Source: Bdellovibrio svalbardensis (GTDB lineage: Bacteria > Bdellovibrionota > Bdellovibrionia > Bdellovibrionales > Bdellovibrionaceae). Taken from it: 64,000 nucleotides of DNA. The translations under genes and the position numbers were made by a program. Shown in pieces: positions 1 through 64,000 of the stretch. Position 1 is the stretch's first letter. Every line of letters begins with the position of its first letter. The stretch lies in NCBI RefSeq assembly GCF_029531655.1, contig NZ_JANRMI010000002.1, positions 1 to 64,000 of the forward strand, given 5' to 3'. The notes under the pieces are model-generated. The model saw only the letters and a program-made list of their open reading frames with translations. It ran no database searches and was not told the DNA's origin.

Positions 1-52
1 CATCTATCTCTGAGTGAGTGACGCTTTATTAAACTGAATTGTTGAAGATAAA

Positions 53-76
53 AGAACCCACACAACGGCGGGTTCT
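53..76 (-). terminator. Rho-independent terminator of the response regulator gene
   Basis: Read on the minus strand, arms AGAACCC and GGGTTCT close a 10-nt loop and are followed by a T run. It lies 27 bp past the stop of the regulator gene, so that gene is probably transcribed alone with no kinase downstream. Confidence 0.6.
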
Positions 77-102
77 ATGTGCATTAGCGAATTCTTATAA
101 GC

Positions 103-822
103 TCATGAAAGAGTCATACTATCTAGATTGATCCTGGGCGCGTTGGAAGACTCCGATTTAAGGATATATCCCACGCCTCTGACCGTATAGAGCATGCGTG
201 TGGGGAAATTGCGTTCCATCTTGGAGCGAAGTCGGCAGACTAAGACATCTACAATATTTGTTTGCGGATCGAAGTCATAGTTCCAAACTTCTTTGAGGAT
301 AGTTTGTTTACAGAGAATCTTATTGGGATTGCTCATCAGGAGGTCCAATAAGGCGAATTCATGAGAGAGTAAATCTAACTTCTTTTCACCACGGATCACA
401 TTGCGATTTAATCGATTCAATTTCAAATCTTGGAATATCAATTGAGTCACTTCAGAGATATTTTGCGAGCGCTTTAACAGATTTTTTACACGAATTTGAA
501 GTTCAGCTGTCGCAAAGGGTTTGGACAGATAGTCATCCGCTCCCAGATTCAAACCTTTTAAGCGATCATCAAGCTCGCGTAACGCGCTCAGAATTAGAAT
601 TGGCGCATGGATCTCTTTTTCCCGAAGAGATTTGGTAAAGGTATAACCATCCATATCAGGAAGCATCAGATCCAAAATGATAATATCGTAATTATTTGAA
701 ATGGCTCTTTCGTAGGCCTGTCGTCCATTGAATTCAATATCGACTGTTGCATCCATTTCAATAAGGCTTTGTTTTACTAGTGATGCAATTTCGTAGTCAT
801 CTTCTACTATCAAACATTTCAT
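103..822 (-). CDS. OmpR/PhoB-family response regulator
   Basis: A two-component DNA-binding regulator of 239 residues. The receiver domain (about 1-120) has the acidic pair D8-D9, phospho-acceptor D51 in LDLMLPDMDGY, S79 and K101 in the LSKPF motif. The C-terminal winged helix (about 130-230) ends with the typical YTVRGVGYIL wing. I start it at the ATG at 822, which follows a GAGGGGG ribosome site; an upstream in-frame ATG at 864 has none. A terminator follows directly and no histidine kinase lies alongside, so it looks like an orphan regulator. Its signal and targets cannot be read from the sequence. Confidence 0.92.
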   Translation of the reverse strand: MKCLIVEDDYEIASLVKQSLIEMDATVDIEFNGRQAYERAISNNYDIIILDLMLPDMDGYTFTKSLREKEIHAPILILSALRELDDRLKGLNLGADDYLSKPFATAELQIRVKNLLKRSQNISEVTQLIFQDLKLNRLNRNVIRGEKKLDLLSHEFALLDLLMSNPNKILCKQTILKEVWNYDFDPQTNIVDVLVCRLRSKMERNFPTRMLYTVRGVGYILKSESSNAPRINLDSMTLS

Positions 823-1087
823 ATTAACCCCCTCGAACTGTTTCGTGGACCGTAATGTATTCATAAGTTTTGTTTATTAACAAACTAATCTGATCGAGCT
901 TACCGCATTTTAATGTCAAACATTGCCAGGAAGAAACAAAGTATGAAGCCGAAGCTTTGCCAGTCTCAGTGAAATATTATTTTAGGCCCCTGTATGATCG
1001 TTCGCAAATTAAGGTAAATGCTATTGATACTTCTCCATCCTGGATGAAATAAATTTGAATTGAATTTCAAAAGCAAAGGAGGAGAAA

Positions 1088-2221
1088 TTGAATATTGAAA
1101 CACTCTCTCGGATTGATTCACAGGATTTTCTCAGTGAGATTCTGGGACGTGCCGGAATTGTGGTAAATGGCACCGCTTGTTCAGATATCAAAGTCCACAA
1201 TCCTAGATTCTATAACAGAGTTCTCGCACAAGGCTCCTTGGGGCTGGGTGACTCTTATGTAGAAGGCTGGTGGGACTGCGATGATCTAAGTCAGTTCTTC
1301 TTTCTTTTGCTGCGAGCAAAACTGGATGAGGAAGTGAATCCTGCATTGTTCTTGCTCCAATCATTGAAATCAAAAGTCTTAAATCTTTCGAGTCGGAACG
1401 ATCCCTTTTTGATTGGGGAGTTTCATTACGATCTGGGTGATGATCTTTATAAGGCCATGCTGGATGAAAAAATGATTTACACCTGTGGCTATTGGAAAGA
1501 CGCCAAGAACCTCGAAGAAGCTCAAGAAAGAAAGCTCCAACTTGTCTGCGATAAGCTTTCCATTCAACCAGGCATGCGAGTTTTGGATATTGGCTGTGGT
1601 TGGGGAGGGTTTCTAAAATACTGTGCAGAAAAGTATCAAGTGCAAGGTGTGGGGGTGACGGTTTCGGAAGAGCAGGCGGTCGTAGCCCGCAAAAACTGTC
1701 AAGGTCTGGATGTTGAGATCCTTCTGCAGGACTATCGTGAAGTCACAGGAAAGTTCGATCGAATTGTGTCTTTGGGCATGTTCGAGCATGTGGGAAAAAG
1801 AAGCTATCAAACCTTTTTCGAGAAAGCGGCTGATTGTTTGACCGATGATGGACTTTTCTTACTTCATACCATCGGCGGTAACAAATCCTCCAGCGGCACC
1901 GATCCATGGATCGAACGTCATATCTTTCCAAACTCAATGCTTCCATCGATCGCGCAAATAGGCCAGAGCATTGAAGACGTCTTTGTCATGGAAGATTGGC
2001 ACAACTTTGGAGTTGATTACGACAAGACACTGTTGGCATGGTATGAAAACTTCGACAGAAACTGGCCGGCGCTTTCGGGAAAGTATGAAAAGACATTCTA
2101 TCGCAAATGGAAGTACTATCTTCTTTGCTGTGCTGGATCGTTTCGCGCACGAAGCAATCAGCTGTGGCAGATTGTATTATCAAAGAATGGCGTCCTCGAG
2201 GGGTATAAAGGCATCCGGTAG
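1088..2221 (+). CDS. cfa: Cyclopropane-fatty-acyl-phospholipid synthase
   Basis: S-adenosylmethionine-dependent enzyme that adds a methylene bridge to double bonds of membrane phospholipid acyl chains. The 377 residues match the usual family length. The SAM-binding loop VLDIGCGWGG lies at 165-174, after an N-terminal family region, and the conserved FEHVG stretch follows. The start is TTG at 1088, supported by an AAGGAGGA ribosome site 4-5 nt upstream. It stands alone: the regulator upstream is divergent and a strong terminator follows at 2261. In other bacteria this gene is induced in stationary phase or stress; no such control is visible here. Confidence 0.95.
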   Translation: MNIETLSRIDSQDFLSEILGRAGIVVNGTACSDIKVHNPRFYNRVLAQGSLGLGDSYVEGWWDCDDLSQFFFLLLRAKLDEEVNPALFLLQSLKSKVLNLSSRNDPFLIGEFHYDLGDDLYKAMLDEKMIYTCGYWKDAKNLEEAQERKLQLVCDKLSIQPGMRVLDIGCGWGGFLKYCAEKYQVQGVGVTVSEEQAVVARKNCQGLDVEILLQDYREVTGKFDRIVSLGMFEHVGKRSYQTFFEKAADCLTDDGLFLLHTIGGNKSSSGTDPWIERHIFPNSMLPSIAQIGQSIEDVFVMEDWHNFGVDYDKTLLAWYENFDRNWPALSGKYEKTFYRKWKYYLLCCAGSFRARSNQLWQIVLSKNGVLEGYKGIR

Positions 2222-2260
2222 TGTTCAGCGTTTAATGAGATCACATGTAAAGTAGATAGA

Positions 2261-2288
2261 AAAAAGGCGGTCTTGTGACCGCCTTTTT
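2261..2288. terminator. Bidirectional Rho-independent terminator
   Basis: Perfect stem AAAAAGGCGGTC / GACCGCCTTTTT around a TTGT loop, with T runs on both strands. It sits between the convergent cfa gene and the secreted-protein gene ending at 2344 and can serve both. Confidence 0.9.
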
Positions 2289-2343
2289 CTTTGAGATAGC
2301 CCGCTCTTGTTTTGCAGCGGGCGTCTCGAGTAAATTTTCGTAT

Positions 2344-3639
2344 CTACTTGGAGATGTAGATGCGGAACAAAGTACCTTGTTCAGATAGAATCAAAAGATA
2401 CTTCATCATTGTTTCCTGATGGAAATGGGTAGGGTCGTTGTACTTGGTTTGGAACTCAACAATGAGTTGATATCTTTGCTCATTGTCCATTTGTTTAACT
2501 TCCTGAAGAAGCGCTTTTTCTGCCACAGCATAGGCCGCAAGGCTCATGTCTCTTTGAGTGGCTTTTAGAATGCTTTCAGGCTTGCTTGTGGTGTACGACT
2601 TATAATACTTGTTTCCTTCGGTATCTGCTGCGCGGAAGTCATAGTTCTTCGTAGCGAGCTCTCTACGATACTGTGCCGGAATCACTTTCCCGATTTCAGT
2701 GATCATCATTTCATAAAGCTTACCTGCGCGACTGTCTGATTTAACAGTTTCATACTTCTTTTGGAAGTCGAGGGCGATATTGATGAGACCTTCGCTGGTG
2801 ACGTTGCGGCAAGGTTGATCACTTTGAATGGATGTCAAAAGAGAGCTGAAAGTTTCAGTGGCCATGGTTTTGTAGCCCAATTCCAAAGCACTGCCTTCGC
2901 GACTCGCGTTATAGCGCTCTGTGAAGAAGTTCAAAAGAACCAAAGTGTATTCAGTAGACGCATAAGATGGCTTCCCAGATTTCAATGTTGTGATGAAGTA
3001 GTTCACGTACTTATTGAACTCTTGGATTGTATATTTCTCTTGGATGGATCCAGGAGCACTTCCTTCCACACGAGAAGCCCATTTTTGAACTGTGTCCAAT
3101 CCATCTTTAAGAATTGGGTCAATTTTTTGTTTGCATGAAAGCTCTTCACGTAAGGTAAGTTGAGGAGCTTCTTTACTTGAAACCGCTTTCACGTCAAGAG
3201 TCGCATCGCCTCCCATGGCTTCTGCCTTAATTTCAATCACCGCGATTATTGCATTCGGATTGAGATTTTCAGATACCAGGGCCGCGTCGGTGGCTGCGAC
3301 AGTGACATTGGTCAATGTCTTAACAGGGATGCGTTCATTCTTGTCCGTGACCAGAACAGTTTCGATAATTCGTACACGGCCGGCTTGGGGTTTTACTTTT
3401 AATTGTGTGAGAGGAATTGCTCGCGACAAATCCAGTCTATAGATGTCACCACCTGCCTGACGGGTGATAGAGCCAATTCGAGCGGAGCCTTCAAAAGAGG
3501 GTGCTGGCTCAACCGGTGGTGCAGCCAGAGCCTCAGTGACATTTTGATAAGAGGGACTTATCGTGTAGGCGTGAGCTATCCCCGCAGTTTGAAGCAATAG
3601 GACGGAAGTTAGAATTTTGTACATTGAATGACGATCCAT
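2344..3639 (-). CDS. Secreted protein of unknown function
   Basis: 431 residues. A signal peptide (core from MYKILTS, likely cut after AHA near residue 24) sends it to the periplasm or outside. Residues 45-160 look like a beta-sandwich (ITRQAGGDIYRLDL... VRIIETVLVTDKNE), possibly a carbohydrate-binding or discoidin-like fold; the rest is mostly helical and rich in Lys/Glu. I recognise no catalytic motif. The start at 3639 has AAAGGAATCGAA before it; the inner ATG at 3624 is an alternative. It is monocistronic, convergent with cfa and divergent from the heat-shock genes. Confidence 0.8.
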   Translation of the reverse strand: MDRHSMYKILTSVLLLQTAGIAHAYTISPSYQNVTEALAAPPVEPAPSFEGSARIGSITRQAGGDIYRLDLSRAIPLTQLKVKPQAGRVRIIETVLVTDKNERIPVKTLTNVTVAATDAALVSENLNPNAIIAVIEIKAEAMGGDATLDVKAVSSKEAPQLTLREELSCKQKIDPILKDGLDTVQKWASRVEGSAPGSIQEKYTIQEFNKYVNYFITTLKSGKPSYASTEYTLVLLNFFTERYNASREGSALELGYKTMATETFSSLLTSIQSDQPCRNVTSEGLINIALDFQKKYETVKSDSRAGKLYEMMITEIGKVIPAQYRRELATKNYDFRAADTEGNKYYKSYTTSKPESILKATQRDMSLAAYAVAEKALLQEVKQMDNEQRYQLIVEFQTKYNDPTHFHQETMMKYLLILSEQGTLFRIYISK

Positions 3640-3879
3640 TTCGATTCCTTTCTCTTGAATTATTAAGTCAGAAGCATTTTGCCTGAGCAGTGATTCTGAA
3701 CCTTAGTCTGGAAAAATCTCGAAGAAAAAAGAGCGAGTTGTTTAAAATCAGATGTCTTGGATTGTCATTTTGTACGCTAAATAACAGAACTGTAAATGAA
3801 TGCTAAATGTCAGGATGAACTGCAATCTGCAGTGGATTGCCTGTCTATATGTTGCGGCATAAGCGGTTTTCTTAAATAT

Positions 3880-3900
3880 TTGAAAATACTAAATTTTCAA
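3880..3900. promoter_or_regulatory. 8-bp inverted repeat, possible operator for hsp20
   Basis: TTGAAAAT-ACTAA-ATTTTCAA is a perfect inverted repeat with a 5-bp spacer, ending 18 bp before the -35-like CTTGAC box of the first hsp20 gene. The position fits an operator; the cognate protein is unknown. It is not a CIRCE element. Confidence 0.4.
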
Positions 3901-3918
3901 AAAATATTTCCAGTCGAA

Positions 3919-3945
3919 CTTGACGAGAAAAAAAGTGATCACATT
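3919..3945 (+). promoter_or_regulatory. Sigma32-like promoter of first hsp20
   Basis: CTTGAC, a 15-nt spacer, then CACATT, about 40 bp upstream of the ATG. This resembles the heat-shock consensus (CTTGAAA, then CCCATnT). The second hsp20 gene has the same pair of boxes (4682-4710), which strengthens the call. Confidence 0.45.
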
Positions 3946-3964
3946 TTTCTAAAAAATGAGGGCC

Positions 3965-3985
3965 AATTCCTAAAAAGGAGGAATT
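3965..3985 (+). promoter_or_regulatory. Hairpin masking the hsp20 ribosome binding site, candidate RNA thermometer
   Basis: AATTCCT (3965-3971) pairs perfectly with AGGAATT (3979-3985) across a 7-nt loop. The right arm contains the 3' part of the AAGGAGG ribosome site and ends right at the ATG (3986). A stem that weak could melt on warming and expose the site, as in known hsp20 RNA thermometers. This is inference from pairing alone. Confidence 0.45.
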
Positions 3986-4645
3986 ATGAATTTGTCCTTT
4001 AGAAAATTAATGATTCCCGCTGCGAGCGCTGTCGTCGGAGGCGTCGCTGTATTGGCAGTGTTAAAAATGAATCCAGCACTGCGCCTGAAACTTGAGGGCG
4101 ATTCTCACAAAGCACCAAAGATCGAATCTCCCACCGAGGACATTTTCGATCATAAAAACCGGTTCCGGAATAATTTCGACGGTTTCTTCGATGACGATAT
4201 TTTTGACCAAGAAGATCCATTCAGGCAGATGAAAAGAATGCGCGAGCAAATGGAAAAGCGAATGAGAAAGTTTGCTGGCGAAGATCAAACAAGAAGTAAT
4301 TCTTTTGAATCGTGGTTTTCGGATAAACTCGGTGGCGGCGGTACCTATGGCATCTCTAAAAGAGAAGACGATGGTTTTATTTACTACGACATCAGAATTA
4401 ATGATCTCAACCCAACATCTATTGATACAAAAGTTGAGAATGGGTACGTCACTATAACGGGGACCGTGGAGAAAAAGAATCAGGATATTGGAACCGATGA
4501 GACCGACAGAATATCTACTTTGCATTTCTATAAGTCGACATTCAATCGAACGTTCCCATTACCTGATAATGTAAATGCAGATAAAATGCAGATGACTCCT
4601 GAAAAAGACAAAATCGTACTGAAGTTCCCGAAGGTGAGTGTCTGA
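3986..4645 (+). CDS. Membrane-anchored small heat-shock protein (Hsp20/alpha-crystallin)
   Basis: 219 residues. The N-terminus carries a membrane segment (about 8-27, IPAASAVVGGVAVLAVLKM), followed by an acidic, Asp/Phe-rich linker with helix up to about 95 and a divergent alpha-crystallin domain from about 115 to the end (IYYDIRIND... VENGYVTITGTV). Small heat-shock proteins hold unfolding proteins without ATP; the anchor suggests this one acts at the inner membrane facing the periplasm, which is unusual. The ATG at 3986 follows AAGGAGG. It pairs with a second hsp20 gene 124 bp downstream that has its own promoter. Confidence 0.8.
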   Translation: MNLSFRKLMIPAASAVVGGVAVLAVLKMNPALRLKLEGDSHKAPKIESPTEDIFDHKNRFRNNFDGFFDDDIFDQEDPFRQMKRMREQMEKRMRKFAGEDQTRSNSFESWFSDKLGGGGTYGISKREDDGFIYYDIRINDLNPTSIDTKVENGYVTITGTVEKKNQDIGTDETDRISTLHFYKSTFNRTFPLPDNVNADKMQMTPEKDKIVLKFPKVSV

Positions 4646-4681
4646 CGGTGTACTTGATTTTGAAAAAAATAATTTGATCAA

Positions 4682-4710
4682 CTTGACAGAATATTTAAGC
4701 AGCACACATT
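4682..4710 (+). promoter_or_regulatory. Sigma32-like promoter of second hsp20
   Basis: CTTGAC followed 17 nt later by CACATT, about 60 bp before the ATG at 4770. It closely matches the boxes upstream of the first hsp20 gene, suggesting shared heat-shock control with independent initiation. Confidence 0.45.
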
Positions 4711-4769
4711 AAACACAGAACAACTTGAATTGGTTAAAAATTTATAACTACAACTATAGGAGGTACAAA

Positions 4770-5312
4770 ATGAGAATGTTAAGCCCACTATCAACAGACT
4801 GGACATGGTCACGTCGTAATTTATCTCCCGATCGTATGGTAGATGTTTTTAGCGATTTTGATCGGATTGTTGATGGTTTTTTGCGACCAACGTATGCAAG
4901 TACAGTGAATTTTCAACCAAGCTGCGATATCCATGAAAGCAAGGATCACTATTTGGTCAGCTTCGATATGCCAGGCGTAAGAAAAGAAGATATTAAAATT
5001 GAAGTGCAAGGTAATAACCTGGTTATTTCAGGCGAGCGCCAACGTGAAGTGAAGCAGCAAGATGGCGAGGCGACTCTTTACCATGAGCGTGCCTATGGAA
5101 AGTTCGAAAGAACCTTTGTTATGCCCACATCTATCAATCTTGAAAAAATCGAAGCTCATTATGAAAATGGCGTTTTGAATGTGGCTCTTCCTAAAGCCGA
5201 ATCTGCAAAAGGAAGAACTATTCAAATCCAAACGGGCCAAGATAGCATCTTCAGTAAACTTTTAGGTCCCAAGAAGGAAGCGAAAGAACTTAAGGACGTA
5301 AAAGTGTCTTAA
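4770..5312 (+). CDS. Small heat-shock protein Hsp20/IbpA family
   Basis: 180-residue ATP-independent holdase chaperone. The alpha-crystallin domain runs from about 50 to 145: FQPSCDIHESKDHYLVSFDMPGV at its start, then EVQGNNLVISGER, and the hallmark ENGVLNVALPK near the end. I start it at the ATG at 4770, directly after TAGGAGGTACAAA; a start at 4725 would add 15 residues without a ribosome site. A typical soluble Hsp20, unlike its membrane-anchored neighbour, so the pair may cover cytoplasm and envelope. Confidence 0.95.
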   Translation: MRMLSPLSTDWTWSRRNLSPDRMVDVFSDFDRIVDGFLRPTYASTVNFQPSCDIHESKDHYLVSFDMPGVRKEDIKIEVQGNNLVISGERQREVKQQDGEATLYHERAYGKFERTFVMPTSINLEKIEAHYENGVLNVALPKAESAKGRTIQIQTGQDSIFSKLLGPKKEAKELKDVKVS

Positions 5313-5353
5313 ATCCCATCCCCCCTCTAGGACTGTGATCCTAGGTATCCTAC

Positions 5354-5385
5354 AAGTGGCCACTCCAAAGATTGGATGGCCACTT
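5354..5385. terminator. Terminator-like hairpin between hsp20 and the ABC permease gene
   Basis: Perfect 9-bp stem AAGTGGCCA / TGGCCACTT with a 14-nt loop that can itself pair (TCC/GGA). It sits between convergent genes; T richness follows on the plus strand (TTTCTATTTCTC). Confidence 0.5.
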
Positions 5386-5386
5386 T

Positions 5387-8300
5387 CTATTTCTCTTCTT
5401 CCGCAGTCACCAGATTGTCGTCAGGAATTCGGTCAATCAACTTATTGATGGGATCCACGCCCGCTTTGGCGGGAAGTGTCGTGACCTGAATCTTGAATTC
5501 GTTCGCGCCTGATTTCACCAAGTGTTTTTTCAAGTAAAGAAAGTTGCCATCCTTGTCAGTGACGCCAATGTCGATCATGTCTTGCAAAGGAACTTCAGTT
5601 TCTTTGCCCAGCTCATCCGCGCGAAGTTTTTGGTTTTGTGTGGTGAGTGTCACCAAATATCCTTTGTCATTCTTTTTATAAGTCACTTTGCGGGTTTGAT
5701 TGTCCCACAAGGTGATTGTTTCAAAAAGATCTGTGATCAGATGTTTCTGCTCTGGCAAGGCGACCTTTTTAAAACGTTCAACCAATTCCACCGAACGGGT
5801 GAAGGGAGCATCTTGAAAACCAACGTCCTTGATGAAGTCACGAAGGACTTTATTCACAACCTCTTCGCCCAGATAGTCTTTTAAGGCATAGAACACAATG
5901 CTGCCCTTATTGTAGTGAATATAAGGCTGGTTTTCGTTGTAAGCCAAAGGAAGTTCTTTTTTGGTTTCGCTGCCGCGGCTTTTTAAATATTTATCCAGTT
6001 CATACTTTAAGAACTTACGCATTTTTAAGGGGCCGTATTCTTTCTCCATCACCATCAAAGCTGAATACTGAGCTAGCGATTCTGATAACATCGTCGCGCC
6101 CTGAACATTGCCGCCAATGACTTGATGAGCCCACCACTGATGGGCAATCTCGTGAGAGGTGACATAGAACGGGAAGTCGATCTCTGTAGGTTTCGAGTCA
6201 TCCACCTTCGCGATAAAGCCTATGGCTTCTGAATAGGGAATAGTGTTCGGGAAAGCCTGTGCAAACATTTGATAGCGCGGAAACTCCAAAATCCTGGCTT
6301 GTCGGAACTGATACGGAGAGAAGTTTACAGTGAAGTAATCGAAAGATTTTTTAATCGACTTCACCATGCGCTGCAGATCTTCAATGTGGCCCGGGTGGTA
6401 GTAGATTTCGATATTCACATCATTCCACTTGTCGCGCAGGACCTCATAGCGGGCTGACATGAAAGCAAAGAAATTCAAAATCGGTCGGTCCATTTTATAA
6501 TGGAAATAACGACGACCGCCTTCGTTCCATTCCTTTTGCAAGTAACCCGGAGCGATCGCGATCTGATCAGACGTCGTGCTGACCGTTGCTTCAAAATTAA
6601 TCCAAGTCGCCTCGGAACTGATATAAGTTTTATTCAAAGCTGTCAGATCTTTGATATCATTCATGCGTGGGCGTTCCGGCAGATTGTATTTCCGGCGAGT
6701 TTTGTCCTGTGCGATCTCTCCGCCATCGTTATAGCCCATCATGGGAATGAAGTCTGAGCCATAGAAGAAGCTGCCGTTTTCGACAATCTTTTTTGAGAAA
6801 TCAGAGTTTTGGAAACCCTTGGGGGACAGCTCGGCCTCATAGTGCAAAGTCACTTCGTCGCCGGGTTTCATTGGTTTCGCAAACTTATAAAGAGAAACTG
6901 GCAGGTCTGTATCTTTCTTAACTAATGTAGCCTCGTTGCTCCAAGCAAACTTCTGCACCTGGATTTGGTCGTTGAACGACATCAGGAATTCAGAAATATC
7001 TTCTTTCGTTTTATTTTTATATATCAAGGTCGCAGACGCTTTTAGCTGTTGAGTCTCGGGGTAGATGTCGGCCTTGACATTGACATCAATCAGTTCCGGC
7101 ATGGCCTTATGTTCATAAGACTTGTATCTGATTTCATAGTTTACCTGATCCTGCTCTTGCTGCTTTTGAGTCTTATAGATGTTCAGCACATTGGTGTTGT
7201 AGAAAATAAATCCACCTACTGAAGCCCAAGCCACCAGGCTTGAAGTCAGAACTGCCTTATGAGTTTTATTAATGCGTTGGAAAAATTCTTTCTGACGTTC
7301 TTTCCAAGTGAGGTTGGATCCACGGCGCCAGAAAAGCACCGTCAGGTCCGCCAAGGCGATATGGAATAGCCCCCAATACACTGCAAAGACAAAGAAAGGC
7401 CATGCAGTTGCACCATACTGATTCATATCAGAATAGAAAGCGTGAGGTAGAACCCCAATAAGGTACAGCTTGTGATCCAGGCCAAAACTGGGCAGCCAGA
7501 TCAAGGCGATATAATACAAAACCACAAACGAATGGCCGACGTACTTGTTCTTGGCAACACTTTGGATGAACAGGGCAAAGATGCAAGTCAGAATCTTGGC
7601 AGGAAGCCAATAGACAATGAGATGTTGGAAGTAAAGACCGAATTCGTACTTGTGATAGCCCTTAAAGGTTTGAATCAAAATACAGCAAAGGAAAATCACC
7701 ACAGCCAGGAAGACTTGAATTAAACTCAAGGACAAGAGTTTTGAAAGGTACAGGTAAAGATTAGAAACTGGTTTTGAATCCACCAGCTCGTTAAACTTAA
7801 GCTCGCGATCTTTCCAGACCAGTTCCCCGGCATAATAAGTCGTGATGATGATCACGAACAAACTAAAGGTGTTACTGACCACATCTAGCACGTGATAAGT
7901 CACGGGCAGGGTTTCAGTGCCATAGAATTTGCCGATCTCGCCGCTAATAGCAAAGATGTACAGCAATCCGCATAACAGAATCATCAAAAAGTAAACGTTC
8001 GAGAAAGCCTGCTTGAATTCCGAAACCGCAAGTCCCAAGAAGACTTTCCACGAGCTAGTTTTAGATTCCGCCTGAATCCGGCTGTAATCAATTTTCTCGT
8101 AGGCTTTCTCTTCAATCTCAAGAACCTTCTTTTTCTTCTTAGAAGCGGAAGGAGCCTTGAATGGATTGAATGAGATATACCCTACCAGCAAGAATACCAA
8201 ACCCACGGCAAACCAAAGCAGTCGGTTATAAAGCAGATACCCAGTTAGGGGAATGTTTTGGGTTGATTGCTCTGCCACGGACCAATAGCGAATCACTTGG

Positions 8301-8968
8301 GAAGTAGCTTCTAGGCCGAAGGGCTCAATGAGCGAAGCAACCAGTTTGTTTTCAAGATCACTGGTGAGATTTTGTGAAATCATCCAACCTGTAAACACGG
8401 CAATACTGGCCACATAAACCGGGGCCATTTTTTTTGCCAAAGACACGACTGAAATAAAGATCGCACCAAAGATCAAAATATTCGGGATTAATGAAAAGAA
8501 ATAGGGATTCAGGTAATAGCTCAGATGATTTGCACCCACCAAGCTTTGATCCACAAAGGGCATTAAGGTCGCAAGCCAAAGTCCAATCGCCAAAGACGAC
8601 AAAATCGCCAGCGATGCAATGGCCGAGGCCGAATAGCGAACGAAGAAATAGGTGAACTTACGAATCGGCGTGGCAAAAAGAATCTGTTGAAAGCCGGATT
8701 CAAAATCCTGGTTGATAGATTGTCCAAAAATAGGGGCGACCACCAAAAGTCCCAAGTAGCTTAAAAAACAAATCAGATAGCTCAAAACGACCGGACTGTT
8801 TAAGACAAGTTTATTTGAAAGTCCAAAGTTGACCACGACGCCTTTAAAGGCTCCTGCAAATGAGATCCCAATAAGAAAAGCCAAGCTCAAATAGACTAAA
8901 AAATAAATCAACGAAGACCAACGAAGCAGTCGGTTCTTAATCTCAAAGGCAAACAATGAAGCAAACAT
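5387..8968 (-). CDS. ABC transporter permease fused to M1-family aminopeptidase
   Basis: 1193 residues. Residues 1-280 and about 310-600 are two ABC-2-type membrane blocks of about six helices each. A Lys-rich linker near 275-285 (SASKKKKKVLEIEEK) separates them. From about 620 the protein is extracytoplasmic and carries an M1 metallopeptidase domain with zinc motif HEIAHQWW (939-946) and a conserved Glu 20 residues on (LSESLAQY). Such fusions are known in Bacteroidetes and elsewhere, with function mostly untested. The ATPase partner is immediately upstream (stop at 8987, start here at 8968, GGAG ribosome site). I infer export or membrane-coupled peptide processing; the substrate is unknown. 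Confidence 0.85.
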   Translation of the reverse strand: MFASLFAFEIKNRLLRWSSLIYFLVYLSLAFLIGISFAGAFKGVVVNFGLSNKLVLNSPVVLSYLICFLSYLGLLVVAPIFGQSINQDFESGFQQILFATPIRKFTYFFVRYSASAIASLAILSSLAIGLWLATLMPFVDQSLVGANHLSYYLNPYFFSLIPNILIFGAIFISVVSLAKKMAPVYVASIAVFTGWMISQNLTSDLENKLVASLIEPFGLEATSQVIRYWSVAEQSTQNIPLTGYLLYNRLLWFAVGLVFLLVGYISFNPFKAPSASKKKKKVLEIEEKAYEKIDYSRIQAESKTSSWKVFLGLAVSEFKQAFSNVYFLMILLCGLLYIFAISGEIGKFYGTETLPVTYHVLDVVSNTFSLFVIIITTYYAGELVWKDRELKFNELVDSKPVSNLYLYLSKLLSLSLIQVFLAVVIFLCCILIQTFKGYHKYEFGLYFQHLIVYWLPAKILTCIFALFIQSVAKNKYVGHSFVVLYYIALIWLPSFGLDHKLYLIGVLPHAFYSDMNQYGATAWPFFVFAVYWGLFHIALADLTVLFWRRGSNLTWKERQKEFFQRINKTHKAVLTSSLVAWASVGGFIFYNTNVLNIYKTQKQQEQDQVNYEIRYKSYEHKAMPELIDVNVKADIYPETQQLKASATLIYKNKTKEDISEFLMSFNDQIQVQKFAWSNEATLVKKDTDLPVSLYKFAKPMKPGDEVTLHYEAELSPKGFQNSDFSKKIVENGSFFYGSDFIPMMGYNDGGEIAQDKTRRKYNLPERPRMNDIKDLTALNKTYISSEATWINFEATVSTTSDQIAIAPGYLQKEWNEGGRRYFHYKMDRPILNFFAFMSARYEVLRDKWNDVNIEIYYHPGHIEDLQRMVKSIKKSFDYFTVNFSPYQFRQARILEFPRYQMFAQAFPNTIPYSEAIGFIAKVDDSKPTEIDFPFYVTSHEIAHQWWAHQVIGGNVQGATMLSESLAQYSALMVMEKEYGPLKMRKFLKYELDKYLKSRGSETKKELPLAYNENQPYIHYNKGSIVFYALKDYLGEEVVNKVLRDFIKDVGFQDAPFTRSVELVERFKKVALPEQKHLITDLFETITLWDNQTRKVTYKKNDKGYLVTLTTQNQKLRADELGKETEVPLQDMIDIGVTDKDGNFLYLKKHLVKSGANEFKIQVTTLPAKAGVDPINKLIDRIPDDNLVTAEEEK

Positions 8969-8986
8969 CTGAAAAAGCTCCGAACG

Positions 8987-9859
8987 TTAAGCGAGGTAAG
9001 ATTTGATGTAAGAGAAATAAACGTCTTCAAGATCCGCCGGCGCAGCCTCGAATTCGGCCCCAGGAGATCCATCGCTGAACACCCGCACCATCACTTTGCC
9101 GTGGGTCAATCTTGACGAGATCACTTTGTGCTTGGCAGACACCGACTCTAACGAATCTTTAGAAACAATCTGCTTCCAGACTTTCCCCTGAACCAGCTTC
9201 AACGCTTCAGACGGGGACTTCTGCACAAGAACCTGACCGCCATTAATAATCGCCATGTCGTTACAAAGATCTGACACATCCGACACGATATGTGTCGAAA
9301 GAATGACGGTGACGTTTTCGCCAATAGAGCTTAGCAAATTATGAAAACGATCACGCTCTTCCGGATCCAAGCCTGCGGTGGGCTCATCCACAATAATGAC
9401 TTGCGGACTTCCCAACAAAGCCTGTGCGATCCCAAAGCGCTGTCTCATCCCGCCAGAGTATCCGCCCAGGTTTTTCTTCTTATGCTTTGTCAGATTCGTC
9501 ATCTCAAGTAGGTAAGCCACCATGTCGGCGCGTTTTTTAGAATCTGTGATGCCTTTAAGGATTGCCAAATGATGCAAAAGATCTTCGGCGTTGGAATTTG
9601 GATAAACGCCAAAATCCTGGGGCAGGTAGCCCAGGATTGAACGCATGTTCTCTTTTTCCGCCAGCACATCTAAAGAGTTGAATTTGATTGATCCCGAATC
9701 AGGCTCTTGAAGAGTGGCAATCGTGCGCATCAAGCTTGATTTACCAGCGCCATTCGGTCCGAGCAGACCAAACATTCCTTTTCCAATTTTAAGATCAATA
9801 TTATTGATGGCTTTAACACCGTTCGCATAAGTCTTATTGAGGGCAGAAACTTCTAGCAT
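8987..9859 (-). CDS. ABC transporter ATP-binding protein
   Basis: 290-residue ATPase that should power the permease/peptidase encoded 18 bp downstream. Walker A GPNGAGKS at 34-41, Q-loop at Q81 (YLPQDFGVYP), signature YSGGMRQR at 134-141, Walker B VIIVDEP at 154-160 and the switch His in STHIVSDV. The GVYPN and AEDLL features are those of ABC-2 multidrug or exporter-type ATPases. Start ATG at 9859, preceded by CGGAGTTTAAAC. It is the first gene of a two-gene operon. Confidence 0.93.
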   Translation of the reverse strand: MLEVSALNKTYANGVKAINNIDLKIGKGMFGLLGPNGAGKSSLMRTIATLQEPDSGSIKFNSLDVLAEKENMRSILGYLPQDFGVYPNSNAEDLLHHLAILKGITDSKKRADMVAYLLEMTNLTKHKKKNLGGYSGGMRQRFGIAQALLGSPQVIIVDEPTAGLDPEERDRFHNLLSSIGENVTVILSTHIVSDVSDLCNDMAIINGGQVLVQKSPSEALKLVQGKVWKQIVSKDSLESVSAKHKVISSRLTHGKVMVRVFSDGSPGAEFEAAPADLEDVYFSYIKSYLA

Positions 9860-10180
9860 TGTTTAAACTCCGTACTGTTTTTAGATCATGAAATGCGCGG
9901 AGTTTCGAATGAAAAGTGGGGGAGTGTTGGGGAAAATGCGTATACAACGCGGAGTCGAAACTTATCAGAACCTGAAATTAGAAATGTTTTGCTCTCGTGG
10001 ATGAATGCAATGCAACACCGTCGCCGCAAGCGGAGTCCAAGAGTTTGGTTAAGTTCAAGTTGTAGTCGATGTGGAATTCTAGATATTTAAGAATCACGTT
10101 AAAGAATAAAAAAGAAGCCTCGTCATCTCGACGGGGCTTCGTTTTTCATTGGATGCCTTGGGAAGGGCGTATTAAGAAAA
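9860..10180. other. Gene-free stretch upstream of the ABC operon
   Basis: 321 bp between the divergent-side leader of the ABC operon and the end of the endonuclease gene. Apart from the terminator at 10114-10140 I see no convincing gene; it should hold the ABC operon promoter on the minus strand, which I could not pinpoint. Confidence 0.4.
10114..10140 (-). terminator. Rho-independent terminator of endonuclease I gene
   Basis: Stem GAAGCCTCGTC / GACGGGGCTTC (one G-U) with loop ATCTC. On the minus strand it is followed by six T; on the plus strand by GTTTTT, so it may work both ways. Confidence 0.85.
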
Positions 10181-10924
10181 CTAGAACTTAGAGATTTGAT
10201 CAACATACTCCGGATGATCAATAAAGGGATTGCGATTGCCCTGAATTTTCTCAATGGCATCATTGCGGTCTAATTCTGTTTGATCTACAGGATCAAGCTT
10301 GTTCCAACGGCGTAGAGTTGCTTCTAAAGCAGATGGTACTGGGAAGTCGTAGCGAATTGCAAAATAGAATACCGCTCTTGCAACATTGCCTTTGTGTTTA
10401 GTCGGCGGTTCAAAAACAAGATTGCCGCCATTGCCACTGCCTAGTTTTGACTCTGTCGAAATAGTTTGTCTTTGTTCATCAAAACATTTTGGAGTGTTCT
10501 TAATCTCAGTCACTTCGCCAAATTGGAAGTTGCCGCGCATTGAGTTGGCTTTGGAGTCTGACGGATAAAGATGATGTAAGTCGGCTCTACCAACATTGAA
10601 GTAAGCTCGTCCTTTAAACCAAGATTGTGCAACAGTATGTTCAACATTGATGATCATTGAAGATGGCTCTTTGCCTGGACCGACTGAATTTCCTAGGTGG
10701 GTTGAACCATAAGGAGTGGAGCAGTAAACTTCGTCGACAGCGTAAGAGCCGTCACTCAAACGAATAAGTGCCACATTTCCGAGTAGTGCTACTTGCGCTT
10801 GGTCGTAAGAAATTGGATGGTGGCTGGAAATTACCTGTTTTTTTAAATCGCTGCGAAGGTCGGCTCTGGCTGCTATTGAAGTTAAGAGTAATGCAACTGA
10901 TAAGATAACAAACGAACGGACCAT
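10181..10924 (-). CDS. Secreted endonuclease I family nuclease
   Basis: 247 residues with a signal peptide (about 1-21, MVRSFVILSVALLLTSIAARA). The EndA/NucM-type core is clear: VEHTVAQSWF with the catalytic-site His, then ADLHHLYPSDSKANSMRGN and the FEPP motif. These enzymes cut DNA non-specifically in the periplasm or outside; in a predator it would fit digestion of prey DNA, an inference from lifestyle. I start it at the ATG at 10924, right after a GGGGGG ribosome site; the upstream ATG at 10984 would add 20 residues before the signal peptide. Monocistronic with its own terminator. Confidence 0.92.
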   Translation of the reverse strand: MVRSFVILSVALLLTSIAARADLRSDLKKQVISSHHPISYDQAQVALLGNVALIRLSDGSYAVDEVYCSTPYGSTHLGNSVGPGKEPSSMIINVEHTVAQSWFKGRAYFNVGRADLHHLYPSDSKANSMRGNFQFGEVTEIKNTPKCFDEQRQTISTESKLGSGNGGNLVFEPPTKHKGNVARAVFYFAIRYDFPVPSALEATLRRWNKLDPVDQTELDRNDAIEKIQGNRNPFIDHPEYVDQISKF

Positions 10925-11097
10925 TTTTCCCCCCTGGATAGGTCGCACAAGATCTTCAGAAAGAAGACATGCGTCCAGTATCAAAGGGATTTTGGTGTTT
11001 CAATCATGAACAGCAGTTTGTCTTGGTGCGGCTGATTATAAAAATGGATTCCTGACAAAGGAGCCGTCATAACCGGAGCCGCGATCGACTATGTGCG

Positions 11098-14000
11098 CTA
11101 TTGTCCCGAGTGCTGGGTTAGAGCTTTCTCGATTCTTTCAAGGCGATTTTTGAGTTCATTGATCTCTTTATCTTTCGCGGCGTTCTCTTGTTTTAGGGCT
11201 TCCAATTCGACTTTATCCGCCTTTTGAGCCTTTAGCGAGGCGATTTCACGATTCTGGGCGACGCTATCGTCGAACCACTTTTTATAAAGGTCTTTGATGG
11301 CGTTCACGACAGCCCAGTGAATGGGGTCCACATTGAGTTCTAGATAGCCGTCTTTACGAGTGCTCACGGCATCCGGAATCACTTTTTGAACTTCTTGGGC
11401 TATAAAACCTGTTTTTGAAAAGTCGGAAGGAAGACCCAGTGGATTGTCCTTCTTGTAGTTATAGCGAACTGTGTGAAGTTGCAGGACTTCGTTAAGACCG
11501 TATTCGTAATCTCCCTGAATATCCTTGAGGCGAATGTCAGAGGCGTTCGTCCATGCGGTACCAGAGCTAAGACCGGCTGTACCTACCACGTGCAGGCTGT
11601 ATGACGGAGTTGACGTTCCAATCCCGACGTTGCCACCCGAATTGGCCAAAAGGACGTTCCCGTAACTTCCAGCTCCACCGGGAGCCCCCCCATTCACGGT
11701 CGCATTACCACCATTCGCGTCTGTAGCGCCTCCAGTTCCACCGGTAATGGATACAGCGCCTCCTTGATAAGTGCCACTTCCAGTACCACCAGATACGCTG
11801 GCGCTACCGCCTGCACCAAGGGTTGCACCACCATTACCACCAAGCATCGAAACCGCACCACCTTGGCCTGAAGAAGCTCCAGTTCCACCAGTGATGGTAA
11901 CTCCTCCACCACGCGACAAAATCGGACTACCACTAATATAAGCACCAACGCCACCGGTGATGAGGACGTTGCCACCGGCCCTATTCGAGGCGGCCGCTGC
12001 AGCATTCCCGGCTGTAAGAACAATATTACCACCAGAGTTTGAAGTACCGCTGTTAGCATTCTGTCCAACCAAGGTGATGGGCGCTGCTGCACCGGAGGAC
12101 GTTCCACCTTGGACATCCAGTGGCCCTTGCGGAGAAGTCGTCCCCATGCCGACATTTCCTGAAGCATCGATGCGCATTCTTTCGGTAGCTGAAGTTGAAA
12201 AGCCGAGCATCTCCGTACCAGACGTAAAGAACATCCCACTGCCGAGGCCATTAAATTTAATATTCGGGCTTGCCGCTGAACCACTGGAAATGACTGTCCA
12301 AGAAGAAGACAAAGGAGTCCCGTTAAATTGCCAATTGCCGCTCGCAATACTATTACTTGCGCTATCAAGGGTTAAACGTGCAGTTCCCTTAGAGGTGAAG
12401 CTTAGTACACCCGCACTGTTATACATGCCAGTGTTCGTATTATTGGCAAACGAATAGGTTGGCGCTGAAACTGTTCCATCTGTTCCGGACAATGGGAAGG
12501 CTCCAGCTCCCCAGCCACCAGAAATGGTCTTACAGTTAGCGCCGGTGCGGTCACAGATCGTATCTGTGCGAATCGTACCCGAAACATCGAGGGTAGAACC
12601 AGGACTGGTTGTCCCGATACCCACATTGCCATTTCGCAAAACCATTCCTGTGCCGTAGGTGTTGTCCGCCGTGGGATATTGAAGAGCTAATATTGCACCT
12701 GGATAACCAGGGTTCGATCCTCCTGAAGTATCAAAATATGAAAGAATTCGGCCGGTAGAAAGTGAACTTGTCCCACCATAGGTTGCGGCTTTGAAGCTCA
12801 AGGCCGAACCATAAATGGACGTGGAAGGATTCGTGCCACCATTTGATAAAACCAAAGTATCATAACTTCCGGCTCCATTGGCGCCACCGACGTTAGAGTT
12901 GATGGTCGCTGTGGCAGAGGCCGGGCGTGCGGCGATATTAGCCGTCGCAACTTCAAGTGGAGTGGCTGGAGCGGTATTGCTGATACCCGTACTTCCTGCG
13001 GCAACAATAAGACCGTAGTTAGTGCTGGCGCCGCTGGCCGAGAAGTAACCACCCCAAGCTGTCGACGATCCACCTGTCAGAGCGACAACCGATTTCACTC
13101 CCACTGCAGTTGATGAAGAGCCTGAGGTGATATTCATATTAAGATTCAGGCCCACCGCATTTGAAAGGCCAGCTTGGGATCCATTGACTGCACTCAATGA
13201 TAAAATGTTGCCCGACTGAAGAGCGTTGGCAGTTAATGACTGAAGATTTCCGTTCGTCATGGATGATGATGAGATGGCCAATGCTGAACCGTTAGTTAGA
13301 GAGTTGGCCGTGATGGATTGTGCCGTTCCGTTGCCTGTATAGGTTTGAGAGATTGTTCCCGTCCCTGATGAAAGAGTTAATCCTTTGTTCGCAGCCAATG
13401 TTAAGCCAGAGCTTGAGAAGGTGGCAGCAGGAGATCCCGCAGAGCTGATGCCGACTACACCCGCACCACCTTGATAGAGACCCGTTGTCGTATCACCAGT
13501 AAAATTCAAAGATGGTGCGGCCGCAGATCCTACAGGCAATGTGACAGCTGAACCGCTGCCTGAATTTGCCCAAGACAAAGTGCCGGCACCATCTGTCATC
13601 AGGAATTGTCCATTTCCTCCATCTGTAGCGGGTAAAGTCCACACGGTGGAGCCAGCTGCTGCTGCAGGTTGAAAGCCAGTGTAACCACTGGTTGCTCCAG
13701 ACATGCGAATGGCACCCTTAACATCCAAGGCAGCCCCGGGTGAAGTGGTTCCAATTCCCACTTTTCCGGTGGATGGCACCAACCACAAGTTGTTATTTGT
13801 GTTGTCACCTTCTAGAAGTGTATGGTCGGTACTGCCGTAGTAGTTGTCGATCCAGAAGTTTCCATTGGTGCCGCGAACTCTCATCGCCGCTTTCAAAGTA
13901 CCTGCAGCGGGAGCTGCGCCAACGGCACCCAAATGCAAGTTGTAACCACCGCCATTGGCGGCATTGCTTGTATAGAACAAGTTGGTTCCTTCAGAGTAAG

Positions 14001-17000
14001 GCGTGTTCGAAGAGTAGAATATAGAGTCGCCACGCACATCGAAAAATTTCTGCGGGCTCGCAGTGCCGACGCCCACGTTTCCTGACGTATCGATTGTCAT
14101 TCGCGTGGAGTTATTTGTTTTAAAGCCCAAAGTGTTTGAATCATTTGTTCCAAGAGTGGCGGCGGCCCCGAAGGAGTTACCACCATTCATATAAAGACCT
14201 GTGGCTCCCGTAGTCGGCAGGTCTGTGCTGGCAATAGTACGATAAGTTGGCGCACCCGCAGCCCCGGTTGGCGCCGCCAGGAAAGTTTTGGCGGCCTGGG
14301 AGCCATAAGTGATTTGTGAATCAGCAATGGCGATATTTGAACAAGTTAAGTTGTCGCCGACAGAGTTGTAAGTCAAAGTTTGACTGGCGGTGCATGCACT
14401 GGCCAAAGCCGTCGTGCCTGTGATTGTCGAGCGAAGATCCAACATTGAAATAAAATTAGGAGTCCAATTTGTTCCATCATAGCGCAGAACTTGTCCTGCG
14501 ATGGTTGGCGCGGCACTGACAGTTTTGCCTTTGATGCCCCCAACGGTGAAGACTCCAGCGTTCGTGGTGGAAAGGTCTCCTGATGGTGTTACTGCCGTGG
14601 CAGTTCCTGTTTGACCAACCCAAATTTTCCCATCAGCCAATGATGGCGTCGAGGGAGTGGACCAAGCCAGAGTTCCCGAGGTGTCAGAAGCAGTAAGAAC
14701 TTGGCCCGCGACAGAAGCGACGTTCGCGGGGAGTTTTAACACATAGCTTGTTCCAATACTTGTTGGGGCTTGGATTGTGACTGTATTTGCGCCGGTATCT
14801 TTAAAGATCGCGCTCGTACTTAAAGTCACAGCACCCGCCGCAAAGTTTCCGGAGCCATCGCGCTTCACAATCGTGCTGGCTGTATTTGCACTTGCGGAGT
14901 TCAAAGTCAAAACAGGTGTGCTTGTGCCACTTGCCACACCGATGTCAGAGTTTGCAGAAGACACATTCGTAACCGTCCCGCCGGAGCCGGTGGACGAAGC
15001 AATATTCACCCAGGCACTAGAGTTGTATTGATAGATCGTTTTTGAATCCGTCGCAAAGTAGATAGTTCCAGCAGAAGGGGAAGCTGGTTTACTTGCATCT
15101 AAACCTGTTTGAATTCCAGGAGTTCCACCCAGGTTGCTGACCAAGGAATCCGTAATGCCATAGCCAGTCAGAGTTGTCGGATTTGCACCCGAAGTCACGC
15201 GACCTTTAGCATCTACAGTCACAGATTTATAAGTGCCCGCGGTCACACCTGAAAAGGCCAGAGTCAAAGCCCCTGCATTTGAAAGAATCGCATCACCACT
15301 CATAGTGACGGGTGCAGCAGTGTTGGTGGCATCACCAACGAAGAACTGACCAGAGTTTAATGCAGATGTTGCCGGATTATAACCCAAAGCCGTCGTCACT
15401 TGTGAGCTGGTTAAAGAGTAAGCCTGACAACTTAAGGTATCAGTCGCAGAAGTGTATGTCAGAGTCTGCCCAGAAGGACATCCACCAGAAGCGGTGAAAA
15501 AGGATCCAGCGACCGTCGATTGAATATCAGAAATATTTAAAGTTCTAAAGGTCGGTGTGCCGCCCGCAGCGGGAGCAGCAAGAACCGTTGAAGCCGATTG
15601 GGTGGCAAGTGTGGCCGTCAAAGTGCCAGTGTTTGTTACGGGAGAATTCGTCACTGAGAAAATGCTAGGAAGTGAAAGCCCCACACTGGACACTGTACCA
15701 CCAGAGCCTGTGGACGAAGCAATGTTCACCCAAGAACCGGCATTGTACTGATAAATGGTTTTTGTATCTGTTGCAAAATAAATAGTTCCCGCTACTGGAG
15801 AAGCCGGTTTGGTGGCATCTGTTCCAGTTTTAATACCAGGAGTTCCCCCCAAGTTGCTAACCAAAGAATCTGTGATGCCATAACCAGCAAGAGTCGTCGG
15901 AGTCCCTGAGGTAATGGCGCTCCACGGAAGAGCAATGGCTGTATTTCCGGCAGCAGTCAACTGACCTTGAGCATTCACCGTGAATGTTGGCACCTGAGTC
16001 GCAGAGCCATAAGATCCTGCAGCAACAGCAGTGTCAGCGACAGCAATCGTACCTGTTCCAGTGATCGTGCCGCCGCTTAAGCCTGTACCCGTGGCGACTG
16101 ACGTGACCGTGCCACCACTTCCACCTGCAGAGCTGATAAGATCCCAAGAGGCTCCGTTATAGCGATAAATTTTTTGTGAATCTGTCGCCACGAACAAGTC
16201 CCCGGAAGCGGGAGTACCAGGCTTTACAGCATCAAGACCCGCAGAGATATTGCCAACGCCACCCGCATTTTTCACGGCATCAGTAATCCCATAACCTGCC
16301 AGAGTTGTCGGATTTGCACCCGAAGTCACGCGACCTTTAGCATCCACAGTCACAGATTTATAAGTGCCTGCGGTCACACCTGACGAGGCCAGAGTCAAAG
16401 CGCCTGCATTTGAGAGTATCGCATCACCATTCATGGTAACTGGTGCTGCAGTGTTGGTGGCATCGCCGACGAAGATCTGACCAGAGTTGAGTGCAGATGT
16501 TGCTGGGCTATACCCCAAAGCGGCCGTCACTTGTGAATTGGTCAAAGAGTAAGCCTGGCAACTTAAAGTGTCATTCGCAGAAGTATAAGTCAGAGTCTGC
16601 CCAGAGGGACATCCACCAGAAGCCGTGAAGAAGTCCCCAGAAACCTTCGATTTGATATCAGAAATATTTAAAGTTCTAAATATGGGAGTCCCACCCGCAG
16701 CTGGCGCTGCAAGAACTGTTGAAGCTGACTGTGTTGCGAGTGTGGCGGTCAGAGTGCCAGTGTTTGTCACAGGAGAATTCGTCACTGAGAAAATGCTAGG
16801 AAGTGAAAGCCCCACACTGGAGACCGTCCCGCCAGAACCTGTCGATGAAGCGATATTCACCCATGCACTGGAGTTATATTGATAGATCGTTTTTGAGTCT
16901 GTCGCAAAGTAGATAGTTCCCGTAGAAGGGGAGGCCGGTTTGCTCGCGTCTAAACCTGTTTGAATTCCCGGAGTTCCCCCCAGGTTGCTGACCAAAGAAT

Positions 17001-18216
17001 CGGTGATTCCGTATCCACTCAAGGTGGTGGGTTTTCCGGTGGTAATTTTATTCCAGTCCAGGTTTGGAATATCAGCAGCAAGAAGAGAAGTTGCACCAGA
17101 AGTGACACGACCCTTCGAGTCCGTTGTTACCTTATAGTAAGTGCCCGCAGTTCCAGTTGCACTTAAGGTTAAAATGCTCGAGCCCGCAGCAGAATTCACA
17201 TCACCAGAAAAGGCGGGAAGATTTGTTGCGGAAATAGTTCCTGTGAGATCACTCGCTTGCAGAGGTGAATTCACAAATGCGGTTCCATTATAGCGGAAGT
17301 AGTCTGCCGTTTGTGGAGAGGTCAGCGTCACCGTGCTGCCTTGGATTTTAGCGATGCTTGCAGCTGCGGAACCAGGCCCTGTAGCGGTCACGTCCCCAGT
17401 CAGCGTAGTGATATAATTTCCTGTGGCCTGTTTGTTGTTAAAGGCATTCCAGTCCGCAGCGGATAGATATCCATCTGTGGTGGAAGTGGCTTTTGCGATA
17501 GAGATCGTCGGAGTGGTCGTTCCATTAATAACAGAGAGTGGGGCGCTGCCCGTAAGACTTGTTACAGAACCTGCTCCCGCAGGGCTGCAGGTCAAAGCAG
17601 TTCCATTCCAAGTGAGGAAAGTTCCCGCGGCGCAAGTAGGGAGCCCGGCCTTGAGAAGAAAATCAGAAGCGGTATTTGTTCCCAATTTGTCCGCCGCGTG
17701 AGCGTATGCCGCAAAAGGAACAGATCGAATCGCAGTGTCTGGAGAAATAGTTTTCCAACCTACGCCATCATAGAATTGAACTCTAAGCAGACGTCCATCA
17801 GACATGACTGGAGTGTAAGTCGAAGAACTCACGGAGCAAGTATAGCCGCTGCAATTTCCACAGCTTTGAACGACAGAATTATTAAAAGCATCCAAAATTG
17901 TATAGCTTCCACTTAAAGGGAAACTGATGGTTCCTTTTCCGATGGGTACATCAAAAATTCCATTGGAGTTAACCATGTTGTAGCCGCTGACTTGTTCCTG
18001 GTAAATAACGCAAGAACCAGTAGGATCTGTGACTTGAAAAATAAAGCCGACTGCACTGTATTCCAGAGGGTTGCCATCGCTTTTAACAATTCGACCTTGA
18101 TAAGTTAATGCAGCCGGTGCCGCCAATAAATTCAGTGGTGCAACGACTAGCATCACTGCTAGCAGCGAGCGGGGAATCAACAATTTTAATTTTGAAAAGC
18201 ATACCAGATTATTCAA
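11098..18216 (-). CDS. Giant secreted fibre protein with endosialidase-type intramolecular chaperone (S74)
   Basis: 2372 residues. Signal peptide (about 1-33, ending LLAAPA), an N-terminal domain (34-180, LTYQGRIVKSDG) shared with the fibre protein at 37286, then a long low-complexity beta-fibre of Thr/Ser/Gly/Ala repeats, including four GYGITD modules and the recurring VGIGTTSPG motif. A Gly-rich GGx stretch lies near 2050-2200. The C-terminus is a peptidase S74 chaperone beginning at SDIRLK (Ser2226, Lys2231, the autocleavage dyad) and a coiled coil. S74 domains trimerise fibres and then cut themselves off. Bdellovibrio is known to use chimeric trimeric fibres of this type in prey recognition; this one's target is unknown. 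Start is TTG after GAGGAG. Confidence 0.85.
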   Translation of the reverse strand: MNNLVCFSKLKLLIPRSLLAVMLVVAPLNLLAAPAALTYQGRIVKSDGNPLEYSAVGFIFQVTDPTGSCVIYQEQVSGYNMVNSNGIFDVPIGKGTISFPLSGSYTILDAFNNSVVQSCGNCSGYTCSVSSSTYTPVMSDGRLLRVQFYDGVGWKTISPDTAIRSVPFAAYAHAADKLGTNTASDFLLKAGLPTCAAGTFLTWNGTALTCSPAGAGSVTSLTGSAPLSVINGTTTPTISIAKATSTTDGYLSAADWNAFNNKQATGNYITTLTGDVTATGPGSAAASIAKIQGSTVTLTSPQTADYFRYNGTAFVNSPLQASDLTGTISATNLPAFSGDVNSAAGSSILTLSATGTAGTYYKVTTDSKGRVTSGATSLLAADIPNLDWNKITTGKPTTLSGYGITDSLVSNLGGTPGIQTGLDASKPASPSTGTIYFATDSKTIYQYNSSAWVNIASSTGSGGTVSSVGLSLPSIFSVTNSPVTNTGTLTATLATQSASTVLAAPAAGGTPIFRTLNISDIKSKVSGDFFTASGGCPSGQTLTYTSANDTLSCQAYSLTNSQVTAALGYSPATSALNSGQIFVGDATNTAAPVTMNGDAILSNAGALTLASSGVTAGTYKSVTVDAKGRVTSGANPTTLAGYGITDAVKNAGGVGNISAGLDAVKPGTPASGDLFVATDSQKIYRYNGASWDLISSAGGSGGTVTSVATGTGLSGGTITGTGTIAVADTAVAAGSYGSATQVPTFTVNAQGQLTAAGNTAIALPWSAITSGTPTTLAGYGITDSLVSNLGGTPGIKTGTDATKPASPVAGTIYFATDTKTIYQYNAGSWVNIASSTGSGGTVSSVGLSLPSIFSVTNSPVTNTGTLTATLATQSASTVLAAPAAGGTPTFRTLNISDIQSTVAGSFFTASGGCPSGQTLTYTSATDTLSCQAYSLTSSQVTTALGYNPATSALNSGQFFVGDATNTAAPVTMSGDAILSNAGALTLAFSGVTAGTYKSVTVDAKGRVTSGANPTTLTGYGITDSLVSNLGGTPGIQTGLDASKPASPSAGTIYFATDSKTIYQYNSSAWVNIASSTGSGGTVTNVSSANSDIGVASGTSTPVLTLNSASANTASTIVKRDGSGNFAAGAVTLSTSAIFKDTGANTVTIQAPTSIGTSYVLKLPANVASVAGQVLTASDTSGTLAWSTPSTPSLADGKIWVGQTGTATAVTPSGDLSTTNAGVFTVGGIKGKTVSAAPTIAGQVLRYDGTNWTPNFISMLDLRSTITGTTALASACTASQTLTYNSVGDNLTCSNIAIADSQITYGSQAAKTFLAAPTGAAGAPTYRTIASTDLPTTGATGLYMNGGNSFGAAATLGTNDSNTLGFKTNNSTRMTIDTSGNVGVGTASPQKFFDVRGDSIFYSSNTPYSEGTNLFYTSNAANGGGYNLHLGAVGAAPAAGTLKAAMRVRGTNGNFWIDNYYGSTDHTLLEGDNTNNNLWLVPSTGKVGIGTTSPGAALDVKGAIRMSGATSGYTGFQPAAAAGSTVWTLPATDGGNGQFLMTDGAGTLSWANSGSGSAVTLPVGSAAAPSLNFTGDTTTGLYQGGAGVVGISSAGSPAATFSSSGLTLAANKGLTLSSGTGTISQTYTGNGTAQSITANSLTNGSALAISSSSMTNGNLQSLTANALQSGNILSLSAVNGSQAGLSNAVGLNLNMNITSGSSSTAVGVKSVVALTGGSSTAWGGYFSASGASTNYGLIVAAGSTGISNTAPATPLEVATANIAARPASATATINSNVGGANGAGSYDTLVLSNGGTNPSTSIYGSALSFKAATYGGTSSLSTGRILSYFDTSGGSNPGYPGAILALQYPTADNTYGTGMVLRNGNVGIGTTSPGSTLDVSGTIRTDTICDRTGANCKTISGGWGAGAFPLSGTDGTVSAPTYSFANNTNTGMYNSAGVLSFTSKGTARLTLDSASNSIASGNWQFNGTPLSSSWTVISSGSAASPNIKFNGLGSGMFFTSGTEMLGFSTSATERMRIDASGNVGMGTTSPQGPLDVQGGTSSGAAAPITLVGQNANSGTSNSGGNIVLTAGNAAAAASNRAGGNVLITGGVGAYISGSPILSRGGGVTITGGTGASSGQGGAVSMLGGNGGATLGAGGSASVSGGTGSGTYQGGAVSITGGTGGATDANGGNATVNGGAPGGAGSYGNVLLANSGGNVGIGTSTPSYSLHVVGTAGLSSGTAWTNASDIRLKDIQGDYEYGLNEVLQLHTVRYNYKKDNPLGLPSDFSKTGFIAQEVQKVIPDAVSTRKDGYLELNVDPIHWAVVNAIKDLYKKWFDDSVAQNREIASLKAQKADKVELEALKQENAAKDKEINELKNRLERIEKALTQHSGQ
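14950..17050. repeat. Long internal direct repeats in the large fibre gene
   Basis: Two near-identical blocks about 1130 bp apart (roughly 15150-15910 and 16280-17040) and a partial third (about 14950-15180) encode the module from GYGITD through IYQYN, SSTGSGGTV and SLPSIFSV to VTVDAKGRV. As an example, 50 bases at 15641-15690 recur exactly at 16772-16821. They mark recent duplication and could recombine. Confidence 0.85.
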
Positions 18217-18225
18217 AATTAGCTC

Positions 18226-18248
18226 CTCGGTATTCGGTCTTTACCGAG
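18226..18248 (-). promoter_or_regulatory. Leader hairpin of the large fibre gene
   Basis: CTCGGTA and TACCGAG form a perfect 7-bp stem with a 9-nt loop just upstream of, and abutting, the GAGGAG ribosome site of the fibre gene. It may affect translation or mRNA stability. Confidence 0.4.
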
Positions 18249-18251
18249 TCT

Positions 18252-18259
18252 TTATCGGG
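18252..18259 (-). promoter_or_regulatory. Sigma28-like -10 box of the large fibre gene
   Basis: CCCGATAA on the minus strand, 36 bp before the TTG start, matches the flagellar sigma factor -10 consensus GCCGATAA at 7 of 8 positions. The expected TAAA box 15 nt further upstream is poor (CAGA). The call leans on the better match at the other fibre gene. Confidence 0.35.
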
Positions 18260-18469
18260 ATGAGGTTTGAAAATTCTGAGGTCTTCTGTGATTAAAGTGT
18301 TTCATATATGGATGTGGATCAGCGGGATGGTGTTGTGCAGCTTTTAGAGCGTGCAAGGTAGCTCTTAAGTCAGCGTAATGGTGGGCAGTCGGCGTATCCA
18401 AAGCATTAGTTTGATGACTACCTACAAAGTTTAGATAAGCTCTTAACTATCGGAGGATAAGAAGTAACG

Positions 18470-19432
18470 ATGTTCCCACCCATTGAGCCATTTAGAACTG
18501 GTTACCTGGCAACAACAGATGGAAATGAAATCTACTGGGAGGCCTCAGGCAATCCAAAAGGTTTGCCTGCTATCTATATACACGGCGGCCCCGGTGGAGG
18601 AATTATGACGGGATATCGTCGACATTTCGATCCCGAAAAGTTTTGTATCGTCTCGTTTGAACAAAGAGGATGCGGTCGAAGCAGACCTCTGGCTACCAGT
18701 AGCCTGGAAGATCTTAAAACGAATACCACTCAGAGTCTCATTTCAGATATCGAGTTACTAAGAACGCACCTGAATGTGGATCAGTGGCTTCTTTATGGTG
18801 TCTCTTGGGGAACAACTCTGGCGCTTGCCTATGCCCAAGCCCATCCTGACAGAGTTATGGGATTGATCTTGGCGTTAATTTGCACGACCACACATCAAGA
18901 GGTCGAATGGATTACAGAAGATATGCGACGTATCTTTCCTATCGAGTGGGAGCGGTTTGCTGCGATGGCAGAACCAGAGCCGGGCGAACGAATCATTGAT
19001 GCCTATTATCGAAAGATCACAAGCCCTGATCTGACAATGCGAGAAGCGGCAGCTAAAGCCTGGTGCGAATGGGAGGACACTCACGTGTCTCTTGATCCTC
19101 GTCATACCCCTTTTAGTAAATTCCAAGATCCAGATTTTTGTATGTTATTTGCAACTCTGGTAATTCACTATTGGAAGAATGGGGCCTTCCTTGGTGACCA
19201 GCAGATTCTAAGGAATCTTAAAACCATTCAGCATCTTCCCTGCGTGTTGATTCACGGTAAACTTGATGTGAGTTCCCCGTTAGAAATTGCTTGGCGCCTT
19301 CATAAGGCTTGGCCGGGCAGTGAGCTGGTCATTCTTCAAAATGAGGGTCACGGAGGGAGCGGTATGGTTGAAGCGGTGACAAAGGCTGTAGCGAAAATGG
19401 AGAGTGAACTTGTGGGAAAGATGTCGATATGA
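18470..19432 (+). CDS. pip: Proline iminopeptidase
   Basis: 320-residue alpha/beta hydrolase that removes N-terminal proline from peptides in the cytoplasm. The oxyanion motif HGGPGGG (about 38-44), nucleophile elbow GVSWGT (Ser near 109), acid Asp in HGKLDVSSP and His in NEGHGGSG are all present and spaced as in the S33 family; length is typical (about 315). The start follows CGGAGGATAAGAAG. It is monocistronic with a terminator just downstream. In a predator, recycling of prey peptides is a reasonable role. Confidence 0.93.
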   Translation: MFPPIEPFRTGYLATTDGNEIYWEASGNPKGLPAIYIHGGPGGGIMTGYRRHFDPEKFCIVSFEQRGCGRSRPLATSSLEDLKTNTTQSLISDIELLRTHLNVDQWLLYGVSWGTTLALAYAQAHPDRVMGLILALICTTTHQEVEWITEDMRRIFPIEWERFAAMAEPEPGERIIDAYYRKITSPDLTMREAAAKAWCEWEDTHVSLDPRHTPFSKFQDPDFCMLFATLVIHYWKNGAFLGDQQILRNLKTIQHLPCVLIHGKLDVSSPLEIAWRLHKAWPGSELVILQNEGHGGSGMVEAVTKAVAKMESELVGKMSI

Positions 19433-19448
19433 ACTCAATTAATTTGCT

Positions 19449-19500
19449 TATAAAAATGAGTGTCATTTTTATAGAAACCCGCTGACTTATCTGCGGGTTT
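19449..19500 (+). terminator. Palindrome followed by terminator after pip
   Basis: First a perfect 11-bp inverted repeat with a 3-nt centre (19449-19473), then the terminator stem AAACCCGC / GCGGGTTT (19475-19500). Together they close the pip transcript and separate it from the island that follows. Confidence 0.65.
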
Positions 19501-19686
19501 CTTGCTTAGTCGAGTATCCGTGAGCAATTTCAACAGCGTCTTTAATTTTTAATGACTGATTGAAATACACATGAGTGAAATCAGATTCTTTCAAACAGGA
19601 CCTTTGTCTGATGTATTTATTATCTTCTTAAAATATAAACAAACAAAACTTAATATGTCAGATCAATTTTAGTGGGATGGTATTTG

Positions 19687-21876
19687 ATGGGTAAGTTAGT
19701 TGAAAATTTAGTGCACCATGTGGAACTTTGGAAATCAGAGTGGGATCTTACTGCAATTACACAGTTTATCGAGTTTTCGATGTTCAACGAAAATGAGTTA
19801 ATTTCCCTTGAGTCTTTAACAGCAATTATAAATAGTTCTTTGGGGCTAAAAATAGATAATTTGAAAGTCGAAAGATGTCTGCAAAATTTAATCAGTAAGC
19901 AGGCAATTTTTAAAGTAGGGGATCTCTACAAGCTCTCTGAGCAACGAAAGTCAGAAATTTTAATTCTTCAGCAAGAAAGGACAAATTTAGATGCGATAGC
20001 GGCGGAAGAATTTCAAGATTATCTCATTAGATATTCGTTGTCTGGAGTGAATGAGGTAACGTGGGAGAGATATTCAAAAGAGTTTATTCCAAAATTGGTC
20101 GAGCTTTACGGTTCAGAAGTTTTTGATTTACTCAGGAATAAAGTTAACCATAGTAGAACTCTTCCGGTTGACTTAATAAGGGATTGTTTTCCAATTTGCC
20201 ATTCAGAAGTCGTATCAATTTCTCATGAAATTTTTGTTCACCGCGAGTCAAATATTTCTAAGCTAATTTTAAATCATTTAAATGTATATTATATTACGGC
20301 CGCATTAGGTCTGGATAGTTCTGCTCAACGTTTACTTAAACGCTCTTCATCCGGCAAATACATATTCCGAATTCTTTTGGACTCAAATGCTTTGTTGTCG
20401 ATATTTTCTCTACATAAAAGTTTGTACGACGATGCCATTTTGAGAATTTTTTCTTTTCGAGAATCACTCAAGGGTAATATTGATCTCCACTTCTATGTTA
20501 TGGATCAAACTCTCGAAGAGACGACAAATGTTCTGATTGCCGCAAATCGCGCCTTGGAGCAAAACCCATTAGACGGCATCACTCAAAAAGTGTTTGTGAG
20601 ACAAAACCTACATGGCGTTCGGGCCAAGTTTTATGAAGCAACTTTAAACAAGCCGATTCCTCCAAAAAAATATTTTGAACCATATACTGAAAATTTTCCA
20701 ATGTTACTTCGAGAGAAAGACATTCAAGTTCTTAAGAGCGAAGACTTTCGACAAAGTAATTTGGCCGAAGTTCAAGCTTTAACAGGCGAAGCGTATGAAT
20801 TTCAAAAGAAACTGAAAGAAGATAAACAGCGGGAATATAAAAGTCTCGAGCACGATAGTATGTTAGTTTTATTTTGCAAAAAGCGTCGTTCAGATTCTAT
20901 TAATTCATTGGCAAAATCTGAGTACTGGGTCTTGTCACAGGACTTTTCCTTGCTAATTCCATTTGATAAAAAAGTATCCAAAGGTAGCCCATTGCAAAGG
21001 CATGTTTTAGAACCTCTTGTTTTTTTAGAGTTGTTGAGTTTTTGGTCGATTGATACAGATGTAGCTCGTAAGATGTCGTTAGAAAATTTGAACTTCTTCC
21101 TTTCTTTAAATAAATTTGATTCTAATGCAGAAAAAGTCTCAATTTCGATTTTGGAAGGTCTAGCTGCCTATAAAGATCATGATCAACTAACTGAGAGCCA
21201 AGTTGAGAAAATATTGGAAGACCAAGCGTTAAGGGTTCGAATTAATTCGTTAACGCCCGAAGAAAAGAAAAATTTTATTCGGGAGGCGGCTCTTGGAATA
21301 TTTAAGAATGATTTGCAGCGTGCTATGGATGAATCCGCAACATTAGAATCCTATGTAGTTAAAAAAAATGAGCAGCTTAGGAGTGCTGAAAGCGATCTAC
21401 TTCTGATGCGAGAGGGGCTCAGCCAAAAAAACGATGAGTTAATCGGAGCGCAAGGTGAGCTTGAAGCAATAAAAGCAAATGTTCAGGAGTTAGAAAAGTT
21501 TAAGATTCTAGAATTTGAAAACCGAATTTGGAAGTATATTTTCTTCCCTCTCACTGTGTGTGCGTTGATTGCATTATTCGGGACTTATGGGCTGTCAGTT
21601 TCACTAAATGTTACTTTTTTTGATTTGGTTCTAATTTATACTTCAATGTTAATTTTAATTATTAAAGGAATGAAACTGTTATTAAAAAAATATTTTGCAG
21701 AGGGTGAGATTAATAGATCTCGAACTGTGAAAATATTTTTTGATAATTCATTAGTCGATAAAGCAAGCTGGGGTTTGGTGGCATTTATCTTTGTAGTTTT
21801 GTTCAAAACAAAATGCGAAGGATTGGTTCAAAAGATTTTCTCTTCCATTCATTTATTTGAAATCGGTAATAGTTAA
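19687..21876 (+). CDS. Large membrane protein with PIN-like nuclease domain, unknown function
   Basis: 729 residues from the ATG at 19687 (a GTG at 19672 would add five). Residues 1-95 look like a winged-helix region. A PIN-like fold follows from about 215: LLDSNALLSIF (first Asp), TLEETTNVL (Glu), EHDSMLVLFCKKRR (Asp) and YWVLSQDFSL (Asp) give the four-acid pattern of PIN RNases. A coiled coil (about 535-600) leads to two or three membrane helices (about 610-710). The gene is visibly AT-rich beside its neighbours and lies in an island next to tRNA-Gln. A membrane-anchored RNase could serve in abortive-infection style defence; that is inference. Confidence 0.6.
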   Translation: MGKLVENLVHHVELWKSEWDLTAITQFIEFSMFNENELISLESLTAIINSSLGLKIDNLKVERCLQNLISKQAIFKVGDLYKLSEQRKSEILILQQERTNLDAIAAEEFQDYLIRYSLSGVNEVTWERYSKEFIPKLVELYGSEVFDLLRNKVNHSRTLPVDLIRDCFPICHSEVVSISHEIFVHRESNISKLILNHLNVYYITAALGLDSSAQRLLKRSSSGKYIFRILLDSNALLSIFSLHKSLYDDAILRIFSFRESLKGNIDLHFYVMDQTLEETTNVLIAANRALEQNPLDGITQKVFVRQNLHGVRAKFYEATLNKPIPPKKYFEPYTENFPMLLREKDIQVLKSEDFRQSNLAEVQALTGEAYEFQKKLKEDKQREYKSLEHDSMLVLFCKKRRSDSINSLAKSEYWVLSQDFSLLIPFDKKVSKGSPLQRHVLEPLVFLELLSFWSIDTDVARKMSLENLNFFLSLNKFDSNAEKVSISILEGLAAYKDHDQLTESQVEKILEDQALRVRINSLTPEEKKNFIREAALGIFKNDLQRAMDESATLESYVVKKNEQLRSAESDLLLMREGLSQKNDELIGAQGELEAIKANVQELEKFKILEFENRIWKYIFFPLTVCALIALFGTYGLSVSLNVTFFDLVLIYTSMLILIIKGMKLLLKKYFAEGEINRSRTVKIFFDNSLVDKASWGLVAFIFVVLFKTKCEGLVQKIFSSIHLFEIGNS

Positions 21877-21978
21877 ATTTGCGGAGCACGATTTTTTGAA
21901 GTGGTCGATAAAAACGTATGAGCCGAACCTAGTAGTTATTGGGTCGATAACTACACCCAATCACTACAGAAATGCAAA

Positions 21979-21998
21979 AACCCGCGGGAGCGGATTTT
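21979..21998 (+). terminator. Short hairpin after the PIN-like gene
   Basis: CCGC-GGGA-GCGG flanked by AAAA and TTTT (core 21982-21993), with the tRNA 3'-end repeat immediately after it. Weak but terminator-like. Confidence 0.35.
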
Positions 21999-22011
21999 AA
22001 ATGGATGGGGT
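21999..22011. repeat. 13-bp duplicate of the tRNA-Gln 3' end, possible attachment site
   Basis: The 13 bases AAATGGATGGGGT are identical to 24162-24174, which cover the CCA end, discriminator and six acceptor-stem bases of the tRNA-Gln gene. Both copies follow a terminator-like hairpin. It could be the trace of integration at the tRNA. Confidence 0.4.
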
Positions 22012-22037
22012 TATGTTTTCAGGCTTAAACCATTGAA

Positions 22038-22274
22038 ATGACTGAACACGAATTGCAAAAGTACCACAAAGTACGAAACAATTCGATCATGCTGTGGGAT
22101 CAAAGTCAGACAATAATTGGAAGGGTCGAGGTTCATCTTAAGCCGATCAACAAGGTACTCTTTGAGCCCCATGTGAGTGCTTGTTTTGTGAGTCAGCTGG
22201 TAGGTTCTCAACGATATTCGGCTTTAATAGGCCTGGATCAAATGATTCAAGCTCGCATCAAGGCTAATGAATAG
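22038..22274 (+). CDS. Small hypothetical protein
   Basis: 78 residues (MTEHELQKYHKV ... DQMIQARIKANE). I recognise no family. It ends 30 bp before the SH3 gene on the same strand and has ordinary amino-acid composition, but lacks a clear ribosome site. It might be a real small partner or the 3' remnant of a longer gene interrupted next to the tRNA-like repeat at 21999. Confidence 0.35.
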   Translation: MTEHELQKYHKVRNNSIMLWDQSQTIIGRVEVHLKPINKVLFEPHVSACFVSQLVGSQRYSALIGLDQMIQARIKANE

Positions 22275-22304
22275 CAAAATTTTGCAATAAAGAAGGTTGG
22301 TCCG

Positions 22305-23918
22305 ATGATCTATGAAGTCGTCGAAACTTACGAAGTCGTCTATACATCTCCAATTAGATTAAAGGTTGGAGAGGATGTAACAATCACCGAAAGAGAAACA
22401 AATCCGGAATGGCTGGGGTGGGTTTTCTGTTTGGATGCGAATGGGACAAGTGGATGGGTGTCTGAGAAGTATCTCCAAATTAATGGAAACTTCGGACAGG
22501 TTATAAAGAATTACGACGCGACTGAGTTGGGAGTTGAAAAGGGTGAATCAGTCAGTTTGATTAACGAAGAGTTTGGTTGGGCTTGGGTAAAAAATAGCGC
22601 CGGAAATGAAGGTTGGGTGCCTCTTAAAAATCTTCGCGCTGTAAGTGAACAGACGAAAACATCAAAGCGATCTCGATTTTCGGATAAATCCTTAGATGTG
22701 CTTGTTACGATGATTTTTCAGGGCATAAAGGATGTGTCTACTCATATCAAAATGGATGAGGTCGGATATATTCGAATAGCTGCTACCGCTCACAGTAGTG
22801 TTAAAGATTTCTTCTTGTATGGTTGTACTGATGAGGTCATGAAGGTTGCAACGGCCGCACTCCGCTGGAGCGAACTGTTATCTGAATCAAAAGAAGATCT
22901 AATTCAGCAGGATGTGACGGAGCGAGTGAGTCGCGTCGTTTTGGAAGCAATTCATGATGAAATGCAAATGTGGAACAGGAAGCTGACCGAGATTTTGGTG
23001 GATCAGATTCTTTTTAAGACAACTAACGATCAAGAGTACTATAAGCTCTATTTTTATTGTTCATCACTTGAGACTCTTCGCCGCGTGCAAAAAGATTTTA
23101 AGGAATTTTACGGCTTCGAAAGCGGGAACGTTCAGCACCAAATTGATTATGACATTTCGGCTATAAAAAGTATTTTATCCAATATAGATATAAAGCGCGC
23201 CTGGTTTCTTGATAAAGGTTTTGATCCAAAAAAATTTGATACTAACTCTAAGCGAATTTTAAAAAGTGCAAACGCTAGAATCAAAGAGGCATTTGCCCTA
23301 GCTACCCCGCAACAAAAATTGGCCTTAGGAATTAGCTATGAACGCGGGTACTCCGCTCCCAGCAGAGCGATCCACGCATCAATTGGTCAATTTTTTGGTG
23401 AAGTTAGTTCTGAAAAAGCAAAAGCGCTCTTCGGCAAAAATATTGTTACTGCCCGGCATGTGATCTTAGGTTGTCATAATCTATTGGAAACTCAGCCCAA
23501 AGGATTGATGGGCATGATGGAGAAATCCGAGGAGCGTGACGAAGCAGGTGATAAAGTCGTAAAGGCTTTGTCGGCTGACTATCAACTTGGCGATATTGTT
23601 TCTGCCTACGGTGAGATATGTTTGGTCACGGACAAGAGAGTGAGTGCCTTTGGTTACACTTCCTACGAAGTAGAGTTTTTATTTAAGCCAATGCTTCCTA
23701 ATCTTTTGAAAGATTATTTTCCTGCACAATACATTCAGATGATCGCTCCTAGAGCGAAACTGATTCCGACTATACAAAAAATTTTTAGTGATATGGGATT
23801 GGATCCAGGAAAAGTGACTGATGATTTGGTTTCTCAGGCAATTAAACAGATGTGTAAGGATCTCGGTGAAGAGCTGTTCCTCAAGTCATTTCGTCTTAAA
23901 AGAGTCATTCGCAAATGA
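22305..23918 (+). CDS. Tandem SH3-domain protein, unknown function
   Basis: 537 residues, no signal peptide, so probably cytoplasmic. Two SH3-like repeats occupy about 1-60 and 62-110; each ends in a GW motif (GTSGWVSEKYLQI and GNEGWVPLKNLRA). A long helical region follows (about 120-430), including RAIHASIGQFFGEVS, which loosely recalls HEPN/DUF5677-like proteins, and another small beta region near 440-480 (YQLGDIVSAYGEICLVTD). No catalytic motif is certain. ATG at 22305 with AGAAGG upstream. It closes the AT-rich island and may work with the PIN-like membrane protein. Confidence 0.6.
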   Translation: MIYEVVETYEVVYTSPIRLKVGEDVTITERETNPEWLGWVFCLDANGTSGWVSEKYLQINGNFGQVIKNYDATELGVEKGESVSLINEEFGWAWVKNSAGNEGWVPLKNLRAVSEQTKTSKRSRFSDKSLDVLVTMIFQGIKDVSTHIKMDEVGYIRIAATAHSSVKDFFLYGCTDEVMKVATAALRWSELLSESKEDLIQQDVTERVSRVVLEAIHDEMQMWNRKLTEILVDQILFKTTNDQEYYKLYFYCSSLETLRRVQKDFKEFYGFESGNVQHQIDYDISAIKSILSNIDIKRAWFLDKGFDPKKFDTNSKRILKSANARIKEAFALATPQQKLALGISYERGYSAPSRAIHASIGQFFGEVSSEKAKALFGKNIVTARHVILGCHNLLETQPKGLMGMMEKSEERDEAGDKVVKALSADYQLGDIVSAYGEICLVTDKRVSAFGYTSYEVEFLFKPMLPNLLKDYFPAQYIQMIAPRAKLIPTIQKIFSDMGLDPGKVTDDLVSQAIKQMCKDLGEELFLKSFRLKRVIRK

Positions 23919-24137
23919 TATTGGAATACTTTAAGCAAAGTCGGGTAAAAGAAATTCCGCCATGCGAGTAAGATTCTCTCAAGGTAATCAGCACCGTCAA
24001 AGTACCACCAGATATAACCACAAAAGTCGGCAGGTGGGATGAGTTCCCTTTGAGAAAAAATGAGATAGATGGACGACGAAAAGCGACGCTTGATCTTACT
24101 AGATTATTGATTTTACTTTTGATTGCTTAAAAAACAA

Positions 24138-24157
24138 AAACCACCTGTCGGTGGTTT
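24138..24157 (-). terminator. Terminator of tRNA-Gln
   Basis: AAACCACC-GACA-GGTGGTTT on the minus strand followed by a T-rich tract (TTGTTTTTT), 8 bases past the CCA end. Confidence 0.85.
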
Positions 24158-24164
24158 AAAAAAA

Positions 24165-24240
24165 TGGATGGGGTGGCAGGACTCGAACCTGCGAATGACA
24201 GAATCAAAATCTGTTGACTTACCAACTTGTCGACACCCCA
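24165..24240 (-). tRNA. tRNA-Gln (anticodon TTG)
   Basis: Cloverleaf on the minus strand: acceptor TGGGGTG / CACCCCA, anticodon stem ACAGA / TCTGT around loop TTTTGAT (anticodon TTG), T arm GCAGG TTCGAGT CCTGC, and an encoded CCA. The acceptor and overall length match bacterial tRNA-Gln. The discriminator base reads T, where E. coli has G. Its 3' end faces the island at 19.6-24 kb. Confidence 0.95.
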
Positions 24241-24376
24241 ACAAGAATAGTTTCGAAACGCCAAGTTACGGATTTTCCCCTTTAAAATCAATGAAAGATG
24301 CACTGCAATAAGGCCGCAATCTTAAAGCTGGACCGAACTTGCTTTCTTTTAGAGCAATTTTATGTGCGGAACCACC

Positions 24377-24829
24377 CTAAGGAGGCGAAAACAAGCCATC
24401 GAACACCTTCTGGTCCCACCTAAAAGGTAAACAAGCTGCTGCATGACTGGCCACCGGGGAGGCCTCGAGCTTGCCTTTGACTGAACGAATCGCTTGGATT
24501 TGAGTGTCGCAGTCGTTGCTGGGGGCTGGCAGTTTGATGGAGTGCTCTACCAAAAATGCAGGATTTTTTCCTGTTTGGTGCACGCGCAGTTTGCCGTTAG
24601 GTTCGCGGTGGAACTGGCAAGGGGCTTTGATCTTTAAATTGATATCCAACTTATCATTGGCCACCACCACGCACAGGCCATCGCGATTGTGCAGGCTCAG
24701 CTTGTAACCAGAGAACTCGGCCTCGGTAGGAATAACCGCGCCAGCGTGAGCTTCTGAAGTCAAAAGCATTAATGCCGCAAGCGCAGTTGAAATGGCTAAA
24801 GCGGGCAGTCTGAGCAAAGTTGAATTCAT
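24377..24829 (-). CDS. Small secreted protein of unknown function
   Basis: 150 residues with a clear signal peptide (about 1-29, cut near EAHA/GA). The mature part has four or five Cys (LCVV, PCQF, DCDTQ, ACLPF) that could form disulphides, consistent with a periplasmic or extracellular location. I know no family for it. A ribosome site AAAGGACGACGTC precedes the ATG. The tRNA gene lies downstream on the same strand. Confidence 0.7.
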   Translation of the reverse strand: MNSTLLRLPALAISTALAALMLLTSEAHAGAVIPTEAEFSGYKLSLHNRDGLCVVVANDKLDINLKIKAPCQFHREPNGKLRVHQTGKNPAFLVEHSIKLPAPSNDCDTQIQAIRSVKGKLEASPVASHAAACLPFRWDQKVFDGLFSPP

Positions 24830-24907
24830 GACGTCGTCCTTTTGTTGCTATTCAAAATTACGCGAAGAGAGTGAAGAAGTCAGATTACTATTGCAGCAAA
24901 AATAAAA

Positions 24908-24937
24908 AAAGCCCGCTGGTTTTAGCCAACGGGCAAA
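24908..24937 (-). terminator. Terminator downstream of spoVG
   Basis: Stem GCCCGTTGG / CCAGCGGGC (one mismatch) followed on the minus strand by seven T. It lies about 120 bp past the spoVG stop; nothing convincing is coded in between except a palindrome at 25030. Confidence 0.75.
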
Positions 24938-25029
24938 AGGGTCCATGAGGTTTTTTATTTGAAGCCGCCGCGGGCTTTGGCTCTCCACAAATGAACCAAA
25001 GCTTGGCGAGTGAGCAGGGATCTTCAACT

Positions 25030-25048
25030 ACTCCGACGAGGTCGGAGT
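25030..25048. repeat. 19-bp palindrome, copy of dispersed family
   Basis: ACTCCGAC-GAG-GTCGGAGT, perfect 8-bp arms. Same family as the palindromes at 27242, 49882-49958 and 58179; all are intergenic. Confidence 0.7.
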
Positions 25049-25057
25049 GAAACCAAC

Positions 25058-25387
25058 TCAGTAGTCGTCATTTCCACCATAATCACTGCCTGGAGCTTTC
25101 TGGCGTTTCAAACTAACAAGAGTTTCACCCATGGATTTCAATTCTTTTTCATAAGCCTCAAAAACAAGGTCCTCGATCATCGCTCGAGTTTCTTGGTTCA
25201 GAGGATGCGCAATATCTCTAAACTGACCGTCTTTGCGCTTCTTGCTGGGCATCGCCACAAACAAGCCGCTGGTGCCTTGAATAACCTTAAGGTCGCGCAC
25301 CACGAAACAATTATCGAGTGTGATCGACACATAAGCTTTCAGTCGGTCTTCATTCACCGGGAAAACTTTTACTTCGGTGACTTTCAT
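25058..25387 (-). CDS. spoVG: SpoVG-family DNA/RNA-binding regulator
   Basis: 109 residues. The conserved SpoVG core is intact: [55 protein letters not shown] and LNQETR. SpoVG proteins bind nucleic acid and tune developmental or virulence genes in Firmicutes, Borrelia and others; it is also common in Bdellovibrio-like bacteria. I start it at the ATG at 25387 after AGAAAGGGA; an upstream ATG at 25423 has no site. The C-terminus is charged and extended ([11 protein letters not shown]). A perfect inverted repeat 160 bp upstream may control it. Confidence 0.93.
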
Positions 25388-25545
25388 AGAGTCCCTTTCT
25401 AGTTGCCATTCTTGTTGCATCACTGTTGCGTCTAACTTCGAACCAAACTATGGTCTGTATTTCTTCTCGGAAGTGAGTGGAAAAACTAAAGACCTAGGTC
25501 GAGGATTTTTTCACGATGTAATCGATCTCTGAAAATCACAGCAAT

Positions 25546-25566
25546 TTTGTCTCAAGGGGAGACAAA
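25546..25566. promoter_or_regulatory. 8-bp inverted repeat upstream of spoVG
   Basis: TTTGTCTC-AAGGG-GAGACAAA, perfect arms and 5-nt centre, about 160 bp before the spoVG start. Plausible operator; no T run that would make it a terminator. Confidence 0.4.
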
Positions 25567-25740
25567 GTCTACTTACAAATGAATTTTTTCGCCTATTTTT
25601 CAGGCAGCATTTTGTGGCGCAAACAGGGAGCTTAATTGATTAGGAATTTCGCTGAATTGAGCTGCTGGTCTGGGTTTGTGCGGAATCTTTTAAAAATGAA
25701 ATTTAGGGATGATTGTCGGATGACACATTAACCAAGGAAA

Positions 25741-25765
25741 AAGCCAGACCTTTTCAGTCTGGCTT
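25741..25765 (-). terminator. Rho-independent terminator of htrA
   Basis: On the minus strand AAGCCAGAC / GTCTGGCTT closes a 7-nt loop and is followed by TTTTT; it lies 27 bp past the htrA stop. Confidence 0.9.
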
Positions 25766-25791
25766 AATCATAAACAGGAAGTGGGTACTTT

Positions 25792-27225
25792 TTAGTTGGT
25801 TTCGATATTGATGATTTGAATGCGGGCGTTGCGCGCAATTCTTAATGTGTTCGAACCCTTCTTAAGACTTTTCAAAACATCCTTTGAAGTTTCAACAGAG
25901 TTCTTGTTCACATCCAAGATCACATCACCAGCTTGCAATCCGGCTTTTGAAGCGGCGGAGTTCATTACTGTATCAATTACTACCGGTTGTCTCATATCGT
26001 CAGGAAGGCCCATCTCCGCGCGCAATTGGTCATTCGGATCAAGAACTGTGAAGCCCAAGTTGAATGGAGCTTTTTGGCCTTGATAAGCTTTCTTTGGTGA
26101 AGCTTTTTTAGGAGCGTCCTCAGGGCGTTCCGTGATCAACATACTGACCGTGACGGGTTTGCGATTGCGAAGCAAGCTGGCTTTTACTGATTTACCAATA
26201 GTCGCGTCAGCAACAGCATCCTGAAGTTCCAATGAGTTCGTGATTTTGCGACCGTTAAATTCAGTGACGATGTCGTACATTTTAACACCGGCTTTTGCTG
26301 CCGGTCCGCGAGGATCCAGTTGAGTGATCACGGCGCCACGAGTGTCGCCCAAACCCAAGTACTCTGCCGCTTCGGCGTCGATATCACCCAAAGCCGTACC
26401 AATGTAGCCGCGTGCGATGCGACCTTTGGATTCAAGCTGTGGAATCAAAGCTTTCACGTCGTCAATTGGAATCGCAAAACCGATTCCCTGTGCGCGAGCA
26501 TCAATTGCGGAGTTCACGCCGATCACTTGCCCCTTGGTATTTACAAGTGGACCGCCGGAGTTTCCAGGATTGATGCTGGCATCAGTTTGCAAAAGAGGAA
26601 TTTTATTGATTTCAGTGATGTCGCGGCCTTTTGAAGAGATCAATCCTTTTGTCATCGAGTGACCGTGACCAAAAGGATTACCGAACGCCGCCACCCATTC
26701 GCCGACTTCAAGGTCTTTTGAAGAGCCTAGAACAGCATAGGGCACTTTGCCTTTCGGAGTGATTTTGATCAAGGCGATGTCCGTGCGCGCGTCGCTACCG
26801 ATCAGGACCGCATCGTAAACATCTTTTGATCCTTCGCTCAATTGAACTTGGATTTGATCAGCTCCCTGGATCACGTGATTATTTGTGACGATCAAACCAT
26901 CTTCGCGGATGATAAAGCCTGTACCCAAACCAATTTGTTGAGGCTTGTTGCTTTGTTGTTGGGGCTGCATGCGGATGCCATAAAGTTGTTCCAACATATC
27001 CATCATCGGATCGCGCATGCGTGGATTGTTGCGAGGAAGTGCAGACGTTGAAATATTGACGACGGCAGGATTGATGGCCTTCGCCAACTCAACAAAAAGA
27101 TTCGCCGGCAGGGGAGCGCTGAGGTTGAGCTTCGGTGGATCTTTTGGCAGGTTCTGAGCCTGCACAGGCAAAGCCATAGCTAAAGTTGAAAGAACGGGTA
27201 AAGCGAGAGTAAAGAACTGCTTCAT
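25792..27225 (-). CDS. degP: Periplasmic serine protease HtrA/DegP family
   Basis: 477 residues. Signal peptide (1-23), a trypsin-like domain with the full triad H117 (TNNHVIQ), D149 (ARTDIAL) and S223 (INPGNSGGP), and two PDZ domains (about 265-355 and 385-470). These proteases and chaperones clear misfolded envelope proteins. The ATG at 27225 is preceded by TAGGAGACTTAT. Upstream on the same strand lie a DUF1844 gene and an M48 homologue, giving a possible envelope quality-control cluster. Two palindromes sit in its 5' leader, and a terminator follows. Confidence 0.95.
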   Translation of the reverse strand: MKQFFTLALPVLSTLAMALPVQAQNLPKDPPKLNLSAPLPANLFVELAKAINPAVVNISTSALPRNNPRMRDPMMDMLEQLYGIRMQPQQQSNKPQQIGLGTGFIIREDGLIVTNNHVIQGADQIQVQLSEGSKDVYDAVLIGSDARTDIALIKITPKGKVPYAVLGSSKDLEVGEWVAAFGNPFGHGHSMTKGLISSKGRDITEINKIPLLQTDASINPGNSGGPLVNTKGQVIGVNSAIDARAQGIGFAIPIDDVKALIPQLESKGRIARGYIGTALGDIDAEAAEYLGLGDTRGAVITQLDPRGPAAKAGVKMYDIVTEFNGRKITNSLELQDAVADATIGKSVKASLLRNRKPVTVSMLITERPEDAPKKASPKKAYQGQKAPFNLGFTVLDPNDQLRAEMGLPDDMRQPVVIDTVMNSAASKAGLQAGDVILDVNKNSVETSKDVLKSLKKGSNTLRIARNARIQIINIETN

Positions 27226-27241
27226 ATAAGTCTCCTATTAC

Positions 27242-27291
27242 ACTCTGACCTCGTCAGAGTAGATGTCGCGCTCTGAGGCTGTCAGAGCAGA
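27242..27291. repeat. Palindromes in the htrA leader
   Basis: ACTCTGAC-CTC-GTCAGAGT (27242-27260) belongs to the dispersed 19-bp family, with a compensated base pair change. A second, related hairpin (GCTCTGA / TCAGAGC, about 27270-27288) follows. Confidence 0.6.
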
Positions 27292-27294
27292 AAA

Positions 27295-27546
27295 CTAAAT
27301 GGATACGTATTTGATTTGCAAATCACTAATTAAATTTTCTAAAAACTGTGCTTCATCATTCGTCAAATTCCCCTTGGTCTTTTGTTGAAGAACCAAAAGT
27401 AAATCGATATTGAAGCGAGCCATCTGTTTATCTTTGCTGGTCTGACCCGTTTGCGGATCTGGAGACAAGCCCATGGCCATCACTGCCGAAGAAGCGATAG
27501 ACATGATCAAGATCGACATTGAAGCTTCCATTTTTTCTTGCTGCAT
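27295..27546 (-). CDS. DUF1844 family protein
   Basis: 83 residues matching the small DUF1844 family, widespread in Deltaproteobacteria and acidobacteria: MSILIMSIASSAVMAMGL is followed by PDPQTGQTSKDKQMARFNIDLL and a C-terminal KTKGNLTNDEAQFLENLI. The conserved hydrophobic start is not a signal peptide. Function is unknown. ATG at 27546 with GCGAGG six bases before it. It sits 32 bp after the M48 homologue, probably co-transcribed. Confidence 0.85.
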   Translation of the reverse strand: MQQEKMEASMSILIMSIASSAVMAMGLSPDPQTGQTSKDKQMARFNIDLLLVLQQKTKGNLTNDEAQFLENLISDLQIKYVSI

Positions 27547-27578
27547 AAATACCTCGCGGCCAAGTTGGGCCGTTAAAA

Positions 27579-28391
27579 CTAGATTGGGTAGTACCCCATA
27601 AGCTTTTGTAAACGAACCTCAATAGGAGGATGTGATTTCAAAAATAGATTTCGCTGTTTGAAACCTTCTGGATTCACCATAAATAAGTGGCTTGTACAGG
27701 CTGGAATCATCAAAGGCTTGGTCTGGGCCATTCCTTCAAGACGCCACAAAGTTTCACCCAAACGGACGCGATCGCCCATTAGTTGAGAAGCCATCAAATC
27801 ATTTTCAAAGAAGGATTTTTCTCCAACAACCAACTTGATAATCAACCAGCCAACAGGGGACAGCAGCGGCATAAAGAATTTCAAACGATAGGGCAGGAAT
27901 GAATCCAAGAATTGGCCCAAACCCACAACCGAATTGGCAAGAGTCGAGCTGACTCCAAAGGCAAAAGTATCTAAACGACGAATATGGCAAAGCTGATGGG
28001 CCACGACAGCCTCAAGCTCATCTTGATCCAAAGTGTGCAAAAGCCCATGAGTAAATCCCAAGGCCCCTTTTTTCCAAGAGTGTCCCACCGCAAAAGCATT
28101 CGCAGAAGAATTAGGAATCAAATAAACAGAAGGAACGGGGACACCCAGTTGAGCCGAAAGATTCTCAACCATATCCAAAAGACCCCAAGCATCCTGACCT
28201 TTAAGACGTTTCGCATTCAACTTAACCAGAACCCGACTTTCCCCATAGAAGAAAACCATAAAGTTCAAAAGCACAGCCAACGAGAACCCAATCATCAACC
28301 CAAGACGCTCTCCAAGTTGATACCCAACGACCAAAAGCGCCAAAGAACTCGAAAGAATAAAAACCCAGACCTTAGTACTCGTACTCTGCAT
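27579..28391 (-). CDS. M48 (HtpX-like) peptidase homologue with altered active site
   Basis: 270 residues, membrane protein with helices at about 8-25, 30-50 and 170-190. The fold is that of HtpX (LGVPVPSVYLIPNSSANAFAVG, DELEAVVAH), but the zinc motif HExxH reads HQLCH (132-136): the catalytic Glu is Gln (codon CAG). The downstream zinc-ligand motif EFxAD reads DLMAS (198-202). It is therefore probably not an active protease and may act as a regulatory pseudo-enzyme. HtpX normally degrades damaged membrane proteins. It heads the cluster with DUF1844 and HtrA. Confidence 0.8.
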   Translation of the reverse strand: MQSTSTKVWVFILSSSLALLVVGYQLGERLGLMIGFSLAVLLNFMVFFYGESRVLVKLNAKRLKGQDAWGLLDMVENLSAQLGVPVPSVYLIPNSSANAFAVGHSWKKGALGFTHGLLHTLDQDELEAVVAHQLCHIRRLDTFAFGVSSTLANSVVGLGQFLDSFLPYRLKFFMPLLSPVGWLIIKLVVGEKSFFENDLMASQLMGDRVRLGETLWRLEGMAQTKPLMIPACTSHLFMVNPEGFKQRNLFLKSHPPIEVRLQKLMGYYPI

Positions 28392-28785
28392 ACAAAATTC
28401 TTCCCACTTTCCCTGCCCCTTGGCAAGCCCAGCGCACCATCAAAGCGCATCAAACCAACACCATAACACGCCTCAACAAGCTCCTATGATTCCGTCGTAC
28501 AAAATACCCCGAACTAGACCCATTTTTTTGCCCTGCGCGCTACAAAGTCGCTAGACCTAAACTAGTTGGAAATATGGGGATCTTAGGCCTCGATGCAAGT
28601 TCCACAGCGAAGAAAAAAACTCCTTTGTGTGACATAACAACTAGAGCGAGGACTGTCCGAAGCAGCGGGGCCTAAGATCTCCATATTTCCGTACCGAGCT
28701 TAAGGTCCAAGCAACGCACTGTCTTGTTGCCGAGCCGAATCTAACAATGTGAAATGAGAGAGTTAATCTACGTGGAGGAATCATC
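28392..28785. other. Gene-free divergent region with structured element
   Basis: 394 bp between the M48 homologue and the moxR operon. The main content is the 123-bp inverted-repeat element at 28568-28690; the rest should hold two divergent promoters that I cannot place with confidence. Confidence 0.5.
28568..28690. ncRNA. Candidate structured RNA or palindromic element
   Basis: Two 29-nt arms (28568-28596 and 28662-28690) are complementary at 26 of 29 positions and enclose 65 nt that can fold further (CACA/TGTG around an A-rich loop; GGAC/GTCC). A rod-like RNA of about 123 nt would result from either strand. It resembles 6S-like rods in shape only; I could not match it to 6S, SRP or RNase P RNA. 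Strand and transcription are unknown. Confidence 0.4.
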
Positions 28786-29778
28786 GTGAGTGAAGTTGAT
28801 ATCATGGCTTTGAATGCAGCCATCAAACAGGAGAGCCAATTCATCGGAAAGATGATGGCCGAAATCAACAAGGTCATCGTAGGCCAAACCGAAATGGTTG
28901 AAGGCATCATGATGGGGCTTCTCACGGGCGGTCATATCTTGCTTGAAGGTGTGCCGGGACTTGCGAAGACGTTGACGATCTCCACTGTGTGCCAGTCTAT
29001 TTCTTTAGACTTCCAACGTATTCAATTTACGCCGGATCTTTTGCCAACGGACTTGATCGGGACAATGATTTTCAATCCGAAATCAGGGGAGTTCGCTCCT
29101 CGTAAAGGTCCTATCTTTACGAATATCGTCTTGGCCGACGAGATCAATCGTGCTCCGGCAAAAGTGCAATCAGCTTTGCTTGAGGCGATGGCGGAAAAAC
29201 AAGTCACGATCGGTGATGTCTCCTACAAACTCGCAAATCCATTCTTGGTATTGGCGACGCAAAATCCATTGGAGCAAGAGGGAACATATCCACTTCCTGA
29301 AGCCCAGATGGACCGCTTCATGTTCAAGATCAATGTTGTTTATCCTCACAAAGGCGAAGAGCTTGAGATCTTGAATCGCATGGGCTCGAACGACAAGCCT
29401 GTCGTGAATCCGGTGATTTCAAAAGATGATCTTCTGCGTGCGGTTCAGCGTGTGGATCAGATTTACGTCGATAATAAAATCAAAAACTATATCGTTGAAT
29501 TGGTCATGGCGACTCGTAAGCCGGCAGAGTATGGCTTAAGCCGTATTGCCAACTTGATCAATGTGGGCGGTTCACCGCGTGCGACGATCTGTTTGTACCG
29601 TGCAGCTAAAGCTCACGCTTTCTTGCAGGGACGTGGTTACGTGACCGCGGAAGATGTGAAGGCGATTGCTTATCACGTGATGAGACATCGTTTGATTCTG
29701 ACTTATGAAGCGGAAGCGGAAAATATCAAATCTGACGACGTGATCAAAGAGATCTTGAGCCAAATCGAGGTTCCATAG
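28786..29778 (+). CDS. moxR: MoxR-family AAA+ ATPase
   Basis: 330 residues. Walker A variant GVPGLAKT, Walker B VLADEINRAP, sensor-1 ATQNP and a C-terminal lid match MoxR chaperones, which mature or insert partners carrying von Willebrand A domains. The start is GTG at 28786 with GTGGAGGA upstream; ATG 28804 is possible. It leads a seven-gene operon in which each gene overlaps or touches the next, and the two VWA proteins BatA and BatB are the likely clients. Confidence 0.95.
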   Translation: MSEVDIMALNAAIKQESQFIGKMMAEINKVIVGQTEMVEGIMMGLLTGGHILLEGVPGLAKTLTISTVCQSISLDFQRIQFTPDLLPTDLIGTMIFNPKSGEFAPRKGPIFTNIVLADEINRAPAKVQSALLEAMAEKQVTIGDVSYKLANPFLVLATQNPLEQEGTYPLPEAQMDRFMFKINVVYPHKGEELEILNRMGSNDKPVVNPVISKDDLLRAVQRVDQIYVDNKIKNYIVELVMATRKPAEYGLSRIANLINVGGSPRATICLYRAAKAHAFLQGRGYVTAEDVKAIAYHVMRHRLILTYEAEAENIKSDDVIKEILSQIEVP

Positions 29779-30647
29779 TGAGTCTGCCTCCTGAGGTCCT
29801 AAAGAAAGTCAAAATGCTTGAGATTAACACAAGGAAACTTGTGAATAATCTCTTCGCGGGCGAGTACCATACGGCCTTCAAAGGTCAGGGTATGACTTTC
29901 GCTGATTTCAGGGAGTACGTCGCGGGCGATGACATTCGCTCTATTTCTTGGCCGCTGACGGCGCGCACAGGAAAACCCTATATCAAAACTTATGAAGAAG
30001 AGCGTGAACTGACTTTGATTTTAGCAATTGACGTGAGTGGCTCCAGTGATTTCGGAACGGGTCCTTATTTTAAGGGCGAGGTGATGACTCATATGGCAGC
30101 TTTACTGGCGTTCTCTGCGGTAAAGAACAACGACCAAATTGGTTTGCTTTTGTTCAGCGATCAAGTCGAGCACTTCGTGCCACCGAAAAAGGGCCGAGGT
30201 CATGTGCGCCGTCTTCTGCGTGATTTATTCTATTACAAACCGAAGAGTCACCGCACGAAACTTGCCGCTGGTTTAAGTTTCATGCAAGGGGCCTTGAAAA
30301 AACGCGCGACAATTTTTGTATTCAGCGATTTTATAGATCAAGGTTTTGAACAAAGCCTGCGTCTGTTGGGAAGAAAGCATGATGTGGTCGCCTGTGTCGT
30401 AAACGATGCGGCGGAGTACTCTTTGCCAAGTATGGGTGTGATTGAAGTGCAAGACGCTGAAACCGGTGAATTGCTGACGGTCGATACCTCATCGCCGACG
30501 TTCCGTCGTGAATATGAAGATGCTGTTATGAAGCGCAAAGAACAACGTGATCGATTGTTGCGATTGTCGCAAGTCGAGCGTGTTGAAGTGAGATCCAGTG
30601 AGGATTACGTCAATCCTCTTGTGGCTTTCTTTAAGAAGAGAAAATAA
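29778..30647 (+). CDS. DUF58 / VWA-like protein of the Bat operon
   Basis: 289 residues, no signal peptide. It has the DUF58 signature GMTFADFREYVAGDDIRSISWPLTARTGKPYIKTYEEER (about 40-78), then a VWA-type fold with DVSGS (about 93-97). DUF58 proteins regularly sit between moxR and the VWA genes. The GTG start overlaps the moxR stop by one base (TAGTG), implying translational coupling. I infer it takes part in a MoxR-assisted complex with BatA/B. Confidence 0.9.
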   Translation: MSLPPEVLKKVKMLEINTRKLVNNLFAGEYHTAFKGQGMTFADFREYVAGDDIRSISWPLTARTGKPYIKTYEEERELTLILAIDVSGSSDFGTGPYFKGEVMTHMAALLAFSAVKNNDQIGLLLFSDQVEHFVPPKKGRGHVRRLLRDLFYYKPKSHRTKLAAGLSFMQGALKKRATIFVFSDFIDQGFEQSLRLLGRKHDVVACVVNDAAEYSLPSMGVIEVQDAETGELLTVDTSSPTFRREYEDAVMKRKEQRDRLLRLSQVERVEVRSSEDYVNPLVAFFKKRK

Positions 30648-31552
30648 TGGCAGCGATTCAGTGCAAGCTTGATATTCCAAATGTTGAAGGTCTTAAAGAC
30701 AACGAGCTCACGGTGGGCCGAGAAGCTTTTATGACCTGCGAGGGGGAGTTCCCTAAGAACCTGAACCCTCAGAAGTTGCACTTTGTTGAAACGGCTGAAA
30801 TCAAATATCTGATCAAACTTTTAAAAGCGAATTTCGAATCGGAAACCAAAGCGGTCTTTGTGGTGACCAGCTACAAAGCCGGGGATATCCGTTGGCCTGA
30901 TTTGCAAATGACCGATGATTCTCAGACTTTCAGTTTGGGAGCAATTGACTATCATGTTGAAACAGTGATTCCGAAGCCAGATCCTAAGCAGCCACAGGTT
31001 CCCGGCCAGGAGCAAAAAACGGAAGCCTATGGTCCCATCGGGCCGGCGGATATTGGAATTCCCCATTTGTATTGGGTGATTTTGTTGGCGGCGATCGGTC
31101 TGATTATTTCGTTGATCGTCTTTAAAGTTGTTCGTGTGATTCAACGCCGTAATATGATCGAGCGTTTGAAAGAGCATGATTCGGCTTTGGCTCCATTGAC
31201 GCAATTCCACACCAGCATGCGCAAGTTGCAACGAATGAATCCAGCCTTCTTCGGTGGCTCGGCTTCGCAAGAGGACATTCACAGTGGGATGGATGAATTG
31301 CGCCATATGCTGCGTTTGTATATCACGCGTAAGTATCAAATTCCGGCCCTGGAGTGGAGCACGCGTTTGATTGTGAAAGATATCAAGAAACATCACCGCA
31401 AAGTTTATGCGGAGTGTGGCAATGATCTTCAGGCTTTGATTAAAGAATACCAACATGCTTTTGAAAACAAGCAAGCCGTGATTGGTAGCGATATCGTGAA
31501 CTTGGCGAAACGCACTCGCAGCCTGGTGGAATTGATGGAGAGCCTGTCATGA
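30647..31552 (+). CDS. Bat-operon single-span membrane protein (DUF4381-like)
   Basis: 301 residues. An N-terminal beta-rich domain (about 1-110) and Pro/Gln-rich linker precede one membrane helix (about 140-162, LYWVILLAAIGLIISLIVFKV), then a helical cytoplasmic tail. The plan is that of the DUF4381-like member in other Bat operons; the sequence match is weaker. The ATG overlaps the previous stop (TAATG). No N-terminal signal peptide is visible, so topology is uncertain. Confidence 0.7.
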   Translation: MAAIQCKLDIPNVEGLKDNELTVGREAFMTCEGEFPKNLNPQKLHFVETAEIKYLIKLLKANFESETKAVFVVTSYKAGDIRWPDLQMTDDSQTFSLGAIDYHVETVIPKPDPKQPQVPGQEQKTEAYGPIGPADIGIPHLYWVILLAAIGLIISLIVFKVVRVIQRRNMIERLKEHDSALAPLTQFHTSMRKLQRMNPAFFGGSASQEDIHSGMDELRHMLRLYITRKYQIPALEWSTRLIVKDIKKHHRKVYAECGNDLQALIKEYQHAFENKQAVIGSDIVNLAKRTRSLVELMESLS

Positions 31553-32559
31553 CTTTCCACTCTGCGATTTCATTTTGGTTGATTGTTCCGCTGGTGATTT
31601 TACTGGTTTGGACTTTGTGGCGAAAAAAGAAGAAAACGCCGACCTTGCAATTCGGCTCCGTCGAGGTTTTGAAAACCGTGACGCCGAGTGTGCGCACGCG
31701 CCTCATGCATTTGCCTCTATTGCTAAAGGCACTGGCTATTGTTTTTGCGATCATTGCTTTGGCCCGTCCGCAAGAGATGAACACTAAAATCAAGAAGAAC
31801 GTGGAAGGGATCGATATCGTCATCTGTTTGGATATATCCGACAGTATGTTGATTGAGGATATGAAGCCTTTGAATCGTTTGGAAGCAGCCAAAGAAACGA
31901 TTAAGAAATTCATCGAAGGCCGAAGCTCAGACAGGATTGGCTTGGTTATCTTCGCCGGGGAGTCCTTCACTGTCGTGCCTCCGACATTGGACTATCAATT
32001 GATTTTACAACGTGTCGGAGAAATCACGACCGCTCAACAAGCACGCATCAAAGACGGAACGGCCTTGGGAGTAGCTTTGGCCAATGCCGCGGGCCGTTTA
32101 AAAGATTCTCAGGCAAAAAGCCGCGTCGTGATCTTTATGACCGACGGGGAAAATAACAGCGGTACCATCGATCCCGAGACGGGTTTGGATATTGCTAAAG
32201 GTTACGGTGTAAAAATCTATTCAATTGGTATTGGTAAGGATGGTCCAACACGCATTCCAATATACACGCGTGATATCTTCGGCCAAAAAGTAAAAACCTA
32301 TCAGCCATTTGACAGCACGGTGAATGAAGATCTTTTGGGACGCATGGCGAAGGACACTGGCGGCAAATACTACCGCGCTTCGAAGGAAGATTCTTTGCGT
32401 GGCATTTTTAAAGATATCGACTCCTTGGAGAAAACCAAAATCGACATTAACAAGTTTACGAACTACACAGAGAAATTTCCTCCTTATTTAGTGATCGCGA
32501 TCATTCTGTATTTGGCGGCTCTTGTACTGGGGCGTTCATGGTTAAGGAGGGTGCCATAA
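31549..32559 (+). CDS. batA: BatA-like VWA-domain membrane protein
   Basis: 336 residues with membrane helices at about 8-23 and 58-72 and one near the C-terminus (about 312-330). Between them is a von Willebrand A domain with an intact metal site: DISDS (95-99) and a later MTDGENNSGT. Bat proteins were named for Bacteroides aerotolerance and occur in stress or envelope-linked operons. It overlaps the gene before by 4 bases and the next by one base. Confidence 0.92.
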   Translation: MTFHSAISFWLIVPLVILLVWTLWRKKKKTPTLQFGSVEVLKTVTPSVRTRLMHLPLLLKALAIVFAIIALARPQEMNTKIKKNVEGIDIVICLDISDSMLIEDMKPLNRLEAAKETIKKFIEGRSSDRIGLVIFAGESFTVVPPTLDYQLILQRVGEITTAQQARIKDGTALGVALANAAGRLKDSQAKSRVVIFMTDGENNSGTIDPETGLDIAKGYGVKIYSIGIGKDGPTRIPIYTRDIFGQKVKTYQPFDSTVNEDLLGRMAKDTGGKYYRASKEDSLRGIFKDIDSLEKTKIDINKFTNYTEKFPPYLVIAIILYLAALVLGRSWLRRVP

Positions 32560-33623
32560 TGTTTAGATTTGAAAACCTCTCTGCCTTTAACTATTTGTGG
32601 GTGATTCCACTAATTCTGGTTCTGGGATATATTTTTGACCGCAGATCTCGTAAACGTCTGGAAACTGCGATCGGTTCAAGACTTTATCCATTCCTTTCAA
32701 GTTCAGTGTCCAAGCGCAAACGCGGTTTAAAAACATTCTTGCAAGTGGCAACGGTCTTTTTCTTCGTGTTGGCCCTGGCACGCCCACAAATGGGGCAAAG
32801 CAAACAGGAAGTGAAGAGTGAAGGCGTTGAACTTATTTTCGCCGTCGACGTCTCTGACAGTATGATGGCCGAAGACGTGAAGCCTTCGCGCTTGGCGCAG
32901 GCAAAAGCCGAACTGAGCCGTTTGGTAGACATGATGCCGGGAAATAAGATCGGTATTTTGGCCTTCGCCGGATCAGCGGCCTTGTTGTCACCCATCACCA
33001 ACGATCCTGGTGCTATTAAAATGTACTTGGATTCCTTGGATACAAATTCAGTGTCCACTCAGGGCACTAATTTCCAAGCCGCTCTTGATACTGCCAAAGA
33101 AGCGTTCGAACGCGGGGGCGTGAGCACGGACGACACTTTGAAGGTTACGCGTGTAATTTTGATTGCCTCTGATGGGGAAGATCATGAACCAGGAGCTTTG
33201 GAAGCTGCCAAGAAGCTGGCAAGTGAAGGTGTTCGCATTTTCACTGTGGCCTATGGAACTGAAAAAGGCGGAGCGATTCCAGAGCGTGACGGAATGGGAT
33301 TCCTTAAGGGATACAAAAAGGATCGCGGCGGAGAAACGGTCATCACGACAGTGAAAGGCGATGCCCTAAGAGCTCTGGCTGAGGCCGGCAAAGGCAGTTT
33401 CTATTTCGCCACTTTTGGGGGCGAACAAACGAAGCACTTGGTTGAAGATGTGAATAAGCTTGAAAAAACTCAGTTCGACACCACAATGGCCGTTGCTTAT
33501 GAAGAACGCTTTCAGTTTTTCTTATTGTTGGGAATCATCTTGGCTTTGATTGAACTAGTCATGGGCGAACGCCGCAGTTCATTCAAATTCTGGAAGGGCC
33601 GCTACGAGGTACCAAACGCATGA
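32559..33623 (+). CDS. batB: BatB-like VWA-domain membrane protein
   Basis: 354 residues from the ATG at 32559, chosen because AAGGAGG precedes it by nine bases and it shares one base with the batA stop. Helices at about 11-25 and 60-76 and near the C-terminus (about 320-338). The VWA metal site DVSDS (97-101) and ASDGEDHEPG are intact. It is a clear paralogue of batA; the two probably form a complex handled by MoxR. Confidence 0.92.
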   Translation: MFRFENLSAFNYLWVIPLILVLGYIFDRRSRKRLETAIGSRLYPFLSSSVSKRKRGLKTFLQVATVFFFVLALARPQMGQSKQEVKSEGVELIFAVDVSDSMMAEDVKPSRLAQAKAELSRLVDMMPGNKIGILAFAGSAALLSPITNDPGAIKMYLDSLDTNSVSTQGTNFQAALDTAKEAFERGGVSTDDTLKVTRVILIASDGEDHEPGALEAAKKLASEGVRIFTVAYGTEKGGAIPERDGMGFLKGYKKDRGGETVITTVKGDALRALAEAGKGSFYFATFGGEQTKHLVEDVNKLEKTQFDTTMAVAYEERFQFFLLLGIILALIELVMGERRSSFKFWKGRYEVPNA

Positions 33624-34384
33624 CCCGTTTAGTAGCTCTTCTTTTTATTGTTGGTTTAGCGGGATGTGGGGATAAGAATCCTCATTTGAAAACTCTTGAG
33701 CTGAATCGGGCTGGTAACAAGGCGATGAAGGCCAACACTTTCCAGATTGCCGGAGATAAGTATATTGAGGCTTTGGGTATGAATCCGTTCTTGCCTGAAC
33801 TTCATCTGAATTTAGGTCTGTCGTTTGAAATGCTTCAGCAGGCTGAGAAAGCCCAACAGTCTTATAAGGAAGCAGAACGTCTTGCGAAACAATCAGGCAA
33901 TTTGCCTGTGCTGTTTATGGCTCGTTTCAATCAGGCGCAGCTTTTGGGTAAAGCCAAAAAAGTGGATGAGGCCATAGCGCTTTATCAGTCAGCTCTTGAG
34001 ATCGTTCCATCTTCTAAAGAAACAAAAACGAATATCGAGTTGTTGACCCAATCTCAGCAGGGCAAAGGTGGCTCTGATCAGCAAAATAAAGATCAGAATC
34101 AACAAAATAAAGGCCAACAACAGCAGAACAAAGATAATAAAGACGGCAAAGACAATAAAGATAAGAAGGATCAGGATAAAGAGGGCGACGACAAAGATAA
34201 GAACAAGCAGGATAAAAAATATGAAAGTTCTGCGAAGTACAAGCCTCGACCGTTTAACGGCAAAGACTTATCTGAAGGCGACGTCAAAAAGATCCTAGGA
34301 GAGATTAAACAGCAGGAAGCAAAAATCCGTGCTGAATTTAATCGCAAAGAAGTGAAGGAGCAGCCTCGTGATAAAGATTGGTAG
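33620..34384 (+). CDS. TPR lipoprotein, BatC-like
   Basis: 254 residues. A lipoprotein signal peptide ends in the lipobox LAGC (Cys16). Three tetratricopeptide-like repeats fill about 20-140 (GDKYIEALGMNPFLPELHLNLG...). Then comes an extreme low-complexity tract (about 148-205) of Gln, Asn, Lys and Asp. The ending matches BatC-type proteins with TPRs in the same operon position. It overlaps batB by 4 bases. Confidence 0.85.
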   Translation: MTRLVALLFIVGLAGCGDKNPHLKTLELNRAGNKAMKANTFQIAGDKYIEALGMNPFLPELHLNLGLSFEMLQQAEKAQQSYKEAERLAKQSGNLPVLFMARFNQAQLLGKAKKVDEAIALYQSALEIVPSSKETKTNIELLTQSQQGKGGSDQQNKDQNQQNKGQQQQNKDNKDGKDNKDKKDQDKEGDDKDKNKQDKKYESSAKYKPRPFNGKDLSEGDVKKILGEIKQQEAKIRAEFNRKEVKEQPRDKDW

Positions 34385-36422
34385 TTCGATTGGGAGCTCT
34401 TTGTTTGCGCTTGTATTCTGTTTTGCATTTATGCACCAGTCGACGGCGCTGGCGGCGACCTCTGTGCAATCCACAGTGGATCGCAACGAAATGGGCTTGG
34501 GTGACAGTTTCACTTTGTCGGTTACGGTCGTATCGAATGACGACGTTGATGTCCAAGATCCCCGGGTTCCGTCTTTGGAAGATTTTGATCTTCTCAATAA
34601 CTGGAGTTCAACTGCAGTAGCTCAGAAACTGGTGCAAACCAGCAAGGGGATGCAATTTGAAACTCAAAGACGCAAAGAGTTTCACTATATGCTCAGCCCA
34701 AAACGAGCAGGGACTTTAAGCGTTTCTTCTTTTGAAGTGGTAGTGAACGGAAAAGTTTATCGCACTCAGCCGATTGTCATTAATGTTGGTAGTCAGGGCG
34801 GTGGAAGTGGCGGTGGCGGACGCGGTGTTCCCAAATCACCAAAGGCCCCAAGTACGGGGCCGCGCATGCCGCATGGCTTTGATGATCAGTTTGAAAATAT
34901 GGATAACGCCGAAGAGGAAATCTTCAATCAGCTTCTTCAGCAGCGCCAGCGTTTGATGCAGCAAATGCAGCAGCAGGGCGGTGGAAATTTCCCTGATCCA
35001 AATAATTTTGGCAGTGTAGGCACTGGCGGAATGGCCCATCCGGCGTTTAGAAGTTTACCAACCAACCCGAACGAAGCTTTCTTTATCAGTGTTGAACTTG
35101 ATAAAACCGAAGTGTATGAGGGCGAACAAGTTACTGTGAATTGGTATGTTTATACTCGTGGGCAAATGGAAACTTTGGATCGGTTGAAATTCCCGGATCT
35201 TCGTGGTTTCTGGAAAGAGATCATTGAAGAAGTTCCGGCAATCCAGTTCTCTGAAGAGATTGTGAACGGGGTTCCCTGGAAGAAGGCACTTCTTGCGTCT
35301 CACGCTTTGTTCCCAATCAAAGCGGGGACAGCGGTCGTTGATGAATACAAAATCAAATCCCGTGTGCGCTTGCTGTCGCAAGGACAAGGCTGGGGTTACT
35401 CTGGTAAACCTTACGAATACACGAAAAGTTCAGCGCGAGTTGAGATCAAGGTAAAACCTCTTCCTTTGGAAGGCCGTCCTTCTGATTTCAGTGGTGCAGT
35501 CGGACAGTTTGAATTGCATGACTCGGTGGAAAATACTACCGTGCCAGTCAATCAGCCCTTTAGTTTGAAGGTACGTTTTGAAGGAGCGGGGAATGCAAAA
35601 CTGATTGATTTGCCAGCTTTGAATTTGCCATCGGCTTTGGAACAGTATGACTCTAAATCAGAAGCAAAGTTCTTTAAAAATGGACGAAGCTTTAAAGAAT
35701 TTGAAGTGTTGTTGATTCCCCGACAAGAGGGGGAACTGACTATTCCGGCTATGAGTGTGAGCATGTTTGATCCGCAAGGATCTAAATACTACACACGCAA
35801 AACTCAACCAATCACTTTGAAGATCGTAAACAACCCAAATGCTCCGGTAGGTTCTTCACAAAGAATGGCCGACGGCGGTAAACCTTCAGCAACGGCTCCG
35901 GTCGTCACGAACCGACTTCCAGATGTGATCATGGCATGGCAGCCGTCGACACAAGCCAGCGTCATGTACCGGCCTTGGGTGTGGGTCTTTATCTTTGCAG
36001 GGGTTATCGCAAGTTTGTTGTGGAAGGCTCAGCGTGAATTTGGTTGGGGAAGACGTCAGCGCACATTGAAAGAACTTGTGCAAAAACGTTATAAAGCCCT
36101 TGATTCAGCTTTGGCCAAAAACGAAGTGCGTAAGGTTGGCGCTGAAATGACGAATATCTTCTATTTGGTCATGGGCAATGTTTCAGGGGAGGGTGGTGCT
36201 TCTTTGAAGATCAACGATCTTCTGGAGATGATCCCACCAAGTTTGCGCCGGGAACACGGCGATGAGATCACGAAAACTTTTGAGATCTTCCAGACCATGA
36301 GCTTTGCCCCGGAAGAAATGCTGGGTGGATTAAAAGATCCGGCAACGATGAAAGGGAATGTGGAGCGAGCTAAAAAAGTTATTTCTGAAATGATCAGCTC
36401 GGTGGATGAAAAGCAAAGCTAA
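34368..36422 (+). CDS. batD: BatD-like protein
   Basis: 684 residues. Signal peptide (cut near ALA/AT, about 30), several immunoglobulin-like beta domains in the periplasm (34-540, opening VDRNEMGLGDSFTLSVTV), a Gly-rich linker (about 145-155) and a Gln-rich helix (about 190-205), one membrane helix (about 530-550, WVWVFIFAGVIASLLW) and a cytoplasmic tail. This is the standard BatD plan. The GTG at 34368 follows GAAGGAG and overlaps the TPR gene by 17 bases. Last gene of the operon, closed by a terminator. Confidence 0.9.
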   Translation: MIKIGSSIGSSLFALVFCFAFMHQSTALAATSVQSTVDRNEMGLGDSFTLSVTVVSNDDVDVQDPRVPSLEDFDLLNNWSSTAVAQKLVQTSKGMQFETQRRKEFHYMLSPKRAGTLSVSSFEVVVNGKVYRTQPIVINVGSQGGGSGGGGRGVPKSPKAPSTGPRMPHGFDDQFENMDNAEEEIFNQLLQQRQRLMQQMQQQGGGNFPDPNNFGSVGTGGMAHPAFRSLPTNPNEAFFISVELDKTEVYEGEQVTVNWYVYTRGQMETLDRLKFPDLRGFWKEIIEEVPAIQFSEEIVNGVPWKKALLASHALFPIKAGTAVVDEYKIKSRVRLLSQGQGWGYSGKPYEYTKSSARVEIKVKPLPLEGRPSDFSGAVGQFELHDSVENTTVPVNQPFSLKVRFEGAGNAKLIDLPALNLPSALEQYDSKSEAKFFKNGRSFKEFEVLLIPRQEGELTIPAMSVSMFDPQGSKYYTRKTQPITLKIVNNPNAPVGSSQRMADGGKPSATAPVVTNRLPDVIMAWQPSTQASVMYRPWVWVFIFAGVIASLLWKAQREFGWGRRQRTLKELVQKRYKALDSALAKNEVRKVGAEMTNIFYLVMGNVSGEGGASLKINDLLEMIPPSLRREHGDEITKTFEIFQTMSFAPEEMLGGLKDPATMKGNVERAKKVISEMISSVDEKQS

Positions 36423-36436
36423 CAGCTTGCAAAATA

Positions 36437-36465
36437 AAAGGCTCTCATTCGAGAGCCTTTTTGTT
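36437..36465. terminator. Strong terminator ending the moxR-bat operon
   Basis: AAAGGCTCTC-ATTC-GAGAGCCTTT followed by TT-G-T7 on the plus strand. The complement also ends in T, so it can stop the convergent secreted-protein gene. Confidence 0.95.
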
Positions 36466-36488
36466 TTTTTGGAGTCTATTTTTTAGAA

Positions 36489-37034
36489 TCACTTCAATTT
36501 TAAAAAAGGCAAAGAGTCGACTTGGTCATGACGAGTTTCTGGAGTTTTTCCATCTCCAGTTGCGCTGGCTGTTCCTAAAAAGAGTTCCCACTTAGCATCT
36601 GCTTTTTGATTCAAAGTAAAAATGGAGTAGAGGATATCACCACTGGCAGGAGCTTGAAACTCATCGCAAACTCTTCCGGTTACAATTTTTTTGGTCTTGG
36701 TTTTCCAGTCTTCAAAACCACAATAATGAACCATGTTCAAAGCTTGGCTGACCTCATCAGACAAAGTCATGTAAGAAACTTCAATGGCCGTCATATCAAG
36801 GTCACGGTTGTTTTCAGATTTTACTTTGTAGTCGACTTCGTAAATTAAATACGCCTTTTCGCACTTTTCATCCTCGTAGGCGATATGTTGAATTTTCCAT
36901 TGATTTTTCTCTATGGAAATCTCTGTCGTCAAAGCATCGGTATCGGCAACGAAACAGGGGCGTTGATAGAGCCCATCCAAAGAAGTAGTGGCCTGTGCAA
37001 AGACTAAGTTTGAAATGAAAAAGGCGGCGATCAT
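36489..37034 (-). CDS. Secreted protein of unknown function
   Basis: 181 residues with a short signal peptide (about 1-14, MIAAFFISNLVFAQ). Four Cys (RPCF, EKCEK, HYCGF, RVCDE) in a mature part rich in Asp, Lys and Tyr suggest a disulphide-bonded periplasmic or exported protein. No family recognised. GGAGTCAACACC precedes the ATG at 37034. Convergent with the bat operon. Confidence 0.7.
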   Translation of the reverse strand: MIAAFFISNLVFAQATTSLDGLYQRPCFVADTDALTTEISIEKNQWKIQHIAYEDEKCEKAYLIYEVDYKVKSENNRDLDMTAIEVSYMTLSDEVSQALNMVHYCGFEDWKTKTKKIVTGRVCDEFQAPASGDILYSIFTLNQKADAKWELFLGTASATGDGKTPETRHDQVDSLPFLKLK

Positions 37035-37251
37035 GGTGTTGACTCCAAGGTGATCTCTTGAGCTTAGACAGGGCTGCGGCTTTGAGGCAAGAAGGAGGCG
37101 CTGCGCAAACTTGGAGAACTTCTAACTTCATTCACAGTTCTCGGGATGAGAACAAATTGGAGAACACTCGTACCAAGTGTCGTATAACCAATTTTCAATG
37201 GTAAAGGGCCTCATATTATCACGATAAGACGTAGTTTATTCGTAATTGTGT

Positions 37252-37278
37252 TAAGAGCTGATCAACTCGGACCGATAA
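37252..37278 (+). promoter_or_regulatory. Sigma28-like promoter of second fibre gene
   Basis: TAAG (37252-37255), exactly 15 nt, then ACCGATAA (37271-37278). The FliA consensus is TAAA-N15-GCCGATAA, so this matches 10 of 12 key bases with correct spacing. The expected start of transcription falls within a base or two of the ATG at 37286. Confidence 0.6.
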
Positions 37279-37285
37279 ATAAGGT

Positions 37286-40200
37286 ATGAAATCCTTCGCC
37301 ACCTGTACGTTACTGGCACTTTTAGTGATATTCACGGCGTGGTCCGCTCATGCGGCTCCTAACTCACTCACGTATCAGGGACGCATTCTCAAGGCCGATG
37401 GCTCTGCATTAGAATTCAATAGCGTCAGTTTTAGTTTCGAAGTCACCAGCCCCGATGGTCTGTGTGTGATCTATCGTGAGCAAATCAATGGCATCAATAT
37501 GACCAACTCCGGTGGGGTGTTCGATGTGGCCATTGGGAGTGGGACGAAGTCTTTCCCCGCGGCACCTACATTTAAGCTTTTGGACTCTTTCGTAAACTCC
37601 GGATCTGTTTCTTGCGATGGCGGAGCGACTTATTCGCCAGCTTTCGATGATATTCGTAAGTTGCGTGTGCAATTTCATGATGGCACAGGTTGGAAAGTGA
37701 TTTCACCAGATTCAGAAATTCGTTCGGTTCCTTTTGCGGGTCATGCACTTACAGCATCGAAATTGGGAAGTTATAGTTCTTCGGCATTTGTCTTAAAAAC
37801 GGGAATTCCAACTTGTACTACGGGGACTTTTCTTTCTTGGAACGGCAGTGTCTTAACTTGCGAAGCCGTGGCAGGTGCCAGTGGCGGTACAGTCACCAGT
37901 GTGACTTCAACGAATCCATATTTAACTGTTGTAACCGGGACTTCAACTCCTGCCTTAACTTTAAATGTGGGAACGACGGCGAACACCGTCGCAGCGGGTG
38001 ACGATGCTCGTCTGTCTGACTCTCGTACACCTACTGGCAGTGCCGGTGGAGATCTTAGTAATACCTATCCCAATCCGAAGGTGGCAAAAATTCAAGGGGT
38101 TGCGGTAGCCACAACTCTTCCTAATAGCGGAGAGTTTTTTAAATACAACGGATCGCAGTGGGTGCCGTCAGGAATTACCACTTCCGATGTCGCCGGTTTG
38201 ACGGCCTCGTTGAGCAGTTATTTGACGCAATCATATTTCAATACGGCCATCGCCAGCGCAGCTTGTACTGCCAACCAAACAATGTACTGGAATTCCGCAA
38301 CAGGAAATTTCCTGTGTCAAAATATCAACGTCGGAGTTGCCGGTGATGTCAGTGGATCGATCGGCGCGGTGAGTGTTAATAAGCTTAAAGGTGTTGGAAT
38401 TGATTTTTCAGTGGCGCCAACAAATGGTCAGGTTTTGAGATTTAACGGAACCAATTGGGTTCCAGGTGCGGATAACAACTCAGGCGGCACAGTGACTGGT
38501 GTTACCTCTGCGAATAGTGACATCACTGTCGCGGGGACCACAGCTCCTGTTTTGACTTTGAATTCAGGGGTGACTGGTGGCGCTGGTGATGCGAACAAAA
38601 TTGCCAAATTGGATGCCAGTGGTTTGATTCCATCTGCTATGTTGCCCAATCATGATGTCAGTAAATTGACGTCAGGGGTTTTGCCGATTGCACGTGGTGG
38701 AACAAACTCATCGACGGCCTTGGTCGGCAATCGCGTCATGGCGTCGTCAGGAACGGCGATCGTTGAGGCCGCAGCAATCACTGCAAATCGGGCTCTTATA
38801 TCTAATGCGAGTGGCATTCCGACTCATTCTGCAGTCACGGACACTGAGCTTGGCTATCTGTCCGGTGTAACATCTTCCGTGCAAACTCAGATCAATTCAA
38901 AAGTTTCGGGATCAGGATGGACAAACTACAGTGTGATGGGTGTTGATGGCTCGGGAGCCCTGACTGCGATTCCTGGCTCTGTTGCTGGCTCATTTTTGAC
39001 ATGGACTGCGGCAGGGCCGGTTTGGACGGCGGCAACGGTAGATACATTTAGTCAGTACGCTTTACTTGCCGGTCGCGCGGGTGGACAGGTCTTAAATGGT
39101 TCCACGGCAGCTTCAGGAAATTTGACTTTGGATTCAACTGCGAATGCCACTAAGGGATATGTTTTGCTTGCTCCAACCGGCGGGAATGTTGGGATTGGAA
39201 CAAGCGCCCCGGTTGCAAATTTGGAAGTTAAAAAAGCAAGTGGCTGGCCCAACTTCCGCCTCGCCAGCGGTGATGCTGGAGTTACGATTGAGTTGAACTC
39301 AGTGGGTGCGACGGCGAGTGACGGTATGATCCAGTATGGAAGTACCAAAGCTTTGAGTTTTTATACAGATTATCAGTCTAGTGCTTCACCTGATTTAACA
39401 ATTTTAGCTGCTGGTAATGTGGGTGTGGGAACGAACAGTCCCGCAGCGAAGTTTGATGTGAATGGTGATTTTGTTTTGCGCGGAATGGCAGCTCCGGCAG
39501 TCTCTGTGGCGGGGCAAGGTAGAATCTATTATGATTCTGGTGCCAACAAATTCAAAGTTTCTCAGAATGCCGGGGCTTATGTTGATCTTGTCGGCGGCGG
39601 CGGTGCTGGGACAGTGACAAGCGTGACATCAGCCAATGCGGATATCAGCGTGGCAACGGGAACTTCAACGCCAGTGCTGACATTGAATACAGGCACAGGC
39701 CCGAGTCAAATCGTCAAGCTCGATGCTTCTTCACGCTTACCCGCAGTGGATGGCTCTCAATTAACAGGTCTGACTGCAACGCAAATTCCTAATTTAGATG
39801 CCGCGAAGATCACGACGGGAACTTTACCCGTCGCTCGCGGAGGTACGGGACTCACAACGGGGACCAGTGGTGGCATTCCATATTTTAGTGCTGCAACAAC
39901 AATGACTTCATCAGGAGTTTTAGCTGCGAATGGTGTTGTTCTCGGCGGCGGCGCGGGTGCTGCACCTACTACAACAACCGCAGGTACTGCAGATCAAGTT
40001 CTGCGAATTCCAGGTGCCGGTGGTGCACCAGCTTTTGGCGCCATTGATCTTACTAAAGCAGCGGCGGTCACTGGCGTTTTGCCAATAGCAAACGGTGGAA
40101 CAGGCGTGTCTTCTTTGGCGGCAAATCGGTTGGTTGGAACTAACGGAACGGGAACGGCTCAGCAGGCAGTGACTTGTACTTTGAATCAAATATTAAGTTT

Positions 40201-41842
40201 CGATGCTTCCGGAAACTATGGCTGTTACAACGTGAGTTCAATTTATGCAGGGTTTACAAATGGCGGAAATAGTTTCGGAGCCACTTCAAATCTTGGTAAC
40301 AATGACAACTTTGATTTGAATATCAAAACAAATAATTTAACTCGCATGACAGTGCAAGCTGGTGGAAAAGTAGGGATCGGCACAACGAGCCCCGGCAGTT
40401 TGTTGACTGTCAATGGGGCGGCTTTGTTAGGAAAGGCCAGCACAAACTATACGGGGACTTCGGCTGGGGCTATTCTTGGAAATGGGACGTCGAATCCCAC
40501 CTTAATCTTTGATGCCAGCTCAACCAGTATAGCGAATCTTAATTGGAACAATGGTATCTTAACGTTCGGCAAGTGCGGCGTTGTTGATTGCTCAAGTTTA
40601 TCTCCTTATTTTTCTATTGATACAGGAACAAACATAGCTAACTTCAGCAATACAAATTCTTTGCGAGCGGGAAATGGATACGGGTCCGCCGCAACACCGA
40701 CGTTTAGTTTCGGAACAACAACCACAGTTGGAATGTTTAATCCGGCGGCGAATGTTTTAAGTTTCGCAACGAGTTCGAGCGAGAGAGTCAGAATTGATGC
40801 TTCCGGAAACGTCGGAATTGGTTTAACAAGTCCTGTTGAAAAGTTGCATATAGTGGGTAATGAAACAGCGGCTGGAATGAATCGGGCCGCCATTCGGCTG
40901 GAGGATACTGGTATTGGTGCGTCTTGGAATTTGGTGCTCAACGGGACGGCTTCAGCTGACGGCAGTAATAAGTTTTCAATCAATCAGACTGGAATGGGCT
41001 CAAGATTTGTCATTGATTCTTCCGGTGACGTAGGCATAGGTACGACGTCGCCAAATGATAAACTTCAGGTGATTGGTGCCGCAACATTTTACGCGGACGT
41101 CGTTGGAGGGGTTGGCCGTGTTCTTTCAATAGGAAATGATTTGAATGTCCATGACATTGGAGTAGCAAACACGATTGGACTGCGGGGGGCTGCCGCTGCG
41201 GGTGAAGCCGGTTTGCAGTTTGGATCTGGTGGAGCGACTGTTTATGGAAAGTCTGGGAATATCGGTATCGGAACAACCACACCGGCGGTGCCACTTGATG
41301 TGGTGGGCGCTGGGGGGACACCTATGCGTTTAAAGAATACCACCTCCGGCGGCGCTTTTTGGCAGATGGGACCAGATAGCGTTAATAATTTTGTGATCTA
41401 TAATTCTGTTGGGACAGGAATGTATATTACCAATGGTGCCACAACTTGGACTGCCAATTCAGATCGCCGCATTAAGCGAAATATTGAGTTGATCCCTAAT
41501 TCGCTAAACAAATTGAGCGAAATTAACGGTGTTACTTATTGGTATAAAACGGACCCGAAAAATGAATCACGTCGAGTAGGCGTGATCGCGCAAGACGTTC
41601 AAAAAGTTCTGCCTGAAGCTGTTAGTGAGAAAAACGGAATACTTGGGGTTCGATATCCTGAACTTATTCCTTTGGTGATCAATGCGATTAAAGAGTTTTA
41701 TGCTGAATTTAAAGCTCAATCTTCTGAGCAAAGTCGCAAAATCGCTTCCTTGGAAGAAGAGAATCTTCGTTTGAAAGTAGAGATTCAGGAAACCAAGAAA
41801 GCAGTTTGTGAATTGAATCCGAAAGCTAAAATTTGCAATTAG
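37286..41842 (+). CDS. Secreted fibre protein with S74 chaperone domain, paralogue of the 11-18 kb fibre
   Basis: 1518 residues. Signal peptide (1-24, ending SAHA), an N-terminal domain (NSLTYQGRILKADGSALEFN) shared with the giant fibre, a long Thr/Ser/Gly beta-fibre with VGIGTTSP repeats, and a C-terminal S74 chaperone from SDRRIK (Ser1392, Lys1397) plus a coiled coil. S74 drives trimerisation and self-cleavage. Its middle differs from the 2372-residue fibre, as expected if the two bind different surfaces. There is no normal ribosome site before the ATG, which sits at the predicted start of a sigma28-type transcript. Confidence 0.85.
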   Translation: MKSFATCTLLALLVIFTAWSAHAAPNSLTYQGRILKADGSALEFNSVSFSFEVTSPDGLCVIYREQINGINMTNSGGVFDVAIGSGTKSFPAAPTFKLLDSFVNSGSVSCDGGATYSPAFDDIRKLRVQFHDGTGWKVISPDSEIRSVPFAGHALTASKLGSYSSSAFVLKTGIPTCTTGTFLSWNGSVLTCEAVAGASGGTVTSVTSTNPYLTVVTGTSTPALTLNVGTTANTVAAGDDARLSDSRTPTGSAGGDLSNTYPNPKVAKIQGVAVATTLPNSGEFFKYNGSQWVPSGITTSDVAGLTASLSSYLTQSYFNTAIASAACTANQTMYWNSATGNFLCQNINVGVAGDVSGSIGAVSVNKLKGVGIDFSVAPTNGQVLRFNGTNWVPGADNNSGGTVTGVTSANSDITVAGTTAPVLTLNSGVTGGAGDANKIAKLDASGLIPSAMLPNHDVSKLTSGVLPIARGGTNSSTALVGNRVMASSGTAIVEAAAITANRALISNASGIPTHSAVTDTELGYLSGVTSSVQTQINSKVSGSGWTNYSVMGVDGSGALTAIPGSVAGSFLTWTAAGPVWTAATVDTFSQYALLAGRAGGQVLNGSTAASGNLTLDSTANATKGYVLLAPTGGNVGIGTSAPVANLEVKKASGWPNFRLASGDAGVTIELNSVGATASDGMIQYGSTKALSFYTDYQSSASPDLTILAAGNVGVGTNSPAAKFDVNGDFVLRGMAAPAVSVAGQGRIYYDSGANKFKVSQNAGAYVDLVGGGGAGTVTSVTSANADISVATGTSTPVLTLNTGTGPSQIVKLDASSRLPAVDGSQLTGLTATQIPNLDAAKITTGTLPVARGGTGLTTGTSGGIPYFSAATTMTSSGVLAANGVVLGGGAGAAPTTTTAGTADQVLRIPGAGGAPAFGAIDLTKAAAVTGVLPIANGGTGVSSLAANRLVGTNGTGTAQQAVTCTLNQILSFDASGNYGCYNVSSIYAGFTNGGNSFGATSNLGNNDNFDLNIKTNNLTRMTVQAGGKVGIGTTSPGSLLTVNGAALLGKASTNYTGTSAGAILGNGTSNPTLIFDASSTSIANLNWNNGILTFGKCGVVDCSSLSPYFSIDTGTNIANFSNTNSLRAGNGYGSAATPTFSFGTTTTVGMFNPAANVLSFATSSSERVRIDASGNVGIGLTSPVEKLHIVGNETAAGMNRAAIRLEDTGIGASWNLVLNGTASADGSNKFSINQTGMGSRFVIDSSGDVGIGTTSPNDKLQVIGAATFYADVVGGVGRVLSIGNDLNVHDIGVANTIGLRGAAAAGEAGLQFGSGGATVYGKSGNIGIGTTTPAVPLDVVGAGGTPMRLKNTTSGGAFWQMGPDSVNNFVIYNSVGTGMYITNGATTWTANSDRRIKRNIELIPNSLNKLSEINGVTYWYKTDPKNESRRVGVIAQDVQKVLPEAVSEKNGILGVRYPELIPLVINAIKEFYAEFKAQSSEQSRKIASLEEENLRLKVEIQETKKAVCELNPKAKICN

Positions 41843-41863
41843 TATGATTGAAAGTTCGGTATC

Positions 41864-42580
41864 TTAATTTTCTTCGTCTAAAAGTAGTTGAATTAATTTT
41901 GGAACTTCGATGGAAGCCGCTCCGACCAGATGTTCCGCGAAAGCTGCGGAAATTTCAGTGTCGCGGGTGTTGATTTCGATCTTTCGTGCTTTCCACGCCA
42001 AGCTCACAAAGCCTGCCGCGGGGTAGACGTTCCCACTCGTACCGATGGAAATGAACAGGTCTGCTTTATCTAGCGCGGCATAGATCTCTTCCATAAAGTA
42101 GGGCATTTCCCCAAACCACACGATGTCGGGGCGAAGGGCCCTGCGAATACCGCAATGAGGACAATCCTCATCTACAGGCAGATCTTCGGTCCATTCGAAT
42201 TCTTCCTCACAGCTCAAGCAGCGGATACGGTCCAGTCGACCATGCATATGCAGCAAGTTTTTTGAACCTGCGCGGCGATGAAGATTGTCGACGTTTTGTG
42301 TTATCAGGAGGAAATCCCCCTCCCAATGTTTCTCAAGTTCTGCCAGAGCCAAATGAGCGGCATTAGGCTGGACTTTGGGGTCTTTCAGCTGAGCTCGGCG
42401 GGCGTTGTAGAAGCGTTGAACCAACTCTGGACTTCGAGCAAAAGCTTCAGGTGTTGCCACATCTTCAATTCGGTGTTCTTCCCAAAGGCCGTCCTGGTCA
42501 CGGAAGGTGCGAATGCCTGACTCTGCTGATATTCCGGCACCTGTAAGAATGACGATGTTTTTGAATAAAATGGGGTTCAA
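41864..42580 (-). CDS. cobB: NAD-dependent protein deacylase, sirtuin (CobB type)
   Basis: 238 residues. GAGISAESGIRTFRDQDGLW (about 13-32) binds NAD; the Asn-x-Asp motif TQNVDNLH and a four-Cys zinc site (CLSC and CPHC) are intact. FYNARR near 57-62 holds the Tyr-x-x-Arg pair typical of class III sirtuins that also remove succinyl groups. Start is TTG at 42580 with GCGAGG six bases before. It is divergent from aconitase. Confidence 0.93.
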   Translation of the reverse strand: MNPILFKNIVILTGAGISAESGIRTFRDQDGLWEEHRIEDVATPEAFARSPELVQRFYNARRAQLKDPKVQPNAAHLALAELEKHWEGDFLLITQNVDNLHRRAGSKNLLHMHGRLDRIRCLSCEEEFEWTEDLPVDEDCPHCGIRRALRPDIVWFGEMPYFMEEIYAALDKADLFISIGTSGNVYPAAGFVSLAWKARKIEINTRDTEISAAFAEHLVGAASIEVPKLIQLLLDEEN

Positions 42581-42612
42581 TTTATGCCTCGCACAAAGTC
42601 CTGTAACCGTTG

Positions 42613-42672
42613 TTAAGGGATCCTGCCCTTAACCCTTCGGGCTACGCTAAAAAAAAGCCATCATGGCATTTT
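42613..42672. promoter_or_regulatory. Tandem hairpins between sirtuin and aconitase
   Basis: TTAAGGG-ATCCTG-CCCTTAA (42613-42632) is a perfect 7-bp stem, followed by CCC-TTC-GGG and by GCCAT-C-ATGGC with flanking A and T runs (42650-42672). They lie in the divergent leader region; an attenuator for the aconitase gene is possible but unproven. Confidence 0.3.
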
Positions 42673-42732
42673 TATTGAGCTTTCACTTGGTTTTCTTTAA
42701 GATGAGCCGTTCTAAAACGAAAGGCAAATATA

Positions 42733-44994
42733 ATGGCTTCTAAAATCGAAACTACGCCAGAAATGGTGCAGAACGTTTATAAGAAGACAGCTGAAAGACT
42801 CGCTGTTGTTCGTAATCGTTTAAATCGTCCTTTGACTCTTGGAGAGAAAATTTTGTTCGGTCACTTGGATGACCCTCAGAACCAAGAACTCGTTCGCGGA
42901 GAAAGCTTCCTGCTTTTGAGACCAGACCGCGTAGCTATGCAAGATGCGACAGCGCAAATGGCTTTGTTGCAATTCATGCTTGCAGGCAAAGATGAAGCTG
43001 CCGTTCCTTCAACAGTTCACTGTGACCACTTGATCCAAGCCTACAAAGGTAAAGACGTGGACATGACTGTTTCAAACACTGCCAATAAAGAAGTTTTTGA
43101 TTTCTTGGCGACAGCATCTTCTCGTTACAACATCGGCTTCTGGCAACCAGGCGCTGGTATCATCCATCAAGTAATCCTTGAGAACTATGCGTTCCCAGGT
43201 GGTTTGATGATCGGTACAGATTCTCATACTCCAAATGCAGGCGGCCTTGGCATGTGTGCAATTGGTGTTGGTGGATCTGATGCTTCTGACGTGATGGTTG
43301 GTCTTCCTTGGGAAGTGAAAAATCCGAAATTGATCGGTGTTCACTTGAAAGGAAAACTCAACGGTTGGGCTTCTGCTAAAGACGTGATCTTGAAACTTTG
43401 CGGAATGCTGACTGTTAAAGGTGGAACTGATAAAGTTGTAGAGTACTTCGGTGAAGGTACTTCTTCTATCTCTTGCACAGGTAAAGCAACAATCACAAAC
43501 ATGGGTGCTGAGTTGGGTGCAACTTGCTCTGTGTTCCCTTACGATGAGCGCATGGCCGCTTACCTTGGTTCAACAGGTCGTGCAGAGCTTGCAAAAGTTT
43601 CTGATGCACACAAAGACCTTTTGTCTGCAGATGCTGACGTTGTTGTAAATCCAGGTAAATACTTCGATGAAGTTTACGAAATCGATCTATCGGCTTTGGA
43701 ACCACACATTGTGGGTCCTCATACTCCAGACTTGGCTCGTCCTATTTCGGCGTTGAAAAAAGAAACAGCTGAAAAAGGTTACACAGCGAAACTTTCTTCT
43801 GCATTGATCGGTTCATGCACGAACTCTTCTTACGAAGATATCGGTCGCGCGGCATTCGTAGCAAAACAAGCTATGGATATCGGTGTGAAAATGAATCAAC
43901 CATTCTTGGTTTCTCCAGGTTCTACACAAATCCAAAAAACAATCGAACGCGATGGTCAAATGGCAACTTTCAATGAAGTTGGCGCGACTGTTCTTGCGAA
44001 CGCTTGCGGTCCTTGCATCGGTCAATGGAGACGTGACGACGTTAAAACTGGTGAGAAAAACACGATCATCACATCTTTCAACCGTAACTTCCGCGCGCGT
44101 AACGATGCGAATCCAGAGACTTTGGCTTTCATCGCTTCTCCGGAAATCGTAATGGCATTGGGCTTGGCAGGACGTTTGGATTTCAATCCAATGACTGACG
44201 AGCTTGAAGGACCAAACGGAAAAATCAAATTGCAAGCACCGGTAGCTCCAGAGCTTCCAGCAAAAGGTTTCATCCCTGATACTGAAGGTTACCAAAAACC
44301 TGCGGGATCAGCTGCAAAAGTGGCTGTGAACCCTTCTTCTGACCGTTTGCAATTGTTGTCTCCATTCACGAAATGGGATGGTAAGGATTTCGTTGATAAC
44401 CTCGTGCTTGCAAAAGCAAAAGGTAAATGTACGACAGACCATATCTCTCCGGGCGGCAAATGGTTGAACTACCGCGGTCACTTGGACAACATCTCTAACA
44501 ATATGTTGTTGGGTGCTGACAACTCATTCACTGGCGAAATCGGAAAAGGTAAAAACCTTTTGACTGGTCAAACAGGTGTTGAGTTCGCGCAAATCGCACG
44601 TGCTTACCAAAAAGCCAACAAAGGCTGGGTCATCATTGGTGACGAAAACTACGGCGAAGGTTCTTCTCGTGAGCACGCAGCAATGTGCCCAAGATTCTTG
44701 GGCGCTACGGCAGTTATCACGAAGTCATTCGCGCGTATCCATGAAACAAACTTGAAAAAACAAGGTGTTCTGGCTTTGACTTTCGCGAATCCAAAAGATT
44801 ACGACAAAATCCAAGAAGAAGATCATGTTTCACTTGTGAACTTGGCTGATCTAGCTCCTGGTAAACCAGTAGTTATGAATATTAAGCACAAAGATGGTTC
44901 TGCTGAATCTATCGAGTTGAAGCACACTTACAACGCTGAACAGTTGAAATGGTTCCGCGCTGGTTCTGCTTTGAACTTGATTCGCGGCCTCTAG
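42733..44994 (+). CDS. acn: Aconitate hydratase (mitochondrial-type, 4Fe-4S)
   Basis: 753 residues interconverting citrate and isocitrate in the TCA cycle. The cluster ligands appear as Cys in GSCTNSSYED (about 360) and the CGPC pair (NACGPCIGQW, about 424-427). IGTDSHTPNAGG and the C-terminal swivel-domain motif GEGSSREHAA are intact. The length and end match the mitochondrial-like group rather than the about 890-residue AcnA. Codon use is highly biased (GTT, CGT, AAA), suggesting strong expression. Monocistronic. Confidence 0.95.
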   Translation: MASKIETTPEMVQNVYKKTAERLAVVRNRLNRPLTLGEKILFGHLDDPQNQELVRGESFLLLRPDRVAMQDATAQMALLQFMLAGKDEAAVPSTVHCDHLIQAYKGKDVDMTVSNTANKEVFDFLATASSRYNIGFWQPGAGIIHQVILENYAFPGGLMIGTDSHTPNAGGLGMCAIGVGGSDASDVMVGLPWEVKNPKLIGVHLKGKLNGWASAKDVILKLCGMLTVKGGTDKVVEYFGEGTSSISCTGKATITNMGAELGATCSVFPYDERMAAYLGSTGRAELAKVSDAHKDLLSADADVVVNPGKYFDEVYEIDLSALEPHIVGPHTPDLARPISALKKETAEKGYTAKLSSALIGSCTNSSYEDIGRAAFVAKQAMDIGVKMNQPFLVSPGSTQIQKTIERDGQMATFNEVGATVLANACGPCIGQWRRDDVKTGEKNTIITSFNRNFRARNDANPETLAFIASPEIVMALGLAGRLDFNPMTDELEGPNGKIKLQAPVAPELPAKGFIPDTEGYQKPAGSAAKVAVNPSSDRLQLLSPFTKWDGKDFVDNLVLAKAKGKCTTDHISPGGKWLNYRGHLDNISNNMLLGADNSFTGEIGKGKNLLTGQTGVEFAQIARAYQKANKGWVIIGDENYGEGSSREHAAMCPRFLGATAVITKSFARIHETNLKKQGVLALTFANPKDYDKIQEEDHVSLVNLADLAPGKPVVMNIKHKDGSAESIELKHTYNAEQLKWFRAGSALNLIRGL

Positions 44995-45009
44995 GACGCA
45001 CCGAGTGAA

Positions 45010-45075
45010 GCAAAAGGTGCCTGGCACCTTTTGCGGATAAATAAGAAGGCTGAGATGAAAATCTCGGCCTTTTTT
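45010..45075 (+). terminator. 25-bp palindrome and terminator after aconitase
   Basis: A perfect palindrome with a 1-base centre (45010-45034; core GGTGCC-T-GGCACC) is followed by a strong terminator, AAGGCTGAGAT-GAAA-ATCTCGGCCTT then TTTT (45046-45075). The second stops acn; the first has no T run and is probably an interspersed repeat. Confidence 0.85.
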
Positions 45076-45102
45076 GTTTTTTGCATTACCAATAGCTTCT
45101 AG

Positions 45103-45873
45103 TTAGTTAGCCGGTGGTATTGCTTCCAAGTTGTACCTGTCTGCCAGGTCCTTGATGAAACCTGATTTTTTGAGGGCTTTTACGATCTGGTTGATTTTTT
45201 TGAAGTCGTCTTCACTGACTGTTTTTCTTGAGAAAACCATATAGATATCGAAGGGCTCGCCGAGGGCAGGGATTTCCCTGAGGTTGCTATCGCGATTGTG
45301 CTGGAAATAGGCACGTGCCAGCTCTCGAGGAACATAAGCCAAAGCGTAGTTTTTGTTTTCGGTTTTTCGAATGGCCGTAAGTTCTGTGGGCTCTCCGCTG
45401 ACTTTCATTTTGTTTCCGGTGATTTCATTCACACGTTGAAGGCTGATCCAGGTCATGGAAGTGGACATGGCGACGGCAGACATTCCGGCAAGGTCGTTGT
45501 AGGACTTAATTTTTTTTGCTGTCTCAGATGCCGCCAGAAAGACAAAAGCAGATTTGAAAATGGGGTCGGTGTAGTGCAAAACTGTTTCCCGCTGGCGAGA
45601 GATGGCGAAAGGGCCGCCGCCATGAGCCGCACCATTTTTGATCATGTCCAAAGCGGGACGCATTTGGGCAATTTTGAATTTGCAAGTGAGTTTTTCTTGC
45701 GTGCAGATTTCTTTCATAATGTCAAAAACGGCCCCTTGAATTCCGACAGAACCTTCTTTGAAATAGAATGGTTCAACGTCTTGACCGACAAAGGTGAAAG
45801 GTGAGTTGTAGCGTGCCTTAGCGGGACTTCCAAAACACAGAAGGGTCAAGGCGAATACACGGAAGTACTTCAT
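45103..45873 (-). CDS. Periplasmic solute-binding protein, family 3 (second of tandem pair)
   Basis: 256 residues. Signal peptide to about 20 (SPAKA), then the SBP_bac_3 fold: FVGQDVEPFYFKEGSVGIQGAVFDIM, a HGGGPFAISRQRETVLHYTDPIF ligand-site stretch and hinge. Family members bind amino acids or opines for ABC import, but no permease or ATPase is nearby, so it may feed a distant system or act as a sensor. It overlaps the upstream paralogue by 4 bases (ATGA). Confidence 0.88.
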   Translation of the reverse strand: MKYFRVFALTLLCFGSPAKARYNSPFTFVGQDVEPFYFKEGSVGIQGAVFDIMKEICTQEKLTCKFKIAQMRPALDMIKNGAAHGGGPFAISRQRETVLHYTDPIFKSAFVFLAASETAKKIKSYNDLAGMSAVAMSTSMTWISLQRVNEITGNKMKVSGEPTELTAIRKTENKNYALAYVPRELARAYFQHNRDSNLREIPALGEPFDIYMVFSRKTVSEDDFKKINQIVKALKKSGFIKDLADRYNLEAIPPAN

Positions 45874-46694
45874 GGGTGCCTTCCCAACTCAGTTAGATTG
45901 AGTTTGTACTTCAGAGCAATACTCTTCAGAAAACCGGATTTCCTCAGTTTGGGAAATGCTTCTAAGAGGCTTTTCATTTTCTCTGGGGGAATTGCTTTCT
46001 TTGAAAATGCAAAACGATAATCTAAGTTTTCGCTCAAGTTGGGAATCTCAACGATTTTCGAGTGATTTTTTGCAATCCATGAAATTCCACCATCGCGGTT
46101 AATATAGCCCAGAGGATATTGGCGAGAATCTATTTTTTGCATCAAAGAAGAAACACTTTTTTCCTCTTTGATAGTGAGCGTTCCATCGACAAACTCATTC
46201 ACGGCCTCAAGGCTGACTCTGGTGCCAGATAAGACCAAGGTTCCGATCTTGTATCCTCTGAGATCCTCATAAGAAATTATTTCTGCAGCAGTTTTCGGAA
46301 GTCCGAAGAATGCATAGGTGCTCGAGAAAATGCCCTCACTAAAACTGAGGACGGACGATCTAGGAACGGTAAAAACATAGGGGCCACCGCCATGAGTTTC
46401 GCCTTTTTTTAATTGGTCTATGGATTTCCGAAATTCACTGATTTTAAAAGTACAACGCAGATTTTCAGTACGACAAACTTCCACCATAATGTCGTAATAA
46501 GCCCCTTGTATGCCTTGAGGACCCTTATAATAAAAGGGTTCAATGTTCCATCCGGCGAAGATGAAAGCATCATCCGGTTGGGGGGCCGAGTAGAAGAAAG
46601 CTGACAGTGCACAGCCGATAAAAATCGACAAGGCCGCGAGGATTTTGGCTACTTTTTTAGTCATATACTGAGGGTACATCAGGTGAAGGCTCAT
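45870..46694 (-). CDS. Periplasmic solute-binding protein, family 3 (first of tandem pair)
   Basis: About 264-274 residues; start uncertain because MSLH, MYPQ and MTKK all lack a ribosome site. The signal peptide is MTKKVAKILAALSIFIGCAL..., so MTKK (46664) is the likeliest start. FAGWNIEPFYYKGPQGIQGAYYDIM and HGGGPYVFTVPRSSVL correspond to its neighbour, of which it is an obvious duplicate. No transporter genes adjoin. The downstream copy is translationally coupled. Confidence 0.85.
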   Translation of the reverse strand: MSLHLMYPQYMTKKVAKILAALSIFIGCALSAFFYSAPQPDDAFIFAGWNIEPFYYKGPQGIQGAYYDIMVEVCRTENLRCTFKISEFRKSIDQLKKGETHGGGPYVFTVPRSSVLSFSEGIFSSTYAFFGLPKTAAEIISYEDLRGYKIGTLVLSGTRVSLEAVNEFVDGTLTIKEEKSVSSLMQKIDSRQYPLGYINRDGGISWIAKNHSKIVEIPNLSENLDYRFAFSKKAIPPEKMKSLLEAFPKLRKSGFLKSIALKYKLNLTELGRHP

Positions 46695-46860
46695 CCGAAT
46701 GGACGTTTCTCTGATTGCGGAAAAACAACTCTGATTGAAAATTGAAAATCGATTTTGGGAAGCCTAAAAGTGTCACCAGTCTATCAATTTTTCCAAAGAG
46801 TCCCCTTCAAATGCCTTATATCAGCTTCCAAGCGGCCGACAAATTGCTGATTGTTTGCTT

Positions 46861-48612
46861 ATGATTAGGAAATTGTTGTTTTTTATTTTTGTCAGCGTCT
46901 CTTTACAGGGTGTTCAGGTCTGGGCGGATAGCTATGAATACTCCCGAATCTTTGACGTGACCTTTAAGGTCATGATTCAAAAAGATCTGTATAAGGCTTT
47001 AAATGAATCTATCAGTGTGCAGAAGAGCAACCTCACACAAAGTCAGATCGTTTATCTATTGCAGAAGAACCCCCAGTATATGCCATTGCTAGAGGAAGCT
47101 TTGCAAAAACTGACGGAGCTTCAGACGCAAACTCCCGAGGCCTACACAGAGTATTTTGCGAAGGTGAAATCCCGTCTCAAAGAAGAAGTGCAGGCCCCAT
47201 CTTTCACAGAACAATTGCAAAAACATGCGAATCCAGGTGAGCCTGTAGTTTTGAGTCTTGAAAAAGAAGCGCCAGGATATAAAGCTCTGAAGCTGTATAT
47301 CAATCATCCGCATCTAAAGAATGCCACAGATCCCAATAGCAAAGTTTTACCGGGAGATGACCTGCGACAATTGGTTTTGGACTTTATTAAAGGTTCCGAG
47401 CAGGAACTTTGGTACAACGTTTTCGACTTCGATTTAAAGGTGATTGCGGAAGCCTTGAAAGAGCAGCACCGCTCTAAAAAAGTTAAAATTTTAGGTGGTA
47501 TCGACGCTGGAACAATATCAACTCGCCCCGAGGTGAAGGCGATCTTTGATGATCTGACGGCGTTTGAGAATGACAACTTTAAAACAGTGGCCGTTCGTTC
47601 TGTGGGATTGAACCATCAAAAAATTATTGTGCGTGATCCTTTTGGGCCGAAAGCGGCAGTGCTCTTTTTATCGGGGAACTTCACGCAAAGTTGCATCGGT
47701 CCTGAAGGGGATTTGGCAAAAGTTCCAGCTGCAGAGCGACCTGAAATATCAATTCCCAACGCCAATCATGCTCTGTTAGTGATGGGGGCCTTGCCGGCTC
47801 AGATCACTCGATCTGAACTAAAAAAGACGTTGGAATTTAAAATCCGTGGGCAGAGTCAATATCCTGTCAGTGGAAGCTATAAAGTTTTTGGCGCAAAGAA
47901 ATCACCGAAAGAAGAAGCTCCGTTTATCATCATTTCCTTCTCACCAAATGGCGGGGAAGGGGATGTCAATAAAAGTATCTTTGTGCCCTTGATTGAAAAA
48001 AGCCACGGACCTATTGAGGCTGTACACTTTGCTTTTTCATCAAAGGCCATTCAAGACGCTTTGGTGAAAAAGGCAGAGACTGAAAGTAAAGAGTCCGGCC
48101 ATTTTCAGTTCAAATCGGTGGGCGATACGCCCTTTGCAATGCGCGAGTGGAGCGTGTTCTTGAATTTGTCCGGCTTAAAGAAAGATCTGACTTCGAATAA
48201 ATATTCCAGCGATGCAGAGGCACCAATTCTGAAGGCCGTGGGCGATCAGGGACTGCAAGATTTGCAGAAGAATATTCATGTGGCACCAGCCGTATATGGT
48301 GATCGGTCTGTGCGTCTTGCTGATGGCACAGCCGCCAAAGTGACGTCAAAAATCCATCATAAAGTTTTTATCTTTCCAGAGGATGAGACGGCAGTCTTGG
48401 GTACTTCATTCAATCCCAGCGAGAACGCTGAAAATAACAATGAGCAGATTATCATTGTGAAGGATTCGGCCATCGTCAGCGAGGCGCGCGGCTTATTTGC
48501 TTATCTTTATAAGAATGGCGCAGGATCTGTCCTGGAAGAGGCTAATAAGCGCAACCTTCGTGCGGTGCCTGTGAACGAAGAACCTGCCAGCCCGAGCGAG
48601 CGCGACGAGTAG
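46861..48612 (+). CDS. Secreted phospholipase D-like phosphodiesterase
   Basis: 583 residues with a signal peptide (about 1-23, ending VWA). Two PLD-superfamily motifs are visible: HQKIIVRD followed by SGNFT (about 250-275) and HHKVFIFPED followed by GTSFN (about 497-515). The second spacing is off consensus (D two residues late), so activity is uncertain. N-terminal residues 25-130 are helical. PLD enzymes cleave phosphodiesters in lipids or nucleic acids. I use the ATG at 46861; a TTG at 46855 is possible. Followed by another secreted protein, likely in the same unit. Confidence 0.75.
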   Translation: MIRKLLFFIFVSVSLQGVQVWADSYEYSRIFDVTFKVMIQKDLYKALNESISVQKSNLTQSQIVYLLQKNPQYMPLLEEALQKLTELQTQTPEAYTEYFAKVKSRLKEEVQAPSFTEQLQKHANPGEPVVLSLEKEAPGYKALKLYINHPHLKNATDPNSKVLPGDDLRQLVLDFIKGSEQELWYNVFDFDLKVIAEALKEQHRSKKVKILGGIDAGTISTRPEVKAIFDDLTAFENDNFKTVAVRSVGLNHQKIIVRDPFGPKAAVLFLSGNFTQSCIGPEGDLAKVPAAERPEISIPNANHALLVMGALPAQITRSELKKTLEFKIRGQSQYPVSGSYKVFGAKKSPKEEAPFIIISFSPNGGEGDVNKSIFVPLIEKSHGPIEAVHFAFSSKAIQDALVKKAETESKESGHFQFKSVGDTPFAMREWSVFLNLSGLKKDLTSNKYSSDAEAPILKAVGDQGLQDLQKNIHVAPAVYGDRSVRLADGTAAKVTSKIHHKVFIFPEDETAVLGTSFNPSENAENNNEQIIIVKDSAIVSEARGLFAYLYKNGAGSVLEEANKRNLRAVPVNEEPASPSERDE

Positions 48613-48623
48613 TACCTCTCTTC

Positions 48624-48694
48624 GGCCCCTGTCAAAACTTTAGACAGTCTAGGGGCCTCGATTCAATACCTTAGAGCCTGTTCCGACAGGCTCT
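48624..48694 (+). other. Two hairpins between secreted-protein genes
   Basis: GGCCCCTGTC / GAC..AGGGGCC (48624-48657) and AGAGCCTGT-TCCG-ACAGGCTCT (48673-48694) lie between the PLD-like gene and the next gene. Neither has a proper T run; the second ends 23 bases before the ATG and may modulate translation. Confidence 0.4.
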
Positions 48695-48717
48695 GTCTTT
48701 GCAACTTTCGCTTCAAT

Positions 48718-49872
48718 ATGAAAAAACTGACGGGCCTTTGGCTTTTACTTATATTGGCGATAGCTCCAGCGGGGCTGGTGTGGGCGGACGAATCTGTGGA
48801 AACAGAGGTGGTCGAGACCCTTTTAGATCCGGCCAGAGTTGCCCAACAAGAAAAGTTGCTCATTAAGCTGAGTGAAGACAAGGTCTTTAGCTTCGACGCG
48901 ATTCCCGATCGCGAGCAAATGAAAGAAGCTCTGGGGTTGAAACTTCCTGAAAAGGTGAAGGAGCAGATCATTGCGCGTGGCGGATCTCTTGAAGAGATTG
49001 ATCCTCTGCAGCCTTATGAAAGTATGGCTCCAGAAAGTCGCCAGAAGTTCCAAGAAATGCGTATTCTGTTTTTGACGAACGCGGCTAGAATTTTAAATTC
49101 CACAAAATTTGTTTTTGGTGCAGGCAGTGTTGCCGGTGATGTCCTGAGCTTTGTTAAAGTAAAGACATTGAAAGCCATCGGAAAGAATCCCGAAGTAGAG
49201 ACCAAGGCACAACGAACCTTTCAGCAACGTAGTCATGAGGCCGTGGCTTCTGTTCTTAAAGGTATCGACTACAAGCTTTTCTCTCAAGCTCCCTTGGTGA
49301 TTGAATCCAATGAGTTTGGTATGAGCGTTTCAGCGGGTATCGTCGCAGAAACGGGTGTTTTACGTAAAGGTGGCGGTGGCGCCGAAGAGCTGGGATTCAG
49401 TCTGGCCTTTAACAAAACGAAAAGGGCCTTTGTCTTTGAGATTTTCCACAATTCAGAAAAATTTGATAATACCAAAGCGGCAGTGTCTGTTGTTGGCCTT
49501 GTCGGAAAAGCTGGGATTACAATGGGTCGCAGGGAAGGCGCTGAGACTCTCAAGGGGAGTTCGTTCTATCCGCCAGCGGTTCCTGGATACAGCACTTCGT
49601 CAGCAGACTATTTTTCTGCCGGTTTGAGTTCAAGCTTGGGATTGCCACCACCGCCATTGGCCGATCTTTTAACTTTTACCAATAAGTCGGAACGTAATGC
49701 TTTGATTCGCGTGACGGTTTCTCCGATTGTGAAAGGTTTTGTCCGTCTTCAATTTGGTGACGTGCGTGGTTCTATCAGATTGGTGACAATGAAATTTGTC
49801 GATGTCTATACGGCTGTTGCTGATAAAGTGCGCGCGATGGGGCGACGTTCTTGCGGACCAGTATTCGGGTAG
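48718..49872 (+). CDS. Secreted protein of unknown function
   Basis: 384 residues with a signal peptide (1-23, ending VWA). The mature protein has a helical N-terminal part and a Gly/Val-rich C-terminal half (about 190-340) that could form beta strands, possibly outer-membrane. No family recognised. There is no clear ribosome site. Same direction as the PLD-like gene 105 bp upstream; three palindromes follow. Confidence 0.7.
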   Translation: MKKLTGLWLLLILAIAPAGLVWADESVETEVVETLLDPARVAQQEKLLIKLSEDKVFSFDAIPDREQMKEALGLKLPEKVKEQIIARGGSLEEIDPLQPYESMAPESRQKFQEMRILFLTNAARILNSTKFVFGAGSVAGDVLSFVKVKTLKAIGKNPEVETKAQRTFQQRSHEAVASVLKGIDYKLFSQAPLVIESNEFGMSVSAGIVAETGVLRKGGGGAEELGFSLAFNKTKRAFVFEIFHNSEKFDNTKAAVSVVGLVGKAGITMGRREGAETLKGSSFYPPAVPGYSTSSADYFSAGLSSSLGLPPPPLADLLTFTNKSERNALIRVTVSPIVKGFVRLQFGDVRGSIRLVTMKFVDVYTAVADKVRAMGRRSCGPVFG

Positions 49873-49880
49873 GCGGGCAA

Positions 49881-49958
49881 CACTCCGCCTTCGGCTGAGT
49901 GGCTACTTGCACTCCGCCTTCGGGGGAGTGGTTTCTTTCACTCCGCCTTCGGCGGAGT
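49881..49958. repeat. Three tandem palindromes of the dispersed 19-bp family
   Basis: Copies at 49882-49900, 49911-49929 and 49940-49958 share ACTCCGCC-TTC- and right arms GGCTGAGT, GGGGGAGT and GGCGGAGT. The third is perfect. They give C(TTCG)G tetraloop hairpins. They fill the gap between convergent genes and may act as a transcription block. Confidence 0.75.
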
Positions 49959-49960
49959 AG

Positions 49961-50467
49961 CTATCTATGCTGCAAAAAGTATTTCAATCCAAAGCCAAGC
50001 CAAATATAGAAGCCTATCGTATTGAAGATCACCGCTAGGATCAGGCGTTGGCGGGTCACTCTGGATAATGGACGTTCCGCTGCCATCACTCTCCAGCCAA
50101 GAATCATTGAATAGAAATTGCAAATTACCGGAATGAGCACACAACCCAGGACCGCATTGATCAATGTCTTCTTCGCCATATTTTGGGTGAGTGCCAGTGC
50201 GACCTCTTTCTGCTGATCTTCCTCGTTGTTTACTAAATGCAGGTCACCGCGTGATTCTAGAGACTCCAAAGCTTGCGAAGCATCCACAGCCTCTTCCTCG
50301 GGAATTTCAATGATCAATTTGCCCAAAAGATTTTGTAAATGGGGAGCGACCGCGCGCATTTGTTCGTCACGAACTTTCGGATGAAAGCCCTGAGAAACGA
50401 GGAAAGACTTCACCACTTGGGCTTCACCAAAATCTGCACATTCAGTTAAAAAGACATACGAACTCAT
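49961..50467 (-). CDS. DUF2007-like membrane protein
   Basis: 168 residues. The N-terminal 70 residues (YVFLTECADFGEAQVVKSFLVSQGF ... LIIEIPEEEAVDASQAL) match the DUF2007 signal-like domain; two membrane helices follow at about 95-120 and 140-160. Such proteins have no firm function. It starts ten bases after the AspT-like gene stop and is likely co-transcribed with it. Confidence 0.75.
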   Translation of the reverse strand: MSSYVFLTECADFGEAQVVKSFLVSQGFHPKVRDEQMRAVAPHLQNLLGKLIIEIPEEEAVDASQALESLESRGDLHLVNNEEDQQKEVALALTQNMAKKTLINAVLGCVLIPVICNFYSMILGWRVMAAERPLSRVTRQRLILAVIFNTIGFYIWLGFGLKYFLQHR

Positions 50468-50476
50468 GCATAAAGC

Positions 50477-52177
50477 TTACTGCCATAAACTGGAGACTGC
50501 AACAATCACCGGGCCCCACAGCGTCAGAAGGATATTTCCGAGAGCATAGGGAAGGGTGAAGTAGGTCGCCAGCACCTTACTTCCCGAGGCGTCTTGTAGT
50601 GCATTGAGTGAGACCATCACCGTTTGCGCACCGCCAATGGTGGCTAAAGTTGTTGCGCCATTTTGTCTTAGGATAAAACGGCCCACCAAGAAACCAACAA
50701 TGGGACCAACCAGGGTTGCAATGGCTCCAGAAATGAAAATCTTTAGGACCATTTCGAAGCCACCGGCTTGAATGGCCTCAACGGCGTGGGGACCTGATTT
50801 GAGGCCGATGACAGCGATAAATACAATCAAGCCGATATCAATGAGTATTTGCTGCGCGGACTCTGGAATCGAACCCACTTTAGGAAAGCGTTTTTGTGCC
50901 CATCCCGCGATAAGTCCAACTACCAAAATTGATCCACTGGCTCCAAGACCAAGGGGCACGTTTTTCAAGTTGAAGCTGAACATTCCCAGAATGATGCCAA
51001 CGCAAATGCAGGCTCCGATAAAGGCAAGGTCAGATTTCTTTGGATCTGACTCTGCAAAACCTAAAACTTTTGTGGCTCGGTCGAGATTTTTTGGAGATCC
51101 CATCAGATACACCACATCTCCCCGATGAAGTTCTAAGTTGGGGCCGACGGGGAGCTCGACAGGACCGCGAGTGATTTTTTTAAGAAAGAGACCGCGACCT
51201 TGCTCGGCCAGCTGACCCAGCTTCATCCCGTCAATTTCCTTATTTGTGATAAAGATCTTCCTGACTGAGGTTTCTACAGACAACATGACATTACTGTCCA
51301 CTTCGGGGCCCAAGACTTCGACTCCATGTATGAAGCCAGAGCGCCATCCGGAGATTGTCACAATGTCGCCCTTGATGACCTTGAGCTCGGGAGCAACTTC
51401 TAAAAGTTTTCCGTCGCGCATGACTTTATCGATATAGACCCGAGTGTTGGGGAAAGACTTTTCAATTTCCTGAATGTTCTTATCAAAGAAATTGGAATTG
51501 CTGACGATGTAGGCGCGAATGGTTTCTTTATTGGGAGATTGGAAAAAGCTGTCGGAACTTTCAGACGAATTTTTCTTTAAGGCTTCTTCCAGAATTTCAC
51601 ATTCTTTGCGCAAATCGATTCTAAAAAGGGCGGGCAAAATCATAACCAGCATCAACATCAAACCCAGGTCCCCAAATACATAAGTTAAAGCATCGGCGAT
51701 GGGCACATTCGCGATGAGTTTGTTTTTTTGATCATCGGGAAGAGGCAGCTCGTTGAGAGCGCTAATACCCGTTCCCAAAGCTGCAGATTGAGTCAAGCTT
51801 CCAGATAAAACACCCACGGTGGTCCCTTGATCAAAACGGAGGAAATAGCAGCAGGCAATGACTGCGAGAAGCCCACTGACATTGACGACCACGGTGACAA
51901 TTATTTGTGGAATCGCAGAGCGCTTAATACTTGAAAAGAATTGAGGTCCCACCGAGTAACCAATCGCGAACAGGAAAAGGTCGAAGAATGCCCAGCGCAC
52001 AATGTCGGGGATCACGGGTTTGGCAACAATACCTACCACCAATCCTGCGATCAATGTGCCAACCACGGGGCCCAGTGAAAAGTGCCCGATCTTGGCTTTG
52101 GCGACCAAGTGACCTAAAAGAATTGAAAGAAAAATTGAGATCTCAGGATATTTGGTAATGAGGGCAACCCAGTCCAT
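50477..52177 (-). CDS. AspT/YidE/YbjL-type transporter with RCK_C domains
   Basis: 566 residues. Two membrane blocks (about 5-185 and 380-566), each of about five helices, flank two cytoplasmic RCK/TrkA-C domains (about 205-360). The duplicated motif (GPVVGTLIAGLVVG ... IGLKSGPHAVEA, GGAQTVMVSLNAL) is that of the aspartate-alanine antiporter superfamily. The substrate is unknown. I start it at the ATG at 52177, preceded by TTAGGAGTTCCC; an earlier in-frame ATG at 52255 would add 26 poor residues. It follows marC by eight bases. Confidence 0.88.
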   Translation of the reverse strand: MDWVALITKYPEISIFLSILLGHLVAKAKIGHFSLGPVVGTLIAGLVVGIVAKPVIPDIVRWAFFDLFLFAIGYSVGPQFFSSIKRSAIPQIIVTVVVNVSGLLAVIACCYFLRFDQGTTVGVLSGSLTQSAALGTGISALNELPLPDDQKNKLIANVPIADALTYVFGDLGLMLMLVMILPALFRIDLRKECEILEEALKKNSSESSDSFFQSPNKETIRAYIVSNSNFFDKNIQEIEKSFPNTRVYIDKVMRDGKLLEVAPELKVIKGDIVTISGWRSGFIHGVEVLGPEVDSNVMLSVETSVRKIFITNKEIDGMKLGQLAEQGRGLFLKKITRGPVELPVGPNLELHRGDVVYLMGSPKNLDRATKVLGFAESDPKKSDLAFIGACICVGIILGMFSFNLKNVPLGLGASGSILVVGLIAGWAQKRFPKVGSIPESAQQILIDIGLIVFIAVIGLKSGPHAVEAIQAGGFEMVLKIFISGAIATLVGPIVGFLVGRFILRQNGATTLATIGGAQTVMVSLNALQDASGSKVLATYFTLPYALGNILLTLWGPVIVAVSSLWQ

Positions 52178-52185
52178 GGGAACTC

Positions 52186-52881
52186 CTAAGTTTTGTTGAA
52201 CAGATGCGGAATTAATTCCGAAGCTCCATTCCAGATAATTTGAATACCCAGACAAAGCAGGATGAAAGCAGACATACGAAGAATAACAAGAGTGCCAATC
52301 TCACCGATGCGTGCAACCAAACGGTCTGCAAAGCGGTAACAAATATAGACGATGACCGAGACAATGAATAATGCCAGCAGGCTTGCGATCAAAATGATTT
52401 CTTCTTTATTGCCTTCGCTCTTTTGATTGGCACCCAAAGTGATGGCAACCGATACGCTTCCTGGTCCTACGCTGAGTGGGAAAGTAAGAGGGTAGAAGGC
52501 ACGGCGAGAATACGCAGCCTGTAGTGCCTCGGGATTTTCGATAACTTGATGGGGATCTGCAAACTGAGTGCTTTGGGCTTCATTGGTTTCTAAAAGTCGC
52601 CAACCCGTCATGCTGACGAGAAGACCTCCACCAATCTGCACTGCTGAAAGTGAAATGCCGAAGAACTTCAATAAGTAGGTTCCGATGAGCATGGAACCGA
52701 TTAAAAGAAAGAAACCATATGTGGCAATTTTTTTGGCGAGGATTTTTCGATCTTCTTTCGGAATATCTTGAGTCAACGATAGAAAAATTGGCATTTGGCC
52801 CATCGGATTGATTATGGGAATTAGAGCCGCAACCACTATAAAGAGATCTTTAAAAAAGATCACAAAATATTCTTTGAGCAT
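52186..52881 (-). CDS. marC: MarC family inner-membrane protein
   Basis: 231 residues with six predicted helices; PIINPMGQMPIFLSLTQ near 21-37 and PLTFPLSVGPGSVSVAITLGA near 130 are MarC signatures. The family was linked to multidrug resistance by location only; its function is unproven. It heads a small operon with the AspT-type transporter and the DUF2007-like protein. Confidence 0.9.
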   Translation of the reverse strand: MLKEYFVIFFKDLFIVVAALIPIINPMGQMPIFLSLTQDIPKEDRKILAKKIATYGFFLLIGSMLIGTYLLKFFGISLSAVQIGGGLLVSMTGWRLLETNEAQSTQFADPHQVIENPEALQAAYSRRAFYPLTFPLSVGPGSVSVAITLGANQKSEGNKEEIILIASLLALFIVSVIVYICYRFADRLVARIGEIGTLVILRMSAFILLCLGIQIIWNGASELIPHLFNKT

Positions 52882-53023
52882 CCCTTACAGGAGAGCTTTA
52901 GGAGAGGATACTGTAAAGGGAATGTCCGGTTGGCTGCAAAAGGACAGGGGAGCATGAAATAACACGGTGTATTGCCAAGAATTCTCATGCAACTTCACAG
53001 CTCGTTTGCTAATCGTTTGTGCC

Positions 53024-53599
53024 ATGAAACTTGAAATGACCCCACTCCCAGACCGCCTAAATAGACCTGAAGTTGTAGAGAAATCATGGGTTGTAACACT
53101 TTCTGGAAGCCGCTTTAGTATCTTGAAGCCGGAGCCAGAAGCGGTGAAAATCGAAGACATCGCATGCGCATTAGCTCGACAAGCTCGTTTCAACGGACAC
53201 ACTCGATTTTTCTATAGCGTGGGTCAGCATTCTTGCTTGGGCGCTCAAGTCTCGCCAACCAAAGATGTGGCCTTACAGATGCTTTTCCATGATGCAACGG
53301 AAGCTTATGTTGGGGATCTGGTTTCACCTGTAAAGGCTTTATTGCCCGATTTTGAAATCATCGAGTCGCGCATTCACTGGGCCATCGCGCAGAAATTTGG
53401 TTTGGAATATCCAATGCCAAAAATCGTAAAGCAAATTGATCGTCGTTTGCTGGCAACCGAAATCCGCGATTTGATCACCAAGGATCTTAAATCATGGAAC
53501 ATCAAAGAAGACGAACCCTTCGACTTCCCAATCATTCCATGGCCTCCAGAGGTCACCGAAGCTCGCTTCCTGGAATTGGCTCGCGAACTTATGAAATAG
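53024..53599 (+). CDS. HD-domain phosphohydrolase (YfbR-like)
   Basis: 191 residues from the ATG at 53024 (53036 and 52967 also possible; no clear ribosome site). HD motifs: QHSCLGA, FHDATEAYVGD (the His-Asp pair) and a late Asp. YfbR-type enzymes hydrolyse 5'-deoxynucleoside monophosphates, a fitting role for handling prey DNA, though substrate is not proven here. The stop codon TAG overlaps the left end of the 152-bp mini-element. Confidence 0.85.
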   Translation: MKLEMTPLPDRLNRPEVVEKSWVVTLSGSRFSILKPEPEAVKIEDIACALARQARFNGHTRFFYSVGQHSCLGAQVSPTKDVALQMLFHDATEAYVGDLVSPVKALLPDFEIIESRIHWAIAQKFGLEYPMPKIVKQIDRRLLATEIRDLITKDLKSWNIKEDEPFDFPIIPWPPEVTEARFLELARELMK

Positions 53600-53749
53600 G
53601 TACGGACACACTTATGGTGTCGCAAGTGCGTTATTGATTGTTGAATAAAAAAAAGGTCGGTGATGAACCGACCTTTTTTAATTTAAAGATATGAGTAGGA
53701 CAAAGTCTTTGTGTGACGCAACTGCGACACCATAAGTGTGTCCGTACCT
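53598..53749. mobile_element. 152-bp mini-element with perfect terminal inverted repeats, copy 1
   Basis: The ends (53598-53624 and 53723-53749) are perfect 27-bp inverted repeats beginning AGGTACGGACACAC. In the centre is GGTCGGT-GATGA-ACCGACC flanked by A8 and T7 (53650-53680), a bidirectional terminator. No protein is encoded. It lies between convergent genes and begins inside the HD gene stop codon. A second copy is at 55324. Confidence 0.8.
53655..53680. terminator. Bidirectional terminator inside mini-element copy 1
   Basis: 7-bp stem GGTCGGT/ACCGACC with GATGA loop, A8 before and T6 after. Confidence 0.9.
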
Positions 53750-53750
53750 C

Positions 53751-54404
53751 TTAAGCGCCTTTTTGTTTTGGCACTTTCGATTCGTCAACTGTGATTTCGA
53801 TTTCAACGCGACGATTTTTTGCCAAAGCATCTTTCGTCTTACCAGCATCTACTTGATTTTCAGAGCCCATGCCGATTGATGAAACAGTGGCTTGCGGAAT
53901 GCCTGCAGCAACAAGTTGCTCGCGAACGGCGTTAGCGCGTTTTGCAGAAAGAGGCTTGTTCACTTTGTCTGAACCAGTGCTGTCTGTATAACCTTTGATC
54001 GTCAACACGTTCTCTGGATATTTTTTCATGATCGCTGCAAGTTGATTGATGTTTTCTTTCGCTTGCGGCTTCAAATCAGCTTTTCCAGTGTCGAACAAGA
54101 TATCGCTTTTAAGCTTAGTCACAAGACCTTGCTCTGTTCTTTTTGTTTCTGCGATTTTCTCAAGTTCTTTTTGTTGCTTGTCCAAGCGGTTGCCGATCAA
54201 ACCACCCACGCCAGCACCCAAAGTGGCGCCGATCAAAGCACCTGCATCGCGGTTGCCAGTTTGATGGCCAATCACGGCACCAGCAATACCCCCAGCAAGA
54301 GCACCGATTCCAATACCCGCCGTTGTTTTCTTATTTTCTTCCATCGTTGCACATGCACTAAGTAGCAAAGCAATCGCACTGACCATAACAATCATTTTTT
54401 TCAT
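53751..54404 (-). CDS. OmpA-family lipoprotein with glycine-zipper domain
   Basis: 217 residues. Lipoprotein signal with lipobox LLSAC. A Gly-zipper region (about 30-85, GIGIGALAGGIAGAVIGHQ and LIGATLGAGVGGLIGNR) leads to a short coiled stretch and a C-terminal OmpA domain (about 105-210) with SDILFDTGKADLKPQA and GYTDSTGSDKVNKPLSAKRANAV, which binds peptidoglycan. I start it at the ATG at 54404 after TTAAGGAGA. An anchor between outer membrane and cell wall is the likely role. Confidence 0.92.
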   Translation of the reverse strand: MKKMIVMVSAIALLLSACATMEENKKTTAGIGIGALAGGIAGAVIGHQTGNRDAGALIGATLGAGVGGLIGNRLDKQQKELEKIAETKRTEQGLVTKLKSDILFDTGKADLKPQAKENINQLAAIMKKYPENVLTIKGYTDSTGSDKVNKPLSAKRANAVREQLVAAGIPQATVSSIGMGSENQVDAGKTKDALAKNRRVEIEITVDESKVPKQKGA

Positions 54405-54603
54405 TTGAAGGATTCTCCTTAATTTATTGAGCCTTAACATTATCTGGAATTTAACATATCGGACGCAAGAGGAAGAACGCCGCGTCCAGACAGATGATTC
54501 AAACTAATACAATTGCGGTCCAACTAAACTTTGCTTTATCGTTAAGAGGGCCGGTCTAAACTCCAGAGTTCTTTTTTGGAGGGGCTAAAATGAAAGGGAT
54601 TTT

Positions 54604-55323
54604 ATGAGAAAAGCTTTAACATCTTTGGTGGTTTCGCTAGCGACCTTCGCAAGCCTGGCACATGCCGACGAACGTTTGATCATCGTTGGAGGAAGCGCTG
54701 AGAAAAGTCTGGATCCTAATATGGTGATCATGAATGTAGAAGTCTGGAGTAAGGCACCGACGGCTAAACAGGCGCAGCAGTTGGCTGCGAACCAGTATAA
54801 GCAGGTTAAAAAAACCTTCGACGATTTCAAAATCAAAAAAGAAGACATTCAGACTGATAATTACGCTTTGAATCCGGAATATATTTACGATCAGAAAACT
54901 CAGCAGAATAAAATGGTCGGGTTTCGCGTGGTCAACAACGTCATTGTAACATTCAGAAAAGTCGACGAGGCAGGAAACTTCCTGGATGCGCTGGTTGTTG
55001 AAAAGAAGGGGACAGATTCTGGCGTGAATGTGAACAACATCAACTGGGATTCAGATCAACGATCCAAAGTTGAAACAGCAGCCTTGGCGGATGCCGTTCG
55101 CGCAGCTAAAATCAAAGCAGAAGAGATTGCAAAAGCGGCCGGTGTGAAAATCAAAAATGTTGCAAGAATCAGCCACGGAGCGACCAACATCAGGCCTCCA
55201 ATGCCTATGGCTCGCGGTGGATTCGCAATGAAGGCAGCGATGGCAGACAGTGCTCCCACAGAGCTTTCCGCAGGGCAAATCAAAGTCCGCGTCGACGTAA
55301 CCGCAGAATACGAAATCAACTAG
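54604..55323 (+). CDS. SIMPL-domain (DUF541) periplasmic protein
   Basis: 239 residues. Signal peptide to about 20 (SLAHA), then a DUF541/SIMPL domain: IIVGGSAEKSLDPNMVIMNVEVWSKA, the DFKIKKEDIQTDNYALNPEYIYDQ stretch and a final IKVRVDVTAEYEI. The family occurs in oxidative stress and envelope contexts; activity is unknown. The ATG follows AAAGGGATTTT. A mini-element sits at its 3' end. Confidence 0.9.
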   Translation: MRKALTSLVVSLATFASLAHADERLIIVGGSAEKSLDPNMVIMNVEVWSKAPTAKQAQQLAANQYKQVKKTFDDFKIKKEDIQTDNYALNPEYIYDQKTQQNKMVGFRVVNNVIVTFRKVDEAGNFLDALVVEKKGTDSGVNVNNINWDSDQRSKVETAALADAVRAAKIKAEEIAKAAGVKIKNVARISHGATNIRPPMPMARGGFAMKAAMADSAPTELSAGQIKVRVDVTAEYEIN

Positions 55324-55473
55324 AGGTACGGACACACTTTTGGTGTCGCTCGTGCGTTACTAAATAATGAATAAAAAAAAGGTCGGTGATGAGCCGACCT
55401 TTTTTATTTGATAAACGAGAGAGAGATACTTTTTTCATGACGCAGTTGCGACACCAAAAGTGTGTCCGTACCT
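55324..55473. mobile_element. 150-bp mini-element with perfect terminal inverted repeats, copy 2
   Basis: Ends 55324-55349 and 55448-55473 are perfect 26-bp inverted repeats starting AGGTACGGACACAC. Relative to copy 1 a base changed in both arms (CTTATGG to CTTTTGG, mirrored on the right), keeping the pairing. The centre is the same terminator, GGTCGGT-GATGA-GCCGACC. Again between two convergent genes, adjoining their stops. Confidence 0.8.
55381..55405. terminator. Bidirectional terminator inside mini-element copy 2
   Basis: GGTCGGT-GATGA-GCCGACC, A8 before and T6 after; the last base pair is G-T, elsewhere as copy 1. Confidence 0.9.
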
Positions 55474-56023
55474 ATTTCGCAACAGCTTCTTTTGTTGGGA
55501 ACAGATAAGTGGTCGTCATGGCATTTTTCTCTGTGATGGAGTGGATCTCGTAGATCTCGATCAAGGCGCCATCTTGTTGAAGTTTGTTTTCCTTCATGAA
55601 CTCATTCACGCGAGGATAAACTTTCAATGGTCCAATGCCAGGGGAGCCCGTGAAGGTTGCGATCACGTATTTCTTCGCAGCAAACTCGCCAGTCTTGAAA
55701 TCTTCTGGCAAATTCTTAGGGTATTCGTCAACGATACAGCCGGCTTTTGCGCGCAGGCGAGCTTCTTCAGTTACTTGTGGATCGTCCATGTACTCGCCGA
55801 ACGTTCTGCCGCAAGGCTTGCCTTCCTTAACGAAGAACTTTTCCACAACTTCGATGTCTTTGTTCATCTTGTGGTAAGGACCGATGTGATCGATGTAAAC
55901 GATCTTGAAGGGACCTTGTTCACCTTGAGTGATATCAACGCCTTTAAAAGCGCCAAGATAAGTTGAAAGATAAACGCCAAAGGCGATGATAGCGGCAAGA
56001 ACAAATACCAATACGTATTTCAT
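55472..56023 (-). CDS. GyrI-like small-molecule-binding protein, membrane-anchored
   Basis: 183 residues. One N-terminal membrane helix (about 3-22, YVLVFVLAAIIAFGVYLS) and a GyrI/AraC effector-binding-like domain: FKIVYIDHIGPYHKMNKDIEVV and GPLKVYPRVNEFMKENKL ... ALIEIYEI. I start it at the ATG at 56023 after AAATGGAAGTAAA; upstream ATGs lie inside the thioredoxin gene. It touches that gene (1-bp spacing) and is last of the nadC operon. Ligand unknown. Confidence 0.85.
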   Translation of the reverse strand: MKYVLVFVLAAIIAFGVYLSTYLGAFKGVDITQGEQGPFKIVYIDHIGPYHKMNKDIEVVEKFFVKEGKPCGRTFGEYMDDPQVTEEARLRAKAGCIVDEYPKNLPEDFKTGEFAAKKYVIATFTGSPGIGPLKVYPRVNEFMKENKLQQDGALIEIYEIHSITEKNAMTTTYLFPTKEAVAK

Positions 56024-56024
56024 T

Positions 56025-56573
56025 TTACTTCCATTTAATAGAGCAGCCCATTGAGGCTGTCTGGTCTTCAGACACTGTTTGGCCCTTGAGAAGGGTTTGT
56101 ACAGCATCGTACAATTCTCTTTTAGTAACACGAGCGGCATCTTTCCATGAGTCATCAAGACGTCCGCGATAAACTAATTTCAAAGCTCCATCGTACACAA
56201 AGTAGTCTGGAGTGCAGACTGCGCCAAAAGCATGGGCCACAGTTTGCGATTCATCATGCAAGTAGGTGAACGGGTAGTTCATTTCTTTCGCACGTTTTTG
56301 CAAATTCTCGAAGGAATCTTCAGGATGATCGGCAGCATCGTTAGAACAGATTGCCACCACATTGACGCCATCTTTTTTAAGATCGGCACCAAGCGCTATC
56401 AAGCGCGATTCAATAGCTTGAACATAAGGGCAGTGATTGCAGATGAACATCACCACCAAAGGCTTCCCATTTGAGAAATCCTTAAGACTGTAATTCTTCC
56501 CATCGACTGCAGGCAGAGTGAAGTCAGGACATTTGTTTCCCAGTTCAGGAAATGGAGTGAATGTCAGTGCCAT
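56025..56573 (-). CDS. Thioredoxin-like AhpC/TSA family protein
   Basis: 182 residues, cytoplasmic. Typical of alkyl-hydroperoxide/redoxin proteins: FTPFPELGNKCPDFTLPAVDGKNYSLKDF and redox pair CNHC (C45 and C48) in MFICNHCPY. CxxC rather than a single peroxidatic Cys suggests a thiol-disulphide oxidoreductase. The ATG follows CGGAGG. It is in the operon after the biotin ligase. Confidence 0.88.
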   Translation of the reverse strand: MALTFTPFPELGNKCPDFTLPAVDGKNYSLKDFSNGKPLVVMFICNHCPYVQAIESRLIALGADLKKDGVNVVAICSNDAADHPEDSFENLQKRAKEMNYPFTYLHDESQTVAHAFGAVCTPDYFVYDGALKLVYRGRLDDSWKDAARVTKRELYDAVQTLLKGQTVSEDQTASMGCSIKWK

Positions 56574-56586
56574 CGGAAACCTCCGT

Positions 56587-57336
56587 CTACAAGCTCATCC
56601 AGTTGATTTTTTTAGTCGCTGTGAACAAGCTGCCATCGGCTTGCATTCCTGTGTAGATTTCTTCCAGCAAAGGATGCAAATTCAAAGCTGTCAGCAAAGA
56701 TAGTTGATCTGTAGGGCTCAAAGGCTCTTCGCAATAGGAAACGGCGATCGTCAATTCAAACAACAAGCGATCCAAGAATGCAGTGTAGTCTTGACCCAAT
56801 AGAGGAGCACCTGGTGGCAGCTCTTCAATCAAGCTTGTTGCCGTTTCCACAGATTCTGGAGAAGACGTGACGTTGAGACCCAGTCCAATGATCAAACGCA
56901 CTTCATCGCCTTGGATGACATTCTCAACCAGGATGCCCGCGATTTTTTTATCGCCGATATAAATATCGTTGGGGGCTTTTAAATTCCAAGCAAGGAAGGG
57001 CCACGTTGAAGAGCAGGCTCTGTAAACTGCCAACCCCACCAAACAAGAAGTGGTCGGTTGAGGCTTTGTCGCCAAAAGATAGGACCATGAGCTCAACAAT
57101 GAACTTCCTGGGCGGCTGTCTGTCCAAGTATGAGTGCCACGACCGCGACCCGCAGTTTGGTGGTCTGTGAGATAGAGACATAGAGATTCCGCTAGAAGCT
57201 CTTCTTCGAAGGCTTCTTCTTTGGCCAGATTATTGGTGCTGTCTACTTGTGGTTGGTAGGTCACAAAGACATGATTGTTCTCCGCCCACTGCGAAGTCAC
57301 TTTACCAATTTTGATATCTGCTAAAGGCGTTTCCAC
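56587..57336 (-). CDS. birA: Biotin-[acetyl-CoA-carboxylase] ligase, catalytic domain only
   Basis: 249 residues. The biotinyl-lipoyl ligase core is visible: DHQTAGRGRGTHTWTD (the GRGR motif) and KAPNDIYIGDKKIAGILVE. There is no N-terminal helix-turn-helix, so it cannot double as a repressor as in E. coli. The GTG start shares one base with the nadC stop (TAGTG) and has GGGAGG upstream, pointing to coupling. It attaches biotin to carboxylases. Confidence 0.9.
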   Translation of the reverse strand: METPLADIKIGKVTSQWAENNHVFVTYQPQVDSTNNLAKEEAFEEELLAESLCLYLTDHQTAGRGRGTHTWTDSRPGSSLLSSWSYLLATKPQPTTSCLVGLAVYRACSSTWPFLAWNLKAPNDIYIGDKKIAGILVENVIQGDEVRLIIGLGLNVTSSPESVETATSLIEELPPGAPLLGQDYTAFLDRLLFELTIAVSYCEEPLSPTDQLSLLTALNLHPLLEEIYTGMQADGSLFTATKKINWMSL

Positions 57337-58160
57337 TATTCCTCCCAGGCGAACACAAGACTGACGTCAGCCACGGGTGCTGAGTGAGTTAACGCACCCA
57401 CTGAGATATAGGTCACACCCAACTGCGCCACAGAGTGCACGCGATCCAAGTTCATATTGCCGCTGGCTTCAGTGACCACGCCCTCAGGAATGATCGCCAA
57501 GGCTTGCTTCAACATGTCGTTGTTCATGTTATCCAAAAGGAGGTGAGTTGCATTCAATTCAATGGCTTCTTTGACTTCTGCCAAAGTGCGAGTTTCCACT
57601 TCAATTGGCAAATTGCTATGTTCACGCACGCGAGTCACAGCCGCTTTCAGGCCGCCGGCCAAGGCGATATGATTGTCTTTGATCAAGATCGCCGTGCTGA
57701 GATTCATGCGGTGATTGACACCGCCGCCGTGAACAACAGCGCGCTTTTCAAGATCGCGGAAGCCGGGAGTTGTTTTACGAGTGTCGAGAATTTTGGTTTT
57801 TGTGCCTTCCATTTTTTTGACAAAGCGACGAGTGAGAGTCGCGATACCAGAAAGATGGCCCAGGAAATTCAAAGCCACGCGTTCAGCTTTCAAGATTTGC
57901 ACAAGATCGCCTTCGATCGTGCAGATGATTTGACCGTTCAAGATCTCATCGCCTTCTTCGAAGTGCCATTTCACGCGAGAGTTTGGCTCAAGCAATTGCA
58001 TGGTTTGTTCAAATGCAGCGGCACCTGAAAGAACGATGTCTTCCTTGGCTTTTAAGCGGGCGCGGCCAGAGCGAGGTTTTAGCGCCAAAGATTCAGTAGT
58101 GACGTCACCATGTGGCATGTCTTCTTTGATAGCGGCGCGAATAAGATCAATTAAATTCAT
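57336..58160 (-). CDS. nadC: Nicotinate-nucleotide pyrophosphorylase (quinolinate phosphoribosyltransferase)
   Basis: 274 residues of the NAD pathway, converting quinolinate and PRPP to nicotinate mononucleotide. TRKTTPGFRDLEKRAVVHGGGVNHRMNLSTAILIKDNH contains the conserved phosphoribosyl-transfer residues, and EASGNMNLDRVHSVAQLGVTYISVGALTHSAP the C-terminal motif. Length is typical. First gene of a four-gene unit with biotin ligase, thioredoxin and GyrI-like genes. Confidence 0.95.
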   Translation of the reverse strand: MNLIDLIRAAIKEDMPHGDVTTESLALKPRSGRARLKAKEDIVLSGAAAFEQTMQLLEPNSRVKWHFEEGDEILNGQIICTIEGDLVQILKAERVALNFLGHLSGIATLTRRFVKKMEGTKTKILDTRKTTPGFRDLEKRAVVHGGGVNHRMNLSTAILIKDNHIALAGGLKAAVTRVREHSNLPIEVETRTLAEVKEAIELNATHLLLDNMNNDMLKQALAIIPEGVVTEASGNMNLDRVHSVAQLGVTYISVGALTHSAPVADVSLVFAWEE

Positions 58161-58178
58161 TTAGGACCTCTGGTCTGC

Positions 58179-58197
58179 ACTCCGACTTCGTCGGAGT
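58179..58197. repeat. 19-bp palindrome, copy of dispersed family
   Basis: ACTCCGAC-TTC-GTCGGAGT, perfect arms, in the gap between the RomR-like gene and nadC. Confidence 0.7.
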
Positions 58198-58227
58198 AGT
58201 TTGCTGACGCGAGAGGCGGCGACAGCC

Positions 58228-59397
58228 TTAGATAGATTTATCTGTGTCGCGAAGGATTTTGTTAATCTCTTCACGCACGATGCGTTCTGCGATCTCGGGA
58301 ATGACTTTCCAGCAAATGGCTTCGATCATTTCGCGAGCTTCCTCTCGAACAATCTTTTCCATCATATCGGCTTTCATGTCACCTTGAGATTGAGTATTGG
58401 GCTGAGCAGCAGAAGGACCCTTCTTGAGGGATTCCATCATTTGATCTTTAACTGATTTAGAGACAGTAGAAACCAAAGCCTGGGCAGACACAGGTTGAGC
58501 TGTTCTTGGTGTCGCTGCTCTTTGACCTTGCGCTACAGCGGACTCGCTTGCCGGAGCTTTAGCAGCAGGGGCAGGCTTCGTTGCAGAGGGCTTCTGAGTC
58601 AAATCCGGTCCCATGGCTTCGTTTTCGTGGAAGCTCACTTCCTCGAAATCGCCTGAGACCTCAAAGTGCGCATTCGCAAGATCATCATCTTGCGGAATCA
58701 CAAATTTAGAAGCGAAGTCTGAGCTTTCAGCTTCTGGGATATTGATTTTGAATTTTGTTAAGTCTTGATGAGCCCAGCCACCTTCATCATGCTCTTCTTC
58801 CGCTTTCGGAGAAGTCAGTGGGACGGCAGAAAACTCTTCATCGGGAAGTTCCAAAGGATTGACGTCTTCATCCTCAATAACTGGGATGGCATCAAATCCA
58901 GCAGCGCTATCCTCTGGAATAGCATAAATTCCAGACTCTGTGTTCACTGCAGGAATTGCTTCAGCCGGCGTTTCTTCAAAGTCAGGCATATCCGGAAAGC
59001 TCAAGAAGCTGCTAACAGGGTTGGTGCTGGCTTTTTTAACAAGAGTATTTACAAGATTGCGCAAGTGATCCGCATCGAAAGGCTTTTCAAGGCGGCCATT
59101 GGCTCCAGATTGGGTGATTTTGCTTTCATCGACTTCCATGAAACCACTCCACATCAAAACGACGGGAATGTTGGCTGTTTCAGGGTCATTTTTTAATTCA
59201 AAAGAAACTTCATAGCCGTTCTTTTTGGCAAGAAGCACATCGGCAAACACAATATCTGGTTTGAAACTTTTCGCGACACCAAGCACGTCCAAGCCCACAG
59301 GCACAGACTTCACATCGACTGCGAAATCTGACAAAGCCAGTTGCATGACCTTTTTAATTGTGGAACTCTCATCTGCTAGCAAGACGCGTAAAGCCAT
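58228..59397 (-). CDS. RomR-like response regulator
   Basis: 389 residues. A receiver domain (1-122) with phospho-acceptor D53 (VFADVLLAKKNGYE) and a Lys in EKPF near 103; a long Pro/Ala/Glu-rich disordered region (125-345); and a C-terminal helix (REMIEAICWKVIPEIAER, then VREEI) that matches the tail of myxobacterial RomR, which places MglA at the cell pole. Bdellovibrio RomR marks the invasive pole and interacts with MglA. The tail is also shared by a few other regulators, so identity is probable, not certain. The ATG has no strong ribosome site. No output DNA-binding domain is present. Confidence 0.72.
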   Translation of the reverse strand: MALRVLLADESSTIKKVMQLALSDFAVDVKSVPVGLDVLGVAKSFKPDIVFADVLLAKKNGYEVSFELKNDPETANIPVVLMWSGFMEVDESKITQSGANGRLEKPFDADHLRNLVNTLVKKASTNPVSSFLSFPDMPDFEETPAEAIPAVNTESGIYAIPEDSAAGFDAIPVIEDEDVNPLELPDEEFSAVPLTSPKAEEEHDEGGWAHQDLTKFKINIPEAESSDFASKFVIPQDDDLANAHFEVSGDFEEVSFHENEAMGPDLTQKPSATKPAPAAKAPASESAVAQGQRAATPRTAQPVSAQALVSTVSKSVKDQMMESLKKGPSAAQPNTQSQGDMKADMMEKIVREEAREMIEAICWKVIPEIAERIVREEINKILRDTDKSI

Positions 59398-59446
59398 AAG
59401 GAAAGTTAAATAGTATTTTCACATTGAGTCAAGACATAATACCAGT

Positions 59447-60526
59447 ATGAACCGCATCGACCGTTACACATCATGGCTTTTTTGGGGCTACTTCATTGGT
59501 GGCCTTTTGGTTTTCTTGACGCTTTTCACAGCAGTGGATGCAATGTCGACGCTGGCTTCGTACAAGGCCGTAACCCCTGAGACTCTCTTTAATTATTATA
59601 TCTACTCATTCCCAGAAATCATTCAGAAGCTTTTGCCCGTCGCCTGTTTGATGGGCACAATTCTGACCCTCACGAATTTGAATAAAGCCAATGAACTCGT
59701 AGCGTTATTTGCCAGCGGAATGAGCCTTTTGCGCATTTCGACGCCCATCCTGGCGTGGGTGATTTTGTTATCAGGCTTGGGGTACATGGCAGGGGATCGC
59801 ATTGTTCCGACGGCGATCAAGCAAAAGAATTATATCTTTTATTATGATATCAAAAAAGAGCCGCATCGCTTTTCAACGGTGAAAACTAATAAGATTTGGT
59901 ACCGCACCAAAGACGCTATTTTTAATATCAAAACTTTGAGCGCCAAAGGTGATAAGGCTCAAGGCCTCACAATGTACTTCTTCAATGACAATTGGGATCT
60001 AGTGCAGATGATGACTGCCCATGACGTTGAAATTAAAGGCAGCCAATGGCTACTGCAAAATGGAACTGTCACGGTCTTTAGCAAGGACTCCAGCTTCCCT
60101 CTGACCAGTCAGTTTAAGAATAAAAGCATCGTGATGGCGGAAGATTCCAAGGATCTGCAGAGCGCCGGTCAAACAGCCAATATGATGACGCAAAAGGAAT
60201 TGGAGCACTTCATCAATAAGAACAAGGACGCGGGTTTGGACACGGTGGCCTATGAAGTAGATTATCATTCCAAAATCAGTTTCGCCTTTGCTGGCCTGGT
60301 CATGTGTCTTTTAGGCATCCCTTTTAGCGTTGGCAGAGCCCGTTCTGGCGGGACGATGCTAAACGTGGGTATTTGCCTGGGGCTGGTTTTTGCTTACTAC
60401 GTCCTCTATTCGTCGGGAATCACTCTCGGGCAGCATGGAACCTTGCCTCCGTTGGTGGCAGCTTGGGCCCCGAATTTGTTAATGGGGCTCTTGGCCTTGG
60501 TCCTTCTCAAACGTCTAAAACGCTGA
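59447..60526 (+). CDS. lptG: LPS export permease LptG/LptF family
   Basis: 359 residues. Six helices with a large periplasmic beta domain between helices 3 and 4 (about 115-260), the YjgP/YjgQ plan. MNRIDRYTSWLFWGYFIGGLLVFLTLFT and the final LLSAW-like block match. LptG and LptF pair with LptBC to lift LPS from the inner membrane; only one permease is here, so I cannot tell F from G with certainty. Starts 49 bp from the divergent RomR-like gene. Confidence 0.85.
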   Translation: MNRIDRYTSWLFWGYFIGGLLVFLTLFTAVDAMSTLASYKAVTPETLFNYYIYSFPEIIQKLLPVACLMGTILTLTNLNKANELVALFASGMSLLRISTPILAWVILLSGLGYMAGDRIVPTAIKQKNYIFYYDIKKEPHRFSTVKTNKIWYRTKDAIFNIKTLSAKGDKAQGLTMYFFNDNWDLVQMMTAHDVEIKGSQWLLQNGTVTVFSKDSSFPLTSQFKNKSIVMAEDSKDLQSAGQTANMMTQKELEHFINKNKDAGLDTVAYEVDYHSKISFAFAGLVMCLLGIPFSVGRARSGGTMLNVGICLGLVFAYYVLYSSGITLGQHGTLPPLVAAWAPNLLMGLLALVLLKRLKR

Positions 60527-60554
60527 TATGATGGGGCCTTCTTTGGAGGTCCTT

Positions 60555-61172
60555 ATGATCATGAAAATCCTCACATTCCCTGACCCACGTCTTCGCGAAG
60601 TTTCGAAGAAAGTGGAAACGTTTGGCCCGCATTTACAAAAGCTGGCCGATGACATGATCGAAACAATGTACGATGCCCATGGTATCGGTTTGGCGGCCCC
60701 GCAAGTGGGGGAGTTGATTCGTATGGTGGTTATCGACACTCGTCCTAAGGACGACAAAGGTCGCCGCTATAAAGATGAAGAGATGTCTGAGCTGGAAGCT
60801 TCTGTGAAGCAACCGTTGATTCTGATCAATCCTGAAATCGTTAAAGGCGAAGGCAAGACGACCTATGATGAAGGTTGTTTGTCAGTACCTGGTTATTTCG
60901 AAACTGTTGAGCGCAATGTTGTCGTTGAGTTGAAAGCTTTTGACGTGAACGGCAAAGAATTCCGCGTAAAATCAGACGGTCTTCTTGGCATTTGCATGCA
61001 ACACGAATTGGATCATTTGGAAGGAACTTTGTTCATTGACCATTTAAGCTTCGTGAAGAGCAACAAAATCAAAAATCAAATTAAGAAACACGGCTATCCA
61101 CCTAAGAAAACCGAAGAAGGTGAAGAGGGTGAAAAATCCAAATCATCTGATTCAGAAAAGTTGGAAGTGTGA
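60555..61172 (+). CDS. def: Peptide deformylase
   Basis: 205 residues. Metal and active-site motifs GIGLAAPQVG (43-52), EGCLSVPG (106-113, Cys108) and QHELDHLEG (149-157, His150 and His154, Glu151). It removes the formyl group from nascent proteins. I start it at the ATG at 60555, preceded by TTTGGAGGTCC. The C-terminus is an extra Lys/Glu/Ser-rich tail (KKTEEGEEGEKSKSSDSEK). Overlaps fmt by 4 bases (GTGA). Confidence 0.96.
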   Translation: MIMKILTFPDPRLREVSKKVETFGPHLQKLADDMIETMYDAHGIGLAAPQVGELIRMVVIDTRPKDDKGRRYKDEEMSELEASVKQPLILINPEIVKGEGKTTYDEGCLSVPGYFETVERNVVVELKAFDVNGKEFRVKSDGLLGICMQHELDHLEGTLFIDHLSFVKSNKIKNQIKKHGYPPKKTEEGEEGEKSKSSDSEKLEV

Positions 61173-62116
61173 GTAAGGTCCGCGTCTGCTTTCTGGGAAC
61201 CCCAGAATTTGCTGTTACATCTTTGAAGGCCCTTCTTGCAGACGAACACTTTGAAGTGGTCGGCGTTGTCACTCAACCGGATCGTCCTGCGGGAAGAAAG
61301 CTTCAGCTGACTCCCAGTCCGGTGAAACAACTGGCTCAAGCACATAATTTAAAAGTATTAGCTCCAGAGTCCTTAAGAAAAGATCCGTCCATGTTGCAAG
61401 AGATTCGCACATGGGGAGCCGAAGTTGCCGTCGTTGTGGCCTTTGGACAAATCCTCACGCAAGAATTCCTGGATGCCTTCCGCTTTGGCTGTGTAAATGT
61501 GCACGGTTCGGTGTTGCCACGTTGGCGTGGTGCCGCGCCCATTCAGCGCGCGATCGAGGCGGGTGATGTCGAATCTGGCGTGACCCTGCAGAAGATGGTT
61601 AAGAAATTAGATGCCGGTGATATCATCGGCATTCGCAAAGTCAAAATCACTCCCGAGATGAACGCCTTGGACCTTCATGATCGTTTGGCAGTTCTCGGTG
61701 CGGAACTACTTAAAGTGGAATTGATGGATTATGTGCGCGGAAATCTGGCGCCGATTCCTCAAGATGAATCTCAGGTGACGATTGCGCCTAAGATTGAAAA
61801 ACATGAATCGCAAATCGATTGGTCGACATCGGCCAAGGCGATTGACGGAAAAATCCGTGGCTTCGTTTATGGCCCGGGCACTTATACTTTATTGCAAGGT
61901 AAGAAACTGAAACTCCATAAGGCGACCCCAGTTTCTGGAGCGGTCACGGTGGAGCCTGGAACAGTAACCTCCGTGCATCCGGATTATTTCTCAGTGGCGA
62001 CCGGCGATGGCATTTTGAAAATTTATGAATTGCAGCCAGAGTCTCGCACGCGCATGTCGGTTGTTGATTTCCTAAAAGGTCACAATCTGAAAGTGGGAGA
62101 CAAAGTCGGTGTCTAA
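61169..62116 (+). CDS. fmt: Methionyl-tRNA formyltransferase
   Basis: 315 residues. VNVHGSVLPRWRGAAPIQRAIEAGD holds the catalytic Asn-His pair, LDAGDII the Asp, and the C-terminal OB-like domain follows. It formylates initiator Met-tRNA, the step reversed after translation by the def product, so the coupled pair is functional as well as physical. GTG start. Confidence 0.97.
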   Translation: MSKVRVCFLGTPEFAVTSLKALLADEHFEVVGVVTQPDRPAGRKLQLTPSPVKQLAQAHNLKVLAPESLRKDPSMLQEIRTWGAEVAVVVAFGQILTQEFLDAFRFGCVNVHGSVLPRWRGAAPIQRAIEAGDVESGVTLQKMVKKLDAGDIIGIRKVKITPEMNALDLHDRLAVLGAELLKVELMDYVRGNLAPIPQDESQVTIAPKIEKHESQIDWSTSAKAIDGKIRGFVYGPGTYTLLQGKKLKLHKATPVSGAVTVEPGTVTSVHPDYFSVATGDGILKIYELQPESRTRMSVVDFLKGHNLKVGDKVGV

Positions 62117-62768
62117 GAAAATGCCAACTAAAAAACTGGTTGCTCCCTCTATTTTAAGTGCGGACTTTGCAAATCTTGAAAAAGAGATCAAAGCAGTTAC
62201 AGAGGCTGGAGCCGACTGGATTCATGTCGACGTGATGGATGGACATTTTGTTCCCAATATCACGATTGGTATTCCGGTGGTGAAGTCTTTAAAAAAGGTT
62301 TCATCGATTCCTTTGGACGTGCATTTGATGATTGAAGAGCCTGAAAAATACATTGAGCAATTTGTAAAAGCGGGTAGTGATTATTTGACGATTCATGTGG
62401 AGTCGACCAAAGATCCTGCGGCAGTATTAAAGCAAATTCGTGCTTTGGGGGCTAAGGCGGGAATCACTTTGCGTCCTCGCACGGCGGTTTCTGAAGTTCT
62501 TCCTTTGTTGCCATTGTGCGATTTGGTTTTGGTGATGACGGTGGAGCCAGGTTTTGGCGGGCAGTCTTTCATGCATGATCAGATCGCGAAAATTTCAGCT
62601 CTTCGTTCTGAAATCGAAAAGCATCAATTGAATTGCTTGATTGAAGTGGATGGCGGGATCAATGCGGAAACAGCAAAGCTTTGCCACGAAGCCGATGTGT
62701 TCGTGGCGGGAAGTTTTGTTTTCGGCAAGGACTACAAGAAAGCCATCGTCGAATTAAAAGAAGGCTGA
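62109..62768 (+). CDS. rpe: Ribulose-phosphate 3-epimerase
   Basis: 219 residues of the pentose phosphate pathway, interconverting ribulose-5-phosphate and xylulose-5-phosphate. Motifs VAPSILSADFANL, HVDVMDGHFVPNITIG, DVHLMI, MTVEPGFGGQSF and EVDGGIN are all intact. GTG start overlapping fmt by 8 bases. Its 3' end overlaps the convergent NUDIX gene by 37 bases. Confidence 0.96.
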   Translation: MSKKMPTKKLVAPSILSADFANLEKEIKAVTEAGADWIHVDVMDGHFVPNITIGIPVVKSLKKVSSIPLDVHLMIEEPEKYIEQFVKAGSDYLTIHVESTKDPAAVLKQIRALGAKAGITLRPRTAVSEVLPLLPLCDLVLVMTVEPGFGGQSFMHDQIAKISALRSEIEKHQLNCLIEVDGGINAETAKLCHEADVFVAGSFVFGKDYKKAIVELKEG

Positions 62769-63244
62769 TTGCCATTTTCCAAATACACAATCGATTTTCC
62801 ATCTTGAAGTGCCAGTAAGGCACTCTCAAGTCTGCGTGCGGCCGCAACGGTAAGCATTGAAATGGCCTTTTCAATATCGACAAATTTGAAGTCTTTGTAG
62901 TCAGTCGAGATTTTGATTTGCTGGACCTGATGTTCGGTCAGTTCTTTGACCTCGAATAAGAATTGAAGGTATTCGCCTTTGACGTCTCGATTGGGAATAT
63001 AGTCCACCGCGATCAGTTGCAGGGGGTCAATTTTTAAGTTCAGTTGCTCTTTAATTTCACGATGAAGGGCCTCGAGCGGGGATTCTTCGGCTTCTACAGT
63101 GCCTCCAGGAAGGAGCCACTCAGAACTATATACAGGCTGCATGATCAGGATCTGGCTTCTATAGAAAATCAGGGCTCCTGAACCCACTCGCTTGCGAGGC
63201 AGAGAGGCATAGTATTCACTGTCATTGTCATACGGATGCTCCAT
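62732..63244 (-). CDS. NUDIX hydrolase-like protein with altered box
   Basis: 170 residues. The box reads GGTVEAEESPLEALHREIKE followed by QLNL (about 48-71). The consensus GX5EX7REUXEEXGU is kept except that the second Glu of the EE pair is Gln and the late Gly is Asn, which could weaken metal binding. NUDIX enzymes cleave nucleoside diphosphate derivatives. A strong AAGGAGG precedes the ATG. Its stop lies inside rpe. Confidence 0.8.
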   Translation of the reverse strand: MEHPYDNDSEYYASLPRKRVGSGALIFYRSQILIMQPVYSSEWLLPGGTVEAEESPLEALHREIKEQLNLKIDPLQLIAVDYIPNRDVKGEYLQFLFEVKELTEHQVQQIKISTDYKDFKFVDIEKAISMLTVAAARRLESALLALQDGKSIVYLENGNQPSFNSTMAFL

Positions 63245-63399
63245 AAATACCTCCTTGTATTCGAGACCAAGGGCTACCTAGCCAGTGAGCCAATTTGCTT
63301 CGTCATTTGCCTTCTATTGTTTGACGATTGCCATGCTCCTATTCAGAATTGTAAAGGAATCTGAACAGCTTTTGGGTTACAAAAGGAGAAACAATTTTT

Positions 63400-63936
63400 A
63401 TGAACAAGTTATTAATCTCTCTGGCTCTTATTCTTGGGTTTTCTGGTGTTGCACACGCGAACATCATGATCGAGCCGTATCTTGGTTACGAAACTGGAAA
63501 GAATACCGATCCAGATGGAAAAACCAGCGGTACTGTTATTGGCGGCCGCTTGGCTTACAAGGCTCCTGTTATGTTTTGGGCGGGTTTAGATGGTGCTTTT
63601 GAAACGGGTACAAATAAACCGGATTCAAATGCGCTCACTAACTCTGATTTTAAGCGTACAACTCTTTACGCAGTTGTAGGTGTTGATTTGCCAATTTTGT
63701 TCAGAGTGTGGGCTGGTTATGGCTTCTCTGATGAACTAAAGCTTGAAACGACTCCTTCAATGAAGGGCACTGGAACCAATTACAAATTTGGTTTGGGTTT
63801 CACGGCATTGCCATTTGTTTCTTTGAACGCTGAGTACATCAAAGGCAAACTCACTGGCGGCGACATTCATGACAACTTCCCTGACGCTCAAAACGAATCA
63901 GTGGTGCTGTCAGTCTCTTTGCCACTCGTTTTCTAG
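63400..63936 (+). CDS. Outer-membrane beta-barrel protein
   Basis: 178 residues. Signal peptide (1-20, ending AHA), then alternating strands with aromatic ends (MIEPYLGYETGK, LAYKAPVMFWAGLDGAFETG, FLSLNAEYIKGKL) and a terminal LSLPLVF, as in small eight-stranded barrels. The ATG follows AAAAGGAGAAACA. Highly expressed-looking codon use. Function unassigned; a strong terminator follows. Confidence 0.85.
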   Translation: MNKLLISLALILGFSGVAHANIMIEPYLGYETGKNTDPDGKTSGTVIGGRLAYKAPVMFWAGLDGAFETGTNKPDSNALTNSDFKRTTLYAVVGVDLPILFRVWAGYGFSDELKLETTPSMKGTGTNYKFGLGFTALPFVSLNAEYIKGKLTGGDIHDNFPDAQNESVVLSVSLPLVF

Positions 63937-63965
63937 TCCAAAACTAATAAATTGCGATCACCAAC

Positions 63966-63993
63966 AAAGGGAAGGCCCAAAAGCCTTCCCTTT
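63966..63993 (+). terminator. Terminator of the barrel protein gene
   Basis: AAAGGGAAGGC / GCCTTCCCTTT stem around CCAAAA, 30 bp past the stop. Confidence 0.85.
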
Positions 63994-64000
63994 CGCATTT

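Follow-up and report, generated by a model that had tools for sequence, protein, structure and literature searches.

An AT-rich island at a variable tRNA-Gln site in Bdellovibrio svalbardensis encoding a predicted membrane-bound PIN-like protein and a tandem-SH3 protein

Results

Gene content and base composition of the island

The window (the whole stretch of 64,000 nt analysed here) contains an island at positions 19687-23918 with two large codirectional ORFs, termed P1 and P2. According to the ORF listing P1 (729 aa) extends from 19687 to 21876 on the plus strand, with an alternative upstream GTG start at 19672, and P2 (537 aa) follows at 22305-23918 on the same strand. The 428-base gap between them holds an unassigned 78-aa ORF (22038-22274, plus strand), which lies directly upstream of P2, shows coding-like GC by codon position and has no counterpart in any other genome of the class; it was absent from the initial annotation. 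The GC content of the island is 38.1%, compared to 45.7% for the window, and the lowest value of any other equal-length, non-overlapping stretch of the window is 42.0%, still above the island. The GC content at the third codon position is 0.32 in P1 and 0.39 in P2, while it ranges from 0.43 to 0.56 in the neighbouring genes. Promoter and terminator counts are at the shuffle level. The left neighbour is an ordinary alpha/beta hydrolase gene (18470-19432, plus strand) whose closest homologues are found elsewhere in relatives. On the right side 246 bases separate the island from the 3' end of a tRNA-Gln (TTG) gene (24165-24240, minus strand), which is oriented with this end towards the island and forms the conserved border of a variable site. 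The initial annotation had described an AT-rich island beside a tRNA, and this is borne out by the base composition and the position of the tRNA-Gln; both of the proteins that it described are also present, with the acidic residues and hydrophobic stretches of P1 and the SH3 pair of P2.

PIN-like motifs and predicted membrane helices in P1

P1 consists of an N-terminal region of about 200 aa without assignment, a PIN-like segment (approximately residues 227-440), a helical/coiled-coil stretch (approximately 490-610) and membrane helices between residues 618 and 706, corresponding to three hydrophobic stretches (approximately 618-636, 641-659 and 688-706). Four acidic residues occur in PIN-like order, D232 (FRILLDSNALL), E278 (DQTLEET), D390 (LEHDSMLVLFC) and D419 (WVLSQDFSLL), and all of them sit in the expected hydrophobic strand contexts. 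When a four-motif PIN expression was run on 219 ORFs, only P1 and a single genuine PIN_12 protein were matched, and 5 out of 20,000 shuffles of P1 met it; these numbers flatter the rarity of P1 since the expression was composed after P1 had been inspected. No PIN profile from Pfam, NCBIfam or PADLOC matches P1, and in hhalign comparison with small PIN profiles the score is within that of the shuffles; against VapC-like profiles the first motif is aligned in register. A PADLOC hit to PDC-M02B (E 0.04) was taken as chance. The single-sequence AlphaFold model of P1 (mean pLDDT 39.6) gives no significant fold match and is too poor to superpose; the strand-helix order in this weak model agrees at the first and last motifs. 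The PIN-like character of P1 proposed in the initial annotation thus stands for the pattern and order of the motifs and gains nothing from profile searches. From its sequence, the most likely function predicted for P1 is that of a PIN-type RNase tethered to the membrane.

No sequence relative of P1 was detected in 369 genomes of the phylum, in plasmids, phages and viral contigs, or in a pattern scan of genome contigs, the viral-contig and genome-contig scans being sensitive to close relatives only. Matches within the phylum are local and weak (E 0.008 or worse), and none of the other genomes of the class contains P1. The claim of rarity holds for the phylum, since genomes outside it were scanned with short peptide patterns only. 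One plasmid match (H25, E 6), a hypothetical protein adjoining an MvaI-type restriction enzyme, was dropped.

P2 as a fusion of two modules

P2 starts with two SH3 domains (approximately residues 5-59 and 67-112), recognized as two stretches by Pfam SH3_2 (E 5e-13, 49 bits against a curated cut-off of 21.8). The remaining part of approximately 420 aa, called the body, is helical by weak prediction and carries the conserved motif QQKLALGxSYxxGYSxPSRxIHxS. The AlphaFold model of P2 (mean pLDDT about 39) is too poor for use, and PADLOC gave no meaningful match for either P1 or P2. The SH3 pair also exists on its own, as a protein of about 112 aa encoded in two further genomes of the class (45-48% identity to P2 in L008 and 41-43% in L009) and on plasmids (approximately 33%), including an apparent gene-cassette array in Vibrio. 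The only full-length match to the body is a 427-aa protein of another genome of the genus (G006), which lacks SH3 domains and is 33% identical over 403 aa. Since the SH3 pair and the body each occur apart elsewhere, P2 is a fusion of two modules. Its most likely role is that of a cytosolic sensor or adaptor. Weak matches to the body in two other genomes (G197 and G053, E 0.005) are to unrelated ORFs or short frames and were rejected.

A DSR1-like neighbourhood for the relative of the P2 body

In G006 (L007:1128-6358) the relative of the P2 body is the third gene of a unit encoding proteins of 238 aa, 961 aa, 427 aa and 124 aa, the last with one membrane helix. The 427-aa gene begins 71 bases after the 961-aa gene, whose product aligns to positions 305-1174 of the 1227 positions of PADLOC Dsr1 (E 1.8e-49), with the SIR2 part missing. 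The first two genes of this unit recur in a second genome (G011, L075:5834-11686; 92% and 81% identical), where the sensor gene is likewise without SIR2; in both genomes the protein encoded before it is an unassigned one of 230-238 aa. The third gene of G011 differs and encodes a 558-aa protein that has three membrane helices at its N-terminus; a gene for a 219-aa protein comes next. This difference in the third gene suggests that the P2-type gene occupies an exchangeable place beside a DSR1-like sensor, although the P2 body was seen in this position in one genome only (G006). The two loci may represent a form of DSR1 in which the effector has been replaced. At other loci of the phylum, a SIR2 protein is encoded either apart from the DSR1 sensor region (L076 and L078) or in one piece with it (L077, 1017 bits).

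At the locus of the fused form (G217, L077:6187-11488), a full-length DSR1 of 1231 aa overlaps the start of a gene for a 541-aa protein. With its three N-terminal membrane helices this protein is laid out like the one that follows the DSR1-like gene in G011, but the two have no detectable sequence similarity. A homology of the P2 body to the soluble part of these membrane proteins in G011 and G217 was considered and rejected, as the scores were not above those of shuffles. A search of the window's own genome gave no homologue of the DSR1-like protein, and neither P1 nor P2 contains SIR2 or the DSR1 sensor region.

Variable cargo at the tRNA-Gln site in relatives

The tRNA-Gln and a conserved gene at 25058-25423 stay together in relatives, while the 3' flank of the tRNA, which is the island side, has unrelated cargo in each of the nine relatives examined. 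The flank genes of these relatives and the window have nothing in common except for weak similarity to large fibre-like proteins. Defence or mobility genes are located at this flank in four of the nine: an OLD nuclease (G009, PADLOC 2.7e-87), a HEPN_AbiV protein (G005, 3.1e-8), an AbiEii-type enzyme (G013, 6.9e-7), and a serine recombinase (G017, 2.2e-32) accompanied by a TraD-like protein. Some relatives have ordinary genes at this tRNA-Gln. A search of the window for a direct-repeat attachment site found none. The variability of the flank, together with the defence or mobility genes of four of the nine relatives, supports an integration hotspot in which defence cargo is frequent.

The ORF of the large serine recombinase in G017 (L028:8280-10085) ends inside the tRNA-Gln with the TraD-like protein close by, and the two probably belong to an integrative conjugative element at this site. 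On the far side of the tRNA, the window encodes a probably secreted protein of 150 aa (24377-24829, minus strand) that was not found in the other genomes of the genus; the corresponding gap is likewise enlarged in one relative (G016). The window also contains two giant repetitive fibre-like proteins (11098-18216, minus strand, 2372 aa; 37286-41842, plus strand, 1518 aa). Their C-termini resemble the self-cleaving S74 chaperone that tail fibres carry, as in surface fibres of predatory bacteria.

Discussion

The best reading of the island is a horizontally acquired, defence-type cargo, because the tRNA-Gln site holds unrelated cargo, including defence genes, in relatives. The initial annotation had suggested a transferred defence or conflict system, and the variable flank, the defence and mobility genes and the DSR1-like locus with the relative of the P2 body all agree with this idea. 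The fuller reading, in which the island is acquired cargo at a tRNA-Gln hotspot, P1 is a membrane-tethered PIN-type RNase and P2 is a sensor or adaptor, is a tentative one to which we give close to an even chance.

The same annotation had also taken P1 and P2 as a set, and here the genome comparison went the other way: the gene pair was not seen linked in other genomes, P1 being without a relative and the relative of P2 being without P1. P1 and P2 may have arrived independently at one hotspot and may act alone, the partners of each being lost or located elsewhere, with P2 as a detached accessory of a DSR1-like system; we regard this as a real possibility that falls well short of being probable. 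It would account for the 428-base gap containing another ORF, the unlike GC of the two genes, and the relative of P2 that adjoins a DSR1-like gene with no P1 nearby, and it also fits with the lack of a detectable DSR1-like gene in the window's genome. On the other hand, the two genes are codirectional, both AT-rich and restricted to one short island, and adjacent, codirectional defence genes frequently make one system. It seems unlikely that P1 is no nuclease but a scaffold in the membrane built of helical domains, its acidic residues being coincidental, and that the island is accessory DNA of an ordinary AT-rich kind. The missing profile match and the hhalign score no better than shuffles speak for this reading, yet the four motifs lie in proper hydrophobic contexts, the only other ORF matched is a true PIN_12 protein, and the weak model places strands and helices in agreement at two of the motifs. 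Still more improbable is a toxin-antitoxin-like pair serving island maintenance, in which the PIN toxin P1 would be neutralised by P2 or the 78-aa ORF. The motif order of P1, the nearby small ORF and the mobile site speak for such a pair; P1, however, is much larger than VapC-type toxins and predicted to be membrane-bound, the order and spacing of toxin and small ORF would be unusual, and the relative of P2 is found without a PIN gene.

Since neither profiles nor the structure model confirmed a PIN fold and no second genome with both P1 and P2 was found, we put forward the two-gene defence system as a hypothesis, inferring joint action only from the adjacency of the genes. In the favoured reading of the two proteins a cytosolic nuclease segment of P1 would be joined via the helical/coiled-coil stretch to the three C-terminal membrane helices and kept inactive. 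Upon infection P1 might be released or clustered, and the active enzyme would cut RNA and abort phage growth. The tandem SH3 module of P2 might bind a protein ligand, and its helical body belongs to a family that elsewhere adjoins a DSR1-type phage sensor. It is rather doubtful, though worth stating, that the two proteins make up an anti-phage system not described so far, a membrane-tethered PIN RNase under tandem-SH3 control, and that the P2 body is an exchangeable part that also serves SIR2-less DSR1-type systems. If the main reading holds, phage defence would gain a membrane-bound RNase effector with an SH3-bearing partner, and the P2-body family would be tied to DSR1-like systems seemingly rid of the SIR2 NADase; such swaps would reveal how the exchange of sensors and effectors proceeds. 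The tRNA-Gln hotspot is a place to seek more defence genes in predatory-bacterium-like genomes.

Several known systems can be compared with the island. The OLD nuclease, AbiV and AbiEii of relatives use the same tRNA-Gln site and are defence-type cargo, but they belong to protein families other than P1 and P2. DSR1 is connected to the island through the relative of the P2 body, which follows a gene homologous to the 305-1174 region; the island itself differs in having no SIR2 and no DSR1 sensor, and P2 has no detected homology to DSR1. The stand-alone tandem SH3 proteins share the SH3 pair with P2, which has it fused to the helical body of about 420 aa. PIN RNases (PIN_12/PF16289 and VapC-type) have the order and context of the four acidic residues in common with P1, whereas P1 has no profile match and adds three membrane helices and an N-terminal domain. 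Among the systems of DefensePredictor, DS-3 and DS-5 are PIN defence systems, and DS-5 consists of a PIN protein and another essential protein that do not form a toxin-antitoxin pair (PMC13092281). This second protein carries DUF5830 and an AcrIF4-like domain (PMC13092281) and is of another kind than the tandem-SH3 protein P2, as judged by the described domains and not by sequences. DS-5 thus provides a precedent for the logic of a PIN protein acting with a non-antitoxin partner.
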